From Verrucomicrobiaceae bacterium (GTDB lineage Bacteria > Verrucomicrobiota > Verrucomicrobiia > Opitutales > Intestinicryptomonadaceae), in the NCBI GenBank assembly GCA_015061955.1, contig SUVO01000002.1:62001-126000 (forward strand): a stretch of 64,000 bases of DNA, read 5' to 3'. The notes below the pieces were generated by a model that was not told where the DNA came from, searched no databases, and worked only from the letters and a program-made list of their open reading frames with translations. Made by a program: the position numbers and the translations under genes. Every line of letters begins with the position of its first letter. Within the stretch, counting starts at the first letter, position 1. This document shows positions 1 to 64,000 of the stretch, one piece after another.

Positions 1-1343
1 TTAGATATTATAATTGAAGCTGAAGAATTGTTGTTATCTTCATTTTTTATAGCCATATTATTTAGGATTTCACCAAACTTTTTATTAGTTGGGATAATCA
101 TTTCAGCTAAGGTTGCTGTTGCACTTGCTACCGATGGTGAGATATTTATGTTCTTTGAGTATTTTAAAAATACTTTTAAACATTCTAAGTTTTTTGCATC
201 AATGTTGGTAATGGCATTTATAAAATTGCTTATATCTTTAGAATCGTATGCAATCATTGATATTTGACAAAGTGCATCATTCTTAATTTTTATATCTTTA
301 ATTTGTTTAGCAATTTCTATTGCTGGTTGAACTCTACCTTGATTTGCTACGTTTATAGACAATGTAGAAAGGAACTTATTTTTTATATCTTCGTTCTTTA
401 ATTTTGATGCTATTGCCAATGCCGATGGATAATTCTTTGTTTTTCCAAGAGTGTCGGCAAGGCTTTTAAATACGTTTTCAAATGCATCTGGATTTTTTAT
501 GTACGATATAATTTCTAACGCTAAAGTTTCATCTCCCGATTTTGCTGCAGCTGCCGCAAGGGTAGCAAAAGCTTTTTCGCGCAATGATATTATACTTATT
601 TGCGATGCTTTTTCGAGCGCGTTTCTTAGGATTTTAGAAAACTGTGGATATTTTGCTACATTTATATTTTCTGATTTTTTTAGCAATTGTTCCGATGCCG
701 ACAATTCATAAGAACAATATTTTGCATTCTTTTCTGCTTCTTTTAGTAATTGTTGTATTTCATTATCGGATAATATTTTCTTTTGAACATTTTGTTCCGA
801 TTCGTATTTATTTATTTCTTTAGCTACATGTTGTGGCTTTTTTAATGAAACTTTAACAGGTACTTTTTGCAAGATATTTTGTTTTTGCTCTGGGCTTAGA
901 GATGTATCGTTTTGAACTAAATTTGCTATTTCATTGAAAGCTACATCTTTTTTGTTGCTGAAACTAGCTATGGACCACGTTCTTGCTATGCTGGCTATAT
1001 CTTGCGATGTAAGTTCTTTCATGGTCGGAATAACATTTGCTTTTAAAAAATCAAATTTAAAAGCTCCAATTTTTACGTTATCTTCCGAAACTAATCGCAA
1101 GGCTATAGTACTAGATGGATAGGTTGAAACTATGCTATCAACTTTATTTGCGATGTCTGAAAATTCGTCGAAGGCTTTTTGAAACTGAAAATCTTCGGCT
1201 AATTTTTTTGCATCGTATAACTGTAATGCAGCACGCACAAACTGCTCCGATGCTTCCTTGTCGGGATTTTTTTTTGCGTCAGTTGGTGAACACGCCGTTA
1301 AAAATAACGTTGATATTGTAATTGTGTAAAGTAGCGATTTCAT
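1..1343 (-). CDS. Lipoprotein with helical repeats, 3' end outside window
   Basis: Open frame of about 447 codons that starts at an ATG at 1343 and runs off the left edge without a stop, so its C-terminus is missing. The N-terminus has a short basic/hydrophobic signal ending in a lipobox (L-T-A-C, Cys18), which predicts a lipoprotein anchored in the inner or outer membrane. The rest is Lys/Glu/Ala/Ile-rich and almost entirely helical, with irregular repeats of the type A-L-A-I-A-x-x-L-K-N-x-D-x-K-N in the second half, reminiscent of TPR-like or HEAT-like solenoids; I cannot assign a family. It begins 13 nt after the stop of the zinc peptidase gene and is probably the last or a late gene of the thyA-folA operon. 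Apparent plus-strand frames here are shadows. Function unknown. Confidence 0.75.
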   Translation of the reverse strand, partial: MKSLLYTITISTLFLTACSPTDAKKNPDKEASEQFVRAALQLYDAKKLAEDFQFQKAFDEFSDIANKVDSIVSTYPSSTIALRLVSEDNVKIGAFKFDFLKANVIPTMKELTSQDIASIARTWSIASFSNKKDVAFNEIANLVQNDTSLSPEQKQNILQKVPVKVSLKKPQHVAKEINKYESEQNVQKKILSDNEIQQLLKEAEKNAKYCSYELSASEQLLKKSENINVAKYPQFSKILRNALEKASQISIISLREKAFATLAAAAAKSGDETLALEIISYIKNPDAFENVFKSLADTLGKTKNYPSALAIASKLKNEDIKNKFLSTLSINVANQGRVQPAIEIAKQIKDIKIKNDALCQISMIAYDSKDISNFINAITNIDAKNLECLKVFLKYSKNINISPSVASATATLAEMIIPTNKKFGEILNNMAIKNEDNNNSSASIIIS

Positions 1344-1356
1344 ATTTTTCCTTAAT

Positions 1357-2028
1357 TTAGCGACGATCATTAGCTATTAAAATAAGATGAAGCAACCAAC
1401 CTAACGATGAAACAAATGCTGCTACATATGTAAAGGCTGCCGCATCAAGAACCGAGCGAACTCCACTTGCTTCATCGCCTTCTATTATTCCCAACGATGC
1501 CAAATATTTTTTTGCTCTCGTAGACGCATCAAATTCAACAGGTAGTGTAACTAACTGAAATACAGTAAGTATTAAATATATTCCAATAGCAATGTAAATT
1601 GTTGTTATGCTATGGAATAAGAAAAACCCCGCAAGCATAACGAATGGAAGCAATTGACTTGCAAAACTTGTGATTGGTACAAGAGCCATACGCAAATTTA
1701 GGGGCGCGTATTGTTGCTTGTGTTGAATGGCGTGTCCGGCTTCGTGTGCAGCAACACCGAGGGCTGCCAAGCTTGTGCCACTGTAATTTTCCTGACTTAG
1801 TGCTAATATTTTTTTTGATGGGTCGTAGTGGTCGGTTAAGTGTCCTTGTATAGGTATAATTTCAACATCGTTAATTCCGGCTGCACGTAAAACAGCTTCG
1901 GCGGCGTCTCTACCTGTTAGATTATTTCTACTACGAATCTTACTAAAATGATCGTAGGTTGAAGACACTCTCATTTGGGCATACAAACCAACTAAAATTG
2001 GTATAATTATCAATACTAAAAATTCCAT
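1357..2028 (-). CDS. Membrane zinc metallopeptidase, YugP family
   Basis: Predicted membrane-embedded neutral zinc metallopeptidase of the YugP/Zn-protease-2 family, 223 aa, the usual family length. It has a hydrophobic N-terminal segment (residues 1-18), a central H-E-A-G-H motif (about residues 113-117) giving two zinc ligands and the catalytic Glu, two further membrane segments, and the downstream L-P-V-E-F-D-A-S motif whose Glu is the likely third ligand. Family members are widespread but their substrates are poorly known; proposed roles are membrane-protein quality control. It sits 20 nt after folA and 13 nt before the lipoprotein gene, so it is very likely cotranscribed with thyA-folA. 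The family call is firm, the role is not. Confidence 0.88.
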   Translation of the reverse strand: MEFLVLIIIPILVGLYAQMRVSSTYDHFSKIRSRNNLTGRDAAEAVLRAAGINDVEIIPIQGHLTDHYDPSKKILALSQENYSGTSLAALGVAAHEAGHAIQHKQQYAPLNLRMALVPITSFASQLLPFVMLAGFFLFHSITTIYIAIGIYLILTVFQLVTLPVEFDASTRAKKYLASLGIIEGDEASGVRSVLDAAAFTYVAAFVSSLGWLLHLILIANDRR

Positions 2029-2048
2029 AATAGATTAGACAGTTAGTC

Positions 2049-2543
2049 TTATTTTTTGTTCTTATTTATTTTTTCGCGCGAAATATAACGTACTACATTA
2101 AATAATTTGTATTTTGCAAGAGTTGTAGTCTTTTTAAAAAGAGTGTTTATAGGTGGAAAAAATATGTCGCCCTTGGGGGCAAATTTAACTCTGCTTAATA
2201 TGATTTCCTCGCAAAAGGGTAATGCTTGGGCGTACAAGTTAGCACCTCCACATATCCAGATTGTTCGCGAATCGTTTTTATATGTATCAAAAACCTCTTG
2301 TAAACTTGAAAAGCCTTTTGCATTTTTTACATTTTCGGGCTTTGATGTTAAAACTACGTTTTCACGATTTGGCAGAGGGCGTTCTCCCAAGCTTTGCCAT
2401 GTTTTTCTGCCCATTACAATTATACCACCAGTGGTAGTTTTTTTGAAGTGTTTGAAGTCTTCAGAAATATGCCAAGGTATTAGAAGTCCGTTCCCGATAA
2501 CTCCATTTATGGCTACTGCAACAATGGCTTTAACGTTTTTCAT
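2049..2543 (-). CDS. folA: Dihydrofolate reductase
   Basis: NADPH-dependent reduction of dihydrofolate to tetrahydrofolate in the cytoplasm. The 164-aa length is typical. Visible family features: the N-terminal V-A-V-A-I-N-G-V-I-G-N strand and loop, W-H-x-x-x-D-F-K-x-F-K with the active-site Asp, the V-M-G-R-K-T-W-x-S-L cofactor segment, and W-I-C-G-G-A near residue 100. It overlaps the thyA stop codon by one base (TAATG), the classic coupling of the dihydrofolate-producing thymidylate synthase with the enzyme that recycles the product. Lys-rich C-terminal tail. No independent promoter is obvious. Confidence 0.96.
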   Translation of the reverse strand: MKNVKAIVAVAINGVIGNGLLIPWHISEDFKHFKKTTTGGIIVMGRKTWQSLGERPLPNRENVVLTSKPENVKNAKGFSSLQEVFDTYKNDSRTIWICGGANLYAQALPFCEEIILSRVKFAPKGDIFFPPINTLFKKTTTLAKYKLFNVVRYISREKINKNKK

Positions 2544-3340
2544 TATACAGCAATAGGTGCTTTAATTGTTGGATGTGGATCATAACCTTCAAGCACAAAA
2601 TCTTCAAAAACAAAATCTTCCAAGTTTTTACGTTCTGGATTTAACTTCATTTGTGGAAGTTTACGAGGTTCTCTTGAAAGCTGAAGTTTTACTTGTTCTA
2701 AATGATTTTTATAAATGTGCAAATCGCCAAAAGTGTGTACAAATTCACCTAAGCCATAGCCACAAACTTGCGCAATCATCATAGTGAGCATTGCGTACGA
2801 GGCAATATTGAATGGCACACCGAGGAATAAGTCGGCACTACGTTGATACAACTGGCAACTTAGTTCTTTGTTTGGCGATACGTAGAATTGGAACATTGCG
2901 TGGCAAGGGGGTAATGCCATTTTATCGATTTCACCTGGATTCCATGCACAGACTATATGACGTCTGCCGAATGGATCTTTTTTCAAAAGTTCAACTACAT
3001 TTTGCAATTGGTTTATACTTTTGCCATCTGGAGTACGCCAGTCTGTCCATTGGGCGCCGTATATTCTGCCGAGGTCTCCATTTTGGTCAGCCCATTCGTC
3101 CCAAATTGTAACTTTGTTATCATTGAGGTACTTTATGTTGGTATCGCCTTTTATGAACCAGAGCAATTCATGTATAATAGAGCGAGTATGGAGCTTTTTT
3201 GTTGTTAAAAGGGGAAACGAGTTTTTCAAGTCGAAGCGTGCCTGAGCGCCGAACACACCTATTGTTCCAACACCTGTTCTATCGGAACGTTCCGAGCCTT
3301 TTTCGAGAACTAAATTAAGCAAATCGAGATATTCTTTCAT
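2543..3340 (-). CDS. thyA: Thymidylate synthase (ThyA type)
   Basis: Converts dUMP to dTMP with methylenetetrahydrofolate, giving dihydrofolate that FolA, encoded next, recycles. 265 aa, the standard bacterial ThyA length. Visible motifs: R-S-D-R-T-G near the N-terminus, L-P-P-C-H with the catalytic Cys, Q-R-S-A-D for phosphate binding, F-N-I-A-S-Y, and the conserved D-x-H-I-Y-x-N-H segment. The start at 3340 is supported by the conserved N-terminus (M-K-E-Y-L-D-L-L). First gene of the thyA-folA-peptidase-lipoprotein operon. Oddity: the start codon and first four sense codons lie in one arm of a perfect inverted repeat (separate entry), which may govern translation. Confidence 0.97.
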
Positions 3341-3367
3341 TATTCTTTAATAATGAAAGAATATCTC
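3326..3367 (-). promoter_or_regulatory. Perfect 19-bp inverted repeat enclosing the thyA start codon
   Basis: Arms 3326-3344 and 3349-3367 are exact reverse complements with a 4-nt loop (3345-3348). In the thyA transcript the upstream arm lies in the 5' leader, and the downstream arm contains the start codon (3340-3338) and the next four codons. A transcript starting upstream of 3367 could fold so that initiation is fully sequestered. It is not an intrinsic terminator for either strand because no T run follows. A role in translational control is inference; the perfect symmetry is directly visible. Confidence 0.8.
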
Positions 3368-3396
3368 ATTTTATGCAACAAGTTTTTTATGCTCTT

Positions 3397-3427
3397 TTTA
3401 CAAAAAAAGTTGAAATTTTTTTATAAT
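3397..3427 (+). promoter_or_regulatory. Candidate promoter of the epimerase gene
   Basis: TTTACA (3397-3402) and a perfect TATAAT (3422-3427) are separated by 19 bases, 18 bases ahead of the ATG at 3445. The -10 is strong, but the spacing is long and the leader would be very short. Tentative. Confidence 0.3.
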
Positions 3428-3444
3428 TACTATCTATTGACGTT

Positions 3445-4356
3445 ATGGATATTTTGGAAGTTGGTAATAGTAAATTATACAGAATAGAAGTTGGTGCTTC
3501 TACATATTTGTTGCGTGCAAAAGGTGCTCGTTTGTTAAATTGGTATTTATCTATGGCTGATGGCAGTATCAGAGATGTTATACACATGCCTGATAATTTT
3601 GATATTTCCAGTGATGATTTTTCATCGTTGCGTGGTGGAATGCCTGTTCTTTTCCCTTTTGCTGGGGCATCTTGGTTCGACGGGCAGAAAAATTTTTGGA
3701 AAACTCCTTCGGGCGAAATCTTGCCAATGCGTATGCACGGTTATGCTTTAGATGGCGATTTTGATATAACAGAAATGGGCGAAACTTCGTTGCGTTGTGT
3801 TTATAAGCCATCTGCTGATGCTAAAGAAGCATATCCTTTTGACTACGAATTTTCGGTTACATATCGTTTTTCAGAGTTGTCGTTTAATTGCGAGTTAATG
3901 CTTGAGAACAATGGTACTGAGGCTATTCCATGGGGAGCAGGATTGCATCCGTATTTTCAGTTGCCATGGCATGCTGGGGCATCTCGCAAAGATTATCGTT
4001 TAGTTTGCGATGCCAAAAAAGCTTATCATATAAACGCCGATGGAACTTTTGAGCCTGCCGACCCCACAAAAACTTCGTTTGCCGACGAAGACATTTATAA
4101 CAGAATACATACTCGCTTAAAGACAAACATTGTTAAATTTGGTTCGAAAAATGGCGAGGAAGACATCACTATGAAGATAGGTTTTGACGATTCTTCTAAC
4201 ATAGCAACAACTATTGTTACTTGGTCGGAAACCGATGATGCAAAGTATTATTGTGTAGAACCTTGGATGAATATGCCAAATTCGGCATCGAAACCTGTAC
4301 ATTTTGTAGATGCAGGCAAATCGAAGTCGTTTGTAGTTGATATATCTTTAATGTAA
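3445..4356 (+). CDS. Aldose 1-epimerase family protein
   Basis: Galactose-mutarotase-like beta-sandwich enzyme of 303 aa, predicted to interconvert anomers of a free or phosphorylated sugar in the cytoplasm. Visible family motifs: G-G-M-P-V-L-F-P-F-A (about 54-63), M-H-G-Y-A (about 98-102), G-L-H-P-Y-F with the catalytic-type His (about 166-171), and V-E-P-W-M-N-M-P-N near residue 270 supplying the catalytic-type Glu. No signal peptide. The exported nucleoside hydrolase gene follows 6 nt after the stop, so the two probably form an operon. Substrate cannot be told from sequence; it could be a hexose or hexose-6-phosphate epimerase. No Shine-Dalgarno sequence precedes the ATG. Confidence 0.85.
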   Translation: MDILEVGNSKLYRIEVGASTYLLRAKGARLLNWYLSMADGSIRDVIHMPDNFDISSDDFSSLRGGMPVLFPFAGASWFDGQKNFWKTPSGEILPMRMHGYALDGDFDITEMGETSLRCVYKPSADAKEAYPFDYEFSVTYRFSELSFNCELMLENNGTEAIPWGAGLHPYFQLPWHAGASRKDYRLVCDAKKAYHINADGTFEPADPTKTSFADEDIYNRIHTRLKTNIVKFGSKNGEEDITMKIGFDDSSNIATTIVTWSETDDAKYYCVEPWMNMPNSASKPVHFVDAGKSKSFVVDISLM

Positions 4357-4362
4357 AAAGTT

Positions 4363-5391
4363 ATGAAAAATACTATTGCATTGCTTTTGGCTTTTTTAAC
4401 ATCAGTAGCTTTTGCCGAAAAGAAAAATGTTATTTTTGATACCGATATCGGAGGCGATATTGATGACTCGTTAGCTTTAGTGCAAACTATAAATTACGTT
4501 CAAAAGGGCGAAGCTAATTTGCTGTGTGTTAGTGCTGTTCGCAATAATTGGCAATGCGTAGCATTTTCGGAAATGTTGCTTATGTACTATGGTTGTAGCA
4601 ATGTACCAGTTGTAAAAATTGGTAAAATGCAATTTGGCGTGTCAAGATCGTTCGATAGAATAAAACCAATAGTTTTTGCAAAGAATGAAAATGGTTATTT
4701 CAAATATCCACGCAAGACAAACGAAAAAACGAAGATAGAAGATGCTGTCAGGATGCATCGACGTTTGTTGGCAAATTCTCCCGATAATTCTGTTTATTTT
4801 GTATCGCTTGGTACGTTGCACAATTTTGCAAAGTTATTGGCGTCGACGCCCGATGATATTTCAGTATTGAGTGGGCGAGAGCTTGTTGCAAAAAAGGTAA
4901 AGCTTGCATCTATAATGGCTGGAGATTTTTCGGGCAGAGCTTGGCAAGGTAAAGATAAAGGTTGGGTAGAATACAATTTGCGTGGCGACAAGGGACAAAT
5001 GCTTGCTCAAGTTTTAAAACTTTGCGATGTCCCCATTGTTTTTAGTGGCTATGAAATCGGACGTTCTATTCGTTTCCCTCAAAGCGAAATAGAAAAATTG
5101 CCATTAAATAATCCATTGCGTGAGGCGTATTTGTATTACTCGACTCGTGCATCTAAAACAGGTAAACACGACAGACCATTGTGGGATCCAACAAGTGTAT
5201 TGTTTGTGTTTGCTCCTGAGCTTTTTGATCTGTCGAAATCGGGTGTTGTTAGTGTAGATGAGACAGGTGTTACATATTTTAAATCAGACCAACTTGGCAA
5301 ACATCGTTATTTAATTATAAAGGATGAAGTTGCGCGTGAAAAGATTTTACAACGTATAATAAATGATGTCGTTTCAGCTAAGCAGAAATAG
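4363..5391 (+). CDS. Exported nucleoside hydrolase (inosine-uridine type)
   Basis: Hydrolyses the N-glycosidic bond of nucleosides to ribose and base, or a related glycosidic bond. 342 aa with a clear signal peptide (residues 1-18, ending A-F-A), so it probably acts in the periplasm, unlike most cytoplasmic family members. The diagnostic calcium-binding motif F-D-T-D-I-G-G-D-I-D-D lies just after the signal (about 25-35). A W-D-P-T motif near residue 272 stands where family members carry a conserved H/W-D-P-T/x calcium ligand. Six nt downstream of the epimerase gene, and followed by a strong terminator at 5413. Substrate specificity unknown. Confidence 0.85.
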   Translation: MKNTIALLLAFLTSVAFAEKKNVIFDTDIGGDIDDSLALVQTINYVQKGEANLLCVSAVRNNWQCVAFSEMLLMYYGCSNVPVVKIGKMQFGVSRSFDRIKPIVFAKNENGYFKYPRKTNEKTKIEDAVRMHRRLLANSPDNSVYFVSLGTLHNFAKLLASTPDDISVLSGRELVAKKVKLASIMAGDFSGRAWQGKDKGWVEYNLRGDKGQMLAQVLKLCDVPIVFSGYEIGRSIRFPQSEIEKLPLNNPLREAYLYYSTRASKTGKHDRPLWDPTSVLFVFAPELFDLSKSGVVSVDETGVTYFKSDQLGKHRYLIIKDEVAREKILQRIINDVVSAKQK

Positions 5392-5412
5392 AAATTTCTA
5401 AATTAAAATAAA

Positions 5413-5437
5413 AAGGAACACTAAGTTCCTTTTTTTT
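5413..5437 (+). terminator. Intrinsic terminator after the nucleoside hydrolase gene
   Basis: Stem AAGGAAC (5413-5419) / GTTCCTT (5425-5431), loop of 5, followed by an uninterrupted T run to 5437. It closes the epimerase-nucleoside hydrolase unit. Confidence 0.85.
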
Positions 5438-5482
5438 GCATAAAAGCTTTACAATGTTTACTTTTTTTATAGTAGTAATTGT

Positions 5483-7528
5483 ATGAAGAGATTTATATCT
5501 ATGTTATTGATTGGGGCTATTGCATGCGTTGCATCGGCTAAAAATTTGTTAGTTTTCAATATTGTTCCAGCCTCAGAAGGTATGGAAAAAGAGCTTGCCG
5601 AAGATATTGTTCGCATTCAAAAAGACAGAATTGCAGATACTTCGCTTATGATTTTCACGCTTGTTCCCGAAGGGAATCCACCAATCGATAAAATTGCAAT
5701 TTTGGGCAAACGTTTTCAGAAAGTTCGCGAACATATCAACGGACGTGCAAATTGGGGCATCTTGTTGCAATCTACATTAGGGCATGGTTATGTTTTGAAA
5801 AACAAAAATAATCTTGAACATCTTGTGCGTTTTGGAAATTTGCAAGAAAACGAATACAAATGTTGCCCACTTGGTGAAAACACAATAAAATATATGCAAG
5901 ATATTTGCAGAAAATCGGCACAATTAAAGCCTTCGCACATAATGATTGACGACGATTTTCGTATGTACACAAGTGCAAACAATGCAGGTTGTCTTTGCCC
6001 ATTGCACTTAGAGAAAATTTCTGAAAAGCTCGGAAGAAAAATAACAGCAAAAGAAGCTCAAAAACATCTCTACGGCAAGACTGAAGAAAACAAGCGTGTA
6101 GCCAAAATTATTGATGAAGTTGTAATCGATTCAATCTGTGAGTTAGCTAAAAAAATGCGTGAAGCTATTGACGAAGTTGACCCAACTATTCGCGGTTCTG
6201 TATGTATATGCGATGCAGACATTCGTTATGCTGACCGTTTGGGGAAAATCTTTGCTGGGAAAGGGTATGAACCTATTATTCGCATAAATAATGCTCGTTA
6301 TGCTAAAGCAAACGAAACGCCTCGTAATTTTGCACAAACAATGTATAAATCGATTCAACAATTAGCTCCGTTGAAGGGCAAAGCAATTGTGTTGGCTGAA
6401 ACCGATACTCTGCCACACAATCGATATGGTACATCGGCTCGTTCACTTCATGCAAATTATTGTGGATATATAATCGATGGTTGCCTAGGCTCAAAACAAT
6501 GGATTACCTCGACTTCTGAATTTGAAGTTGGTGGAAATGAAGCTTTCAGAAAAATTCTTTCAGAGCATGCCGACTTTTACGAAGCATTAGCAGAAGTTTC
6601 TAAAAATATTGTATCTCGCAAAGGTGTTGCTACACTCATTCCAGAAAAGCCTTACTACAATATGAATCCATTTGATTTTCGTGGTTATGGAAGCATTACT
6701 CCATGGGCTCAGACATTTTGCTGTGTTTTGGGTATTCCAACAAACTTTGAATATCTCGGTAAAAACGCAGGCTTTTTGAATGCCTCAGAATTAAAATTGT
6801 TCTCCGATGCCGACATCAAAAAACAACTTGCTCGTGGTTTAGTATTAGATGCTGGTGCAGCTGTTGAACTTTGCAAACGTGGTTTTGCTAAATACATTGG
6901 TGTTGATGCAACATTCTATAATGAACACATAATAAATGCAGAAATTATATCTAACGATTCTCTCAATGGAAATTTGAAAGACAAAATAATGGTTATCGGT
7001 AGTAATTTGGCAAATCTCAAACCAAATTCGCCAAAAACAAGGGTTCTTTCTAATTTTGTTAGCAAAAAATTCACACAAGATGATAGAAAGAATTTCAAAG
7101 TAATATCGCCAGCAAGCACGCTTTTTGAAAACGAATTAGGTGGAAAAGTTTTTGTTGTGGGTTCGTATATTGTTTATACAGGTTGGAACTCATATACACG
7201 TTATCCACGCAAGGCTTTTATGCTGAACGTTTTTAATTACATAGATGAATTTGCGTATTGGTATCCTTACGATGCTGAAATGTATGTAAAGAGTGGAACA
7301 CTCAAAGATGGGTCTGAAGTTGTTGGTTTATTCAATTTTGGTTGGGATCCACTTGAGGTTATTGAATTAGGTTTTAGCAAGCAACCAAAGGAAGTGAAGA
7401 TATTGAATTTAAAGGGCAAATGGGAGAAGGTTGAATTTGAGATAAAGAAGGACAAGATGGGTAAGGATATTTTAGAAATAAAAAAGCGCTTAGAGCCTAT
7501 GTATCCATTGTTCTTCAAACTTTTATAA
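5483..7528 (+). CDS. Exported glycosidase-like protein, unassigned family
   Basis: 681 aa with a signal peptide (1-19, ending A-S-A). The architecture resembles large multidomain glycosidases: residues about 25-380 look like a TIM barrel, with I-D-D-D-F-R near 156 and a small Cys-containing loop C-L-C-P-L-H near 171; about 395-600 looks like an alpha/beta trimerisation-type domain (S-D-A-D-I-K-K-Q-L-A-R-G, then L-D-A-G-A-A); the last about 70 residues form a short beta-sandwich (V-V-G-L-F-N-F-G-W-D-P). This is the plan of GH42-type beta-galactosidases, but I do not recognise a specific family and cannot point to catalytic residues with certainty. Single gene, flanked by a terminator upstream and a long palindrome downstream; the ATG has no Shine-Dalgarno sequence. 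Function unknown, likely glycan degradation. Confidence 0.7.
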   Translation: MKRFISMLLIGAIACVASAKNLLVFNIVPASEGMEKELAEDIVRIQKDRIADTSLMIFTLVPEGNPPIDKIAILGKRFQKVREHINGRANWGILLQSTLGHGYVLKNKNNLEHLVRFGNLQENEYKCCPLGENTIKYMQDICRKSAQLKPSHIMIDDDFRMYTSANNAGCLCPLHLEKISEKLGRKITAKEAQKHLYGKTEENKRVAKIIDEVVIDSICELAKKMREAIDEVDPTIRGSVCICDADIRYADRLGKIFAGKGYEPIIRINNARYAKANETPRNFAQTMYKSIQQLAPLKGKAIVLAETDTLPHNRYGTSARSLHANYCGYIIDGCLGSKQWITSTSEFEVGGNEAFRKILSEHADFYEALAEVSKNIVSRKGVATLIPEKPYYNMNPFDFRGYGSITPWAQTFCCVLGIPTNFEYLGKNAGFLNASELKLFSDADIKKQLARGLVLDAGAAVELCKRGFAKYIGVDATFYNEHIINAEIISNDSLNGNLKDKIMVIGSNLANLKPNSPKTRVLSNFVSKKFTQDDRKNFKVISPASTLFENELGGKVFVVGSYIVYTGWNSYTRYPRKAFMLNVFNYIDEFAYWYPYDAEMYVKSGTLKDGSEVVGLFNFGWDPLEVIELGFSKQPKEVKILNLKGKWEKVEFEIKKDKMGKDILEIKKRLEPMYPLFFKLL

Positions 7529-7535
7529 ACGTGGG

Positions 7536-7645
7536 AAATTGCACTTTATACGGAGTTTCGCAAATGGGCTCGCAGTAGTCATGTACTAATTTTTGTACAC
7601 TCCTACCGTTCGCCATTTGTAAAGCCACTGCCTAAAGCACAATTT
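7536..7645. repeat. 110-bp imperfect palindrome (MITE-like or structured RNA)
   Basis: Two 51-nt arms (7536-7586 and 7595-7645) centred on 7590.5 are imperfect reverse complements around an 8-nt loop. Matching blocks lie at the outer ends (AAATTG, CTTTA), in the middle (CAAATGG) and at the core (GTAG, TGTAC). The element fills most of the 155-nt gap between two plus-strand genes, looks richer in G and C than its AT-rich surroundings, and has no T run, so it is not a simple terminator. No coding capacity seen. Either a miniature mobile repeat or a structured RNA; copies elsewhere in the genome would decide. Confidence 0.55.
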
Positions 7646-7683
7646 TTCTTTACTCAAAACTATCAACATGTACACTTCCTATT

Positions 7684-8640
7684 ATGAAATTAGTAATATT
7701 AGACGGATACATGGCAACGCGTGAAGACTTAAATTGGAATGCGTTATCGGATTTTGCACAGGTCGAAATTTTCGACAGAACGCCACCTGAGAAAATCATC
7801 GAGCGTTCTATTGATGCCGATGCAGTTTTTACAAACAAAGTTCCTTTCTTTAAAGAGCAGATTCAACAACTTCCCAAATTGAAGTATATTGGGGTTTTAG
7901 CAACTGGCTACAATAATGTTGATTTACAATTTGCTCGTGAGCGAGGCATAGTTGTTAGCAACATTCCAGCGTATGGCACTAATTCGGTAGCACAAGAGGT
8001 TTTTGCTCATATTCTGAATATATCAAACAGAGTTGAACTACATTCAAACTCTGTTCACGCAGGTGATTGGTGTAAATCGCCCGATATTTGTTATTGTCTG
8101 ACGCCTCAAACAGAGCTTGCAAATTTAACGCTTGGCATTATAGGCTTTGGCGCAATAGGGCAGAAGGTTGCTCAAATTGCAGAAGCCTTCGATATGCGTG
8201 TATTAGCGTATTCTCCAAGCAAAAAAATAGGCAATTTATACGGAAAAACTCGCATTGCAAGTGTTGAGGAAATCTTTGCACAAAGTGATATTATATCGCT
8301 CAATTGTCCACTTACATCTGCTACCGAGAAAATTATAAATGCTCAAAATATTGCAAAGTGCAAACATGGTGTATGGATTATCAACACTGGCAGAGGTGGA
8401 TTGATTGACGAACATGCTCTTGCCGAAGCATTGAAATGTGGTTCTGTTGCTTATGCAGGAGTTGATGTTCTTTCTGTTGAACCACCAGTTGTTGAAAATC
8501 CATTATTGAGTTGTTCAAATTGTTTTATAACTCCACATAATGCTTGGACAACCCAATCGGCACGAAAGCGATTGATAGATACAGCTATCAACAATTTTAA
8601 ATCATGGCTAAGTAATTCACCGATAAATGTTGTAAATTAA
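7684..8640 (+). CDS. D-2-hydroxyacid dehydrogenase (glycerate/hydroxypyruvate type)
   Basis: NAD(P)-dependent D-2-hydroxyacid dehydrogenase, 318 aa, closest in style to hydroxypyruvate/glycerate dehydrogenases. Visible: the Rossmann motif G-I-I-G-F-G-A-I-G (about 152-160), the catalytic Arg in N-T-G-R-G-G (about 235-240), the Glu in D-V-L-S-V-E-P-P, and the catalytic His in I-T-P-H-N-A-W (about 289-295). Cytoplasmic, single gene, ended by the terminator at 8649. Its product or substrate could be glycerate, which the glycerate kinase encoded at 46.6 kb would phosphorylate; that link is inference. It could also act on another 2-keto acid. Confidence 0.88.
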   Translation: MKLVILDGYMATREDLNWNALSDFAQVEIFDRTPPEKIIERSIDADAVFTNKVPFFKEQIQQLPKLKYIGVLATGYNNVDLQFARERGIVVSNIPAYGTNSVAQEVFAHILNISNRVELHSNSVHAGDWCKSPDICYCLTPQTELANLTLGIIGFGAIGQKVAQIAEAFDMRVLAYSPSKKIGNLYGKTRIASVEEIFAQSDIISLNCPLTSATEKIINAQNIAKCKHGVWIINTGRGGLIDEHALAEALKCGSVAYAGVDVLSVEPPVVENPLLSCSNCFITPHNAWTTQSARKRLIDTAINNFKSWLSNSPINVVN

Positions 8641-8648
8641 AAAAAAAG

Positions 8649-8675
8649 AAGCTCTCAAATTGAGAGCTTTTTTTT
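8649..8675. terminator. Bidirectional intrinsic terminator
   Basis: Stem AAGCTCTCAA (8649-8658) / TTGAGAGCTT (8660-8669) flanked by A and T runs, between the convergent dehydrogenase (+) and GH92 (-) genes. It serves both strands. Confidence 0.9.
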
Positions 8676-8678
8676 ACA

Positions 8679-10907
8679 TTAGTTTTTCATTTGAAACGAT
8701 GGTGGAATTGATTCTGCTGATGTTCCCCATTTTTTATTTGGACGCAATCCCATATCGAATTCTAACGTGCCACCTTGCATAATTTCAGAATGTTTTATCC
8801 ATGTTCTGTTGAACGATTTTCCATTCAGGCGCGCCGATTGAATATACTTATTTTTATTAGAATAGTTGTTTGCTTTGATTTTAAATTCTTTGCCGTTTTC
8901 TACGTTTATTTTAACTTCTTTAAACACAGGCGAACCAATTACGTACATTGGCAATCCAGGGGTTACAGGATAAAAACCCATTGCCGAGAATACATAGAAC
9001 GACGACATCGATCCTCCATCTTCATCTCCAGGCATACCCATATAATCAGTTCTGAACCACAAGTCGATTAGTCGGCGAATTAGCTTTTGAGTTTTCCATG
9101 GTTTGCCGATGTAGTTATATAAATATGGAATGTGTAAGCTTGGTTCGTTTCCCATTACGAATTGCCCAACCATACCGGTTGAATCGGGCATTACAGCGTT
9201 CCATTTCCAACGAATTATCCCTAACGATTCTACAAAAAGTTGGTCTAAGCGTTTTTCGTAAGCTTGTTTTGAGCCAAATAGATTTATTAAATCTTGATGA
9301 TTGTGCGAAACATCCCAAATGTATGTCCACGCGTTATTTTCGGCAAAATATGCTCTAGCTCCAATACTTCCACCAAGCTTGGTATCGAAAGGTTCTATCC
9401 ATTCGCCCTTATCATTTTTGGGGGCAAAAAAACCAGTTCTTTTATTGAACAAATTGCGATAATTAAATGCTCGTTTTATAAAGAAATTGTAATCGTCTTC
9501 TAATCCGAGTGTTTTAGCCATTTGAGCCATACACCAATCGTCGTAACTTTGTGCGAGTGTCACTGTTACGGCTTGGCGTTTTTCAAATTTACTGATAAAT
9601 TTTAAAGGCTCATCTTCTCCATCTTTGAGTGCAGGGAAGAAGCCATTTTTATGATAGAAGTCGTCTAACTGTGTTTTGGGCATTTTTAACCACGGAATCA
9701 TAGTCATTTCGAGGATTGTTTTTTTGCAAAGCTGATACGCTTTTTTTAGATCGAAATCTGTAATATTTTTGCAGTATGAATCCCAGATAATTGAAGCGTA
9801 GTGGTTGCCGTTCATAGCGTGCATATCGCCGTAAATTTGAGGGAATGTAGGCATTACGCCAGCTTGTTCGCCCATTGCTATGTAAGATCGTACTCTATCA
9901 AGTTGCATTGATGGACGCAATATTGTCATTAGTGGATGTAGATTTCTGTATGTATCCCACGCCCAGTCATCGGTGTAATATGTAAAAGAATTTTCTGTAT
10001 GGATTTTGTTGTCGTAGCCACTGTAATATTTGTTATCTTCAGTGAAATTCACCATACGTTCGTAGCAACGATACAACGATGTATAGAACATTTTTTGTTG
10101 TTCTGGCGTACCACCTTCTATTTTAATCTGACCGAGTGTTTTATTCCAAGAGCGTTTTGCAAGTTTTTCTACATCTTTAAAATTCTTATTTGCAAGTTGC
10201 TTATCGAAGTTTGTTTTTGCTTGTTCTTGACTTATATACGAAAGTGCAAAGCTAATTTCTACTTCGTTTTCGTCTTTTGCAAGCGTAAGTTTTATAGACG
10301 AGCCAGTTGATACTTTTACTACATCGCTAACAAGATTTTTGTTGGCAGTCATATAAATAAAGACTTTTACTGGATATTGTTGTTTTGTTTCGTTGCGTTT
10401 GCCGAATATATCAAAGCCAGTTATAGCTCCATTTTTGTCTATCGAAAGTTCGCCGTTGTTGGCATTTAAGAAAAAGCCATTTTTTGCATTATTTTCAAAT
10501 TTCAATTTGAAAATACCACCATTTGCAGTTGGTGTGAAAAACATATTTGTTGCGTGGTCGTCTAAAAATACTTGATATTTGTATGGCATTACTTTTTCGT
10601 TGTCGAAGTAGTAATTTATCGGTGCTTGGGTTGCATTGTTTGAAAATGGCGAAAATCTAAAAACACCCTTATTTCTGTGTGCTGGATAACTCAATGGAAA
10701 GTTTTTAATAACTTGTTTTTCAGCACCATCTCTATTTGGGTAAAAACGTAATGCACTTGAGGGTAAATGTACGGTAGGATATGTTGGTACAAGCATGTGG
10801 CTTATGTGCCCCGACATACAATTTACTTTATCGACTGGATTGTCGGCATTAGCATTTGAAATGGCTAATATTGATACAAAAACTAACATACAAATAAAAT
10901 TTTTCAT
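8679..10907 (-). CDS. Exported GH92 alpha-mannosidase
   Basis: 742 aa, the usual size of GH92 calcium-dependent exo-alpha-mannosidases that trim alpha-mannosides from N-glycans or mannans. Signal peptide at 1-21 (ends A-N-A), so exported. An N-terminal beta-sandwich (to about 235) precedes an (alpha/alpha)6 catalytic domain. Diagnostic motifs: W-D-T-Y-R-N-L-H-P near 317, G-N-E-P-S-L-H-I-P-Y-L-Y near 597, and P-G-D-E-D-G-G-S-M-S-S-F-Y-V-F-S-A-M-G near 640, which carries the paired acidic residues used as general base and calcium ligands. Stand-alone gene, divergent from the HAD gene. Linkage specificity cannot be read from the sequence. Confidence 0.93.
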   Translation of the reverse strand: MKNFICMLVFVSILAISNANADNPVDKVNCMSGHISHMLVPTYPTVHLPSSALRFYPNRDGAEKQVIKNFPLSYPAHRNKGVFRFSPFSNNATQAPINYYFDNEKVMPYKYQVFLDDHATNMFFTPTANGGIFKLKFENNAKNGFFLNANNGELSIDKNGAITGFDIFGKRNETKQQYPVKVFIYMTANKNLVSDVVKVSTGSSIKLTLAKDENEVEISFALSYISQEQAKTNFDKQLANKNFKDVEKLAKRSWNKTLGQIKIEGGTPEQQKMFYTSLYRCYERMVNFTEDNKYYSGYDNKIHTENSFTYYTDDWAWDTYRNLHPLMTILRPSMQLDRVRSYIAMGEQAGVMPTFPQIYGDMHAMNGNHYASIIWDSYCKNITDFDLKKAYQLCKKTILEMTMIPWLKMPKTQLDDFYHKNGFFPALKDGEDEPLKFISKFEKRQAVTVTLAQSYDDWCMAQMAKTLGLEDDYNFFIKRAFNYRNLFNKRTGFFAPKNDKGEWIEPFDTKLGGSIGARAYFAENNAWTYIWDVSHNHQDLINLFGSKQAYEKRLDQLFVESLGIIRWKWNAVMPDSTGMVGQFVMGNEPSLHIPYLYNYIGKPWKTQKLIRRLIDLWFRTDYMGMPGDEDGGSMSSFYVFSAMGFYPVTPGLPMYVIGSPVFKEVKINVENGKEFKIKANNYSNKNKYIQSARLNGKSFNRTWIKHSEIMQGGTLEFDMGLRPNKKWGTSAESIPPSFQMKN

Positions 10908-11024
10908 ACTACAAATTTTATATAATTGAGATTTTTAGTAAATCTAAAAAAATAACATTTTTTAGAAAATTTAACATTTAAAAAAGCTTGAGCCTTACGT
11001 TGTAATTACTAACTTATTTTAACT

Positions 11025-11675
11025 ATGAAGAATTATAGCCATATAATTTGGGATTGGAACGGTACAATAATAAATGATGCTCAAATAAGCTTAGATGTTT
11101 TTAATACATTGGCATCAAATTACAATATTGCGTCAGTTGATTACGATGATTATCGCAACGAGTTCGGATTTCCTGTAATAGATTTTTACAAGAGACATGG
11201 TTTCGATTTTTCAAAGGTAGATTTTCGTAAAATAGGTAGAGATTTTATTGAAATGTATCACAAGCTTTTGCCCGAAAATCCTTTGCATAAAGGTATTGCA
11301 GATATACTAAAAAGTTTTCTTGATAAGGGAATAACGCAAAGTGTTTTGTCGGCACATAATGCAGATATGTTGCGTGCCGATGTTGAGCGTTTGGGGCTTA
11401 GTGAGTTTTTTGTTAAAGTTGATGGTCTTTCAGATATTTATGCAAATTCTAAAACTGCATTAGGTATTGCTCACATTCAATCATTGGGAGTTGCTCCAGA
11501 GAAAATCTTAATGGTTGGCGATACTCTTCACGATAAAGAAACTGCAGATGCAATGGGTGTAGATTGTGCTTTAGTTGCTTGTGGATACAACAGTAAAGAG
11601 CGTTTGTTGTTGGCAGAAGTTCCAGTTTTTGATAATCACGAGCAACTCTGTGATTTTTTATTTAAATGCTTGTAA
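11025..11675 (+). CDS. HAD-superfamily phosphatase (phosphoglycolate phosphatase-like)
   Basis: 216-aa cytoplasmic HAD hydrolase with a helical cap. Motif I is W-D-W-N-G-T (Asp10 nucleophile); Asn12 replaces the usual second Asp that serves as acid/base, a variant I associate with one HAD branch. Motif II is V-L-S-A-H-N near 105, a Lys lies in S-K-T-A near 140, and motif IV is M-V-G-D-T-L-H-D-K (about 160-168). Likely hydrolyses a small phosphomonoester. It begins the transcription unit upstream of the two GH101/129-like genes (51 nt gap). A candidate -10 (TGTAAT, 11001-11006) lies 18 nt before the ATG. Confidence 0.82.
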   Translation: MKNYSHIIWDWNGTIINDAQISLDVFNTLASNYNIASVDYDDYRNEFGFPVIDFYKRHGFDFSKVDFRKIGRDFIEMYHKLLPENPLHKGIADILKSFLDKGITQSVLSAHNADMLRADVERLGLSEFFVKVDGLSDIYANSKTALGIAHIQSLGVAPEKILMVGDTLHDKETADAMGVDCALVACGYNSKERLLLAEVPVFDNHEQLCDFLFKCL

Positions 11676-11726
11676 GTAGATTTCTTTTTGGTAGACTTCT
11701 TCCATTATAACGTAAAAAGGAGGTTT

Positions 11727-13685
11727 ATGAAAAAGTATCTTACTATATTATTATGTATGGTTGTTTCGTATGCATTTGCAGCAAAAAATGCTACAATTTT
11801 AACAACGTTTAAAGATAACACAACATCAACACACTCTATCGAGCTTAAAGAAGTTGAAAAGAATGTTTTTCGCTTAGAAATTCCAATTCGCAAAATTGCA
11901 CTCAATACAAAGTTTATTGATGTAAAGCTTGCCGATGCTACTGCCAAAAAAGGTGAAGATGGTTATTGGGTTTTAGGTGATGGCAGATTGGGTTATTTTG
12001 TTCACGACATGGGTAATATTACCGAACGTCGCAATCCGTTGCCATTGTATGGTGTAAAGAAGGGCGATAGCGCATTTGTTGGTATTGTTAAAGGTTTGAA
12101 GTACGAATTTGCTTCGGTTGTAGATGTAAAAAAAGGCGTGTACGAAGTTTATCCACGTTTTCTCATAAAAGATATGTTTTTTGCTCCGTACGAAGATTTG
12201 GTTGTAGATTTTTATTTCTTCAAGGGTGAAGATGCCAACTATTCTTCAATGGGTAAAGCGTATCGTAAATATCAGTTAGATAGAGGCGAAGTAAAGCCAT
12301 TGCGTGAGCGTGTAAAGGGCAATCCACAACTTGCATACACTGTCGATACAATGTTTGTACGTTTTTGTAATGGTAGAAAGGTTAATAGTTCTAAAATAGA
12401 ACATCAAACTCCAGAAAACGAACCTAAAGTTCGTGTTGAACGTTCTTTTGAACAGGTTAAAAATAATATTCTTAAATTAAAAGAACTTGGTGTTGATAAG
12501 GTTGAAGTTTGTTTGGTGGGTTGGAATAGCGGTGGTTTTGATGGTCGCTTTCCAACGCTTTTCCCAGCTGATGAAGCTTTTGGTGGCGAAGAAAAAATGG
12601 CAGAAGTTGTTGATACTGCTCATGAGTTGGGGTATCAGATTGTAACTCACGTTTGCAATACCGACTTCTATACGATATCTGACAGATTTGATTGGTACGA
12701 CATCGCAAAAACAAAAGACGGTTCGTATCATAAGCATGGTGTCTTGGCAGGTGGTAGAGCGTATTTCCCATGTTTCCAACAAGTTTACAACAAGTACATA
12801 GAAGACGATTTTAAAGGTTTGCGTGAACGTGGCTTCAAAGGTACTCACCATATCGATGTAACATCGTGTATTGTTCCATATCCATGTCATGATAAAAATC
12901 ACCCATGTAATCGTCAGCAGACAGCAGACTATATGAATAAAATTGGTGAACTCGCTGATAAAACCTTTGGTGGTTGGGGCAGTGAAGGTCCTTGCGACCA
13001 CGTTGCAAAAACTCTCGACTACGCTCTTTACGTATGGGCATATCCAGGTTGGGTAGGGCGTGCAACTCCACTAATGGACAGACTTGTTCCAATTTGGCAG
13101 ATTGCCTATCATGGAATTATTTTAAGTAATCCATACTATGCAACAATGGATTACAATTTCCCAAAGTCTACTCCTGCACAATTAAAGGCAAGAGCAGAAG
13201 CTGCTAAGAAAAAGGGCAAGCATTTTAGAGTTTTCTTGCCTCCAGTTATCTTGGAGGGTATTCCACTTCGTCGTTTAAAATTGTACGAATTTGGTGGACG
13301 CCCAACTTTCTATGGGTATATTCGCGATAACGATTTAACCCCAATTAAAGAAGCGTACGACGAATATCAACCTATGAAATATTTGCAGTACGAGTTTATG
13401 GACTTCCATGGTGAAATTGCTAAAGATGTTTTCATAACTAAGTATTCAGACGGTAGCGAAGTTGTTTCAAATTATTCAAAACAAGACTATCTCTACAAGG
13501 GGCAACCTGTAAAACCAATGGATTATCGTCTTTATAAACCAGAGGTAAAAAAGCCCGAAGTTAAAAAGACGGTAAAAACGCAATTAGCCCAAAAGTCAAA
13601 TGCTAAGAAACAGCAAACTCAAGCAGTTAAAGAACAAACTGCTTGGGAAAAATTCAAGGCATGGGTTAAATCTTTCAAAAAATAA
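11727..13685 (+). CDS. Exported glycoside hydrolase-like protein (GH101/GH129-like), copy 1
   Basis: 652 aa from the ATG at 11727, chosen over the in-frame ATG at 11688 because AAGGAGG sits just ahead of it and a clean signal peptide begins there (1-19, ends A-F-A). An N-terminal beta-sandwich (about 20-200) is followed by a TIM-barrel-like domain (about 235-560). I-D-V-T-S (Asp377) and W-G-S-E-G (Glu420) sit where GH101/GH129-type enzymes keep nucleophile and acid/base; between them is a Cys/His-rich loop (C381, C387, H388, C394). These families release alpha-linked GalNAc or galactosyl-GalNAc from mucin-type glycans; assignment is by pattern only. It ends in a Lys/Gln-rich tail (about 600-652) absent from its paralog 5 nt downstream. 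Confidence 0.6.
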   Translation: MKKYLTILLCMVVSYAFAAKNATILTTFKDNTTSTHSIELKEVEKNVFRLEIPIRKIALNTKFIDVKLADATAKKGEDGYWVLGDGRLGYFVHDMGNITERRNPLPLYGVKKGDSAFVGIVKGLKYEFASVVDVKKGVYEVYPRFLIKDMFFAPYEDLVVDFYFFKGEDANYSSMGKAYRKYQLDRGEVKPLRERVKGNPQLAYTVDTMFVRFCNGRKVNSSKIEHQTPENEPKVRVERSFEQVKNNILKLKELGVDKVEVCLVGWNSGGFDGRFPTLFPADEAFGGEEKMAEVVDTAHELGYQIVTHVCNTDFYTISDRFDWYDIAKTKDGSYHKHGVLAGGRAYFPCFQQVYNKYIEDDFKGLRERGFKGTHHIDVTSCIVPYPCHDKNHPCNRQQTADYMNKIGELADKTFGGWGSEGPCDHVAKTLDYALYVWAYPGWVGRATPLMDRLVPIWQIAYHGIILSNPYYATMDYNFPKSTPAQLKARAEAAKKKGKHFRVFLPPVILEGIPLRRLKLYEFGGRPTFYGYIRDNDLTPIKEAYDEYQPMKYLQYEFMDFHGEIAKDVFITKYSDGSEVVSNYSKQDYLYKGQPVKPMDYRLYKPEVKKPEVKKTVKTQLAQKSNAKKQQTQAVKEQTAWEKFKAWVKSFKK

Positions 13686-13690
13686 TCATT

Positions 13691-15454
13691 ATGAAAAAGA
13701 CATTAGCAATAATAAGTTCATTTGTTATCGCCTTTACAACATTTGCAGTTGAAAGGGTAGTTGTACGCACTGTTTACAACAGTGGTAAAATAGAGAGCAA
13801 AACAGTAAGCCTCGAAAAGCAAAAAGATGGTGCATATAGATTATCTATCCCAGTAGTCGAATTATCGAAAGATATAAACTTTATTGATGTTCATACCGAT
13901 GATGCTCAAGCTAAGAAAGGCGATGATGGCTATTGGGTACTTTCTGACGGGCGTTCTGGTAGATTTTATCGCACATACGGGCATCTTGTAGAACGTCGTA
14001 ATCCGATGCCATTGTATGGTGTAAAGAAGGGCGATAGTGCATTTGTTGGCATTGTAAAAGGTCTTAAGTACGAATTTGAAATGCATATCGATGTAGAAGA
14101 GGGCAATTATACTATCTATCCACGCTTTTTAATTAAGGGTATCGAATTTGCACCTTATGAAGATTTGATTGTAGACTTCTACAATTTCAAGGGCAAAGAT
14201 GCAAACTATTCTTCAATGGGCAAAGCGTATCGCAAGTATCAACTCGATAGGGGTGAAGTTCAGCCAATCAGCGAGCGTGTAAAGAAATATCCAACTTTGG
14301 CTTATACTGCCGACACTATGTTTGTACGCATTAAACATGGTAGTAAAGCTATGAGTAAAATTGAACATCAAACCGAAGAAAATGAACCCCCTTTGTATGC
14401 AAATTACACCTTTGACGATTTTATGAAAATTACACGCGATTTGAAATCGGCTGGTATTGATAAACTCGAAATGTGTTTTGTAGGCTGGAATCGTGGTGGT
14501 TTCGATGGTCGTTTCCCAGACTTGTTTCCAGTAGAGCCAAAATTTGGTGGCGAAGCAAAAATGCGTGAAGCTATAAAATTAGGGCAGAGCTTCGGTTATC
14601 AAATGGTTTGCCATGTTTGCAATACCGACTTTTACAGAATTGCAAAGCGTTTCGATGAATATGCAATATCTAAGCGTTTAGATGGCTCGTTGCGTCCGTA
14701 TGCACATATGGCAGGTGGTAGAGCTTACAATCCATGTTTCCAAGTGGTTTGTGATAGATATATTGACGACGACTACAAAGGTATGTCGGATTTAGGTTTG
14801 AAAGGTACACACCATATCGACGTAACATCGTGTATTGTTCCATATACTTGCCACGATAAAGCTCATCCATGTAATCGCCAGCAAACAGCAGATTATCAGA
14901 ATTTGATTGGTGAAAAATGCAGAAAATATTTTGGTGGTTTTGGTAGTGAAGGTCCATGCGATCACGTTGCAAAGACTCTCGACTACGCATTGTACGTTTG
15001 GGCGTATCCAAATTGGGTTGGTGGCGAAAATCCATTGGTAGATAGACTTGTTCCAATATGGCAAATTGCTTATCACGGAATTATTTTGAGTAATCCATAC
15101 TACTCTACTATCGACTACACTTACGATAATCCAAATAGAATTTGGTCTCCATATAAAACTTTACAAGACAAAACATATCGTCGTTTGAAAATGGCTGAAT
15201 TAAATGGACGACCTACGTTCTACTTTATAGATTACAAAGCCTTTGGTGTAAAACCAATAAAAGAAGCTTACGATGAATATCAACCAATGAAGCACTTGCA
15301 ATACGAATTTATCGACTTCCACGATGAAATTGCACCAGACGTGTTCATAACAAAGTTTTCAAATGGCGAATACATTATTACAAATTATACCGATTTCGAT
15401 TTCACCTATGATGGTAATGTAATAAGTGCAAAAAGCTATAAATTACTTAAATAA
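13691..15454 (+). CDS. Exported glycoside hydrolase-like protein (GH101/GH129-like), copy 2
   Basis: 587 aa, tandem paralog of the preceding gene, starting 5 nt after its stop. Signal peptide at 1-19. Long stretches match copy 1, for example Y-G-V-K-K-G-D-S-A-F-V-G-I-V-K-G-L-K-Y and G-K-A-Y-R-K-Y-Q-L-D, and the candidate catalytic Asp (H-H-I-D-V-T-S), Glu (G-S-E-G-P-C-D-H) and Cys/His loop (S-C-I-V-P-Y-x-C-H-D-K) are all kept, so both copies look functional. It lacks the basic C-terminal tail. The pair probably arose by duplication and may differ in linkage specificity or location. Followed by a strong bidirectional terminator. Family assignment tentative as for copy 1. Confidence 0.6.
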   Translation: MKKTLAIISSFVIAFTTFAVERVVVRTVYNSGKIESKTVSLEKQKDGAYRLSIPVVELSKDINFIDVHTDDAQAKKGDDGYWVLSDGRSGRFYRTYGHLVERRNPMPLYGVKKGDSAFVGIVKGLKYEFEMHIDVEEGNYTIYPRFLIKGIEFAPYEDLIVDFYNFKGKDANYSSMGKAYRKYQLDRGEVQPISERVKKYPTLAYTADTMFVRIKHGSKAMSKIEHQTEENEPPLYANYTFDDFMKITRDLKSAGIDKLEMCFVGWNRGGFDGRFPDLFPVEPKFGGEAKMREAIKLGQSFGYQMVCHVCNTDFYRIAKRFDEYAISKRLDGSLRPYAHMAGGRAYNPCFQVVCDRYIDDDYKGMSDLGLKGTHHIDVTSCIVPYTCHDKAHPCNRQQTADYQNLIGEKCRKYFGGFGSEGPCDHVAKTLDYALYVWAYPNWVGGENPLVDRLVPIWQIAYHGIILSNPYYSTIDYTYDNPNRIWSPYKTLQDKTYRRLKMAELNGRPTFYFIDYKAFGVKPIKEAYDEYQPMKHLQYEFIDFHDEIAPDVFITKFSNGEYIITNYTDFDFTYDGNVISAKSYKLLK

Positions 15455-15475
15455 TAAAATATAAAAAACAAAAAA

Positions 15476-15502
15476 GGCTTGTAGTTTTACAAGCCTTTTT
15501 TT
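15476..15502. terminator. Bidirectional terminator between the GH pair and ftsZ
   Basis: Stem GGCTTGTA (15476-15483) / TACAAGCC (15488-15495), 4-nt loop, A run before and T run after. It lies between convergent units and ends both the glycosidase operon (+) and the dcw cluster (-). Confidence 0.9.
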
Positions 15503-15517
15503 GTGTGTTTTGTAAAA

Positions 15518-16780
15518 TTATAAAGGTGGTATTTTTATACCTTTTCTAATAAATGTAGGTGTATCAATATCTATATTTTTATACTCGTTCTTTGGTGTGT
15601 TTTCAAACAAACCTCGTTCATCGAATTCCATCAAAATCTGTTCTTTTTTCTCAGATTGTTTAGGCTGAGGTTTTTCGGGTTTGAATTCTACTGGTTGTGT
15701 TGTTTCAACCGATTCGCTTTCGGGAACTAATTTTTTGTTTTCTTCCTCTGGATTTGGCAAAGGATCTTGGTCTATGATGTCTACAACAGATTCATCTTTT
15801 GAATTTGCTACAACTTCAGTTTGGCTTTTTGATATTTGTTCTGGTTCTGTTGGTTCTAAGTTTACAACTGGTTTTTCAACTGCTTTAGTGGCAATTGCTA
15901 ATATTTTAACATCGTTGCTTTCGTTAGACGAGCAAACCGAATAACTAATTTTATCTTCAACACTGAATGAGTCATGTGCAGTCTGCAACACGTGCTTTAT
16001 ATCTGCCATAGAAAACGATTTTGGACATTTTATGGCAACAAGCATATTTTCCGACTTTAAATCGCTTTCCATTGTAGGTGCATTCTTTATTTCTAAGAAC
16101 GCATTTTCTATATTTTGCAAAGTAGCGGTAGCACTTCCTGCAAAAACTTGGTGATGTGAAAAATCGTTCTTTAGAATAGATTCATCTATTTTTAAGAATG
16201 CTTTAGCAGACAATCCCGATGCTATCAATTCTACTATTTGCGCTACTTTTTTATTTGCCGATTTGTATGCACTTTCTATGTCTTCATTAGAATTTGCTAA
16301 CAATACATCGTTTTGCAACGATATTGCAATGGTGGATTTCTCTTTTAGGAATGCAAAACTATTTTTTGATAATTGCTTTTTTGTTTTACCTTCTAAATCC
16401 ATTGGTAGGGCCGTTATCGAGAAAATGGTAGTTGTGTTATCGGCAATTTTTGCAAGTATTGGTGCTATCATAGTTGCAGTTCCACCACCTAAACCACCCA
16501 ATATTACCAAGGTTTTTGCGTTGTTAACAACTTTTGTTAAGTAGTTTATATTTTGAACAGCAATAGTTTTTGCTACGTTTGTATCACCACCTGTACCCGA
16601 TGTATTAGAATTGCTCTTTAATGGAAGTTTTTTTTCAACTGAAGCATTTTTTACGCATTCTATATCGGTATCAATTGCAACACAAACAACATTGCTTATG
16701 TTCAACGCTTGTACTTCTTCAAGCATTCTTATTCCAGCCGAGCCAATACCAACAACTCTTATTTTATTTTCAACTGCCAT
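15518..16780 (-). CDS. ftsZ: Divergent cell division GTPase FtsZ
   Basis: Tubulin-like protein that forms the division ring; 420 aa, last gene of the dcw cluster, 14 nt after ftsA. The N-terminal G-box V-V-G-I-G-S-A-G (9-16) and the overall FtsZ plan are recognisable, but the tubulin signature, normally G-G-G-T-G-[ST]-G, reads G-G-G-T-A-T-M (98-104), and the T7 loop, normally N-x-D-F-A-D-V, reads K-I-D-E-S-I-L (197-203), losing the second catalytic Asp. A long acidic, Pro/Gln-rich linker (about 300-390) leads to a C-terminal peptide D-T-P-T-F-I-R-K, a good match to the conserved FtsA-binding tail. Position and tail make FtsZ the best call; GTPase activity may be altered. Confidence 0.88.
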   Translation of the reverse strand: MAVENKIRVVGIGSAGIRMLEEVQALNISNVVCVAIDTDIECVKNASVEKKLPLKSNSNTSGTGGDTNVAKTIAVQNINYLTKVVNNAKTLVILGGLGGGTATMIAPILAKIADNTTTIFSITALPMDLEGKTKKQLSKNSFAFLKEKSTIAISLQNDVLLANSNEDIESAYKSANKKVAQIVELIASGLSAKAFLKIDESILKNDFSHHQVFAGSATATLQNIENAFLEIKNAPTMESDLKSENMLVAIKCPKSFSMADIKHVLQTAHDSFSVEDKISYSVCSSNESNDVKILAIATKAVEKPVVNLEPTEPEQISKSQTEVVANSKDESVVDIIDQDPLPNPEEENKKLVPESESVETTQPVEFKPEKPQPKQSEKKEQILMEFDERGLFENTPKNEYKNIDIDTPTFIRKGIKIPPL

Positions 16781-16794
16781 TTTTCAAAATTCCA

Positions 16795-17973
16795 TTAGAA
16801 AAGCAAAAATCTACGTTTGCGATTTTTAGCTTTATTTTTTTGCTTTTGTGATTTTACATGTTCAAGCATCCCCAAGAGCGTTGCCCAACTTTGTTTTCTT
16901 ACATTTTTTGGTAAATCTTCCGAGAAACAACCTTTAGAACATGGTATACCAAATATCCTTTCAGCTAATTCGCATATTCCAACGGTATTCGATACGCCAC
17001 CAGTAATTACAACTTCTTTAATTTTATTCAAATATTCTGATGTTTCTTCGCGCAAAATTTCAAGTATTTCGACAACTCGAGAGTACACTATTTTATTTAC
17101 AGAATCGGCTAAGATTTTTTTATCACCTATTTGCTTGTCGCCAATAGCCCAATATATTTTTGATTTCTCTTCTTCGCTGAGGAATAATTTTCCACTTGTA
17201 ATTTTTACGCTTTCGGCAGTTTTAGGTGTTAGATGTAAGCCGAGTGCTAAGTCGTTTGTAACGTGGTTTCCACCGAGTGGAATAATGCCAGCATGAATGT
17301 ATGTATTGTTTTTAATTATGGCGTAATCAGTAGTTCCTGCACCAATATCAACAACTAAAACACCATCGGCTTTTTGTTGTGCCGATGTAACTGCACGTGC
17401 CGATGCAATCCCAGAAATTACCATATCTTCAAGCTCAATACCAGTACTATGGATAATATTTATAATTTCTAAAATACGTTCGTTTTCGCCATGAATCATC
17501 AAGTATTCTACATCGGTAACTTTACCAATTTTCCCGACTGGATTTGCACACAAATTAGCATCGAGATAATATGCACTGCGAACTTGTTGAATATAACTTC
17601 TGCCTTCATCAAGTTCTTTTTCTCTTATTTGTTTTTTAGCAGTTTCAACATCGGAAGCACGCACCACACCGTTAGCAGCCGATGTTTTTACTGATGTTAG
17701 ATATTTGAAAACCTTGATATGCGTACCCGACAAAGCCATCGATATTTTATTGAGCTTTACTGACGCTTTATTTTCAGCATTTCTTATTGCCTCATGTGTT
17801 TTTTCGTAGGTTTTTACAACGTTTATTACATCGCCTTTCTTTATAGACAATCCGGAGTCTATCATACTTTGGGATATGATATTGATTTTTTCATCATCTA
17901 CAATTTCGGCGATTAGAACCTTTATTTTTGAGGTCCCCCATTCGAGTACTGCTACTGTTTTACTGTCGCTCAT
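16795..17973 (-). CDS. ftsA: Cell division protein FtsA
   Basis: Actin-fold ATPase that anchors FtsZ filaments to the membrane. 392 aa. Visible: phosphate-1 loop L-E-W-G-T-S-K (10-16), the 1C subdomain region (about 80-165), phosphate-2 V-V-D-I-G-A-G-T-T-D (about 206-215), and V-V-I-T-G-G-V-S-N (about 327-335). The extreme C-terminus is strongly basic and ends in R-R-F-L-L-F, a plausible amphipathic membrane-targeting helix. Overlaps ftsQ by 4 nt and precedes ftsZ by 14 nt, the standard Q-A-Z order. Confidence 0.94.
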   Translation of the reverse strand: MSDSKTVAVLEWGTSKIKVLIAEIVDDEKINIISQSMIDSGLSIKKGDVINVVKTYEKTHEAIRNAENKASVKLNKISMALSGTHIKVFKYLTSVKTSAANGVVRASDVETAKKQIREKELDEGRSYIQQVRSAYYLDANLCANPVGKIGKVTDVEYLMIHGENERILEIINIIHSTGIELEDMVISGIASARAVTSAQQKADGVLVVDIGAGTTDYAIIKNNTYIHAGIIPLGGNHVTNDLALGLHLTPKTAESVKITSGKLFLSEEEKSKIYWAIGDKQIGDKKILADSVNKIVYSRVVEILEILREETSEYLNKIKEVVITGGVSNTVGICELAERIFGIPCSKGCFSEDLPKNVRKQSWATLLGMLEHVKSQKQKNKAKNRKRRFLLF

Positions 17974-18878
17974 TTTTGTTTTGTTTTTAGTTTTACATCG
18001 GCGCGTTCTTTCAGCGACAAATCTATTTGCTTTATATCTTGAATATTATTTTCTTTTGAATATTTCAAAACATATTCAAGACGATCAAATTGTTTTTTGT
18101 AATCCTTAGGAGCAAAGATTATTTTTACATCATTTTCTGTTGATGCCACTAAGATTGGTGCAACACTTTCAAGGTCTCTTATATTTATGCTTTTCCATTT
18201 TTGCATTGGCATTCTCGATTGCGAGTAAGCCAAAAATTCAACGATTTTCGGAGCGCATTTTAATTCTTGAGGTGTTCTTCCATTGAAATTTAGCTGATAT
18301 CCTGTAATTAAAGGCATATCTTTTACATATGTTTCGTTCATGCAAATAGGTTCGTAAAATACACCTTCTGGCGAAACTATATAAAGAATTGTACGCATAT
18401 CTATTTGTGTTATAGCTTTTGCCATTGGTCGATGTTCCGACACTGTTATTCTGAGTTTATCAGGATATACACGTTCTACTGTTGCCTTTTTTATTTGCGT
18501 AAGATTTTCGAGCGCATTTTTTATTGCGAATATATCAGCTTCGGCAAGCGTTTTATTGCGTGATAACAGATCTTTGTAGTGAACGTAGCTACCAATCCAT
18601 TTAGATGTTATTACACCATCGGTTTTAAATTCTATGTGTTTTATTTTTTCGCTATCTGTTCCTATAATGTCATCGAAAAACGATGTTGAATACAAAACAT
18701 AAACTGTGTAGCACAATGCACCAAATAGTGCCAACATTACAAAGAATTTTAACTTTTGCAAAAATATACGTATACTAGCACCCACTGTGACGGTCTTGGG
18801 CTTTTTCTTGTTTGGACCGTCAACTAAAGCGCGCCAATCGCTACGCGATGGAGTTTTTTTGTTTCTTTTTACTGGCAT
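17970..18878 (-). CDS. ftsQ: Cell division protein FtsQ (POTRA domain)
   Basis: Bitopic division protein linking early and late divisome components. 302 aa: a basic cytoplasmic N-terminus (1-45), one membrane helix (about 46-67), and a periplasmic part with a POTRA-like segment (about 80-150, ending V-E-R-V-Y-P-D-K-L-R-I-T-V-S-E-H-R-P, a typical FtsQ signature) followed by the FtsQ beta domain. Overlaps ddl by 10 nt and ftsA by 4 nt, so translation is probably coupled. Confidence 0.9.
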   Translation of the reverse strand: MPVKRNKKTPSRSDWRALVDGPNKKKPKTVTVGASIRIFLQKLKFFVMLALFGALCYTVYVLYSTSFFDDIIGTDSEKIKHIEFKTDGVITSKWIGSYVHYKDLLSRNKTLAEADIFAIKNALENLTQIKKATVERVYPDKLRITVSEHRPMAKAITQIDMRTILYIVSPEGVFYEPICMNETYVKDMPLITGYQLNFNGRTPQELKCAPKIVEFLAYSQSRMPMQKWKSINIRDLESVAPILVASTENDVKIIFAPKDYKKQFDRLEYVLKYSKENNIQDIKQIDLSLKERADVKLKTKQK

Positions 18879-19789
18879 TCGTTCAATCTTTCGATGGCAT
18901 TTTGTACCATTTTTTTGCAGAGTGTATCGAAATCATATCCAATACACGATGCACTTTTTGGTAGTAAACTTGTTGGAGTCATTCCAGGCAAGGTGTTTAT
19001 TTCCAAAATTATAAAATCTGATAGTTCGTCGCTTTTTAAAATGAAATCTACTCGAGCAAAATCGCGACAGCCACAAACTTCAAAAGCTTTTTCTGCTGCG
19101 TTTTTTATTGCATCAAGAGTTTTTTGCGAAACTTTTGCAGGAAACTCATAACGTGTAGAACCTGCAGTGTACTTGCGTTTAAAATCGTATACGCCACCAT
19201 CTGGGATAATTTCAACCAAACCAGCAGCTTTACCATCTATAACACCTATCGAAAATTCTCTGCCAATAACACGTTCTTCTACAAGCCAATAACCTTCTGT
19301 TATTTTTTCGATTGCTTGTTTTGTTTCGTCTTCAGAGTTTGTAATAACTAAGCCAACACTACTACCTTTATCTGCTGGTTTTATTACTGCGCCGGTTGGG
19401 AATAATTTTGCTACTGCTTGTGCATCGATTTTTTTTGAAGCTTCAAATTCAACTGCATCGGCAACGGGTAAACCTGCAAACTTCATTAAGGCTTTTGAAG
19501 CTGGTTTTACCATACATGTTCTACTTGATAAACTATCGCAACCAGCATACGATATTTTCGCATTATCTAATTGTTTTTGCAGAGTACCATCTTCTCCGTA
19601 ATCGCCATGCATAGCTGGAAATACTACGCAAGTTTTATTGTCGATACCTTCAGGAAGCTCGTTTTTTTCAAGAGTTATAAGTTGGGTATCGTAAAATTTT
19701 TGCAAAGCTTCAAATACGTATTTACCACTTACTTTTGAGACTTCGCTTTCGGGTGAAATACCCCCACAAAATACTTTTATTTTTGCCAT
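18869..19789 (-). CDS. ddl: D-alanine--D-alanine ligase
   Basis: ATP-grasp ligase making the D-Ala-D-Ala dipeptide for MurF. 306 aa, typical of the DdlB type. Visible: F-C-G-G-I-S-P-E-S-E-V-S near the N-terminus, M-H-G-D-Y-G-E-D-G (about 59-67), V-I-K-P-A-D-K-G-S-S-V-G (about 135-146), the Arg/Asp pair R-V-D-F-I-L-K near the C-terminal core, and E-I-N-T-L-P-G-M-T (about 268-276), which binds Mg-ATP and the substrate. Between murC and ftsQ as in many dcw clusters, 18 nt after murC. Confidence 0.95.
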   Translation of the reverse strand: MAKIKVFCGGISPESEVSKVSGKYVFEALQKFYDTQLITLEKNELPEGIDNKTCVVFPAMHGDYGEDGTLQKQLDNAKISYAGCDSLSSRTCMVKPASKALMKFAGLPVADAVEFEASKKIDAQAVAKLFPTGAVIKPADKGSSVGLVITNSEDETKQAIEKITEGYWLVEERVIGREFSIGVIDGKAAGLVEIIPDGGVYDFKRKYTAGSTRYEFPAKVSQKTLDAIKNAAEKAFEVCGCRDFARVDFILKSDELSDFIILEINTLPGMTPTSLLPKSASCIGYDFDTLCKKMVQNAIERLNECQ

Positions 19790-19807
19790 ATTATTTTCTA
19801 AAAATAG

Positions 19808-21067
19808 TTATTTCTTGTTGAGTTCAAGGTCGGTGAAATTTAAGCTTCGTTTAATATCGAAATACAAATCGCCTGCACCAACAACAGCAATTGCAACTTG
19901 TTGATCATTACCCAAAGCTTGAGATACAATTTTTACAATTTTGTGCGAGTTTGCAAGCTCAATACTATTATTTTTTATCCTTTTTGCAATTTGTTCCGAA
20001 GTGCCTTGTTCGTCTAATTGTTCGCTTGCTGGATACACTGGAGCTAAAATTACTTGCGTTTGTGTGTCGATACAATTACTCAATATCTCTGCGAAGTTAT
20101 TTGCAAATTGCTTTGTACGAGTGTAGCGATGTGGTTGAAAAATTACAATCTTGTTTACTTGTTTGTATTCGTTTTTAAACGAAGTTAAAAACGCATTTAC
20201 TTCGGTAGGGTGGTGTGCGTAATCGGCAACAAGCAATTTATTATGTGTTTTATAGATTATTTCGTTGCGTCGGAGTAATCCTTGAAAGTCGTCAAAAGCA
20301 TCGATTGGAAGATTTATTGAAAACATTTTTTCAACGAGTGTTCGTGCTAAAATTTTGTTGGTTACTCTGAAATCTATATCTATTTTTACTGGGTGTGCTT
20401 TTTGTGGAAAATCTTTTGCTATCTTGCTGATTATTGGGTCGTTTTCAGGATATATAACACATTGCTTGGTTCTTTGAAAAAGACGTTTGAACATATCTTC
20501 TAATGCTTCCCAATCGGCATAAGTATTGGTGTGATCCAAATCTGCGTTTAGCGCTAAGGTAATTTCTGGATTAAAGTGTTCTATTGTGGCATCGCTTTCA
20601 TCTATTTCCGATACCAACATTTTATTTTCAGCACAATACCCGTGCATTGAAAATCCGACAGGAATTGCACCTACAAGCCAACCTGAATCAAGATTATATT
20701 TTTTTATAACATGGGCGCACAAAGCCGAAACAGTACTTTTTCCATGGCTACCTACTATTGCCATTAGTTTGCGTTTTGCACAAATTTTTGCCCAACATTG
20801 TCCACGCAAAATTACTTCTTTGGCATTTGCTTGTAAAAAGTTTGAAAGCTTACGTTTTAGGGCTGTAGAAATAACTACGCAGTTGTACTTCGACAAATCT
20901 ACATCACATTCCGATTCAGTTTTTATATTGTGCAAATCTAAATATTGTTTTACCTCTGGGTATGCCGAGTTATCGTATCCTTCTACATTGTTGCCATCTT
21001 CTTTTAGAAAAGCCGCCAACGGAGCCATTCCCATTCCGTAAATGCCACCCATGTAATAACTCGACAT
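19808..21067 (-). CDS. murC: UDP-N-acetylmuramate--L-alanine ligase
   Basis: Adds L-Ala to UDP-MurNAc, the first peptide-stem step. 419 aa, somewhat shorter than the usual 450-480. Three Mur-ligase domains: N-terminal UDP-binding part with G-G-I-Y-G-M-G (about 7-13), central ATPase with P-loop V-G-S-H-G-K-S-T (about 105-112; G-T-H-G-K-T-T is more common), and a C-terminal domain with D-Y-A-H-H-P-T-E (about 283-290), a firm MurC/Mpl signature. It sits in the canonical position after murG. Mpl is the alternative but is excluded by context. Confidence 0.92.
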   Translation of the reverse strand: MSSYYMGGIYGMGMAPLAAFLKEDGNNVEGYDNSAYPEVKQYLDLHNIKTESECDVDLSKYNCVVISTALKRKLSNFLQANAKEVILRGQCWAKICAKRKLMAIVGSHGKSTVSALCAHVIKKYNLDSGWLVGAIPVGFSMHGYCAENKMLVSEIDESDATIEHFNPEITLALNADLDHTNTYADWEALEDMFKRLFQRTKQCVIYPENDPIISKIAKDFPQKAHPVKIDIDFRVTNKILARTLVEKMFSINLPIDAFDDFQGLLRRNEIIYKTHNKLLVADYAHHPTEVNAFLTSFKNEYKQVNKIVIFQPHRYTRTKQFANNFAEILSNCIDTQTQVILAPVYPASEQLDEQGTSEQIAKRIKNNSIELANSHKIVKIVSQALGNDQQVAIAVVGAGDLYFDIKRSLNFTDLELNKK

Positions 21068-21073
21068 TTTTTG

Positions 21074-22165
21074 TTATTCTCCCTTGGCAATTTTTGTTAA
21101 ATCTTCAACAATTTTTGAGCAGTCGTTTTGTTCATCTACACGCTCTAAATTTTTATTCATTGCTACTTGAAGGTTTTTATTGTAGAACAACGATACTACT
21201 TCGTTTAAGAGTGTATCTATATCTTTTTGTTCTACAACGGTACATGCGCCTTGTTTTTCAAAGCATTTTGCATTTTCTAATTGATGATTATCGGCTGCGT
21301 AAGGATAGGGTACCATAATCGATGGAACTCTGCATCGGGCTAATTCGGCAATTGTGCCAGCTCCAGCACGAGCTACCACTATTTTTGATGCAGACAATGC
21401 TGATGCCATTTCATCGCAAAATTCTAACATTTTTATATGACGCGTATGACCATCTTTTGAAATTGCTGTGCGATTTTGATAATTGTTTTTATTTTGTCCA
21501 CAAACGCATAACACATCTATATTTTCAAATGCAAGTTTTTCAAAATTTTCATTAACCCAATTATTCAGAGATTCCGCGCCCTGACTTCCTCCAAGTACAA
21601 GCAAGATATTTGCATTTTCATCAAAACCAAATACTTTTTTTGCATCGTTTTCTTTTATTTTTTGAATTTCATCGCGCAATGGATATCCTGCAAATTTAAC
21701 TTGATTTATTTTTCTGCGAGGAATTTTTACACCATATGGCACATATACTCTGCGTGCAAAATGGCCTAACAATCGCGTTGCTTTTCCAGTTTTTCTGTTG
21801 GCTTCGTGCAATACGATTGGTTTCCCTAACAAAGCTGCAGCCAACGATATACCAAGCGAATTAAAACCTCCAAAACTTATAACTACATCGTACTTCCCAC
21901 TTTTTAAGAGTTTTATACCTGTAATAAATGCGTTTAGGAATTCTTTTAGAAATTTTAAAAATTTAATTGGACTTTTTGAAAATGCAACACCTGGCATTTT
22001 TATAAAATGCAAGTTTGTGTATTTTTCAACTAAGCGTGAATCGACTTGTTTTTTTGTTATAGCAAAACTAACTTCGTGGCCAGCTGAAATTAAAGCCTGA
22101 CCAATTGCTATACCAGGAACAAGGTGTCCACCTGTTCCACCACATGCTATAATAAATTTACTCAT
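21074..22165 (-). CDS. murG: UDP-GlcNAc:undecaprenyl-PP-MurNAc-pentapeptide GlcNAc transferase
   Basis: GT28 enzyme converting lipid I to lipid II on the inner face of the membrane. 363 aa, normal length. Visible: the glycine-rich loop A-C-G-G-T-G-G-H-L-V-P-G (7-18), a second G-loop V-L-G-G-S-Q-G-A (about 190-197), and the UDP-GlcNAc site V-V-A-R-A-G-A-G-T-I-A-E (about 258-269). Overlaps ftsW by 8 nt and precedes murC by 6 nt. Confidence 0.96.
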   Translation of the reverse strand: MSKFIIACGGTGGHLVPGIAIGQALISAGHEVSFAITKKQVDSRLVEKYTNLHFIKMPGVAFSKSPIKFLKFLKEFLNAFITGIKLLKSGKYDVVISFGGFNSLGISLAAALLGKPIVLHEANRKTGKATRLLGHFARRVYVPYGVKIPRRKINQVKFAGYPLRDEIQKIKENDAKKVFGFDENANILLVLGGSQGAESLNNWVNENFEKLAFENIDVLCVCGQNKNNYQNRTAISKDGHTRHIKMLEFCDEMASALSASKIVVARAGAGTIAELARCRVPSIMVPYPYAADNHQLENAKCFEKQGACTVVEQKDIDTLLNEVVSLFYNKNLQVAMNKNLERVDEQNDCSKIVEDLTKIAKGE

Positions 22166-23288
22166 ATTCCACTGCTTTTATTGTTGTTGGTTTATTCCAG
22201 CTTCTATAACAATTGAAAATAATTCCGATAAATATACCCATCGCCAATAAATTTGAGCCTCCATAACTTATGAATGGCAACGATATTCCTTTGGTTGGCA
22301 TCAATCCTGTAACAACACATAGATTGAACAAAACTTGAAATATTATCATAAACAAAGACCCTACAAGCATATAAAGCTCAAAACGGCTCTTTGCTCTTTT
22401 CATAGACCAAATCCCGATAACAAATATGAGGGCAAACAACAACACAACTAATATTGTTGTAACCAATCCTAATTCTTCACCAACAATAGCAAAAACAAAG
22501 TCGGTGTGGGCTTCTGGTAGAAATGATAATTGTTGACGACCTTGCCCGATACCTTTACCAAAAATTCCACCAGTTCCAAAACCCAATATTGCTTGATACA
22601 ACTGATACGAACCTTCAAGCTTTGTATTTTCAACATCCATAAATGCTAAAATTCTAGCTCTGCGCACTGGGCTAAGATACAACAACACGCTTGCTAATCC
22701 ACACAATATAGTGCCTACCGATAACAGAATTTTCCAATTACTGCCAGCAATGTACATCATTGCTATACCTACAACACCACATAGGGCAGTAGTACCGAAG
22801 TCGGGCTCTATGATAATTAGACCACAAAAAAGTCCAATAATAAGGAACGGTTTTACAATACCCGTTTTAAATGTATGTATCTGACGCTGATTATCGTGCA
22901 AGAATGATGCCAACAGTAATACTAACGATATTTTAGCGAAATCACTTGCTTGTATTGCTATGAAACCTAACGACAACCAACGTTTTGAACCATTAATTTC
23001 TTTTCCTACTAACAAAACAAGCACAAGCAATATAATTGTTGCAAATGCAATGGGGATAGAAAACTTTCGCAATTTGTTTAAGTCTACAAACATAGTCGCA
23101 CAGAGAGCAACAAATGCGACAACCATAAATTGTAGTTGCTTATACATAATTGCTTGTGTGGTGGCTTTTCCTGAGCCTGCACTATTAAGTATGAGTATAC
23201 CAATTGTGCATAAAATCCACACAGCTGCGCCTATTGTTAACATAGGCCACAACAGGCTTGTTTCTTTCCCCTTCTGCATATTTAACAA
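22158..23288 (-). CDS. ftsW: SEDS-family peptidoglycan glycosyltransferase FtsW
   Basis: Polytopic septal peptidoglycan polymerase working with FtsI. 376 aa with about ten membrane helices. SEDS signatures: N-G-S-K-R-W-L-S-L-G (about 99-108), Q-A-S-D-F-A-K (about 113-119), E-P-D-F-G-T (about 160-165), the large periplasmic-loop region with G-G-I-F-G-K-G-I-G-Q-G (about 238-248) and F-L-P-E-A-H-T-D-F-V-F-A, and P-F-I-S-Y-G-G-S. The stop of the LysM gene directly abuts this start, so the two are surely cotranscribed. RodA is the alternative; dcw context favours FtsW. Confidence 0.93.
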   Translation of the reverse strand: MLNMQKGKETSLLWPMLTIGAAVWILCTIGILILNSAGSGKATTQAIMYKQLQFMVVAFVALCATMFVDLNKLRKFSIPIAFATIILLVLVLLVGKEINGSKRWLSLGFIAIQASDFAKISLVLLLASFLHDNQRQIHTFKTGIVKPFLIIGLFCGLIIIEPDFGTTALCGVVGIAMMYIAGSNWKILLSVGTILCGLASVLLYLSPVRRARILAFMDVENTKLEGSYQLYQAILGFGTGGIFGKGIGQGRQQLSFLPEAHTDFVFAIVGEELGLVTTILVVLLFALIFVIGIWSMKRAKSRFELYMLVGSLFMIIFQVLFNLCVVTGLMPTKGISLPFISYGGSNLLAMGIFIGIIFNCYRSWNKPTTIKAVEYE

Positions 23289-24458
23289 CTACAATTGTAT
23301 TACAGGAACTTGTTGTGCTTCGTTAGTATTCTGCTTTGGTTCTACAACTGGTTGTTGTGGTTTTTCAGGTTCTATTACAGGGGCTTTGGGTTGTTCAACT
23401 TTTGGTTGCTCTACAACTTGCTGAGCTTCAACTTTTGGTTGTTCAACCTTAGGTTGTTCTGTTTTAGTTTGTTCAACTTTTGTTTCTGGTTTAACTGTAG
23501 TCGCATCTTTTGCAACTGATGTTGTTTTTGATACTGGAATTATGAGAGTTTGTCCTGCACGAAGTTTGCGAGGATCTGTAATATTGTTGCGTTTTTTAAT
23601 ATCGGAAATCTTTACCTTATATTTTGATGCAATCAATCCAAGAAATTCTCCTGCTTTTACTTTGTGCGAAATTTCTCCATTTGTTGCTGGTGCTGTTTTT
23701 TCTGTCTTAGGTGCCGAAGCTTGTGCTTTTTTTGCTTTTTCTGCACCTGACTTTGTAATATTGAGCTTTTGACCAATTCTGATATTTGCTTTTTTTAGAT
23801 TGTTTATTTGCATCAACTGAGCTACCGACATACCATTTTGATATGCAATCTTCGAAAGTGAATCACCCTTCTTTACAACGTATACAACGAGTTCTTCGCT
23901 CACTTGTACTGTTTGCATTTCTTGTGGTGCTACTTCTACTGGTTCAGCACTTTCTGATGGAATTTTTAATTTTTGACCAACTTTTATTGAATTTGCGTTT
24001 TTGATAGAATTCAATGCAAGAATTTCCGAAGACTTTACTCTGTACTTCGATGCTATTTTTGATACAGAATCACCCTTCTTTACAACATATTCTACTGTGT
24101 TTACAGTTGCTTTTTCTGAAGTAGTATTTTTATCTTTAGCAATTGGAGCTATTGGTTCGTCGTTGATTTTCTCTTTTTTGATAGGTTCATCTACTATTGT
24201 ATTTTGAACATCAACTAAAGGATTTTCTGGCTTTGTAGGTTGTGCTCGCAAAAGAGGATCACCTTCTTTTATTTTAGTTTCGACAGGTTCGGCAACTACA
24301 TTTTGATCTGTTTTAATTGTTGTAACTTCTTCTACCGAAGTCGATGCCTTGGGGGGCTGTTGCTCTTCTGTTGAATTGCATCCTGCTTGGATAAGCAAAA
24401 TACCGATTACTGCGGCGTGAACTGCCACTATTGTTGTTAATGCTACTGATTTTTTCAT
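23289..24458 (-). CDS. LysM-repeat lipoprotein inside the dcw cluster
   Basis: 389 aa. Residues 1-27 form a signal ending in a lipobox-like L-I-Q-A-G-C (Cys27), predicting a lipoprotein. Three LysM peptidoglycan-binding modules lie at about 123-167, 192-235 and 264-308, separated by Pro/Glu/Lys linkers; the last about 80 residues are a low-complexity tail of K-V-E-Q-P repeats. No catalytic domain is visible, so this is a binding protein rather than a hydrolase. Placed between murD and ftsW with zero bases to ftsW, it probably helps connect the divisome or outer membrane to septal peptidoglycan. That role is inference. Confidence 0.85.
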   Translation of the reverse strand: MKKSVALTTIVAVHAAVIGILLIQAGCNSTEEQQPPKASTSVEEVTTIKTDQNVVAEPVETKIKEGDPLLRAQPTKPENPLVDVQNTIVDEPIKKEKINDEPIAPIAKDKNTTSEKATVNTVEYVVKKGDSVSKIASKYRVKSSEILALNSIKNANSIKVGQKLKIPSESAEPVEVAPQEMQTVQVSEELVVYVVKKGDSLSKIAYQNGMSVAQLMQINNLKKANIRIGQKLNITKSGAEKAKKAQASAPKTEKTAPATNGEISHKVKAGEFLGLIASKYKVKISDIKKRNNITDPRKLRAGQTLIIPVSKTTSVAKDATTVKPETKVEQTKTEQPKVEQPKVEAQQVVEQPKVEQPKAPVIEPEKPQQPVVEPKQNTNEAQQVPVIQL

Positions 24459-24495
24459 ATTGCTCTCTTTTTTTGTTAATATTTGTTATATATAT

Positions 24496-25767
24496 TTACA
24501 AATTTTTTAAATTCTTCAAACACAAAACTGCATTTTGGAAAGATTTTCCACGTTCTACATACCCTGTAAACATTCCAAAACTCGAAAATGCAGGGGAAAA
24601 TAGCACTGAACCATTTTCTCGAGCAAATTCATACGCTTTTTCAACTGCAATTTCCATATTGGGGGCTATTACAGAATTGAAGTTTCTTTCATCGAAAAGT
24701 GATTTTAGTTTTTCTGAAGTTTGTCCAATTAATACAGCCGACGAACAGTTTTTGCACACACATTCAACAAGCTCTTTTAAGTCGCAAAGCTTATCTTTCC
24801 CACCACCAAGCCATACTACGTTATTTTTATTGTTTAATTCTTTTATAGCTGCAATTGCTGCGTGCGCATTTGTCGCTTTTGAGTCGTTGTAAAATTCTAC
24901 ATTGCCAATTTTTGTTGCCTTGGAAAATCTAAATTGAGGTAATTCGAAAGTTTTGCATGCTTCGAACAATATTTCCTCGTTCATTGATAATTCTTTCCAA
25001 AGTAATTTTGCTGCTTGAAAGTTGCGAGCTTGTATTCCAGATAAAAATGGAGCAGGGGCTGTTTCGGGATTTTCTTCGTCAAATAATTTTGTAAAAGCAG
25101 GCAACAATATTCCGAATTTTTTTGCGTATGTTTCAACACTTGAACCTGCTATAAAAATATTCTTAGCCAGTGCGTTTACTATATTACATTTTGCACAGAA
25201 ATATTCTATTAGGTCTTTATGCCAGTCTAAATGATCTGAATCGAAGTTTGTCCATACAAGTGCATCTGGACGCATATATTTTAGCTTCGATGTTTGAAAA
25301 GAACTTAGCTCACATACAGCAATTGCAGAATTATCATAATTTTCTTCTCCACAAATTTGCGATAGTGGAATACCAATGTTACCGACTGCAATAGCTGTTT
25401 TACCTGCACAATTTAGTGCGTGTGTAATAAATTTAGTTAGCGTAGTTTTGCCATTTGTTCCTGTTATAGCTATTATTTTACCATTCCACGCTAATGCTGA
25501 TAAATCGGTTTCACATATACATTCTATGTTGTGATTTTCTGCAAGCTTTATCCATTCATGATCTGGACGAAACGCAGGTGAGTAAACTACTAACTTATGT
25601 TCTTTTGCAGATTCTTCTGAAAATAAGACGCCTTCATTTTGTGCATAAATTACGCTTTTTATGCCCATTTTTTCCAAAAGAGTTTTAGAAGCAATACCAC
25701 TTACGCCTGCACCGAAAATCGCTACAGGCATATTTGAAGCAAGATCTATAATCTTTTGTGATTTCAT
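24496..25767 (-). CDS. murD: UDP-N-acetylmuramoyl-L-alanine--D-glutamate ligase
   Basis: Adds D-Glu to UDP-MurNAc-L-Ala. 423 aa. N-terminal Rossmann-like domain with I-F-G-A-G-V-S-G-I-A (about 17-26), ATPase P-loop I-T-G-T-N-G-K-T-T-L (about 100-109), F-D-S-D-H-L-D-W-H (about 174-182), then Y-N-D-S-K-A-T-N-A (about 289-297) and W-L-G-G-G-K-D-K (about 315-322), all MurD signatures. One base after mraY and 37 bases before the LysM gene. Confidence 0.95.
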   Translation of the reverse strand: MKSQKIIDLASNMPVAIFGAGVSGIASKTLLEKMGIKSVIYAQNEGVLFSEESAKEHKLVVYSPAFRPDHEWIKLAENHNIECICETDLSALAWNGKIIAITGTNGKTTLTKFITHALNCAGKTAIAVGNIGIPLSQICGEENYDNSAIAVCELSSFQTSKLKYMRPDALVWTNFDSDHLDWHKDLIEYFCAKCNIVNALAKNIFIAGSSVETYAKKFGILLPAFTKLFDEENPETAPAPFLSGIQARNFQAAKLLWKELSMNEEILFEACKTFELPQFRFSKATKIGNVEFYNDSKATNAHAAIAAIKELNNKNNVVWLGGGKDKLCDLKELVECVCKNCSSAVLIGQTSEKLKSLFDERNFNSVIAPNMEIAVEKAYEFARENGSVLFSPAFSSFGMFTGYVERGKSFQNAVLCLKNLKNL

Positions 25768-25768
25768 C

Positions 25769-26866
25769 TTATCTAAGTTTTAAAGTTGCTAATCCGGCTA
25801 GAGCAAAAATTAACGACATTATCCAGAAACGAATTACAACCTTAGTTTCTTTCCAATTCTTATATTCAAAGTGGTGATGTATTGGCGTACACAAAAACAC
25901 GCGTTTGCCTGTTGCTTTAAACGATGCAACCTGTATGATTACAGATCCAGCTTCCATTACAAAAATTCCACCAACAATGACTAAAGTTATAGGTTGTTGA
26001 ACTAAGAATGCAATAGTGCCTATTAAGCCACCTAATGCAAGCGAACCAGTGTCGCCCATGAAAACTTCAGCAGGGTGGCAGTTGTACCACAAAAACGCCA
26101 TAGCCGAACCTGCTAACGCACAGCATATTACAGTTAGTTCGCCACATTCTGGAATTTGTTTTATAAACAAATATTGCGATGTTATTGCATCGCCTGCAAC
26201 ATACGAGAATATAGCATATGTTATAGCAACTGTTATTGTACAACCTATTGCTAAGCCATCAACACCATCTGTTAAATTTATTGCATTACTTGAGCCTGCT
26301 ATGACAAAGAACACGAACACAAACATTGCAAAAATTGGTATAGATGTAAAAATTGGATTTTTCAAGAAAGGCACATATAGCTCTTCTAACAAGAATGAAT
26401 ATTTTGAGAAATACAAAATAACAATTACACCAGTTACTGCTAATGTTTGAACAAACAACTTTGTTTTTCCCGATACACCTTTACTATTTTTTTTGACAAC
26501 TTTCAGATAGTCGTCGGCAAAACCCAATAGTGTTAATAATGTGTAAACAAACATAGATGCCAACACCAATACATTTGGTTTTGCGAATAAAAATACCGAA
26601 ACTACTACACCAAGGTATATAATTATACCACCCATAGTAGGTGTACCTTTTTTGCCTTCGTGAAGTTCTGCAAGTTTGCCTACTTCTTCTTTTGTACGAA
26701 AACTTTGTCCAAACTTAAGCATCTTTAGACGCGTTATAATATATGGAGCAATCATGACACCTAAGATAAACGCAAATGCCATTGCTAAACCACAACGTAC
26801 TGTTAGGTACTTGAAAATTCGCAACGGACCAAATATAGATTCAAATGCTGAAAGCTCGTATAACAT
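25769..26866 (-). CDS. mraY: Phospho-N-acetylmuramoyl-pentapeptide transferase
   Basis: Integral membrane enzyme forming lipid I from UDP-MurNAc-pentapeptide and undecaprenyl phosphate. 365 aa with ten predicted membrane helices. Visible: K-K-G-T-P-T-M-G-G (about 72-80), F-A-D-D-Y-L-K (about 115-121) with the catalytic Asp pair, N-L-T-D-G-V-D-G-L-A (about 195-204), and F-M-G-D-T-G-S-L-A-L-G-G (about 270-281) followed by the His motif T-P-I-H-H-H-F-E. Overlaps murF by one base. Confidence 0.97.
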   Translation of the reverse strand: MLYELSAFESIFGPLRIFKYLTVRCGLAMAFAFILGVMIAPYIITRLKMLKFGQSFRTKEEVGKLAELHEGKKGTPTMGGIIIYLGVVVSVFLFAKPNVLVLASMFVYTLLTLLGFADDYLKVVKKNSKGVSGKTKLFVQTLAVTGVIVILYFSKYSFLLEELYVPFLKNPIFTSIPIFAMFVFVFFVIAGSSNAINLTDGVDGLAIGCTITVAITYAIFSYVAGDAITSQYLFIKQIPECGELTVICCALAGSAMAFLWYNCHPAEVFMGDTGSLALGGLIGTIAFLVQQPITLVIVGGIFVMEAGSVIIQVASFKATGKRVFLCTPIHHHFEYKNWKETKVVIRFWIMSLIFALAGLATLKLR

Positions 26867-28443
26867 TAAAATTCTCTTTCGTCTTCAGAATCATCATCTG
26901 ATTGATAGTCGTTGTCGTCGATTTCGTCTGAGTCAAATTCGGTATCTTCAAACTCTTCTTCTAAATCATCGTCTTGATTTTCCTCTATTTGAGGTTCTTC
27001 AGCGATATCTTCTTCTGGTTGTTCTTCCTCTTGTGTAGATTCTATTTCAGCATTTTCCGATACCATTTTCAAAACGTCATCGGGCAGGGCTTTTTCAAGT
27101 TCACAAACTCTACTGCCTTTAACAAAAACGAACGCATCTTCTATATTTTCTAAAACAGCCTTTACTTCGGACGAGGTAGCAAATATAGAAATATCGTCTT
27201 CTTGCCAACCAGCTTCTAACAAACCTGTTTTATAAATTTCAGAATTTGCACCAACAAGAATTGCTTTGTTCCCTTCTGCATATGGAATGTTGCTACCAGT
27301 CTCTTTATGATGACGATGTGTTGCAAGCCCTAATTCTGCCATTGTTCCCAAAACATAAACTTTTTTATAATTGTTTGCTATAACTGCAAAATTATTTAAG
27401 GCATCGCGCATCGATGTAGGCGATGCGTTGTAGCAATCCAGATAATATTTTGCTTTTTCCGTTTCTACTATTCCACCACGCATTGGTAATGGTTTTAACG
27501 TTTCAATTTTTGTAGCTAATTGTTCTTCTTTTGCTCCGAGCATTAAACTAACAGCAATTGCTAACAACAAGTTTTCTATCATACCTGCACTCATACGAGG
27601 TGTTTCAAAATAAAATTCTTCACCACCTTCTACGCACATATCAATACCTATAAAGTTTTCGTCTATATTTGATATAGCATATCTGAAAACAGCATCGGCT
27701 TTTACTTCTGGAGCATCGGCTGAAGCTATTACAGCTTTCTTGCACTGAAGTTCATCGAAGGCTTTCCAGCTCAAGAGATTTTGATGAATTACGCACCAAC
27801 CATTTTCCGATACATTAGCTGGCAATACTGCTTTTTCGCGAGCAACTGCCGATACTTCTTTGAAACGTTCCAAATGTGTTAAGCCAACATTAGTAACTAC
27901 TGCAATGTCGGGTTCAATCATTTCAGCAAGCTCTTTCATTTGGTCTGGAGCTCCAACGCCTGCCTCGATAATTGCCATTTGATTTTGACGCATATCGATT
28001 TGTGTTAAGGTTAGTGGGACTCCTATTTCGTTGTTGTAATTTTTTTCTGTAATTGTTGGATTTTTCCAAGCCAACAATTTTGCCAACATTTCCTTTGTTG
28101 ATGTTTTTCCACACGACCCAGTTATTGCCACTACTGGATTTTCATAACGCAAACGATGTAATTTTGCTATTTTTTGAAGAGCCTTTAAAGAATCTTTTAC
28201 AACGAGAACTGGTACTGGAACATCGAGTTGCTTTTCGGCTATGATTGCAGATGCTCCATTTTCAACTGCATTTGATGCAAAATCATGACCATCGCGTTCT
28301 GCTTTTAATGCTACGAACGCAAAATCTTTTTGCATATTTCGGCTATCTACACTAAAGCCTTTAATGTCGGGTTTTTGATTTCCGAGATTAAACCATGTAC
28401 CACCTGTCCAGGCTTGCATGTCGTCAGATTTAAAGAATGGCAT
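26866..28443 (-). CDS. murF: UDP-MurNAc-tripeptide--D-Ala-D-Ala ligase with acidic tail
   Basis: Adds D-Ala-D-Ala to complete the UDP-MurNAc-pentapeptide. The Mur-ligase core covers about residues 1-460: S-V-D-S-R (about 31-35), P-loop I-T-G-S-C-G-K-T-S-T-K-E (about 109-120), N-N-E-I-G-V-P-L-T-L (about 137-146) and Y-N-A-S-P-T-S-M (about 334-341) are typical. At 525 aa it is longer than usual because of a C-terminal extension of about 60 residues that is overwhelmingly Asp/Glu; this is not part of the fold and is probably disordered. Overlaps mraY by one base, 8 nt after murE. Confidence 0.94.
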   Translation of the reverse strand: MPFFKSDDMQAWTGGTWFNLGNQKPDIKGFSVDSRNMQKDFAFVALKAERDGHDFASNAVENGASAIIAEKQLDVPVPVLVVKDSLKALQKIAKLHRLRYENPVVAITGSCGKTSTKEMLAKLLAWKNPTITEKNYNNEIGVPLTLTQIDMRQNQMAIIEAGVGAPDQMKELAEMIEPDIAVVTNVGLTHLERFKEVSAVAREKAVLPANVSENGWCVIHQNLLSWKAFDELQCKKAVIASADAPEVKADAVFRYAISNIDENFIGIDMCVEGGEEFYFETPRMSAGMIENLLLAIAVSLMLGAKEEQLATKIETLKPLPMRGGIVETEKAKYYLDCYNASPTSMRDALNNFAVIANNYKKVYVLGTMAELGLATHRHHKETGSNIPYAEGNKAILVGANSEIYKTGLLEAGWQEDDISIFATSSEVKAVLENIEDAFVFVKGSRVCELEKALPDDVLKMVSENAEIESTQEEEQPEEDIAEEPQIEENQDDDLEEEFEDTEFDSDEIDDNDYQSDDDSEDEREF

Positions 28444-28451
28444 ATTTATAA

Positions 28452-30029
28452 TTATATTATTTGTTTAAGTGATAATAATTCTTCGGCAATACGTTTATCA
28501 TCGAATGGAATGATTGTATCGCCAAGTTCTTGGAAAGTTTCATGACCTTTGCCTGCAATTAGAATGCAATCGCCATCGGTAGCGGCTTCTATTGCCAAAT
28601 TTATTGCACGTCGACGATCTTCTATAAAGCAGATTTTATCTGGATTAGTTATGCCTTTTTTCATGTCGTCGAAGATTTGATCTAAAGCTTCGCCACGTGG
28701 ATTATCTGATGTAGCCCATGCTATATCAGCAAAATCTTGAACGGCTTTTACCATCAACGGACGCTTTGTTCTATCGCGTTTTCCACCACAACCAAAGACT
28801 ACCAATATTCTACCTTTAACAACGTTTTTCAACATCGACAACCCATTGCGAAGAGCATCATCTGTATGAGCATAATCTACAAAAATATCAAATTTTGCAT
28901 TACCCGATACTTTCTGCATTCTGCCTGGTACACCACCAAAATCGGCGAGTGCTTTAACAGCGCTTTTTATATCTCCACCAACAGCATAGATTATAGATAT
29001 ACCAGCTAACGCGTTCAAAATATTGTAATGCCCTGGCATATTTACAACAACTTCTATTTCTCCTTCAGGCGATACTAACGTGAAGGTAGATTTCTTTGGC
29101 AACATTACAATATCTTTTGCTCTAATTAGGGCATCGGTACTTTCTATACCAAAGGTGATTGGCGTTGTTTTATCGGTTAACATGGTTGTTATTTTTCGAC
29201 CATATGGATCGTCTATATTTATAACTGCCGACTTTGGTACAGTACCGAGTTCTCCTGTAAAAATAGATGCCTTTGTGCGAAAATACGCATCGATAGTCTT
29301 ATGATAATCTAAGTGATCTTGCGTTAAGTTTAAGAAACATGCACAATCTAAATCTATTCCTTCAACACGTTTTTGTGCGATTGCGTGCGAGCTTATTTCC
29401 ATAGCAACAGCTTTGCACTCTGCAAAACGCATTTGGCTGAGCATTGCGTGTAATTCTAACGCTTCTGGCGTAGTTCTACTTGCTGGTAAGCAACGCCCAC
29501 CTAAGTCGTAGTGTATTGTTCCTATTAACCCACATTTTGTTTTGGTATCGGTAAGCATTTTTTGAACCATCCAAGAAACGCTAGTTTTACCATTAGTACC
29601 TGTTATACCTATTGTCTTTAATGATTCTGTTGAATTACCATAAAAACTTTTGCCTGCTTTTGCCATAGCTTCAGCCATATTTTTAACTTGAATCCAAGCG
29701 GCAGGGAAGAGCTTTGGTGCTGGATTTTCTGAAACTATTGTACATGCACCTCTATGTGCAGCTTCTTCTACAAACTTGTTGCCATCGGTATTTATTCCAG
29801 ATACTGCAAAAAATGCAGTTGCAGGTGCTACTCTTCTACTATCTGCAATTAACATTTTTATTTCTGCAGTTTTATCGCCAGTAAGTTTTATAGCACCAAC
29901 AGCTTTTGCCAAGTCTTCTACCGTATAAGATGCACTACCTAAGTCGGATTGAGCAAACGACAACGATGCAAACCTATGTTTTGCACCACACAAACAAATT
30001 AAACTATGTAAATTATTAAAGGCTTTCAT
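28452..30029 (-). CDS. murE: UDP-MurNAc-L-Ala-D-Glu--meso-DAP ligase
   Basis: Adds the third stem residue. 525 aa. P-loop G-I-T-G-T-N-G-K-T-S (about 141-150), the carbamylated-Lys region, and S-D-N-P-R near 435; the D-N-P-R motif is characteristic of enzymes specific for meso-diaminopimelate, implying Gram-negative-type peptidoglycan. Start: the only suitable Met gives a roughly 30-residue N-terminal extension that overlaps ftsI by 14 nt, as the next Met (near 59) would cut into the conserved S-R-R substrate loop; the N-terminus is therefore a little uncertain. Confidence 0.95.
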   Translation of the reverse strand: MKAFNNLHSLICLCGAKHRFASLSFAQSDLGSASYTVEDLAKAVGAIKLTGDKTAEIKMLIADSRRVAPATAFFAVSGINTDGNKFVEEAAHRGACTIVSENPAPKLFPAAWIQVKNMAEAMAKAGKSFYGNSTESLKTIGITGTNGKTSVSWMVQKMLTDTKTKCGLIGTIHYDLGGRCLPASRTTPEALELHAMLSQMRFAECKAVAMEISSHAIAQKRVEGIDLDCACFLNLTQDHLDYHKTIDAYFRTKASIFTGELGTVPKSAVINIDDPYGRKITTMLTDKTTPITFGIESTDALIRAKDIVMLPKKSTFTLVSPEGEIEVVVNMPGHYNILNALAGISIIYAVGGDIKSAVKALADFGGVPGRMQKVSGNAKFDIFVDYAHTDDALRNGLSMLKNVVKGRILVVFGCGGKRDRTKRPLMVKAVQDFADIAWATSDNPRGEALDQIFDDMKKGITNPDKICFIEDRRRAINLAIEAATDGDCILIAGKGHETFQELGDTIIPFDDKRIAEELLSLKQII

Positions 30030-31917
30030 GTAAAGTGGTTTTCCAAGCTACTGTTTTTTCAAAATCTTCGTCTGATTGTATTCCCAAGTAAGCGGCTATT
30101 TCTTCACCAATTTCTTTAAATGCCGGTGCTGCTACTAAACCACCATATGCAATTCTACGACCCGTTGTAACTTTTGCATCGTCAACTACGACTGTTATAA
30201 CTAATCGAGGGCGATTTGCTGGAAAAAATCCTGTAAAAGATGCTATATGGTTCTTATTACTATATTCATTTTTTACTACTTTTTTTCCGTCTTTGCGTAT
30301 TACTGTTCGTTGAACTATTTTTTGAGAGGTTCCAGTTTTGCCTGCAACTTTGAAGCCTTTTATGGCTGCTCGGCGTGCTGTACCTGTGGAAGTTGGAACC
30401 TCCGCAAGCATTTCACTCATGAGTGTAGCTACCTTTGGGCTAATAACTCGGCGTATTGCTTGCGGAGAATAATTGATTATTGTTTGCCCTTTGTTGTCGT
30501 AAATACGTTTTACCAACTGGGGTTGCATATAAATACCTTGATTTGCTATAACGCTCATTGCACAATGAGTTTGTAGTGGAGTTGCACTAACGGCGTGTCC
30601 GATTGGCATACGAGTTATAGTTAAACCGTCCCATTTATTTACTGGATGCACAATACCGTTAATTTCGCCCGACAAACGTATCTCAGTTTTTTTGCCATAG
30701 CCGAATGCTTTGGCGTATTCAACCAAGCGTTCTCCTCCGAGTATTCCACCTATTACGGCTGAACCACGATTTGAACTTTTCTTGATTATGTCGCGTACAG
30801 AACCTTTTTTGATAGGGTGGTCGTCTTTGGGCAAACGTAAATTTTTACCTCTATAATTCATTGCACCAACCGAACAATCAAATACATCGTCTGGCCCTAC
30901 AAGCGATTCATTTAATGCGCCTGAAATTGGGATTATTTTGAATGTTGAGCCAGGTTCATACAACCCACTTATAGCGTAATTTAATGTTTCTTTATCGCCA
31001 TATTTCGAGTAATTATTTGGATCGAAATTAGGATAACTTGCCATACCCAATATATAACCGGTTGATGGTTCACTAACTATGATTGCTGCTTTTTGAGGCT
31101 TATAAACTGCAGCTATTTTACTCATCTGACGCTGTACAATTTCTTGTACGACTAAATCGATTGAAAGCTCAATATTTAAGCCATCAAGTGGATCAATCTG
31201 ACGTGTTCTAAATTCAGGTCTTTCTGAGCGTCCACCATCGCGTTCTGTTTCAATTCTACCATCTTGTCCACGAAGGTAGAATTCAAATTGGCGTTCAACA
31301 CCCATTACTGGTACAAAGTCTTTATTTACAAAACCTACAATATGCGATAGCAATGATCCTGATGGATATTTACGAACATACTTTCTATTTCCGTAAATAG
31401 CCTTCACTTTACAATTGCGAATTTCTGTGTACTTTGCTTCGTCTTCTATAACAGCAAGTTTGTGCCACTTACCACCAGCAACGCATTTTGCATAGAGTTC
31501 ATCGTACGAAATGTTGAGAATTGATGCAATTTTTTCTAATTTTTCAACAGTTTCTTGCGAAGGTTTGTATTGTCGCATTTCTGCAACTGTCATTTTGGCG
31601 ATTTTTTTGAGTGGTATATTATTATCTTTGCCAAGCTGATATTTAAAAGTTTCCGAGTCTACTGCAATTGTTATTATTGGACTAGATATTGCTACCAAAT
31701 TTTTATTAGCATCGGTTATATTACCACGTTTCGATTTTAATATATCTACTCTATGACGGGCCTTATCGGTTTCAACTATACTTTTATCGCTACGAATTAC
31801 ATGCAAATAATAAAGACGACCTATAATTGCGCAGAAAACCATCATAACAACAAAACTAATTGTTGCTACACGAGCTTTACTAAACATAAGAATGGTTTCT
31901 CTATTTTTTCTGCGCAT
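30016..31917 (-). CDS. ftsI: Septal penicillin-binding protein (transpeptidase) FtsI
   Basis: Class B PBP crosslinking septal peptidoglycan with FtsW. 633 aa: short cytoplasmic tail, one membrane helix (about 17-39), dimerisation/pedestal domain (about 55-240), transpeptidase domain (about 260-610). Catalytic motifs are complete: S-T-F-K (Ser324 nucleophile, Lys327), S-S-N in K-K-S-S-N-R, and K-T-G-T in V-A-G-K-T-G-T-S-Q-K. No PASTA domain. Starts 11 nt after ftsL and overlaps murE by 14 nt. Confidence 0.95.
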   Translation of the reverse strand: MRRKNRETILMFSKARVATISFVVMMVFCAIIGRLYYLHVIRSDKSIVETDKARHRVDILKSKRGNITDANKNLVAISSPIITIAVDSETFKYQLGKDNNIPLKKIAKMTVAEMRQYKPSQETVEKLEKIASILNISYDELYAKCVAGGKWHKLAVIEDEAKYTEIRNCKVKAIYGNRKYVRKYPSGSLLSHIVGFVNKDFVPVMGVERQFEFYLRGQDGRIETERDGGRSERPEFRTRQIDPLDGLNIELSIDLVVQEIVQRQMSKIAAVYKPQKAAIIVSEPSTGYILGMASYPNFDPNNYSKYGDKETLNYAISGLYEPGSTFKIIPISGALNESLVGPDDVFDCSVGAMNYRGKNLRLPKDDHPIKKGSVRDIIKKSSNRGSAVIGGILGGERLVEYAKAFGYGKKTEIRLSGEINGIVHPVNKWDGLTITRMPIGHAVSATPLQTHCAMSVIANQGIYMQPQLVKRIYDNKGQTIINYSPQAIRRVISPKVATLMSEMLAEVPTSTGTARRAAIKGFKVAGKTGTSQKIVQRTVIRKDGKKVVKNEYSNKNHIASFTGFFPANRPRLVITVVVDDAKVTTGRRIAYGGLVAAPAFKEIGEEIAAYLGIQSDEDFEKTVAWKTTLHESL

Positions 31918-31928
31918 AATTATATGGT

Positions 31929-32300
31929 TTATCTATTTCTTCTAGTAGGCATTTTAAACGACAATGTATTATCGGTTTTTTTGTACGAACGAACAACTCT
32001 GCCACCATCAAAGTTTTCGTAAGCCCATACAATATTTTCTGTGAGGTTTGGTTGTATTAACTTAGATGAAGCTCTTTTCATAAGGCGAATTGGATTTACC
32101 TGTTCTGCTATTTTTAATGTGAGTTCATCGTTTGTTCTACGCAAATTGTGTATCTGACGTTCGCACGAGGCTATTTCTTTTGAGATTTCACGTTTATAAT
32201 TACTTGCCCCCATCAACGCAAACGCACCACACGAGAACACTGCAATAAGAGCTATTGCTGGAACCAATATATGAAAGATTTTAAATTTTGGATTTATCAT
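31929..32300 (-). CDS. ftsL: Small bitopic protein in the ftsL position
   Basis: 123 aa: one membrane helix (about 10-33) followed by a predicted coiled coil (about 38-70, heptad-like I-A-S-C-E-R-Q-I-H-N-L-R-R-T-N-D-E-L), the architecture of FtsL, which links FtsQ/FtsB to FtsW/FtsI. Sequence conservation in FtsL is very low, so the name rests on topology and on location between rsmH and ftsI (5 and 11 nt gaps). The C-terminus is basic and Thr/Arg-rich. Confidence 0.75.
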   Translation of the reverse strand: MINPKFKIFHILVPAIALIAVFSCGAFALMGASNYKREISKEIASCERQIHNLRRTNDELTLKIAEQVNPIRLMKRASSKLIQPNLTENIVWAYENFDGGRVVRSYKKTDNTLSFKMPTRRNR

Positions 32301-32305
32301 GATGT

Positions 32306-33247
32306 TTAGTCTTTTTTTATGCCTCGCAATTTTGCACTTCGGCTTCTGGGGTTTAAAGTTATCTCTTGTTGAGTAGCTGTTAGAGGTTTTGTTGTTAATA
32401 AAGTGGCTAATTTTACTCTGTCTTGCAGGAATGATTTATCTGATCTACTTTCCGGACGTCCTGCCATTTTTTTGAAGAATTGCTTAACTATTCTATCTTC
32501 AAGCGAATGAAAACTTATTGCGGCAATAACACCACCAACTTTTAATGCTTCAAATGCTTTGGGTAGGGCAATTTGAATTTCTTCTAGCTCGTTATTTACC
32601 TTTATACGCAAGGCTTGAAAAGTTTTTGTAGCGGGGTGAATATGACCTCTTACATTTGTTGCTGCTTGTTTTACGACGTCGGCTAACTCGGTTGTTGTAG
32701 ATATTTTGCCTGCATTGCGTGCCGATATAATTGCGCGCGATATTTTTTTATAAAGAGGTTCTTCGCCATAATCACGCAAAACGCATGCAAGTTCGTATTC
32801 ATCAGCGGTATTGATAAAGTCTAAGGCACTGAGTCCTTCTGCGTTATTCATACGCATGTCGAGTTCGGCTTCTTTGTTGATTGAAAATCCTCTCGAGCCA
32901 TCGTCTAACTGAAACGACGATACACCGAAGTCGAACAATATTCCATCAAAGTTTGAAAATCCGATTTTATCTAAATCCGAGAAATTAGTTGCTACAAATT
33001 CAAAACGTTCGCCAAAGCGTTCTTTTATAGACTTTGCACGTTCTTTTGCTTCGGGGTCTCTATCTAACGATACAACTTTGCAATTTGCCGAAGATAAGAT
33101 TGCTGTGGTATGACCACCACCACCAAAAGTGCAATCTAAATAAATACCACCATCTTTAGGCGACAACATCTGTACAGTTTCATTTAGCAAAACGGGAATA
33201 TGTCCGCTGCTGACATCAATTTTGAAACTGTCATTAGAGTTGCTCAT
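32306..33247 (-). CDS. rsmH: 16S rRNA C1402 N4-methyltransferase
   Basis: SAM-dependent methyltransferase (formerly MraW) for the ribosomal P-site residue C1402. 313 aa, standard length. Visible: H-I-P-V-L-L-N-E-T-V (about 16-25), the SAM loop D-C-T-F-G-G-G-G-H-T (about 39-48), D-R-D-P-E-A, D-G-I-L-F-D-F-G-V-S-S-F-Q-L-D (about 100-114), and A-I-S-F-H-S-L-E-D-R-I-V-K near 245. Second gene of the dcw cluster, 92 nt after mraZ; that gap holds no obvious promoter or hairpin. Confidence 0.97.
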   Translation of the reverse strand: MSNSNDSFKIDVSSGHIPVLLNETVQMLSPKDGGIYLDCTFGGGGHTTAILSSANCKVVSLDRDPEAKERAKSIKERFGERFEFVATNFSDLDKIGFSNFDGILFDFGVSSFQLDDGSRGFSINKEAELDMRMNNAEGLSALDFINTADEYELACVLRDYGEEPLYKKISRAIISARNAGKISTTTELADVVKQAATNVRGHIHPATKTFQALRIKVNNELEEIQIALPKAFEALKVGGVIAAISFHSLEDRIVKQFFKKMAGRPESRSDKSFLQDRVKLATLLTTKPLTATQQEITLNPRSRSAKLRGIKKD

Positions 33248-33339
33248 CTATATTTTCGAGCCCTCGCAACCACAATATTTTTGCGATTGATTGGGCAGTT
33301 GAAGTATTTATATGTTGGTAAATTTTCATAAGGAATTGA

Positions 33340-33810
33340 TTACATACCCAATTCTTCTAAAAGTGTTTCTTCGTCGATTTCTTCGCCATCGTCGCTTTCT
33401 AGCCACTTTTGTCTGCGTTCTGGATTCCACAAATCGAAGGTATCTCCCATGCCCACCATGAGAATATCTTTTGTAATACCTGCGTGTTTGAGAATTGCTT
33501 CGCTTAGCATTATGCGTCCTTGTTTATCGCAACTGAGTGTACAGCTATTTTCTAAAAATCTAGCCAACGCTTTGCGTTTTGCAGAGTTCGCTATGCTTAT
33601 TTTGGATATGTTTTCGAGTAATTTTGCCGTTCTTTTTGGCGGCAATACGGTAATTGCTCCGTATTTTGTTGCGATTGCAAAGTAAGCATTTTCGGCATCA
33701 TCACCACTAAAGCGCCATTTTGATGGCAGAGTAACACGACGCTTATCGTCGAGCTGTTTCATAAACTGCTCGCCACAGGCTTGTTGTATTAACTCTAAGG
33801 GATTTACCAT
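33340..33810 (-). CDS. mraZ: Transcriptional regulator MraZ
   Basis: SpoVT/AbrB-fold DNA-binding protein that autoregulates the dcw operon. 156 aa with two repeats of the MraZ half-motif: L-D-D-K-R-R-V-T-L-P-S-K (about 20-31) and C-D-K-Q-G-R-I-M-L-S (about 95-104). The start at 33810 leaves 16 residues before the first repeat; the internal Met17 would remove the N-terminal strand. A four-box MraZ-type operator sits 26-60 nt upstream, supporting both the gene call and autoregulation. First gene of the cluster. Confidence 0.94.
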   Translation of the reverse strand: MVNPLELIQQACGEQFMKQLDDKRRVTLPSKWRFSGDDAENAYFAIATKYGAITVLPPKRTAKLLENISKISIANSAKRKALARFLENSCTLSCDKQGRIMLSEAILKHAGITKDILMVGMGDTFDLWNPERRQKWLESDDGEEIDEETLLEELGM

Positions 33811-33835
33811 GTTTTTCTACTTTTCTTATTTATCG

Positions 33836-33870
33836 CCCCATTTTTCACCATTTTTAACCATTTTTACCCA
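33836..33870 (-). promoter_or_regulatory. MraZ operator: four TGGNN boxes at 10-bp spacing
   Basis: Read on the minus strand, TGGGT, TGGTT, TGGTG and TGGGG occur at 33870, 33860, 33850 and 33840 (first base), each separated by exactly AAAAA. This is the architecture established for Escherichia coli MraZ, which binds TGGGN repeats separated by 5 nt upstream of its own gene. A degenerate fifth box (TGGAA at 33890) keeps the phase. The array sits between a TTGACA -35 and the mraZ ATG, so occupancy should block transcription of the whole dcw cluster. Confidence 0.85.
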
Positions 33871-33877
33871 CTGTCAA
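33849..33877 (-). promoter_or_regulatory. dcw cluster promoter overlapping the MraZ operator
   Basis: A perfect -35 TTGACA (33877-33872 on the minus strand) abuts the first MraZ box. A -10 at 16-17 nt spacing is weak (AAAAAT or AAAATG, around 33855-33849), which would suit a repressible promoter. It gives a leader of about 30 nt before the mraZ start codon. Confidence 0.5.
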
Positions 33878-33931
33878 GAAATTTTTTCCATTTTTCTATT
33901 ATTTTTTTTATTTTTTTTTAGAATTTTGCAC

Positions 33932-33962
33932 AAAAAAAGCGACCTTCCTTACGGTTGGTCGC
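33932..33962 (-). terminator. Terminator of the GH78-like gene
   Basis: On the minus strand, a GCGACC/GGTCGC hairpin (33962-33939) followed by seven T's, 40 nt after the stop of the GH78-like gene. It insulates the dcw promoter from upstream transcription. Confidence 0.85.
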
Positions 33963-34001
33963 ATTTTAAAAAAAATGTACAAGTTTATGTTAAAAAATCA
34001 T

Positions 34002-35636
34002 CTATTTAAAATACTTGTGAATAAAATAAACTGGGGTACAACTCCATGCATGACAGGCACTATTTTGTGGATGAAATCGGTATGGAGAAATAAAATCATC
34101 GTTAGGATCGTATGCTTCCCAGAATGTATCGGCTCCTTTTTTAACCATTCCACCCCAATACGATACAACATATTCTTTTGCTTCTGTATTCATTCCACAT
34201 TTAAACATTGCCTCAGCTATGTAGTGATTTGCGTATGGAGTGCCAACTTTAACTACATTTTGATTAGGAGTTAATACATATTTCATTGCTCTTTTTGCTT
34301 CATCGCCTGACATTACTTCAGCAATTATTGCCCAGGCTTGAGAAAGTTGTGATATTTGTTTGTTTTTACCACTAACAAAAACTCCATTTTGTTTATCGAA
34401 GTAGTTGTTAATTATATTTGTTTTAATCTTTTCTTTGATAGCTTTATAGTGCGAAATTTCGTTTTCTTTGCCGATTTTTTTTGCAAGTTCGGTAGTTTGA
34501 TTTATTGCAAATATAATTGCACAATGAATTGATACTGTTACATCTAAATTTTTACGCCAGTCGAAGAACAACCAAGGTCGGCGTTTATCTTGCATATTGT
34601 ATGCGCCATTTTCATCTAAGTACGAAAACGCGTTTTCCATTTGGCGTTTAGCTACTTTCCATAGATCGTTTGCAGTTTGATAATCGTTAGTATCGTTCAG
34701 ATATTCTAAAAGTGTAGAGCTAAATAGCAAACTATATGGTAGTAAAAAATGATCTTGAGTATGAGGTTTTGGACGTTCAAAGCAACATGGCATAGTTAAG
34801 CCTTCTTTTGTTGTTGTACCTGCAAACAAGTACAAGCAACGTTTTACAAGGTCGAAATTTTGGTAACTGTATCTGTTTGCTAATGCCTGCAAATAAAGAT
34901 CGCCGAGCCAAAGACGTTGGTCGCGTTTTGGACCATCTTCAAAAACAGTCTGCATACATTCTTTGAGTGTATTACTTGCTACTTTATTTATATCTTTTAT
35001 TATTTGTGGCGAATTTTCTGGAACAGATACTTTTAAATCGCCAGCCGAAGTTTGTGCATTTATATACATATCATCTATTGCAAAATCGAAGTATCCCGAA
35101 ACTCCGAGAAGCTCTATTTTTACATATCTAAACGACAATCTTCGTGGGATTGTTATATATTTATCTTGTTCTGTAACAGTAATAATTTCGTCTTGCAACC
35201 ATGCTCTACTAAGCCCTGGTTTGTATGGGTCGAATGGCGTATTTAGTTCTGCTGGAAGTTCTGCAAAGGTAAACTTAAGGCGAATAGGCGAATCCATTAC
35301 CTTTGATATTATTTTGGTTTTAAACGAAAAGTATCCAGTATAGTGGTTGCCGAAATCTAACGACACGCTCCACATTGTTTTAAAACCCTTTGTGTAGATT
35401 TTATCTGCTTTATCGACTATGTTAAATTTCCAACCTTGAAAAGCATTTTTATCTTTTTGAGCTTTTACAATATGCAATGGTCGAATTTTTTCGTACTTCA
35501 ATTCGGGCTTGAGATTTTCGGCAATCTCGAGCCATTTTGCACGATCATTTGCGAAAACGTCGTTTTGTGTGGAAGCAAAAGTTTGGAACGATACCGATAT
35601 AAAAAGAGTTGTTAATAATATTATTATTTTATTCAT
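34002..35636 (-). CDS. Exported alpha-L-rhamnosidase-like protein (GH78-like)
   Basis: 544 aa with a signal peptide (1-21, ends T-F-A). A beta-sandwich N-terminal part (about 45-205) precedes an (alpha/alpha)6 barrel. The motif E-D-G-P-K-R-D-Q-R-L-W-L-G-D (about 227-240) is the signature of the GH78/six-hairpin rhamnosidase clan; in it Asp stands where characterised GH78 enzymes keep a Glu general acid. D-T-F-W-E-A-Y near 508 supplies the second acidic residue, and S-A-C-H-A-W-S (about 527-533) matches the C-terminal S-x-x-H-A-W motif. Shorter than most GH78 enzymes. Begins 27 nt after ispE. The rhamnose link would fit rhaA at 48 kb, but they are not clustered. Confidence 0.75.
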   Translation of the reverse strand: MNKIIILLTTLFISVSFQTFASTQNDVFANDRAKWLEIAENLKPELKYEKIRPLHIVKAQKDKNAFQGWKFNIVDKADKIYTKGFKTMWSVSLDFGNHYTGYFSFKTKIISKVMDSPIRLKFTFAELPAELNTPFDPYKPGLSRAWLQDEIITVTEQDKYITIPRRLSFRYVKIELLGVSGYFDFAIDDMYINAQTSAGDLKVSVPENSPQIIKDINKVASNTLKECMQTVFEDGPKRDQRLWLGDLYLQALANRYSYQNFDLVKRCLYLFAGTTTKEGLTMPCCFERPKPHTQDHFLLPYSLLFSSTLLEYLNDTNDYQTANDLWKVAKRQMENAFSYLDENGAYNMQDKRRPWLFFDWRKNLDVTVSIHCAIIFAINQTTELAKKIGKENEISHYKAIKEKIKTNIINNYFDKQNGVFVSGKNKQISQLSQAWAIIAEVMSGDEAKRAMKYVLTPNQNVVKVGTPYANHYIAEAMFKCGMNTEAKEYVVSYWGGMVKKGADTFWEAYDPNDDFISPYRFHPQNSACHAWSCTPVYFIHKYFK

Positions 35637-35663
35637 AAATTTAAACAGATGATAAGTATTATT

Positions 35664-36545
35664 TTACGCATCGGCTATAAAACAAGTTTCGCCTAAGAGT
35701 GATTTTATATATGATTTCATTTCTACAATTTGTTCATCGCTCAGATCGTTGACGATAGCAAAGCATGCACTTCCAGAACCACTCATCATAGCTGGAATTC
35801 TGAATTTTTCCTTTATATTTTCTATTACAACTTCTAAAGCTGGATATTTTTTGAAAGCTTCAATCTGCATATTGTTTATCAAAGGAATGCCTGTAATGTT
35901 TGGATTTTCGAGCCATTCCGATAATTTTGCCTCAGCAAAATCGGCATCTAAATATACTTCTGGATTTGCTTTCATTTGTGAATATGCCCAGCCTGTATTT
36001 ATTGAAAACTCGGGCTTGAACAATACGAGCTTTAGCATACCAATGTAATCTTTTGCATCGCCAGTTAATGGAAATACTTTTTCGCCACGTCCACGCATTA
36101 CAACTGGATTACCTGTTAAGAATAGTGGACAGTCGCTACCCATTTGGGCTGATATTTTTTCGAGCTTACGCATTGATAATGGTTTGCCTGCTATATCGTT
36201 TATAGCCGATAATGCGATAGCTCCGTTTGAACTTCCACCACCTAAGCCAGCTCCAGCTGGAACTTGTTTTTCAAGATTGAATTTGAAAAATTTATTAAAG
36301 CCAGTTTCTTGTCTGAAAAGAATTGCAGCTTTGATAACTAAGTTTGATTCATCGCAAGGGACATTTGGCATATTACACACCAACTCGTCTTTAGTAGCAG
36401 TATCGGGCAACACTTCAACTGTGAGCCAATCTCCAAAACGAGTTGGCGCAACTAAGCTTATTAGATTATGAAAACCGTCATCACGCACACCTGTAATGGC
36501 TAGCATTAAATTTATTTTGCAAGGACAAAATTTTTTTGTATTCAT
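35664..36545 (-). CDS. ispE: 4-diphosphocytidyl-2-C-methyl-D-erythritol kinase
   Basis: GHMP kinase phosphorylating CDP-methylerythritol in the MEP isoprenoid pathway. 293 aa. Visible: P-C-K-I-N-L-M-L (about 8-15) with the conserved substrate-binding Lys, D-G-F-H-N-L (about 23-28), and the ATP loop V-P-A-G-A-G-L-G-G-G-S-S-N (about 90-102). C-terminal M-S-G-S-G-S-A-C-F-A (about 253-262) is the third GHMP motif. Divergent from pyrF-ispD-ispF with 51 nt between the start codons, so the MEP genes form a bidirectional cluster. Confidence 0.95.
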   Translation of the reverse strand: MNTKKFCPCKINLMLAITGVRDDGFHNLISLVAPTRFGDWLTVEVLPDTATKDELVCNMPNVPCDESNLVIKAAILFRQETGFNKFFKFNLEKQVPAGAGLGGGSSNGAIALSAINDIAGKPLSMRKLEKISAQMGSDCPLFLTGNPVVMRGRGEKVFPLTGDAKDYIGMLKLVLFKPEFSINTGWAYSQMKANPEVYLDADFAEAKLSEWLENPNITGIPLINNMQIEAFKKYPALEVVIENIKEKFRIPAMMSGSGSACFAIVNDLSDEQIVEMKSYIKSLLGETCFIADA

Positions 36546-36596
36546 ACGTCGAATATATTTGAAAAAGTATAACTTTTATGGCACAAAATAAATAAT

Positions 36597-37307
36597 ATGT
36601 CAAAACATGATTGCAAATTGATGCTTGCGCTTGATCTTCCAGACAGAGAATCGGCGCTTGAAATGCTTAACAAACTTCGCGGAAGTCTTGAATGGGTCAA
36701 GATTGGTCTGCAAATGTATTTGAAGTACGGTGCTTCGTTTGTAAGAGAAGTTGCCGATATGGGCTTCAAGATTTTCTTAGATTTGAAGCTTCATGATATT
36801 CCAAATACCGTTGCATCGGCTGTAAAGAGTTTACAAGGTTTGCCAATTTCTATGCTTACTATTCACACTTGTGGTGGCAGAGAAATGATGATGCGTGCTC
36901 TTGAAGCTGCGTCAGAAACTAACAAAGATTTACGCTTGTTAGGGGTAACTGTTTTGACATCGTTTAACGATGAGGGCTTGGCTGAAACTGGTGTTGCGTT
37001 GCCTCCTGCAAAACAAGTTGAGCTTTTAGCTAAACTTGCTACCGATAGTGGAATGAAAGGTTTGGTATGCTCACCATTAGAAATTGAGACTTTGCGTAAA
37101 ATAATTCCAAGCGATGTAATTTTAGTTACTCCTGGTATACGTCCGGCTGGTAGCGATACTAACGAGCAGAAGCGCGTTATGACTCCAGAAATGGCAGCTA
37201 AGGCTGGTTCTAATTTTATTGTAGTGGGGCGTCCAATCTTAAAGGCTGAAAATCCAGCTCAAGCAGCAAAAGACATAATAGCTGAATTGGAGAATTGCAA
37301 TGGCTAA
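36597..37307 (+). CDS. pyrF: Orotidine 5'-phosphate decarboxylase
   Basis: Last step of de novo UMP synthesis. 236 aa, normal for the bacterial short form. Visible: A-L-D-L-P (about 10-14), the catalytic K/D cluster F-L-D-L-K-L-H-D-I-P-N-T (about 60-71), V-T-P-G-I-R-P (about 178-184) and I-V-V-G-R-P-I (about 212-218) for phosphate binding. Overlaps ispD by 8 nt. First gene of the pyrF-ispD-ispF operon, with no Shine-Dalgarno sequence ahead of its ATG. Confidence 0.96.
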   Translation: MSKHDCKLMLALDLPDRESALEMLNKLRGSLEWVKIGLQMYLKYGASFVREVADMGFKIFLDLKLHDIPNTVASAVKSLQGLPISMLTIHTCGGREMMMRALEAASETNKDLRLLGVTVLTSFNDEGLAETGVALPPAKQVELLAKLATDSGMKGLVCSPLEIETLRKIIPSDVILVTPGIRPAGSDTNEQKRVMTPEMAAKAGSNFIVVGRPILKAENPAQAAKDIIAELENCNG

Positions 37308-38016
37308 TACTGCTATTTTACTTGCAGGTGGTAGTGGGAAACGTATGCGTGGATCAGTGAAAGACAAAGTTCTTGCACTGTTAGATGGTATGCCTGTAAT
37401 TCTGCATAGCTTTAAAACTTTTGTTGAAAGTGGTTGTATTGATGAGGTTGTATTTGTGTGTCGTGATGATGCTCAAATAAAGCAAATTCGTTCGGCTATA
37501 AAAAAGTTTTTCAAGAAAATATCGGTTGCAATAAAATTCACATACGGAGGAGCTGAACGTCAGGATAGCGTTTTAAATGGATTGAAAGAAGCCTCCGACA
37601 AGCGTGGGTTAGCTTTTATTCACGATGGTGCCAGACCTATGATTACCATTGAAAATGTACGTGCGTTGGCTGAAGTTGCCCTGAAAGACGGAGCATCGGT
37701 ATTGGCATCGCGTGTATCCGATACAATAAAACGCGTTGCAAAAAATAAGAAAGATTTATCGAAATGCAAACTTGATGACCTTGAACGCAAGCGTTTATGG
37801 GCTATGCAAACCCCACAAGTTTTTATTTGTGGTGAGATTGAAAAAGCCTACAAGCATATCAAGAAAAATAAAATTGCAATAACCGATGATGTTGCTGCCG
37901 CAACTGTAATGGGAGGCAAAGTTTCTATTGTTGAAAATCTTTCTGCAAACGTAAAAATAACAGTTCCAGAAGATATAGCTTTTATTGAATTTTTAAAATC
38001 GAAAGGTGCAAAATGA
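37300..38016 (+). CDS. ispD: 2-C-methyl-D-erythritol 4-phosphate cytidylyltransferase
   Basis: Activates methylerythritol phosphate with CTP in the MEP pathway. 238 aa. N-terminal nucleotide loop L-A-G-G-S-G-K-R-M (about 7-15), F-I-H-D-G-A-R-P (about 106-113), and the C-terminal substrate segment I-T-D-D-V-A-A-A (about 195-202) are visible. The loop after R-M carries a small insertion (R-G-S-V-K-D-K-V). Preceded by GGAG, overlapping pyrF by 8 nt and ispF by 4 nt (ATGA), so translation is coupled. Confidence 0.95.
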   Translation: MANTAILLAGGSGKRMRGSVKDKVLALLDGMPVILHSFKTFVESGCIDEVVFVCRDDAQIKQIRSAIKKFFKKISVAIKFTYGGAERQDSVLNGLKEASDKRGLAFIHDGARPMITIENVRALAEVALKDGASVLASRVSDTIKRVAKNKKDLSKCKLDDLERKRLWAMQTPQVFICGEIEKAYKHIKKNKIAITDDVAAATVMGGKVSIVENLSANVKITVPEDIAFIEFLKSKGAK

Positions 38017-38498
38017 GTGCAAATTTTAGAATAGGCTATGGCTACGATGTTCATCAATTAGTAGAAGGTCGTAAGTGCATTATTGGTGGGGTTGAAATTG
38101 AAAGTAAACTTGGCTTGTTAGGACATTCCGATGCCGACGTTTTAAGCCACGCTATTGCCGATGCTATTTTAGGTGCAGGTGCTTTACGCGATATAGGTTT
38201 TTATTTTCCACCAACTGATCCATCGTGCGAGAACATAGATTCGCAAAAGATTGTTCAGCGTGCCGTTGCCGAAGTCGCAAAGCTTGGTTATAAAGTTGGC
38301 AATGTAGATTGTACAATAATTGCCGAAGCACCAAAGATGTTACCACATATTGATGCAATGAAAAACATTTTAGCAAAATCGCTTGGTGTTGACCCTCAAG
38401 ATGTTGGCATAAAAGCAACTACTAACGAGAAAATGGGCTGGGAAGGTCGTAAAGAAGGCATTGGAGCCCATGCTGTTTGTTTGCTTGTAAAAGCTTAA
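38013..38498 (+). CDS. ispF: 2-C-methyl-D-erythritol 2,4-cyclodiphosphate synthase
   Basis: Zinc enzyme cyclising CDP-ME-2-phosphate to MEcPP. 161 aa, the standard size. Visible: G-Y-G-Y-D-V-H (about 7-13) with the first metal ligands, G-H-S-D-A-D-V-L-S-H-A (about 37-47), D-I-G-F-Y-F-P-P-T-D (about 60-69), and T-T-N-E-K-M-G-W-E-G (about 137-146). Overlaps ispD by ATGA. Its stop codon directly abuts that of the convergent tolR-type gene, with no spacer or terminator. Confidence 0.97.
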   Translation: MSANFRIGYGYDVHQLVEGRKCIIGGVEIESKLGLLGHSDADVLSHAIADAILGAGALRDIGFYFPPTDPSCENIDSQKIVQRAVAEVAKLGYKVGNVDCTIIAEAPKMLPHIDAMKNILAKSLGVDPQDVGIKATTNEKMGWEGRKEGIGAHAVCLLVKA

Positions 38499-38891
38499 TT
38501 ATTGTATAGAACGCAACGATACTTTTTTGATTTTTGTTAAACGAGCAGTATCGATTGCATCGGTAACAAATTTTAATGATGTATCTTTGTCGGCATACAC
38601 GAGTATTGTTGAATCTTTCGACTTTGATATTTTTTCAAATTCTGTTTTCAAGTTAGAGAACAGAATTTTTTTGTTGTTCAAAGTATACTGCCCATCTTTC
38701 GTAATAGTCAAAATATTGGGCATTGTTTGATTTTCAACCGATGCCGATTTCATTGTTGGTGGGGTAATATCGACAGCATGTACATCTTTAAACTGCATTG
38801 TAAGTAGAAAGAAAAATATCAACACCGTTAGAACATCGACCATTGGTACGATGTTTATTTGTGCCTGAGGTCTTTTAGTTCTTATCTGCAT
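38499..38891 (-). CDS. TolR/ExbD-type biopolymer transport protein
   Basis: 130 aa: a short N-terminal cytoplasmic tail, one membrane helix (about 14-34) containing the conserved Asp of the proton path (P-M-V-D-V-L), and a periplasmic domain of about 90 residues. With the ExbB/TolQ partner encoded 3 nt upstream it forms a proton-motive-force-driven motor for outer-membrane transport or envelope constriction. TonB, TolA or TolB genes are not in the window, so Tol versus Exb cannot be decided. Confidence 0.88.
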   Translation of the reverse strand: MQIRTKRPQAQINIVPMVDVLTVLIFFFLLTMQFKDVHAVDITPPTMKSASVENQTMPNILTITKDGQYTLNNKKILFSNLKTEFEKISKSKDSTILVYADKDTSLKFVTDAIDTARLTKIKKVSLRSIQ

Positions 38892-38894
38892 AAC

Positions 38895-39443
38895 TTATTT
38901 TTTTATATTTAGCAGACGTTCTACACACACATTTATGCGTGCAGCAAGTTTATCAATTTTTCTATTCAAAAATGAACTGCCAATAATAGCAGGAATTGCA
39001 ATTGTTAACCCTAATATAGTTGTCGACAACGCCAATCCTACACCTTTAGATATAACTTCGGGCGATGGAATTCCTTCAGATGTTGAGAACACGCCAACAA
39101 GACCAGCAACAGTACCAAGTAATCCTAACAATGGAGATGCTGAAATTACTATATCTAAAATGAACATTCCTCTATCTAATTTAGTAATTTCTAACTGGGC
39201 AAATGCCTTGAGCGCTTCGGCATCGGTATTTGAAAACTTGTAAAAGCTTACAATTCTACCTGCCGACGATTTACCCTCTACTTCGGGAAGTACACCTTCG
39301 TAGAGAGCTTTTTCTATTCTTTGTGGAATTACCTTACCAGCACGCAACGATATTAAACGTTCAATAATTATAAACATACCCGCTAAAGAACATAGTCCTA
39401 ACGGATATATAAAAATGCCTGCACCCTGTAAGATAAATTCCAT
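38895..39443 (-). CDS. TolQ/ExbB-type proton channel protein
   Basis: 182 aa MotA/TolQ/ExbB family protein with three membrane segments: about 9-28, and a C-terminal pair about 90-120 and 137-162. The family signature S-P-L-L-G-L-L-G-T-V-A-G-L (about 103-115) and G-V-G-L-A-L-S-T-T-I-L-G-L (about 139-151) are clear. Partner of the TolR/ExbD protein encoded 3 nt downstream; begins 3 nt after leuD, an unusual operon partner. Confidence 0.9.
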   Translation of the reverse strand: MEFILQGAGIFIYPLGLCSLAGMFIIIERLISLRAGKVIPQRIEKALYEGVLPEVEGKSSAGRIVSFYKFSNTDAEALKAFAQLEITKLDRGMFILDIVISASPLLGLLGTVAGLVGVFSTSEGIPSPEVISKGVGLALSTTILGLTIAIPAIIGSSFLNRKIDKLAARINVCVERLLNIKK

Positions 39444-39446
39444 AAA

Positions 39447-40046
39447 TTATTTTTCAAAGTATGGAAGCTTTTCTGCTGTTTGTGCAGTTGTAGCTTCGGC
39501 ATCGATGAGTTCTGCAATAGGATCCCAAGTGCCAGAAATAAGTGCATTACGCGCATTTTCTGGCATTGTGCATTTTATAGAAACATTGCCTGCCGATACT
39601 GTCAAATTATCGACATCAACATCAACTTCTGTTTCTGGATTTTCTTCTATAACTGATGCAATTTTTGCAATATCTTCAGCTGATGCACACACGCAAGGTA
39701 TACCCAATGTTGTTGAATTACCAAAGAAAATTTCTGCAAAACTTTCGGCAACAACAGCTCTGAAACCGTAGTGCCACAACGATTGTGGAGCATGTTCGCG
39801 CGATGAACCACAACCAAAATTAGCCCCAGAAAGCAATACTTTGGCATTTTGCTTACGTGGATCGGTAAGTGGATGTACTTTATCTGTACCATCGGCATTT
39901 TTACGTTCATCGTAGAAAGCATATTTGCCCAAACCTTCAAAAGTTATACATACCATGAAGCGTGCTGGAATTATTCTGTCTGTATCGATATCGTTTCCTG
40001 GAACGAATACGCCTTTACCTTTTACATTTAAGATTTTTTCTAACAT
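39447..40046 (-). CDS. leuD: 3-isopropylmalate dehydratase small subunit
   Basis: Swivelling domain of the LeuCD isomerase in leucine synthesis. 199 aa. Visible: P-G-N-D-I-D-T-D-R-I-I-P (about 17-28) and G-A-N-F-G-C-G-S-S-R-E-H-A-P (about 74-87), the aconitase swivel signature. The large subunit LeuC is not in the window, so the partners are split. A relative such as homoaconitase or methylmalate dehydratase small subunit cannot be excluded. 63 nt after the acyltransferase fusion gene, 3 nt before the tolQ-type gene. Confidence 0.88.
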   Translation of the reverse strand: MLEKILNVKGKGVFVPGNDIDTDRIIPARFMVCITFEGLGKYAFYDERKNADGTDKVHPLTDPRKQNAKVLLSGANFGCGSSREHAPQSLWHYGFRAVVAESFAEIFFGNSTTLGIPCVCASAEDIAKIASVIEENPETEVDVDVDNLTVSAGNVSIKCTMPENARNALISGTWDPIAELIDAEATTAQTAEKLPYFEK

Positions 40047-40109
40047 TTTACTTTCTTGTGTTTAAATATGGTTTTGAATTAAAGTCTTGTAGCAAGTATT
40101 AGTCAACAA

Positions 40110-42614
40110 TTATATGCAACGTTCTTTTTGCAGAACTTTATCGATTTCTTCGCGAACTCTTTCTGCAAAGTTTTCATAACTTTCGGTTGCATCTGGCAAC
40201 ATTTGTTTTAGAAATTGCACTTTGATTTTCGAGCCAAACTTTGGCATAGTTTTACCAACTTTTATTTTTTCAAATGCTCCACTAATACAAACTGGTATAA
40301 CTGGAATTTTCATTTCTTTTGCTATGATTGCAAATGTTGATTTAAATTCGGCAATATCGCCATCTTTTGTTCGTGTGCCTTCTGGGAAGATAACAACTCT
40401 ATTACCTTCTTTTAAAGCTTTTGCCAATTTACCTATTGAACTTTTTACATTTTCGTTAATATCCATAACAATGACATTACTTCTATTTACGAAATTTCTA
40501 AACCAACCACTTCTTATATAACTTCTAATTTTTGCAAAGAAGTACGTTTTATAAATTTGTGTTTTTGTTGAAGCCCCCATAAGCAACGCACCATCGGCAA
40601 ACGATTGGTGATTTGGGGTTATTATAACAGGTGTGTTTTCTGGCAGATTTTCTATTCCAATATACTCTGTTTTATACAACAACTTAGACAAATTCTTTAG
40701 AGCCGACACTGTCAAAAAGTGGAAGAAATGTGGTTTCTTCAATTCTATATTAGTGCTCGATTTTATAATATCTGCCCACGATACTTTTTTGAGAATTCCC
40801 TCGTATGCTGTGTCGCGATTTTTCTCGACCATTTCTGCGAACAAACGCAAACTCTGATATTTTTCAAAATCGCGTTCTGCAACTTTTACGCCATAATTTT
40901 CTTCAACAAAACACTGTAACGCAATTTTACCAAGCGAATCTAATCCTAAATCCATTTCCATATGAACATCGCAATCTACTGGCAACGATATTTGTTTTTC
41001 TAAAACAGATTTAAGCTGACTGTAAACTGCTGTTTCTGGTTCTGGATTTTTTATACGTGTTTGCGTTGTATTGCCTTTTTCTATATACGAAGCAAGTTGA
41101 TGACGTTTGAGCTTACCAACGCGTGTTCTGGGTAATTCTTCGGTTGTAAGCACAAACTTAATAATGCGTTTGTACATTGGCGAATTTCTATTGTAGGGCA
41201 GAATGGCTTCGTTACGGATTTTTTCTTCGACTGCGTCGTTACCCAATTGATCAACCAATGTTTGATTTACACGCACTATTGCACGCAATGTGCCTTCGTA
41301 CATAAGGACTGCAGTTTCTAAAATATCTGCACTCTGACGTTGCAAGTTTATTTCCATTTCAGCTGGATTTAAATTCTTGCCGTTTGCCAAAACTATAATT
41401 TCTTTTCTACGTCCGGTTATAAAAAGGAAGCCTTCGTTGTCGATATATCCTAAGTCGCCAGTGTAGAGCCAACCATTGCGAATTGATTGAGCTGTTTCTT
41501 CTGGGCGATTGTAATATCCCGATGTTACGTTTGCACCTTTTACGATAATTTCACCATCATCAATCTTAACTTCTATACCTTGTAGTGGTTGACCTGGCGA
41601 ACCCATTTTTACTTTATTTATGCGTGGGAATGAAATAATTGGGGCGCATTCTGTCATTCCATAGCCTTCTCTAACAGGGAACCCAAGTGTTTGTAAATCG
41701 CTCCATACTTTTTTATCGAGAGCGGCACCACCTGAAATCCAGTACTTTATTGGACCTCCAAATTTTTTATGAATCATTCCAAAAAGCTTTTGCGAAAACT
41801 TCATATTATCTACGAGTTTAGCTATTCCAAATAAAAGTTTTGCAACTTTTGATTGTTGTATTTTGGTAATTATATTTGCATGTACCATTTCGTAAAATCT
41901 AGGTACACTAACAACCATATCTACTGGATATTTTTGCAACACTGCCGAAATTTCTGCAGGTGCAATTGATTTGGGGAACACAATTTTACCACTTATTGCC
42001 AACGGCACAATTTGTGTTCCCATAAGTGGCAATATGTGATGGAATGGCAACATAGCCAAAACTCTTACACCTTCAAAGAAATATTTTGCTTCTATAACTG
42101 CGTTCATATTAGCAGCTAAGTTTGCAAAACTGAGCATTACTCCTTTGGGGCTTCCAGTAGTTCCCGATGTATAAACTATCAACGCTAAATCTTTATAATT
42201 TCGTTCTATAACAGAGTTTTCAGGTTGCTCCGGAAATTCTACATTTTCAAACAATTTTTCTAAAATTAATATCTTAGTATTTACTCCAGCTTTTTGAATT
42301 GCGTCTTGCGTATTTTTTTCATTTTCTATCGAAGTAAATATTACCTCTGGTTTTGCATCGTTCAATACAAACGCAACTTCATCGACATTTGATTTTGCAT
42401 CTATTGGTATTACTGTTGCACCTTTTTGCCATGTACCATAACAAGCAAATATCCATTCGGGTGCGTTTTCGGCATATATAGCTGTTTTTGATGTTTCTTG
42501 AGGTAATATTTGCGATATTTTTAATGCACGCTTATATACTTCGTTATAATTGAACTGAAAGTCAAGACCCGCCAAGGCTGGTAGATTACTACTCGATAAT
42601 AATTTTAGTGTCAT
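40110..42614 (-). CDS. Fusion: acyl-activating enzyme - acyl carrier - PlsC acyltransferase
   Basis: 834 aa with three domains: an AMP-dependent acyl-CoA/ACP synthetase (about 1-525; Y-T-S-G-T-T-G-S-P-K-G at about 148-158 and Y-T-G-D-L-G-Y near 395), an acyl carrier domain (about 530-600; D-L-G-L-D-S-L-G-K with the phosphopantetheine Ser), and a membrane-associated PlsC-type 1-acylglycerol-phosphate acyltransferase (about 640-834; N-H-Q-S-F-A-D and F-P-E-G-T-R-T). It likely activates a free fatty acid, holds it on its own carrier and transfers it to a lysophospholipid. In E. coli Aas the acyltransferase is N-terminal and no ACP is built in. Follows tgt by 3 nt. Confidence 0.87.
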   Translation of the reverse strand: MTLKLLSSSNLPALAGLDFQFNYNEVYKRALKISQILPQETSKTAIYAENAPEWIFACYGTWQKGATVIPIDAKSNVDEVAFVLNDAKPEVIFTSIENEKNTQDAIQKAGVNTKILILEKLFENVEFPEQPENSVIERNYKDLALIVYTSGTTGSPKGVMLSFANLAANMNAVIEAKYFFEGVRVLAMLPFHHILPLMGTQIVPLAISGKIVFPKSIAPAEISAVLQKYPVDMVVSVPRFYEMVHANIITKIQQSKVAKLLFGIAKLVDNMKFSQKLFGMIHKKFGGPIKYWISGGAALDKKVWSDLQTLGFPVREGYGMTECAPIISFPRINKVKMGSPGQPLQGIEVKIDDGEIIVKGANVTSGYYNRPEETAQSIRNGWLYTGDLGYIDNEGFLFITGRRKEIIVLANGKNLNPAEMEINLQRQSADILETAVLMYEGTLRAIVRVNQTLVDQLGNDAVEEKIRNEAILPYNRNSPMYKRIIKFVLTTEELPRTRVGKLKRHQLASYIEKGNTTQTRIKNPEPETAVYSQLKSVLEKQISLPVDCDVHMEMDLGLDSLGKIALQCFVEENYGVKVAERDFEKYQSLRLFAEMVEKNRDTAYEGILKKVSWADIIKSSTNIELKKPHFFHFLTVSALKNLSKLLYKTEYIGIENLPENTPVIITPNHQSFADGALLMGASTKTQIYKTYFFAKIRSYIRSGWFRNFVNRSNVIVMDINENVKSSIGKLAKALKEGNRVVIFPEGTRTKDGDIAEFKSTFAIIAKEMKIPVIPVCISGAFEKIKVGKTMPKFGSKIKVQFLKQMLPDATESYENFAERVREEIDKVLQKERCI

Positions 42615-42617
42615 AGT

Positions 42618-43739
<1,122 letters not shown>

Positions 43740-43751
43740 TTAGTAGCTTTT

Positions 43752-45170
43752 TTATAATATTGGACCAGCTGTATATGTTTTAGCTTCTGGCGTTTTTTCT
43801 ACCAATGCATCGGCACGATTACAGAAATCTTCAGTTTGTGCTTCTGCCAAAGCAGTTGCTTTTGAACCAACTTCGCTAATGTCGTTTAGCTCATCTAAAC
43901 TCAAAGGCATACGTTCGTCATTTGCCAAACGTTTAAGCAGATCGTTTTCGATAATCTTTCCTGCACGCAAATCGTTTGCTGTTGCAACTGCATGTTCTTT
44001 GATTATTTCGTGAGCATCTTCTCTACCAATGCCTTTTTTAACTGCGTTCATCATCACTGTTGTAGTCAACAAGAATGGCATATATTTTGCACACTCAGCT
44101 TTAATAACTGCTTCGTTAACTACCATCTGATTCATAATTGTTATGAAAGTTTCAAGCAAGCCATCTAGTGCAAAGAACGAATCGGGCAGAACTACTCTAC
44201 GAACAACCGAGCAAGATACATCGCCTTCATTCCACTGGTCGCCAGCCAACGATGCAGCCATATCCATATAACCACGCAAGATTACATGAAAACCATTTAT
44301 ACGCTCGCAACTACGCGAATTCATTTTATGTGGCATTGCCGACGAACCTGTTTGACCTTTTGCAAAACCTTCGCTAGCCAACTCCATACCAGCCATAATA
44401 CGCAAAGTCTTTGCAAAGCTTGAAGCCCCTGCACCAAGCTGATACAAACGCGACACGCATTCGAAATCGAGTGTACGTGGATACACTTGACCTGTTGCAC
44501 CTATACAACGAGCAATTCCAAGATGTTTTCTAATTTTTTCATCTAATGCTATTGCTTTTGCTGAGTCGCCATCAAAGAGAGTCAATTGGTCTAATTGTGT
44601 ACCAACGGCTCCTTTTAAGCCACGAACAGCGTAAGTTTCGATAAGCTCGTCTAATTTTTCGAGGGCTCTCATTGAGTCTTCACCAAATTCAGCCATACGT
44701 TTACCGAATGTTGTAAGCTGGGCAATTACATTATGTGTTCTGGCAGCCAATATTGTTGCTTTATATTTTTTTGCAGTTTGCGAAAGTAAGTGCAATGCAG
44801 CAGCTGCTTTTATACGGATTACTTTCAAACTTTCAAACACTTGTAATTGTTCAACACATTCTGTAAGGTCGCGACTTGTCATACCCTTATGGATATGTTC
44901 AAAGCCTGCTAATTCGCAAAATTCTTCAATACGTGCTTTTACATCATGACGAGTTATTTTTTCGCGTTTATTTATTTCATCAACACGGATATTTGTTTTT
45001 ACTTTTTCATAGGCATCGATAGCTTCTTGTGGAATATCTAAGCCAAGCTCCTTTTGAGCTTTCATTACAGCAATCCAGAGATTACGTTCGAGCAAGATTT
45101 TGCCTTCTGCACTCCAGATATTTTTTATTGATTCTGTTGCGTATCTTTCTGCGAGAATATTTGGTATCAT
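43752..45170 (-). CDS. purB: Adenylosuccinate lyase
   Basis: Releases fumarate from SAICAR and adenylosuccinate in purine synthesis. 472 aa fumarase/aspartase-superfamily protein. Visible: T-S-R-D-L-T-E (about 97-103), R-T-H-N-V-I-A-Q (about 143-150) with a catalytic His, and the signature G-S-S-A-M-P-H-K-M-N (about 276-285). First gene of a probable purB-tgt-fusion-leuD-tolQR run of six minus-strand genes with small gaps. Confidence 0.95.
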   Translation of the reverse strand: MIPNILAERYATESIKNIWSAEGKILLERNLWIAVMKAQKELGLDIPQEAIDAYEKVKTNIRVDEINKREKITRHDVKARIEEFCELAGFEHIHKGMTSRDLTECVEQLQVFESLKVIRIKAAAALHLLSQTAKKYKATILAARTHNVIAQLTTFGKRMAEFGEDSMRALEKLDELIETYAVRGLKGAVGTQLDQLTLFDGDSAKAIALDEKIRKHLGIARCIGATGQVYPRTLDFECVSRLYQLGAGASSFAKTLRIMAGMELASEGFAKGQTGSSAMPHKMNSRSCERINGFHVILRGYMDMAASLAGDQWNEGDVSCSVVRRVVLPDSFFALDGLLETFITIMNQMVVNEAVIKAECAKYMPFLLTTTVMMNAVKKGIGREDAHEIIKEHAVATANDLRAGKIIENDLLKRLANDERMPLSLDELNDISEVGSKATALAEAQTEDFCNRADALVEKTPEAKTYTAGPIL

Positions 45171-45227
45171 ATAGCTTATATATATTGTAGATTTTTCAGT
45201 TCTTTAAAAGCTTTTTTTTATATTCAT

Positions 45228-45260
45228 AAAAAAAAGACGCGTTTTTTTTTACGCGTCTTT
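45228..45260 (-). terminator. Terminator of the PEGA lipoprotein gene
   Basis: AAAGACGCGT (45233-45242) pairs with ACGCGTCTTT (45251-45260) around an 8-nt loop; on the minus strand it is followed by a T run. It lies between the PEGA gene and purB, insulating purB from upstream transcription. Confidence 0.85.
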
Positions 45261-45283
45261 CTTTTTATAAAATTTTATTAAAA

Positions 45284-45775
45284 CTATTTTTTGTTAGCTG
45301 GTTTCGATGCGTAGAACTCAACAATTTTCTTGATCATATACGAGTGTTCGCATTCAGAAATTTTACCTTCTTTCTTCATCTTGTCTGCTTTATCGAGATT
45401 CTTTTGCATATCTTCAAATGCTTTTGTTCCCTTATACGCAGGAAGGAATGCAGGTGTCATTTCATTCTTTTGGCATGTTAAAGTGAGGGTTTTATAATAA
45501 CCCATATCTACGAGAGGACCAAACTTAATGAATGGATTTTCCTTCAACGCAGCAACTGTTGTTTCTTTATTTTTGTAGCCGTCTTTAATCAACACCACGT
45601 TATATGTGCCATCTTTTGGCAAAGAAAGCGTAAGTGGTGTTAGCCCCATAATTTCATCATTTATCAAAACGATTGCACCTTTGGGGTTTGAATTAATTGT
45701 TACCTGATCTTCTGTGATTGAAGTGCAAGCCGACATAGCGAGCGCTGCGATGATGGGGAGTAATAATTTTTTCAT
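45284..45775 (-). CDS. PEGA-domain lipoprotein
   Basis: 163 aa. Signal with lipobox M-S-A-C (Cys17). Residues about 24-75 match a PEGA domain (V-T-I-N-S-N-P-K-G-A-I-V-L-I-N then L-T-P-L-T-L and K-D-G-Y-K), a surface beta-sandwich found in envelope lipoproteins. The C-terminal half is Lys/Glu-rich and helical. Monocistronic, with a candidate -35 (TTGACT) upstream and its own terminator. Function unknown. Confidence 0.82.
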   Translation of the reverse strand: MKKLLLPIIAALAMSACTSITEDQVTINSNPKGAIVLINDEIMGLTPLTLSLPKDGTYNVVLIKDGYKNKETTVAALKENPFIKFGPLVDMGYYKTLTLTCQKNEMTPAFLPAYKGTKAFEDMQKNLDKADKMKKEGKISECEHSYMIKKIVEFYASKPANKK

Positions 45776-45844
45776 AATTCTAATAATTGTGTTGTTCTAT
45801 TTAAATTAAATTGTTGGAATATTTTTTTACAAGTCAAGTTTTTT

Positions 45845-46642
45845 TTACAATTTTGACAATTCTTTAGATCGATTTTTAGCAGCTACCAGTACGTTTTTCA
45901 TTGTTTCGCGGAAATTTACTTTTTTCAATTCTGCCAATCCTGCCAAAGTTGTTCCTCCAGGGCTTGAAACTGCTGTGCAAAGCTCATCTGCCGACAATGG
46001 CGATTGTGCAAGCAACATTGCAGAACCAAGCAAGGTTTTTTCAACAAGTTTTTTCGATTCTTCATCGGTAAAACCTATTTGTTTTCCTGCTTCAATCATA
46101 GCTGCTGCAATTTCAAATATATATCCTGGTCCACTTCCTGAAAGGGCTGTTACTGCGTCGAGACGAGCTTCTTGCACTTCCATAAATTCACCAATAGCTC
46201 CCAATATGCTTTCAACTACTGTTTTTTCGTTTCCCGATAATGTACTTTCGGGGGCATAACAAGATATTCCTTGCGATATTTGTGCAGGCATATTAGGCAT
46301 TACACGCACTATCTTTTTTACGTTTGGAAAACATTCACGCAATCGAGCTATTGACGTTCCAGCCAAGATAGACACAAGAACATCATTACTTGCCGATGAT
46401 GCTTGTTGAGCTACTTCGGCGAGTTGTTGTGGCTTACACGCAAGCACAACTACCGACGATTTTTCTAACAATTCTTTTATGCTATCTAAACACTCAATCG
46501 ATGTTTGTTGTGCCAATATTTTACCTGTATCATCGTTCCCACAAGTACAGACTATATCGTCTGAACTCACAGTTTGCGATAACAAACCTTTTACTATTGC
46601 ACTGGCCATTTTGCCAGCACCTATAAATCCGAATTTTTTCAT
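45845..46642 (-). CDS. proC: Pyrroline-5-carboxylate reductase
   Basis: Final step of proline synthesis, reducing P5C with NAD(P)H. 265 aa, normal. N-terminal Rossmann loop F-I-G-A-G-K-M-A-S-A-I (about 5-15), A-C-K-P-Q-Q (about 68-73), V-M-P-N-M-P-A (about 114-120), and the C-terminal signature S-S-P-G-G-T-T-L-A-G-L (about 229-239). One nt after the glycerate kinase gene, so cotranscribed. Confidence 0.95.
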   Translation of the reverse strand: MKKFGFIGAGKMASAIVKGLLSQTVSSDDIVCTCGNDDTGKILAQQTSIECLDSIKELLEKSSVVVLACKPQQLAEVAQQASSASNDVLVSILAGTSIARLRECFPNVKKIVRVMPNMPAQISQGISCYAPESTLSGNEKTVVESILGAIGEFMEVQEARLDAVTALSGSGPGYIFEIAAAMIEAGKQIGFTDEESKKLVEKTLLGSAMLLAQSPLSADELCTAVSSPGGTTLAGLAELKKVNFRETMKNVLVAAKNRSKELSKL

Positions 46643-46643
46643 A

Positions 46644-47780
46644 TTATTTTAATTGTGATACAAAATCTTTTGACAAACTTGCCAAGAATTTAGGCGCTCT
46701 ATTATGTGCCTCTACCGAATTTGGTGCTATTGGCAGAATTTCGCCTATCTTTATTCCATCAAGTTGCATTTTTGAAACATCTTTTTCTGATACTCCTGAT
46801 TCTCCACAGAATATCCAAACTTGTTTTTTATATTTTAGTGCCATTTTAGCTAACTGGTAAGGCCCTTTCCCCAACATATCGGTTGAATCAAATTTGCCTT
46901 CTCCTGTTATAATAATATCGCTAGCTTTTACGCATTTTTCAATGTCGGTATACTTTGCGAAAAGTTCAAAACCACTAATACGTTCGGCATTTAGGAAATT
47001 CATTAAAGCATATCCACAACCACCTGCTGCACCTGCACCTGCTTCATTGTGCATACTTTTGCCAAAACATTTTTTTACAACCTCAACATAATTTTTCATA
47101 TTTTGTTCGAGTTGTTGTGCCTGTTCTGGTGTTGCTCCTTTTTGTATTGAAAATTTTAACGATGCACCATCTTCACCCAACAATGGATTTGCAACATCGG
47201 TTGCTACTATGAATTTTGTTTTAAATGTATTTTGTGGCTTTTCTATTTTTGCAAGTTTACCTAATCCTTCTCCATTAGGCGATATATCGTTGCCATCTTT
47301 ATCTAAAAATCTAAATCCCAATGGTATCAACAACCCAATACCACCATCGTTAGTAGCACTGCCTCCTACGCCAACAATAATTGTTTTATAACCACGTTCA
47401 ACGAGCTTTTCTAATATATTGCCTGTTCCTATGTTTGTTAACTTTGCTGGATTTCTTTCTGTATCCGAAACTAAATTTATACCTGAGGCTTCTGTTAAGC
47501 CAACAAGGGCAGTGTTATCATCAAGCAGGGCACACTTTGCAGTCAAGGTTTGACCAGTTGGGTCTTCTGTTTTAAGGCGAATAACTTTGGAGCCTTTTTT
47601 AGCTTTAGCTATTGTATCTACAAATGCGTCTCCACCGTCTGTCAAAGCAAATTCTGTAATTTGGGCATTTTTTAACATCGAGCTAATTCCCATCTTAATA
47701 GAGTGCGATGCCTGACTTGCCGACAATGAACCTCTGAATTTGTCGGGAGCAATTAAAAATTTGTAGACTTTATTCGCCAT
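46644..47780 (-). CDS. Glycerate kinase (GarK/GlxK type)
   Basis: Phosphorylates D-glycerate to 2-phosphoglycerate. 378 aa, the usual length of glycerate kinase family 1. Visible: A-P-D-K-F-R-G-S-L-S-A (about 11-21), G-V-G-G-S-A-T-N-D-G-G (about 137-147), E-A-G-A-G-A-A-G-G-C-G (about 244-254), and I-T-G-E-G-K-F-D (about 291-298). Upstream of proC with a single-base gap. With the 2-hydroxyacid dehydrogenase at 7.7 kb it could form a hydroxypyruvate-to-glycolysis route; that is inference, as the genes are far apart. Confidence 0.92.
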   Translation of the reverse strand: MANKVYKFLIAPDKFRGSLSASQASHSIKMGISSMLKNAQITEFALTDGGDAFVDTIAKAKKGSKVIRLKTEDPTGQTLTAKCALLDDNTALVGLTEASGINLVSDTERNPAKLTNIGTGNILEKLVERGYKTIIVGVGGSATNDGGIGLLIPLGFRFLDKDGNDISPNGEGLGKLAKIEKPQNTFKTKFIVATDVANPLLGEDGASLKFSIQKGATPEQAQQLEQNMKNYVEVVKKCFGKSMHNEAGAGAAGGCGYALMNFLNAERISGFELFAKYTDIEKCVKASDIIITGEGKFDSTDMLGKGPYQLAKMALKYKKQVWIFCGESGVSEKDVSKMQLDGIKIGEILPIAPNSVEAHNRAPKFLASLSKDFVSQLK

Positions 47781-47968
47781 ACATTACCTTTCTTATTTTT
47801 TACAAAACAAACTTGCGAGATTATTTATAATATCTAAAAAAAATCTACCAATTGCAAGCCCCTTTTTAAACAAAATACCATATCATTAAAAAAAATAGAT
47901 CTTTTTTTAAAATAAAATCCCAAAAAAAACTTGAAATAAAAACAAAATTACACAAACTTATTTTTCAT

Positions 47969-49219
47969 ATGGCAAACAATTATAAGCAAGCAAAAGATAC
48001 GTACGCAAAATTTGGCGTAGATACTGAAAAAGCATTAAAAATGCTCGATACAATTCCTCTTTCTATGCATTGTTGGCAGGGTGATGACGTTGGTGGTTTT
48101 GAAACACCTGATGCAGAACTTTCAGGTGGTGGTATTCAAACAACTGGTAATTTCCCTGGAAAAGCTCGCAACGTTGATGAACTTAGAGCTGATATTGACG
48201 AAGCTTTGAAATATATTCCTGGTCCAACTCGTTTGAATTTACATGCTTTGTATGGTGAATTTGGTGGTAAGAAAGTAGATAGAAACGAAATCGAGTTTAA
48301 ACACTTTAAAGGTTGGGTTGATTGGTGCAAAAGCCGTAAGATGAATATCGACTTTAACCCATCTTACTTTTCGCATCCATTGGCTAACGATGGCTTTACT
48401 CTTTCGAGTGCTGATAAGGGTATTCGCCAGTTCTGGATTGAACACGGTATTGCATGTCGTAAGATTGCTGAAAAAATGGGTAAAGAATTGGGCAACACTG
48501 TTATCACAAACTTCTGGATGCCTGATGGTATGAAAGACTTCCCAGCTGATCGTCTTGCTCCACGCGAACGCATGGCTGATTCGCTCGATCAGATTATGAA
48601 AGTTAAAATTTCAAAGAAATACGATAAAGACGCTGTTGAATGTAAGCTCTTTGGTATTGGTAGCGAAAGTTATGTTGTTGGTTCGCACGAATTCTTCATG
48701 GGCTATGCTGTAAAAAATCAGATGCTCTTGTGCTTAGACTCAGGACACTTCCACCCAACCGAAACAATTGCCGATAAAATTTCTTCGGCTTTGATGTTCG
48801 TGCCAGAAATTCTCTTGCACGTTTCGCGTGGTGTTCGTTGGGATAGTGACCACGTTGTTCTTACTGACGACAATACAATGGCTATTATGCAAGAAATTGT
48901 ACGTTGTGGTGCAACTGATAAAGTTCATATTGGTATGGACTTCTTTGATGCAAGTATTAATCGTATCTTTGCTTGGGCTATCGGTATGAGAGCTGCAAGA
49001 AAGAGCTTGTTGTGTGCATTGTTAGATCCGATTGCAATGATGCGTAAGGCTGAAAATGCTGGTGATTATGGCACACGCTTAGCTCTCATGGAAGAAGCTC
49101 GTAGTTTGCCATTTAACGCTGTATGGCAAGAATATTGTGCTCGTTCGGGTAAGCTTTCTGGTTTGAAGATGCTCGAAGGCGTCAAGAAATACGAAACTAA
49201 GGTATTGTCGAAGCGATAA
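47969..49219 (+). CDS. rhaA: L-rhamnose isomerase
   Basis: Converts L-rhamnose to L-rhamnulose in the cytoplasm. 416 aa, very close to the E. coli enzyme in length, with a collinear N-terminus: S-M-H-C-W-Q-G-D-D-V-G-G-F-E (about 31-44), T-G-N-F-P-G-K-A-R, and metal-site segments L-C-L-D-S-G-H-F-H-P-T-E (about 253-264) and R-W-D-S-D-H-V (about 290-296). No rhaB, rhaD or rhaS is adjacent, so it stands alone here. The 188-nt upstream gap is very AT-rich with no clear promoter beyond a TTGAAA near 47.93 kb; no Shine-Dalgarno sequence. Two hairpins follow the gene. Confidence 0.96.
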   Translation: MANNYKQAKDTYAKFGVDTEKALKMLDTIPLSMHCWQGDDVGGFETPDAELSGGGIQTTGNFPGKARNVDELRADIDEALKYIPGPTRLNLHALYGEFGGKKVDRNEIEFKHFKGWVDWCKSRKMNIDFNPSYFSHPLANDGFTLSSADKGIRQFWIEHGIACRKIAEKMGKELGNTVITNFWMPDGMKDFPADRLAPRERMADSLDQIMKVKISKKYDKDAVECKLFGIGSESYVVGSHEFFMGYAVKNQMLLCLDSGHFHPTETIADKISSALMFVPEILLHVSRGVRWDSDHVVLTDDNTMAIMQEIVRCGATDKVHIGMDFFDASINRIFAWAIGMRAARKSLLCALLDPIAMMRKAENAGDYGTRLALMEEARSLPFNAVWQEYCARSGKLSGLKMLEGVKKYETKVLSKR

Positions 49220-49232
49220 TTTAATGGTTGAA

Positions 49233-49263
49233 ACATAAATATGTGGTTTACACATCTTTATGT
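49233..49263 (+). other. Hairpin in the rhaA 3' region
   Basis: ACATAAATATGTG (49233-49245) pairs with CACATCTTTATGT (49251-49263) with one mismatch and a 5-nt loop. It lies 14 nt after the rhaA stop and is not followed by a T run, so it may stabilise the 3' end rather than terminate. Confidence 0.5.
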
Positions 49264-49280
49264 TATGGCTAAATAAAAGT

Positions 49281-49314
49281 AAAGGGATGTTGCTAAAAGC
49301 AATATCTCTTTTTT
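49281..49314 (+). terminator. Terminator after rhaA
   Basis: A 10-bp stem with two G-U pairs (49284-49293 with 49299-49308), loop TAAAA, A's before and a T run after. It ends the rhaA transcript. Confidence 0.75.
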
Positions 49315-49382
49315 ATTGTAAAAGTTTGTGTGTTTTAGGTTGCAAAGCGAACTTGATTGGTTATTAGTTGTCTAGATTAAAA

Positions 49383-51194
49383 ATGAGAGTTTATTTATTA
49401 CTAAAATTATTGTTGTTTTTTGTTTTGGCTGTGAATTGTTTGGCACAACCAAAGTCGAAATATAATGTGAAAGAAGTAGAAGTAGATGCCGATTTTCTAC
49501 TTATTCCGATAAGTGCGCAATCTAATTATCGCGAAATAAAAATAACTGCTGAAGACGAATCTGTTATAATGAACGAAGCAGTTATGTTGGCTACGGGAAA
49601 AGGTCAGTGGTATGCGCCCATAGATGTTTCTAAATACAAAGGGCAAAAGTTGAAAGTTGCGTATCGCAACGATGATTTTATTGGCGAACCTATTATACTT
49701 TTAGGCGATGGTTTATTTCAACACGATTACTCTAAAGATATAGGTAGACCAAAGTTTCATATAACAGCAACCAATGGTATTCTTGGCGCATCGAGTGGTT
49801 TGTGTTATTTCAATGGCAATTACTATGCGTATATATTGCAAAATCCTAAATTATTTTCGGCTAATGGTACGTTTAATTTGTGCTTGTGGAAGAGTTCCGA
49901 TTTAGTTAATTGGAGTGTTGTGCAATCGGCTGATCTATTGAAGAGTGTTATTAAAGCTCCATCAAGCGTGTATGTTGATAAATCTAACAAAAGTAAATTA
50001 TTTAGTATCAATGAGCATGGCTTGATTTTTGCATGTACAAACGAAAATAATAATACATTTATTGCGTTTGCATCGGATCCTACTAAAATAAAACCATATA
50101 ACAATGCAAGTCCTGTTCTTGAGGGCGAAGGGAAATGGCCATATATTTTCTATAATGAAGATGCTAAATTGTGGACTATTTTGCGTACGGAAACTCTTGC
50201 AAATGGTAAAGGTGTAGTTGCTATTTATGTTTCTGAAGATTTTAAGAAATGGGAGAAAACATCGACTGCATTTTCAGATATAGGTGATTCTAACGTAAAT
50301 TTATTTAAACTTGATGTAATAGGCAAGGGCAATGAACAAAAATGGGTAATGCTATCTGGCGAAGGTAAATACATTGTTGGCGATTTTGATGGCAGAACGT
50401 TTAAACAAACATCTCCTAAAGCTTTGCGTATATTTAGTGGTACGGTATCGTTTGTTCAGGTTTGGAACAATGTTGTTAATAATCAAATTTTGGCAACTGC
50501 AACAATAGAACAACCTATATCGGTTATGCGTCATATAAAACAAGGATTTATAAATACGTTGAGTATTCCATGGCATCTTTCATTGGTTCGTGTAAGCGAT
50601 GGTCAAATACAGTTGCGTGCAAATATACCTGAACAAATTATGGAGCACACTGGAATTACTACCGATGTTGCAGGTGCCGAAATGACATTCTACTCAAATA
50701 CGTTTATAGTCCCTAATGCATACGGTAATTATTGTATTTACGATGGTATTTTTGAAGTAGATAAAACTCTTGCAGTAAGTGTTGAAGTTGGTGTTGGTGC
50801 TTTTGGTTATAGTATGCAAAATTCGCAATACTTTATGCGACGCTTAACAAACGAGTTTGGTCGTTGGGATATGCCGGTTGCTCGCAAGTTGATGTTTATT
50901 CCATTTAAAGCTGTAGTTGATTCGTATTCAGTGGAATTTCAATGGTTAGCTGGCGATATTATTTTAATGATGGGCGATTCTTTTATAAATGAGAATCAAA
51001 CAGTAAAAGTTGGGGCAGTAGGAGATACGAGAATTAAAGAACTAAAAATGTTGCCAATCTTTAAAAGCAAAGTAAAGGATTTGCGAAATGCCATTTTAGA
51101 AATGTACAAACAGTCTTCTATTGAAAATAACTCTCAAAAGCCTGAGGCTGAAAATACAGCTAATCCAAGTAGTTCAACTCAACAAAAACAATAA
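49383..51194 (+). CDS. Exported GH32-like beta-propeller protein, catalytic residues apparently lost
   Basis: 603 aa from the ATG at 49383 (an in-frame TTG at 49368 is less likely). Signal peptide about 1-22 (V-N-C-L-A-Q; a lipobox is possible but weak). Residues about 95-430 resemble the five-bladed propeller of GH32 fructosidases: L-C-L-W-K-S-S-D-L-V-N-W-S, Y-V-S-E-D-F-K-K-W-E, V-G-D-F-D-G-R-T-F, and S-I-P-W-H-L-S-L. The nucleophile motif (W-x-N-D-P-N-G in active enzymes) reads I-T-A-T-N-G-I-L, without Asp. A C-terminal beta-sandwich follows. Likely a glycan-binding or remodelled enzyme; family call tentative. The MBL gene follows by 10 nt. Confidence 0.6.
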   Translation: MRVYLLLKLLLFFVLAVNCLAQPKSKYNVKEVEVDADFLLIPISAQSNYREIKITAEDESVIMNEAVMLATGKGQWYAPIDVSKYKGQKLKVAYRNDDFIGEPIILLGDGLFQHDYSKDIGRPKFHITATNGILGASSGLCYFNGNYYAYILQNPKLFSANGTFNLCLWKSSDLVNWSVVQSADLLKSVIKAPSSVYVDKSNKSKLFSINEHGLIFACTNENNNTFIAFASDPTKIKPYNNASPVLEGEGKWPYIFYNEDAKLWTILRTETLANGKGVVAIYVSEDFKKWEKTSTAFSDIGDSNVNLFKLDVIGKGNEQKWVMLSGEGKYIVGDFDGRTFKQTSPKALRIFSGTVSFVQVWNNVVNNQILATATIEQPISVMRHIKQGFINTLSIPWHLSLVRVSDGQIQLRANIPEQIMEHTGITTDVAGAEMTFYSNTFIVPNAYGNYCIYDGIFEVDKTLAVSVEVGVGAFGYSMQNSQYFMRRLTNEFGRWDMPVARKLMFIPFKAVVDSYSVEFQWLAGDIILMMGDSFINENQTVKVGAVGDTRIKELKMLPIFKSKVKDLRNAILEMYKQSSIENNSQKPEAENTANPSSSTQQKQ

Positions 51195-51204
51195 AACAAT
51201 TAGT

Positions 51205-51981
51205 ATGTTTTTTCAAATAATAGAAAGCTCAAGTTCTGGTAATAGCTCATTTTTGGAATGCGATGGTGTTAGAATTTTAATTGATGCTGGTGTTGGCATA
51301 ACTAAAATAAAGAAATTTTTAAATTCTAGAAATCTAAAACTGGATGACTTAGACGGCGTTTTTATTACACACGATCACAGCGACCATGTTGGTTCTTTAA
51401 AAAGTTTTGAAAACTCGGGCGTCAAAATATATGCAAATCGCCCAACTGCCGAAGGTGTTCAATACAAATTACCAAAAACTAAAAATCTAAACTGGAATTT
51501 ATTTGAAACTGGATGCCAGTTCGATTTTTACGGTATTGATGTTTTAACTTTTTCAATTCCTCATGATACTAGTGATCCTGTTGGATTTTCGTTTTGTCAT
51601 AACAATACGCGTTTAGTTTATATAACAGATATTGGCAAACCAACTCATTCAATTCGCGATATTGTTTCGAGCGCCGATATTCTTGTTTTAGAAAGTAATT
51701 ATTGCCCTGTAATGCTACAACGCTCAACTCGACCTCAATATCTCAAAGACAGAATTATGGGTAGTTGGGGGCACTTATCTAATGCCGACGCCATAGATAT
51801 TTTGCATCATTGTAATTCTAACGTAAAGCGAATTTATCTATCGCACATATCTCGCGAATGTAATAACATTGATCACATAAACAATCTTCTTTTATCGAGT
51901 GATTTAAATGCAACTTTACTTGAAAAAGTTGAAATAGTTTCACCTTTTTCAACTTTGAGTTCTTGTTTCGAAATTCTATAA
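51205..51981 (+). CDS. Metallo-beta-lactamase-fold hydrolase (YycJ/WalJ-like)
   Basis: 258 aa from the ATG at 51205, which begins at the conserved family N-terminus (F-Q-I-I-E-S-S-S-S-G-N-S); the longer in-frame start would overlap the preceding gene by about 70 nt. The metal motif T-H-D-H-S-D-H-V-G (about 56-64) is intact, with S-I-P-H-D near 120 and Y-I-T-D-I-G near 140. Related proteins act as nucleases or cyclic-phosphate phosphodiesterases; the exact substrate is unknown. Ended by a bidirectional terminator. Confidence 0.85.
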   Translation: MFFQIIESSSSGNSSFLECDGVRILIDAGVGITKIKKFLNSRNLKLDDLDGVFITHDHSDHVGSLKSFENSGVKIYANRPTAEGVQYKLPKTKNLNWNLFETGCQFDFYGIDVLTFSIPHDTSDPVGFSFCHNNTRLVYITDIGKPTHSIRDIVSSADILVLESNYCPVMLQRSTRPQYLKDRIMGSWGHLSNADAIDILHHCNSNVKRIYLSHISRECNNIDHINNLLLSSDLNATLLEKVEIVSPFSTLSSCFEIL

Positions 51982-52042
51982 CTTTTATCTTTTTTTACAT
52001 ACTTAAAAAATAAAATAAGCTAAGTATTTCTTGTATATAGCA

Positions 52043-52078
52043 CAAAAAAAAGACCGATTTTCATCGGTCTTTTTTTTT
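52043..52078. terminator. Bidirectional terminator
   Basis: AGACCGAT (52051-52058) pairs with ATCGGTCT (52063-52070), 4-nt loop, with an A run before and a T run after. It is placed between the convergent MBL hydrolase and porin genes. Confidence 0.92.
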
Positions 52079-52093
52079 GTTATTAAACTATAA

Positions 52094-53269
52094 TTAGTAT
52101 CTCAACGAAGCACTAATTGTGAGGAGGTGCTGGTTGTAGTTAGCACTTTCAATTTCATCACAATTGTTGTTGAGGTAGTTGTAGTTGAAGCTGAGTGTTA
52201 CGAACTTGTTTGGAACATACGAAATACCAACTCTTGTCCATACTGTTTCGTCTTTTCTGTCGATAAGTTCGTAATCAGCAACTCTGTATGTCAAGCTTGC
52301 TGTACCAATAATCTTTGGATTGAAGTAGTAGTTCAATCCACCTTCGCACAATGTATTGATGTAAGAATAACGTGTAGCACTGCTACCGAAGTCTCTTAAT
52401 GCTCTTACATAAACGCCCAACTTTTCAGTAACTTCGTAACCAAATTTTATGTTACCTGATAATGTTGTATCATCTCCCTGAGTTGAACCATAATCACGAT
52501 ATTGTGCACCCAAGTAAGCTTCACATGTGAGCTTTGGAGCAATTTCACCGTTAACTGTTACGCCAAAGAAGTGGTCGTTTCTTTCTTCGCCCCAGTTTGC
52601 AACTGCAGGACCATCGAAATAATCAGTCAAGCGATATTGATACGACAAACCAACAGCAATCTTTTGTGTTACTCTGTAAAGTACGCTTACTGGAAGTGAG
52701 AATATATCATAGCTTGAATAAATATCATTCCACTTGTGAATATATTCTGTTCTTGTCCAATCAAAGCCGAGTGTACCATATACTTTTTCTGAGAAATCGT
52801 ACGAACCTTTTACACCAGCTTTCCAAAGATTATAGCTAATGAGGTCTTTTTCAATTACGCCTGTACCCCAAATCAAGTCAGAATCATTCTGATACATTTG
52901 GTCAAACGAGAAATATGCACGAACATTCCAGTTAGCTTCAACATACGATGCGTTTGCCAATATGTGTGCCAAGTTGTTGTCAAATTCTTTATGATCTACA
53001 TATCTTGTGATATCTTCATAGAATTTGATGTTTGCCTTGAACTTGCTTGTGCGACCATAGTCTACTTCACCACCCAAACGCAATGTGCCCGAGTAGTCTT
53101 CAAACTTTTTATTTTCACCACCAGAAGCATAAGTGATGTTTGAATTATAGTTACCTATAACAGAACCGCGGAAGAATATATCCATTTGGTCTCCCACTGT
53201 TACGAGAGGTGCTGCATTTACAGCCATTGCAAATGCAGATAGCAACGATGTTAGTACGATTTTTTTCAT
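52094..53269 (-). CDS. Outer-membrane beta-barrel protein (putative porin)
   Basis: 391 aa with a signal peptide (1-19, ends V-N-A). The mature chain is a regular run of amphipathic beta-strands ten to twelve residues long, rich in Tyr/Trp/Phe at their ends and separated by turns (for example R-L-G-G-E-V-D-Y-G, Y-G-T-L-G-F-D-W-T, V-G-L-S-Y-Q-Y-R-L), and ends in the aromatic residue expected for BAM-dependent insertion (L-L-T-I-S-A-S-L-R-Y). Resembles the beta-barrel porin-2 type family. Stand-alone gene with a good -35 upstream and a strong terminator, consistent with an abundant porin. Substrate unknown. Confidence 0.85.
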   Translation of the reverse strand: MKKIVLTSLLSAFAMAVNAAPLVTVGDQMDIFFRGSVIGNYNSNITYASGGENKKFEDYSGTLRLGGEVDYGRTSKFKANIKFYEDITRYVDHKEFDNNLAHILANASYVEANWNVRAYFSFDQMYQNDSDLIWGTGVIEKDLISYNLWKAGVKGSYDFSEKVYGTLGFDWTRTEYIHKWNDIYSSYDIFSLPVSVLYRVTQKIAVGLSYQYRLTDYFDGPAVANWGEERNDHFFGVTVNGEIAPKLTCEAYLGAQYRDYGSTQGDDTTLSGNIKFGYEVTEKLGVYVRALRDFGSSATRYSYINTLCEGGLNYYFNPKIIGTASLTYRVADYELIDRKDETVWTRVGISYVPNKFVTLSFNYNYLNNNCDEIESANYNQHLLTISASLRY

Positions 53270-53335
53270 GATATTGAATTTTTAGTTTATATTGAAATAT
53301 TAAATTTTGGGTAAATTTTTTATCAAATTAAGGCT

Positions 53336-53364
53336 ATTCTTTCTTGTTTATAAATAATTGTCAA
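53336..53364 (-). promoter_or_regulatory. Candidate porin promoter
   Basis: Minus-strand TTGACA (53364-53359) and AAGAAT (53341-53336) separated by 17 bases, with an AT-rich leader of about 60 nt before the porin ATG at 53269. The -35 is perfect; the -10 matches TATAAT at 4 of 6 positions. Confidence 0.45.
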
Positions 53365-53459
53365 GTTTTTTTACAACATATTTTACAAAATATTATACTT
53401 GAAAAAAGTGCATATTATGTATTTCTTTTAACAGATAAATATATACCCCAGTTAAGTTT

Positions 53460-55163
53460 ATGAACAAAAATATTGATAAAAATAATAAAAGTAGTGTTTC
53501 GGTCTTTTTTGGTCTTGCAAGACGCGAGTGCAATGAACATGGCAATTGGTCTTTTAGAATAGTATGGATTAACGTTCTTCTTTGGCTCGTTTCGCTTGCA
53601 GTTATAGCATATCTTACTTTATCGGTAGTTATATTTTGTTTCTTTAAATATTTTAGAGATTATGCCGACATTTCTTTTGTAGATGCTATGAAAGTTCCAT
53701 TTGCTCGGGCAGAGCATCGCGAAAAAATGGGCGAGTACAATATAAAATGTGCAAAAGAGTTTCTTAAAGAAGGTAAAGTTCGCGAAGCATATGCATCATT
53801 GGTTGCCGGATGTGCGAGATCACCAAAGAATCTCGAAGGCGTAAAAATGCTTTCAGAGTTTTATTTAGTGCTTTTTAAACGTCCCGACAGAGCTATTGAA
53901 ACTTTAGAACGAAGCCTCACTTATGCTGTAAACGATGTTCATTATATTCGTTTGTATATGAAAGTTTTGATGGATCAAACTGAAGATGCTCGTTTGATTA
54001 GCGTTGGTGAAAAACTTTTGAAATTGCCAACTCTTACAAATAACGATGTAAAAATGTATTTGGCTATGGCATTATCTACTGTGTATGCATACCATGGTAA
54101 TTACGAAAAATCGAAAGAATTTATAATAAAGTTTAAACTTGAAAAAACTCTTCCAGGTATTTTACGTTTGTCGAAAAATCAATGGGAACTCGGTAATCGT
54201 AACGAGGCTATTCAAATTCTTGCCGACAACATAAATTTCCCTCAAAATAAAGAGGCAATTTATGCTTTGCTTGTAAATTACTACATAGCTATGAAAGATT
54301 TTGAAACTGCACGCAAATACTCTATGTTGCGTTCATTAGAAAATCCATTTTCAATGGAACAGAGAATGGAATATCTTACACTTCTTAAAAGAAGTGGCGA
54401 TATTGAAGGCGTAAAGCGCGATATGGAAATATTCTTCAATAATTATCAAGACGACAACAGAAGTATGTTATATTTGGCGAATTTTGCTGCCGATATTGGC
54501 GATTTGAAATTTATGCGTCGTATTTACGATTTAGCTTTGCGCAAAGATTTTACAATAGCTCCATATTGTTTGCTTTTGTTAGAAACAACCATTATTCAAG
54601 GCGATTATAAGGCTGCTGTTGCGTTTGTTGAAGATATAATGAAAACAAAACCAAAGTGGAAAGATCGCCACGAAGATGTTATTTTATGTTTGCGCGCAGT
54701 TGCTTATTATGCAGTTGGAAACTCTAATATGGCAGATATTCTTGTAAACGATATTTTAAAACGCAATACGATTTCTGCTAAGGTTATGATTGCAACTGCC
54801 AGAATGTTCGATAAGCTTAATGCACATCAAATTTCATTGCAGATATTAGATAGAGCTTGTTCTTTGTATCCAAAGCATCAGCTTGCTCTTACTCGTTTAA
54901 TTCAGGCTGAATTGAAAATTGGTATTTCTACAAACTTACATACTAATGTTTCAAAGCTTTTAAAAATGCGTCGTCCTCCACGAGAACTTATTGCTGAAGC
55001 CCGTGTAAATATTTGTAGCGATAAATTTGTATTTGCATCTGAACGAGCAAATATAATAAAAGAAATCGACTATCTTATGAATAATAAAGATGGCAAAGCT
55101 TTCTCTGATTCTGCCGACAGTGTAGATCATGATCGCTTAATAGACGCAGATTTAAATTTCTAA
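53460..55163 (+). CDS. TPR-repeat membrane protein
   Basis: 567 aa. A cytoplasmic N-terminus (1-30) is followed by one membrane helix (about 36-62), then a long helical solenoid (about 85-530) with TPR-like helix pairs (for example A-K-E-F-L-K-E-G-K-V-R-E-A-Y-A-S-L, and D-Y-K-A-A-V-A-F-V-E-D-I). No catalytic domain. Likely a scaffold facing the periplasm or cytoplasm; partner unknown. A hairpin with T's (55188) separates it from the next gene, but the small membrane protein encoded there may be functionally linked. Confidence 0.8.
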   Translation: MNKNIDKNNKSSVSVFFGLARRECNEHGNWSFRIVWINVLLWLVSLAVIAYLTLSVVIFCFFKYFRDYADISFVDAMKVPFARAEHREKMGEYNIKCAKEFLKEGKVREAYASLVAGCARSPKNLEGVKMLSEFYLVLFKRPDRAIETLERSLTYAVNDVHYIRLYMKVLMDQTEDARLISVGEKLLKLPTLTNNDVKMYLAMALSTVYAYHGNYEKSKEFIIKFKLEKTLPGILRLSKNQWELGNRNEAIQILADNINFPQNKEAIYALLVNYYIAMKDFETARKYSMLRSLENPFSMEQRMEYLTLLKRSGDIEGVKRDMEIFFNNYQDDNRSMLYLANFAADIGDLKFMRRIYDLALRKDFTIAPYCLLLLETTIIQGDYKAAVAFVEDIMKTKPKWKDRHEDVILCLRAVAYYAVGNSNMADILVNDILKRNTISAKVMIATARMFDKLNAHQISLQILDRACSLYPKHQLALTRLIQAELKIGISTNLHTNVSKLLKMRRPPRELIAEARVNICSDKFVFASERANIIKEIDYLMNNKDGKAFSDSADSVDHDRLIDADLNF

Positions 55164-55187
55164 ATTTAATATATCAAAAAATTTTAT

Positions 55188-55226
55188 ATCAAAGGCAGTT
55201 TGAAAAAAACGGCCTTTGATTTTATA
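55188..55226 (+). terminator. Terminator after the TPR gene
   Basis: ATCAAAGGC (55188-55196) pairs perfectly with GCCTTTGAT (55212-55220); the 15-nt loop contains an inner GTTT/AAAC pair, and a short T-rich run follows. The same stretch contains a TTGAAA/TATAGA pair that could be a promoter (see rejected list). Confidence 0.65.
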
Positions 55227-55239
55227 GAAATATTGTAAT

Positions 55240-55614
55240 ATGATGTGGCTTATAGAATGGTTGCCTTATTATAACGATTTGAAACTTGGTGGTCATTTGG
55301 CGTGTGCATTTATGGCATCGATACTATCGGGGTGTTTGTTATTTGGGGTAAATTTAGCATTTAAAGATATGTGTTTCTTTGCTCGTTCTTATGCATTTTC
55401 GTTATGGAGTAGTGCTTTGATTTGGGTTTTTCCTATGTTTTTTACAGAGCAGGGGCGTATTAGAGAATTTCTTTTTTATATAACTATTGTAGTTTCTGTA
55501 ACAGCAATAAAGTATATATATGGATATAAATTGAAGAAGTCTTTGCTTTTATGGGTTGCATTTCTCGTCGGACAAGCTTTAGTATTTTTTATGATTTATA
55601 AAAAGGTGTTTTAA
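55240..55614 (+). CDS. Small integral membrane protein, unknown function
   Basis: 124 aa with four hydrophobic stretches (about 16-42, 47-66, 73-92 and 100-121) and short basic loops, so a polytopic inner-membrane protein. The N-terminus begins M-M-W-L-I-E-W-L-P. No family recognised. Its stop overlaps the M20 peptidase start by one base (TAATG), giving an operon with the peptidase and queD. Confidence 0.7.
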   Translation: MMWLIEWLPYYNDLKLGGHLACAFMASILSGCLLFGVNLAFKDMCFFARSYAFSLWSSALIWVFPMFFTEQGRIREFLFYITIVVSVTAIKYIYGYKLKKSLLLWVAFLVGQALVFFMIYKKVF

Positions 55615-56993
55615 TGGAACTTGATACTGTAAATTTTATTTCTGATTTAGTTAAAATTCCGAGTGTATCTGCGATGTCGGAATATGCTCAAGATGTTGCT
55701 AAGTGTGCAAATGTGTTGAATGCAAAATTTAGCGAGTTGGGGTTTGATAGCAAAATAATAAAAACTGATTTGCATCCGATTGTTTTTGCCGAACGTAAAG
55801 CAAAAATGGGAAATGCTAAGGTTCGTGTTTTGTGTTATGGACATTACGATGTTCAACCACCTGATCCTCTCGATAAGTGGACTACTCCACCATTTGAACC
55901 AACAATAAAAGACAACAGAATTTGGGGTAGAGGTACAGCCGATAACAAAGGGCCATTTTCGTGCTTATTGGCTGGCGTAGTTGATTTTTTGAACGCAAAT
56001 CCAAATGCTCCAATCGACTTTGGCATTATGGTTGAGGGCGAAGAAGAAATTGGAAGTCCGAGTATGACAAAGTTTATAAAAGAAAATGCTTCGATGATTT
56101 CCGATTATGATTTCATCGTTTTAAGCGATACATCAAGCCCATCTTCTGAACAAATTGTAATAACTACTGGTTTGCGTGGTACAGGTTCTATTGACGTTGT
56201 CTTCAAAGGGGCAAGTACCGATGTGCATTCGGGTATGTTTGGTGGTGTTATATATAATCCAGTTCAGGCTATGTGCGAAGTTTGTGCATCGTTGCATACT
56301 AAAGATGGTTTTGTAAATATTGAAAACTTCTACGATGGAATTGGTGCTATTGAAGATTGGGAAAAAGCTGAAATTGATAAATCGCCATTCGATTCTGAAA
56401 GCATTAAAAAATTATTGGGTGTTTCAAAACTTTACAAGCAGGGCGATTACGAGCCTGCTTTAGCTGGTAGGGTATTGCCCACGCTTGAGTTTACTGGTAT
56501 TGGAGGTGGTTATCAGGGCGAGGGGTCTAAGTCTGTGATTGCATCGGAATGTTTCTGCAAAATTTCTGTTCGTACAGTTCCACCTCAGAAAACAGAAGAT
56601 ATATTGGAGCTTGTAAAAAAGACAGTTCGCGCGCGTACTCCAGAGCAGATTAAGGTAGAGTTTATTGAGTACAAGGCAAATGGCGATGGTTATTTTGTAA
56701 ATCCAAAGCAGTTTGCTAATGACGAACGTGGTTCTAAACTTTCTAAAGCTTTCAAAGCTGTTGAAGAATGCGTTGAAGGTGTGTTTGGCAAAAAACCATT
56801 ATTCTTGCGCGAAGGAGCAAGTATTCCATTGATTTCCGACATAAAAAAATATACAGGTTTAGATTGTATTATGGTCGGGCTTTTTAATCCAGAAGACAAT
56901 CTGCATGCCCCCGACGAAAGCTTTAAGCTTTCTACCATAAAAAACGCAAGCTCATATTATCGCAAATTTTTTGAAAGGATTACAATATGTTAA
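55614..56993 (+). CDS. M20-family dipeptidase/deacylase
   Basis: Di-zinc aminoacylase/peptidase of 459 aa, no signal peptide, so cytoplasmic. Metal and catalytic residues are all visible: His/Asp in Y-G-H-Y-D-V-Q-P (about 78-85), Asp in [10 protein letters not shown] (about 103-112), the Glu pair in M-V-E-G-E-E-E-I-G (about 139-147), D-T near 176, the dimerisation-domain His in D-V-H-S-G-M-F-G-G (about 203-211) and the last ligand in N-L-H-A-P-D-E-S (about 433-440). The domain order and length fit the CNDP/dipeptidase group. AAAGG precedes the start; it overlaps queD by 7 nt. Confidence 0.9.
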
Positions 56994-57412
56994 CGTGTAA
57001 AAAAACGTACTTCGATATTCCATTTGCTCATCGTCAGCATTTGCACGATGGTCATTGTTCTTTTGTGCATGGTCACAATTGGGATATTTCAATTACCTTT
57101 GCTTGTAGCGATACCGATGAAAATGGTTTTGTTGTAGATTTTGGCAAAGTAAAGTTTATAAAGAAATGGATAGATGAGCATCTCGACCACGCTTGTATTT
57201 TTTCGGAAAGTGATCCTCTTGCGCAAAAAATAATTGCGTCGGTTCCAGAGGCTTGGAAAGTTTATTTTGTTCCACAATGTTCTTGCGAAGGATTGGCAAA
57301 GCACTTTTTTAGCGTGTTTGATAATCTTGTTAGGGAACACACAAACAACAGGGCATGGGTTGTTGCAGTGGAAGTTAGCGAAGACAAAAAGAACACTGCA
57401 ATGTATTCTTAA
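56987..57412 (+). CDS. queD: 6-carboxy-tetrahydropterin synthase (QueD/PTPS family)
   Basis: Makes 6-carboxytetrahydropterin for queuosine and other deazapurines. 141 aa. Zinc histidines: F-A-H-R (about 11-14) and H-G-H-N (about 28-31); catalytic Cys24 in [15 protein letters not shown] and H-L-D-H-A-C follow. The C-terminal Glu (V-A-V-E-V) is kept, while the usual P-T-x-E-N region reads C-S-C-E-G-L-A. tgt at 42.6 kb shows the tRNA queuosine pathway is in use. Overlaps the M20 gene by 7 nt with GAAAGGA as ribosome-binding site. A pterin role outside queuosine cannot be excluded. Confidence 0.88.
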
Positions 57413-57432
57413 TTATCTAATGCTGTTTATAC

Positions 57433-57467
57433 AAAAAAACGAAGGAAATTTCCTTCGTTTTTTTTTG
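57433..57467. terminator. Bidirectional terminator
   Basis: AACGAAGGAAA (57438-57448) pairs with TTTCCTTCGTT (57449-57459), a perfect palindrome flanked by A and T runs, between convergent queD and hom. Confidence 0.92.
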
Positions 57468-57486
57468 TTAGTTATTGGTTTTTGCA

Positions 57487-58782
57487 CTAACGGAATATGC
57501 GAAGTACAAAAGGTTTATCGAATGTTAAATCCGATGCTTCAAGATTTTCGCAAGCACGCTTAATTGCTGCTTCGTTTGTTGAATGAGTTGTCAACAACAA
57601 CCACGCTCTACCTTCTACATCGTGTTTCTTTTGTTGCAACAATTCGATAGAAATTCCTTCTGATGCAAACACCGACGCCATTGAAGCTAATGCACCTGCT
57701 TGGTCTTTTATTTCCAAACGCAAATAAAATTCTCCACTTATTTCATCGAGTGCTGCAAAATGCAACTTTTCGTCTTTTGCAACCGACAACGCATTCGATG
57801 CTCCAGATGTAAGTGTTTTTAATGCATCAGCTATATCAGCAATAACAGCACTTGCTGTTGCATCTTGACCTGCTCCACGCCCGATATGGATAGTTCTACC
57901 AACAACATCACCATTTAACGCTACTGCATTATATACTTCGTTTACATTAGCAACAACATCTGTAATTGGCAAAATTGCTGGATACACTGCAACCGACAAC
58001 GAATCGCCATACTTACGAGCCGAGCCTACCAACTTTATACGCGAGTTGTTTTCTTTAGCCCAGAGCATATCTTCAAGGCGAATACCACGAATACCCGAAA
58101 CCAACATATCTTTTTCTGGACTTGCCCAAACACCATGAGCCAAATAAGCCAAGATTGATGTTTTATGAGCTGCGTCCCAACCATCGAGGTCGAGCGATTC
58201 ATCGGCTTCTACGTATCCCAATTTACGTGCATCTTCAACTATGGCTTCATATGGTGCATTTTCACGTTCCATACGTGTTAAAATATAGTTGCATGTTCCA
58301 TTTAAAATTCCATATATATGCGAAAAGCTATTTGCGACCAACCCTTCACGCAAAATTTTAATAATAGGTATTCCACCTGCTACGCTTGCTTCAAAGAAAT
58401 ATTTACCACCAAATTTTTCGGCAGTTGCAAAAATTTCGGCACCATATTTACTTATTACTGCCTTGTTTGCACTAACTACTGCTTTACCTTGTTTTAAGGC
58501 GGCAAGCGTTAATTCTAAAGCTTTCCCCGTTCCACCCATAAGCTCGCAAACGATATCTATTGATGGATCGTTTACTACATCGTATGGATCTTCTGTCATT
58601 TGTTCGGCAGTTATTACTATATCGCGTTTCTTATTGACATCGCGTACGCATGCTTTTGCCAATTCGTATTTTGCTCCGAAGCGCGACTGCATGTGGTCTT
58701 GGTTGTTCTGCAAGTGTTTCCACACTCCTTGACCAACTGTACCCATACCTATAAACCCGATTTTATAAATTTTTTGCTCCAT
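57487..58782 (-). CDS. hom: Homoserine dehydrogenase
   Basis: NAD(P)H-dependent reduction of aspartate semialdehyde to homoserine, for threonine and methionine. 431 aa: Rossmann domain (G-F-I-G-M-G-T-V-G-Q-G-V at about 9-20), catalytic domain with G-I-L-N-G-T-C-N-Y-I-L (about 166-176), L-G-Y-V-E-A-D (about 198-204) and the catalytic Lys in A-A-H-K-T-S-I, and a C-terminal ACT domain (about 350-431) implying feedback by threonine. Last gene of the serA-plsY-hom operon, 2 nt after plsY. Confidence 0.96.
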   Translation of the reverse strand: MEQKIYKIGFIGMGTVGQGVWKHLQNNQDHMQSRFGAKYELAKACVRDVNKKRDIVITAEQMTEDPYDVVNDPSIDIVCELMGGTGKALELTLAALKQGKAVVSANKAVISKYGAEIFATAEKFGGKYFFEASVAGGIPIIKILREGLVANSFSHIYGILNGTCNYILTRMERENAPYEAIVEDARKLGYVEADESLDLDGWDAAHKTSILAYLAHGVWASPEKDMLVSGIRGIRLEDMLWAKENNSRIKLVGSARKYGDSLSVAVYPAILPITDVVANVNEVYNAVALNGDVVGRTIHIGRGAGQDATASAVIADIADALKTLTSGASNALSVAKDEKLHFAALDEISGEFYLRLEIKDQAGALASMASVFASEGISIELLQQKKHDVEGRAWLLLTTHSTNEAAIKRACENLEASDLTFDKPFVLRIFR

Positions 58783-58784
58783 AA

Positions 58785-59393
58785 CTAAAATCTATTTTCA
58801 GTCCCTTTGAGAAGTCGTGATATATTGCTACGATGGCGATATACAATTATTACAGCTATTGCAATTGCTACATACAACGCAATAGAATTTCCATAAAAAA
58901 ATACAGATGAAACGGGCAGAGACACTGCCATTACTATCGATGCCAACGACACATATCGGCTTGCGTAAAAAACAATTACCCACAATGCCAAACCTATCAA
59001 AATGGGTATAATCATAACGAACAAAAGTCCACCAATTGTAACTGCTACACCTTTACCACCTTTAAATTTTATAAAAATTGAAAAGCTATGTCCTATTATT
59101 GCTGAGGCTAAGCCAACATATATCAATATTTCTGGATTATTTAACGATACTCCAAAATATTTAATCCAATACGGAAACGATGCCGCCAAGAAACCTTTTA
59201 AGGCATCTAACAAAAAGCACAAATTACCAGCAAATTTTCCACACGAACGCTTTACGTTTGTAGCTCCTGGATTTCCACTTCCTGCTTTAAAGATATCAAC
59301 TCCACAACTCTTTGCAATAATCACAGCAAAGGGGATAGCTCCGAAGAGATATCCCACTAATGCTGTTATGATGTAGTTCAATGAATGTTCCAT
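58785..59393 (-). CDS. plsY: Acyl-phosphate:glycerol-3-phosphate acyltransferase
   Basis: Membrane enzyme starting phospholipid synthesis by acylating glycerol-3-phosphate from acyl-phosphate. 202 aa with five predicted helices. All three PlsY motifs are visible: G-S-G-N-P-G-A-T-N (about 37-45), G-H-S-F-S-I-F-I-K-F-K-G-G-K-G-V-A (about 100-116), and the C-terminal loop Y-R-H-R-S-N-I-S-R-L-L-K-G-T-E. Embedded between serA (3 nt) and hom (2 nt), so it is coupled to amino-acid synthesis genes. Confidence 0.96.
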   Translation of the reverse strand: MEHSLNYIITALVGYLFGAIPFAVIIAKSCGVDIFKAGSGNPGATNVKRSCGKFAGNLCFLLDALKGFLAASFPYWIKYFGVSLNNPEILIYVGLASAIIGHSFSIFIKFKGGKGVAVTIGGLLFVMIIPILIGLALWVIVFYASRYVSLASIVMAVSLPVSSVFFYGNSIALYVAIAIAVIIVYRHRSNISRLLKGTENRF

Positions 59394-59396
59394 GTA

Positions 59397-60983
59397 CTAC
59401 GACAAGTCTACAACCTTTACGCCTTCAACAGCGTTGAGGTTCTTAAGCTCGTTAACTACTTCACCTGTTGGAATGCTATCGAGTTCAAATACGCTCAATG
59501 CAGTACCACCGTCCATTCTCGACAATGTCATATTAGCAATATTGCAATTATTTTTACCCAATGCAGTACCAATGATACCCAACATACCTGGAGTGTCGTT
59601 ATTCAAGAGCATCAAAGCACAGTGATTTGTGAGATTTACCCAAACCTTATAATTGCCAATTTGACTAATTATTGGCTTAGCAATTTTGCCCATAACTGTA
59701 CCTGCAATGTTTTGAACTGCTCCATTTTCAAACACGATATCAACCTCAACAAGTTCCGAGTAATCGGCTTCAGCGCTTGTATTTACGCTTTCAACTTCGA
59801 TACCCAAGTGCTTCATTTTTGAAGGCGAGTTCAGATCATTTGCATTTTCTGTAATCTTTGACAAATAACCCTTTTGTACTGCGATTGTCAAAAGTTTGTT
59901 ATCGATATTACCGAGTTTTCCGAAGTATTTTATTACAATCTTCTTTACGCGTTCTGCCGAAATTTGTTGAGCAAATGTACCGAGCTTTTCGCACAAGTGG
60001 ATATATGGTGAAATTTGCTTCATAGATTCAGCATCAACGCTTGGTTTATTGATTGAGTTGCGAATTGCACCACCACTGAGAGCTTCTGCAATAACTTCTG
60101 CAACTTCAATACCACAACTTTCTTGTGCTTCCTTAGTTGATGCACCCAAGTGTGGAGTTAAAACGAGGTTAGGGAAGTCGCGCAATGGACTATCTTTTGC
60201 CAATGGTTCCGATTCATAAACGTCTAAACCTGCTGCTGCAACTTTACCACTTTTAAGAGCTTCAACCAACGCAGTTTCCTTGATGATTCCACCACGTGCG
60301 CAATTGAACACGCGCACACCTTTTTTCATCATATCGAAAGCTTTTTCATCAATCATATACTTTGTTGCTTCTGTAAGAGGCATATGTACTGTGATGTAAT
60401 CAGCTTGTTTAAAGGCATCTTCTAAAGCTACAACTTCAACGCCCAAAGTTTTTGCACGAGCTTCTGTGAGGAATGGATCGTATGCCAAAACTTTCATACC
60501 GAAAGCCATTGCACGTTTTGCTACTTCGGCACCGATTCTTCCCATACCAAGAACTGCCAAAATCTTATTTTTAAGCTCAGTTCCCTTGAACGATTTTCTA
60601 TCCCAAACACCGTTATGAATTGAAGCGTTTGCCTGAGTTATAGGACGTGTACCCGCCATAATGTGAGTAAACGTAAGTTCAGCTGTGGCAATTGTATTGC
60701 CTGTTGGTGTGTTCATTACAACTACACCTTTTTCCGACGCTGCAGGTATATCGATATTATCGACACCTACACCAGCTCTACCTACTGCCTTGAGTTTCGA
60801 CGCACAAGCCAAAACATCGGCAGTGATTTTGGTTTCGCTTCTGACGATAACTGCATCAGCGTCCTTAATCAGCTCTTTTATTTGCTCTGGAGTTGAACCG
60901 TATGCTTCAACTGTCTCAAAGCCTTGATTTTTGAGTAATTCTACGCCCTTTGGCGAGATTGGATCTGCTACTAATACTTTCAT
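59397..60983 (-). CDS. serA: D-3-phosphoglycerate dehydrogenase
   Basis: First step of serine synthesis. 528 aa from the ATG at 60983, which matches the usual SerA N-terminus (M-K-V-L-V-A-D-P-I-S); a TTG start 33 nt further upstream is less likely. Substrate/NAD domains with V-L-G-M-G-R-I-G-A-E-V (about 146-156), Arg in C-A-R-G-G-I-I (about 231-237), His in L-T-P-H-L-G-A-S-T (about 280-288), then an intervening ASB-type domain (about 325-450) and a C-terminal ACT domain (about 455-528) for serine feedback. First gene of serA-plsY-hom. Confidence 0.96.
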   Translation of the reverse strand: MKVLVADPISPKGVELLKNQGFETVEAYGSTPEQIKELIKDADAVIVRSETKITADVLACASKLKAVGRAGVGVDNIDIPAASEKGVVVMNTPTGNTIATAELTFTHIMAGTRPITQANASIHNGVWDRKSFKGTELKNKILAVLGMGRIGAEVAKRAMAFGMKVLAYDPFLTEARAKTLGVEVVALEDAFKQADYITVHMPLTEATKYMIDEKAFDMMKKGVRVFNCARGGIIKETALVEALKSGKVAAAGLDVYESEPLAKDSPLRDFPNLVLTPHLGASTKEAQESCGIEVAEVIAEALSGGAIRNSINKPSVDAESMKQISPYIHLCEKLGTFAQQISAERVKKIVIKYFGKLGNIDNKLLTIAVQKGYLSKITENANDLNSPSKMKHLGIEVESVNTSAEADYSELVEVDIVFENGAVQNIAGTVMGKIAKPIISQIGNYKVWVNLTNHCALMLLNNDTPGMLGIIGTALGKNNCNIANMTLSRMDGGTALSVFELDSIPTGEVVNELKNLNAVEGVKVVDLS

Positions 60984-60992
60984 AATTTTAAG

Positions 60993-61026
60993 CTTAATCG
61001 CGGGACTGTTTTCCAACTCGATTAAG
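60993..61026 (-). promoter_or_regulatory. Hairpin in the serA leader
   Basis: CTTAATCG (60993-61000) pairs exactly with CGATTAAG (61019-61026) across an 18-nt loop, 9 nt upstream of the serA ATG. The placement next to the ribosome-loading region would allow translational control, but the stem is short; no known riboswitch class is recognised. Confidence 0.35.
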
Positions 61027-61122
61027 AAACTATAAGCTTGGCAGAAAGTACAGGTTTGTCAAATAAATTTGCCTAAGTAATTTACAAAAGAAACAACTTT
61101 TTTACAGGGATACAAATTTTGT

Positions 61123-62763
61123 TTACTTAGTGTAGAGCGTTATTGTTGATTTCCCTGTAATTATTGTATTATTAGCATTTTTTGTTTTTGCTTGTGTGTT
61201 TTGATTACCTTTTATGTTTGTATGTACTGTAAAACTTGGTACGCACGACGACGACACATCAACACGCAATTTATCACCTTTTTCAAACATAAACGAGTGT
61301 TCAACCATTTCAAAATCAATTTGAGCAACTGAATTTGGTTTATAATTTTTCACCTCACGAAGTACCGATGTTATATCGTCTCGCAACGAGTATGTTTTAC
61401 CATTGTTCTTTACTATATTTACACGCACATAGAAGCATGTGTCTTCACAATCAGTTTTTACACTTAGCGAAACTTTCATTTTACCTTCAACTATTGTGTT
61501 TTTTTCGAAAGGAGCAGACACAAACGAAATTATATCTGGGCGAGAGTTTGGTTTACTTTGTTCTTGCATTCCACCAAATGTGTGTGCAACGCCTCCCCTG
61601 AATTTTGCAGGTTTTTTAGGATAATAAACGTATGTAATTTCAGTTGGAGTGGTAGCTGATTTATCTAATGTTCTATTTTTATTTAGGTAGAACTTCAATT
61701 CATTTGGGGCATTTTTTATATCTGTTGCAGTAATCCACTTATTCTGCCAAAGCGAATACCACTTAACTTTACTCAATTCTATAAATTTTAGTTTTTCCGT
61801 TTTGCGAATATGGTTAAACCAATTTACTTCATAATCTTTACATGCTTCTATTAATGAGCCATTGGGGAATTTGACTATTCCTCTATTTACGTTGTGTTGA
61901 TATGGCGTTATAAGCAATGCACAATTTTTTCTATTTTCTTGTGGAATAGATCTCCACATCTCTAAAATTCCTTCTGTGAAAATATCGTAAAAGGATGTAA
62001 CTAAGAGGATAGGAATTTTCGATTTAATTATAGCATTGCGATACTCTGAACCACCTGCTTGCGTATCCCAAAATGGAGAATTTCTATCGGGGTGCAGTAG
62101 TGGGGTATCGAACATTTCAACACTATGACCAAATATTTTTTTTGATAAATCTGTAAGTGGAAATACGTTGTATTTATTGACTTTTTTATTGCGTTGTATA
62201 GTGGAATTTTTTCGATATTCTTTTGTAAACCAATTCCCATATAATCCCATTTTAAAAAAGCCTTTACGGTAGAATAAGTTATAAAGCTCTACATCCATAA
62301 CTCGCAAAATTGCACCTTTAACATCGTATGGATTTGTTTCAAGATATGAAATGTGAATGCCTGCTGTATAACTATTTCCACTAAGAAAAATTTCACCATT
62401 GTAGAAAGGTTGTTTTCTTATCCAGTCGAGCAATGCCAAACCATCTTTGCGTTCGTCTTTAAATGGATAACGTTCACCTTCTGATTTACCAGCACCTCGC
62501 GTATGTTGATAGATTACGGCATAACCACTTTTTACTAAATGTTCAAATCTTTGTTTTACTTTCTCTATGGTTTCTTTTTTTGATGTGTATGGTGTTCTAT
62601 ATACAACTACTGGATATTTCCCTGTACTAGATGGTGTTATTGAAACTGTGTAAAATTTTACACCATCTTCGTATGGCACCATAAATTCTTTTATATTATT
62701 TGCGCAAGTTATAGAAGCAAGTCCTAAGAATAAAAGTGATTTAAAAAAAAGCGATATATTCAT
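61123..62763 (-). CDS. Exported CocE/NonD-type alpha/beta hydrolase
   Basis: 546 aa from the ATG at 62763, where a signal peptide begins (about 1-21); a longer frame from 62799 lacks this. Family S15/CocE: nucleophile Ser in S-G-N-S-Y-T-A-G (about 125-132), catalytic Asp in S-F-Y-D-I-F (about 260-265), His in P-Y-Q-H-N-V (about 296-301), and a C-terminal jelly-roll (about 345-546). Such enzymes cleave esters, amides or X-Pro peptides. Likely periplasmic, substrate unknown. Monocistronic with a TTGACT -35-like box just upstream. Confidence 0.85.
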   Translation of the reverse strand: MNISLFFKSLLFLGLASITCANNIKEFMVPYEDGVKFYTVSITPSSTGKYPVVVYRTPYTSKKETIEKVKQRFEHLVKSGYAVIYQHTRGAGKSEGERYPFKDERKDGLALLDWIRKQPFYNGEIFLSGNSYTAGIHISYLETNPYDVKGAILRVMDVELYNLFYRKGFFKMGLYGNWFTKEYRKNSTIQRNKKVNKYNVFPLTDLSKKIFGHSVEMFDTPLLHPDRNSPFWDTQAGGSEYRNAIIKSKIPILLVTSFYDIFTEGILEMWRSIPQENRKNCALLITPYQHNVNRGIVKFPNGSLIEACKDYEVNWFNHIRKTEKLKFIELSKVKWYSLWQNKWITATDIKNAPNELKFYLNKNRTLDKSATTPTEITYVYYPKKPAKFRGGVAHTFGGMQEQSKPNSRPDIISFVSAPFEKNTIVEGKMKVSLSVKTDCEDTCFYVRVNIVKNNGKTYSLRDDITSVLREVKNYKPNSVAQIDFEMVEHSFMFEKGDKLRVDVSSSCVPSFTVHTNIKGNQNTQAKTKNANNTIITGKSTITLYTK

Positions 62764-62805
62764 ATTCGCAGAATGATATATAGCTTTAAAATAAGTCAAG
62801 TTTAT

Positions 62806-63234
62806 TTACGGGGTATGATTTAGGATAAGCTGTATTTTATTTTCTCCCATTAGATAGAGCTTTGTGTTTTCTATTTTGTATGAATTTACTTTTGAAAGGG
62901 CTGTTAAGAATTTCATTTCATATTCGCCAAATTCTCCAGCTCGGCGAGTAGAGAATACGTTTGATAGTATCAGATTTTTACCTTCAACTTTATACTCGCC
63001 GCCAAAGAGATTTACACCCGACATTCCGTTTATTTTTCCATCTGAATTAAATTTTATAAATACTTCTCCGAACGCCGATTTTTCATTCGGTGCTTTGGCT
63101 GACCCTTGTTCATTTAAAAATTCAGGTTTCCACAAACCTTCAATTGTTTGTTTTTCCGATGTACAGGTATTATCGGAACAACCATTCAAAACAGATATTA
63201 AAGAAACTATAACTAAGACGAAAAATTTTTTCAT
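62806..63234 (-). CDS. META-domain (HslJ-like) lipoprotein
   Basis: 142 aa from the ATG at 63234, where a signal with lipobox V-L-N-G-C starts (Cys19). The rest is one META domain: W-K-P-E-F, M-S-G-V-N-L-F-G-G-E-Y-K-V-E-G-K-N-L (about 81-98), S-T-R-R-A-G, and F-L-T-A-L-S-K-V-N-S-Y-K-I-E, which follow the HslJ pattern. Members are envelope-stress-linked lipoproteins of unknown mechanism. Lies between the CocE gene and the lut operon terminator. Confidence 0.78.
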   Translation of the reverse strand: MKKFFVLVIVSLISVLNGCSDNTCTSEKQTIEGLWKPEFLNEQGSAKAPNEKSAFGEVFIKFNSDGKINGMSGVNLFGGEYKVEGKNLILSNVFSTRRAGEFGEYEMKFLTALSKVNSYKIENTKLYLMGENKIQLILNHTP

Positions 63235-63270
63235 ACATTCAAAGACATTTTCTTTCTTGAAAAGTTCAAC

Positions 63271-63296
63271 AAAAACCACCGTATCACGGTGGTTTT
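63271..63296 (-). terminator. Terminator of the lutBC operon
   Basis: AAAACCACCGT (63272-63282) pairs with ACGGTGGTTTT (63286-63296), 3-nt loop; on the minus strand it is followed by T's, 15 nt after the lutC stop. Confidence 0.85.
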
Positions 63297-63311
63297 CAAC
63301 AGTATTAAGTG

Positions 63312-63902
63312 CTATTGCAAAAATACAATCTGTTGACCTGGACCATGTACACCTTCAACAAGTACGCCTTCAACATCGGTTGTTTTTGACGGACCTGCAA
63401 CAAATATTGCATAAGGGGTATCGGTTAATACTTTTTCCAAGCCTTCTTCTATTGTACGAACGATATCGCTTTTATTCAATATTGCAACGTGTACCCATGG
63501 AGCAATAGACGTCATTCTGTCGGCAGTGTCGGCATCTTTCAAGACAAACGCACCACTCTCAGCAATTGCATACGATGCTCTACTTACACCAAAATCGTAT
63601 TGGTCGGGATTTGATCTATCGAACTGACGCACAACTTCAAACGAATTTTCCAAACCAAAAGTATTTTCTACTTTTTCATCTATTACGCCTTTTTTGCAAC
63701 CAAGCTCATTTAATTTTGCCACGAGCTCATCAGCACTTTCTACAATTATACCATGATTTGCACCAAAATTGCGTGCAAATGCTTCGAGTATTGTTCCTGC
63801 TGTTGCAGTAGTTGATACGGTATCGGCACACGAGTATTCTGGCAATTGCTTCGATACTTTTTGTGCCTTGCGAACATTATTTATAAATTCTTGCTTATCC
63901 AT
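63312..63902 (-). CDS. lutC: LutC/YkgG-family lactate-utilisation protein (LUD domain)
   Basis: 196 aa LUD-domain protein, a component of the LutABC L-lactate oxidation complex, from the ATG at 63902 (an upstream in-frame start at 63932 would overlap lutB by 38 nt instead of 8). Visible: G-V-S-R-A-S-Y-A-I-A-E-S-G (about 107-119) and the C-terminal G-P-S-K-T-T-D-V-E-G-V-L-V-E-G-V-H-G-P-G, the LUD signature. Follows lutB with an 8-nt overlap and is ended by the terminator at 63271. lutA is expected beyond the window. Confidence 0.9.
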   Translation of the reverse strand: MDKQEFINNVRKAQKVSKQLPEYSCADTVSTTATAGTILEAFARNFGANHGIIVESADELVAKLNELGCKKGVIDEKVENTFGLENSFEVVRQFDRSNPDQYDFGVSRASYAIAESGAFVLKDADTADRMTSIAPWVHVAILNKSDIVRTIEEGLEKVLTDTPYAIFVAGPSKTTDVEGVLVEGVHGPGQQIVFLQ

Positions 63903-64000
63903 TTTTCTTGAACCACTTTCTAAAGTTGCCACCTTTGAATTTAGGTAGAGTTCTAGTTTTTAACCAACGTCCGAGTGGACCAACTTTGAACCAATCGAGT
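63895..64000 (-). CDS. lutB: LutB-type iron-sulfur protein, 3' end only
   Basis: The last 34 residues of a protein entering from the right edge. They read L-D-W-F-K-V-G-P-L-G-R-W-L-K then F-R-K-W-F-K-K-N-G, a basic, Trp-rich tail like that of LutB (F-R-x-W ending), and the stop overlaps the lutC start by 8 nt. The iron-sulfur domains lie outside the window, so the name rests on the tail and on the lutC neighbour. Confidence 0.7.
   Translation of the reverse strand, partial: LDWFKVGPLGRWLKTRTLPKFKGGNFRKWFKKNG

Follow-up and report, generated by a model that had tools for sequence, protein, structure and literature searches.

The ftsZ gene of the window, as we call the 64,000-nucleotide stretch of DNA analyzed here, encodes a protein that is an FtsZ by descent, fold, and position while departing from the family in two active-site motifs, the tubulin signature and the T7 (synergy) loop. 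We put the probability at roughly 60% that this protein is the true and sole FtsZ of its host, vertically inherited, complete in fold, and tethered by FtsA, and that it acts, most likely, as a GTP-binding protein that forms the Z ring but hydrolyzes GTP slowly and so has a slow turnover. The divergence of such proteins was known before, but in the literature searched (most subscription papers lay outside the search) we found neither a report of Verrucomicrobiota naturally lacking a T7 aspartate nor any biochemistry of an Opitutales FtsZ.

The gene occupies positions 15518..16780 on the minus strand, which the preliminary description had not given, and encodes 420 aa. It is the final gene of an intact dcw cluster that spans 33810 down to 15518 in the order mraZ-rsmH-ftsL-ftsI-murE-murF-mraY-murD-LysM-ftsW-murG-murC-ddl-ftsQ-ftsA-ftsZ, and its placement in the dcw position was thus correct. 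The upstream ftsA (16795..17973, minus strand) is canonical (TIGR01174, 224.6 bits versus a cut-off of 175.85) and presumably supplies the membrane tether and partner of FtsZ; it is preceded by ftsQ (17970..18878, minus strand), with its POTRA domain (PF08478). Judging from named relatives, the genus belongs to Opitutales (Verrucomicrobiota) and not to Lentisphaerota. Between murD and ftsW, inside the cluster, lies a gene (23289-24458) for a protein with LysM repeats and a start resembling that of a lipoprotein, and a relative of this protein was seen at the same murD/ftsW place in reduced Opitutales genomes. Convergent with ftsZ, positions 11688-15454 encode two similar, apparently secreted proteins in tandem (665 and 587 aa).

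The assignment of the product draws on PF00091, TIGR00065, and matches of the AlphaFold model to structures in the PDB. The Tubulin/FtsZ GTPase domain was the sole Pfam domain matched (PF00091, 63.9 bits versus a cut-off of 33), and the score against NCBIfam TIGR00065 fell below the equivalog cut-off (94.3 versus 295.2 bits). That cut-off was reached in just 14 of the 145 Verrucomicrobiota genomes of the phylum sample, and naming by it alone would overlook most FtsZs of the phylum. In the AlphaFold model, which was built with 64 relatives in the alignment, the mean pLDDT was at least 90 in nearly all 10-residue blocks of residues 11-300, the T6-H7 region was present with helix H7 (168-190) modeled confidently, and the best matches among solved structures were FtsZs. 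Comparison with B. subtilis FtsZ (2vxy) by VIA-align gave a Z of 35.5 at 2.5 Å over 298 residues (4-301) with 20% identity. The protein is predicted to have the complete two-domain FtsZ fold, including the C-terminal domain that was missed by Pfam.

Residues 301-420 were modeled as a disordered linker followed by a conserved tail. The acidic linker (residues ~302-402; 15575..15877, minus strand; pLDDT mostly 44 to 70) contains 25 D/E and 13 K/R. The preliminary description had called it long, but at ~100 residues it is not unusual compared with a range of 102 to 211 in the genus and a median of 87 in other Opitutales. The clear C-terminal peptide noted there was borne out: DIDTPTFIRKGIK (residues 404-416; 15533..15571, minus strand) is of the FtsA/ZipA type and is conserved across nearly the whole phylum.

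Active-site residues were mapped by alignment to E. coli FtsZ (L300, used for residue numbering only). Translation gave GGGTATM as the tubulin signature (T4, residues 98-104; 16469..16489, minus strand) and KIDESIL, without the second acid, as the T7 loop (residues 197-203; 16172..16192, minus strand), both exactly as first described. The signature carries G109A and a final Gly replaced by Met104 and does not match the PROSITE PS00227 pattern [SAG]GGTG[SAT]G as quoted in PMC1845146; the T7 loop keeps D209 and reads K-I-D-E-S-I in place of the triad N-x-D-x-x-D. The changes relative to E. coli are N24R, N43D, Q47E, G109A, R142K, N207K, F210E, and D212I, among which N24R, N43D, Q47E, R142K, and chiefly N207K were absent from the preliminary description. 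N24R is R18 of the T1 loop GIGSAGIRML (residues 11-20; 16721..16750, minus strand) and is common to the nearest relative, G009. R142K (R143 in S. aureus) lies in T5, E130-G131-K132-T133-K134 (16379..16393, minus strand), where the ribose-contact Glu is kept. Retained are D45, G71, G105-G107, T108, T110, P134, E138, G139, N165, D166, and D209. The intact G105 is the site of the ftsZ84 change (G105S), with which GTPase activity is ~15-fold lower under standard conditions (PMC4603965). Sequencing error, chance, and a pseudogene were rejected as origins of the altered motifs, as G009 has GGGTASI and QIDAGAF and all 12 genus members lose the final Gly; the pseudogene reading is also ruled out by purifying selection and the confident predicted fold.

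The protein had been presented as an isolated broken FtsZ, which it is not: the loss of D212 spans most Opitutales, the whole genus has an altered signature, and similar losses in T7 occur across the phylum. D or E was missing at position 212 in 60 of the 66 Opitutales FtsZs (present in 6), with T in 28, S in 14 (S/T in 42), A in 8, H in 4, and others in the remainder, and no sampled member had an acid there in 18 of the 22 families. D209 was retained in 61 of the 66. The cultured Cerasicoccus frondis, C. maritimus, and C. arenae (NLDFAM) and Geminisphaera colitermitum TAV2 (NLDFAT) also have T7 loops of the Opitutales type. This order-wide N-x-D-x-x-S/T state appears to be an alternative active site that has become established. 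The core of the G009 protein is 46% identical to that of the window, and the two share N24R, G109A, K/Q at 207, and I/A at 212; at the level of sequence, this pair has moved one step beyond the order-wide T7 state at positions 207 and 212. G109A was also found in three other genus members, and the final Gly of the signature is replaced by M, V, I, or E across the 12.

The reverse half-loss is seen in the other orders of the class, where 8 of 9 sampled FtsZs keep the acid at 212 and lack D209, and records named Limisphaerales, Spartobacteria, and Chthoniobacter are of this type too. The full N-D-D triad was present in just 8 of 114 sampled Verrucomicrobiota FtsZs, counts outside Opitutales being approximate, as the alignment is less secure there. 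The GTP loops of FtsZ were strongly altered in families f4, f30, f42, f43, and f52 of the phylum sample. We tentatively propose, at somewhat less than even odds, that the whole phylum Verrucomicrobiota relies for division on FtsZ filaments in which the GTPase site between subunits has been taken apart along two opposite routes (N207 and D209 kept and D212 lost in Opitutales; the acid at 212 kept and N207 and D209 lost in most other sampled Verrucomicrobiia), that the Z ring rests on weak or differently catalyzed hydrolysis, and that some reduced Opitutales families then lost FtsZ and FtsA. The prevailing view is that treadmilling of FtsZ, powered by GTP hydrolysis, organizes the synthesis of the septal wall, and that the T7 residues are universal. 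A large group, part of it in culture, in which the sole FtsZ is missing T7 residues offers a direct way to ask whether division needs hydrolysis, whether other chemistry can take its place, and how FtsZ-based division gives way to an FtsZ-free mode, a question of the PVC superphylum. Because most relatives of the window protein are missing one or another of the residues that it has lost, an unusual division ring with slow turnover may be common to the group as a whole.

The proposed working of the window protein draws on residue functions established in model species. In S. aureus FtsZ (numbered as E. coli +1), the active site at the subunit interface is made up of D46, Q48, R143, N208, D210, and D213; the water, framed by D213 and R143, is positioned by a swing of D210, and K+ is coordinated by N208 (PMC8936486). 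GTP binding probably persists in the window FtsZ, because the T3/T4 phosphate-loop core (GGGT), D45, E138, and N165-D166 remain. Hydrolysis would be weak, since the T7 loop inserted over the GTP by the neighboring subunit keeps only the attacking D209, with D212 and the K+-coordinating N207 lost and the arginine finger-like R142 replaced by Lys; Lys197 (position 207) might replace the K+ ion, although this is speculation. Filaments would therefore be stable, with ring remodeling slow or dependent on partners, and FtsA would tether them via the intact C-terminal tail. From these residues, slow hydrolysis is a reasonable prediction, and weak nucleotide binding, another possibility raised in the preliminary description, seems less likely, given that the contacts to guanine, ribose, and phosphate are mostly kept. 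E. coli D212A has a greatly lowered GTPase activity, and B. subtilis expressing D213A in a merodiploid forms thick stable rings with constriction still occurring (PMC8079713). S. aureus R143K and Q48A retain assembly with reduced GTPase activity, and D213N and N208L do not assemble (PMC8936486). By analogy with the latter two, the window protein might fail to assemble into filaments of the ordinary kind.

The evolutionary record of the gene combines rapid divergence with constraint. In most bacteria, FtsZ evolves more slowly than FtsA. Here, the FtsZ core was less conserved than FtsA in 78 of 78 family pairs (mean identity, 35.3% versus 53.9%). FtsZ is often the faster of the two elsewhere in the phylum as well, but to a smaller degree: at an FtsA identity of 60 to 75%, the FtsZ core averages 41% in the window family and 53% elsewhere. 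The ftsZ genes are under purifying selection, as seen in close pairs, with a dN/dS of ~0.04 for the pair G001-G002 and ~0.02 for a pair of f4 FtsZs whose loops are heavily altered; the differences between the window gene and that of G009 by codon position were 0.41/0.28/0.73. The window FtsZ was sister to that of G009 with full support, and its placement among the other members of the genus had modest support, in a tree whose deeper branches are weak and whose long rows are possibly misplaced.

These observations bear on three other readings. It is possible, although we think it rather unlikely, that D209 and the Ser/Thr (in the window protein, E200/K197) order the catalytic water by alternative chemistry, with an ordinary GTPase rate and normal treadmilling. 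The Ser/Thr at 212 in Opitutales is conserved rather than random, the attacking D209 is kept, and ftsZ is under purifying selection, all of which fit this idea; the window and G009 proteins, however, have lost the Ser/Thr too (I and A) and carry K/Q in place of N207, and mutants of model species show that D212 matters greatly (PMC8936486, PMC8079713). In the window protein, E200 beside D199 could act as the second acid via a shifted register, giving normal hydrolysis, and the loss of D212 may be well compensated, with normal turnover, since cultured Opitutales with an equal loss grow and divide. Less probable still is decay, in which FtsZ is losing importance, the gene is being lost, and division is shifting to an FtsZ-independent mode. 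The low conservation of FtsZ relative to FtsA and the apparent absence of both proteins from small-genome Opitutales families that retain FtsW and RodA would be expected under decay, but the intact frame, confidently predicted fold, conserved tail, and low dN/dS in close pairs would not, and neither would the full dcw cluster with its canonical FtsA.

The third reading, a repurposed paralogue or FtsZ-like protein with the true FtsZ hidden in the 7% of the genome absent from the assembly, is very improbable. The dcw position beside ftsA and the C-terminal peptide speak against it, and in the window genome (2.43 Mb, 93% complete) the dcw ftsZ was the single PF00091/TIGR00065 gene. Searches with tubulin-wide and FtsZ profiles detected no credible second FtsZ or tubulin gene there, the remaining matches being short (E, 0.02 to 0.08), and the second canonical ftsZ that the preliminary description had proposed looking for was thus not found. 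Likewise, no second credible FtsZ was found in any readable relative of the window family, including genomes that are 95 to 97% complete. In the Opitutales genome G084 (f21), a second FtsZ of 661 aa (L143, contig C5) was present beside an Opitutales-type copy; its T7 loop, GLINVGLDDL, resembles those of other orders of the class, and contamination and transfer are both possible. FtsZ loss within the genus was also considered for G006 and G008, which appeared to lack FtsZ, FtsA, and the dcw FtsW, but both cases were dropped: both of the G008 stretches sampled were all N, and none of the dcw genes sought appear in G006.

Several known systems offer partial parallels. The beta-tubulin T7 loop that faces the nonhydrolyzed GTP of alpha-tubulin keeps N-x-D and, like that of the window FtsZ, is missing the second acid; however, tubulin is a heterodimer with a single such interface, whereas a homopolymer of the window protein would lack the acid at every interface. 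With the canonical FtsZs of E. coli, S. aureus, and B. subtilis, the protein shares the whole fold, C-terminal domain, disordered linker, tail, and dcw place by ftsA, as well as the T3/T4 core, D45, E138, N165, and D209; it differs from them in N24R, N43D, Q47E, G109A, the final Gly to Met, R142K, N207K, and D212I, in its identity of ~20%, and in its score far under the NCBIfam cut-off. Verrucomicrobial FtsZ was described as divergent as early as 2007, with an uncommon Ser in the signature (PMC1845146), and ftsZ is essential in vivo in Verrucomicrobium spinosum (PMC12283558). The V. spinosum FtsZ is likewise divergent, of the same phylum, and encoded in a dcw cluster (PMC1845146, PMC12283558), but according to these papers (it was outside our alignment) it keeps the full GGGTGSG signature. 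FtsZl1 and FtsZl2 (PMC2875224) are also divergent members of the FtsZ-tubulin superfamily but have a different gene context; FtsZl1 is defined by a vWA/OmpA operon and an unrecognizable T6-H7 region, in contrast to the dcw context and confidently modeled H7 found here. "Ca. Thiosymbion oneisti" has a natural FtsZ with reported low GTPase activity (PMC8953583); it is gammaproteobacterial, and the likeness is in reported GTPase activity only, T7 residues aside.

FtsZ was not found in 12 reduced Opitutales genomes of 0.8 to 1.0 Mb (G024, G042, G046, G051, G059, G060, G074, G076, G089, G091, G100, and G101; families f7 and f25-f28; loci L305 and L317-L325), which are 89 to 95% complete and have some masked contigs (the C1 stretch of G046 consists solely of N), and FtsA was not found in any of them except G074. 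These results point to FtsZ-less Verrucomicrobiota. Every reduced genome has two FtsW/RodA genes and most have an MreB-like match. In several of them, the dcw cluster has come apart around murD-LysM-ftsW, and in G074 an alaS-like gene, not ftsZ, adjoins ftsA.
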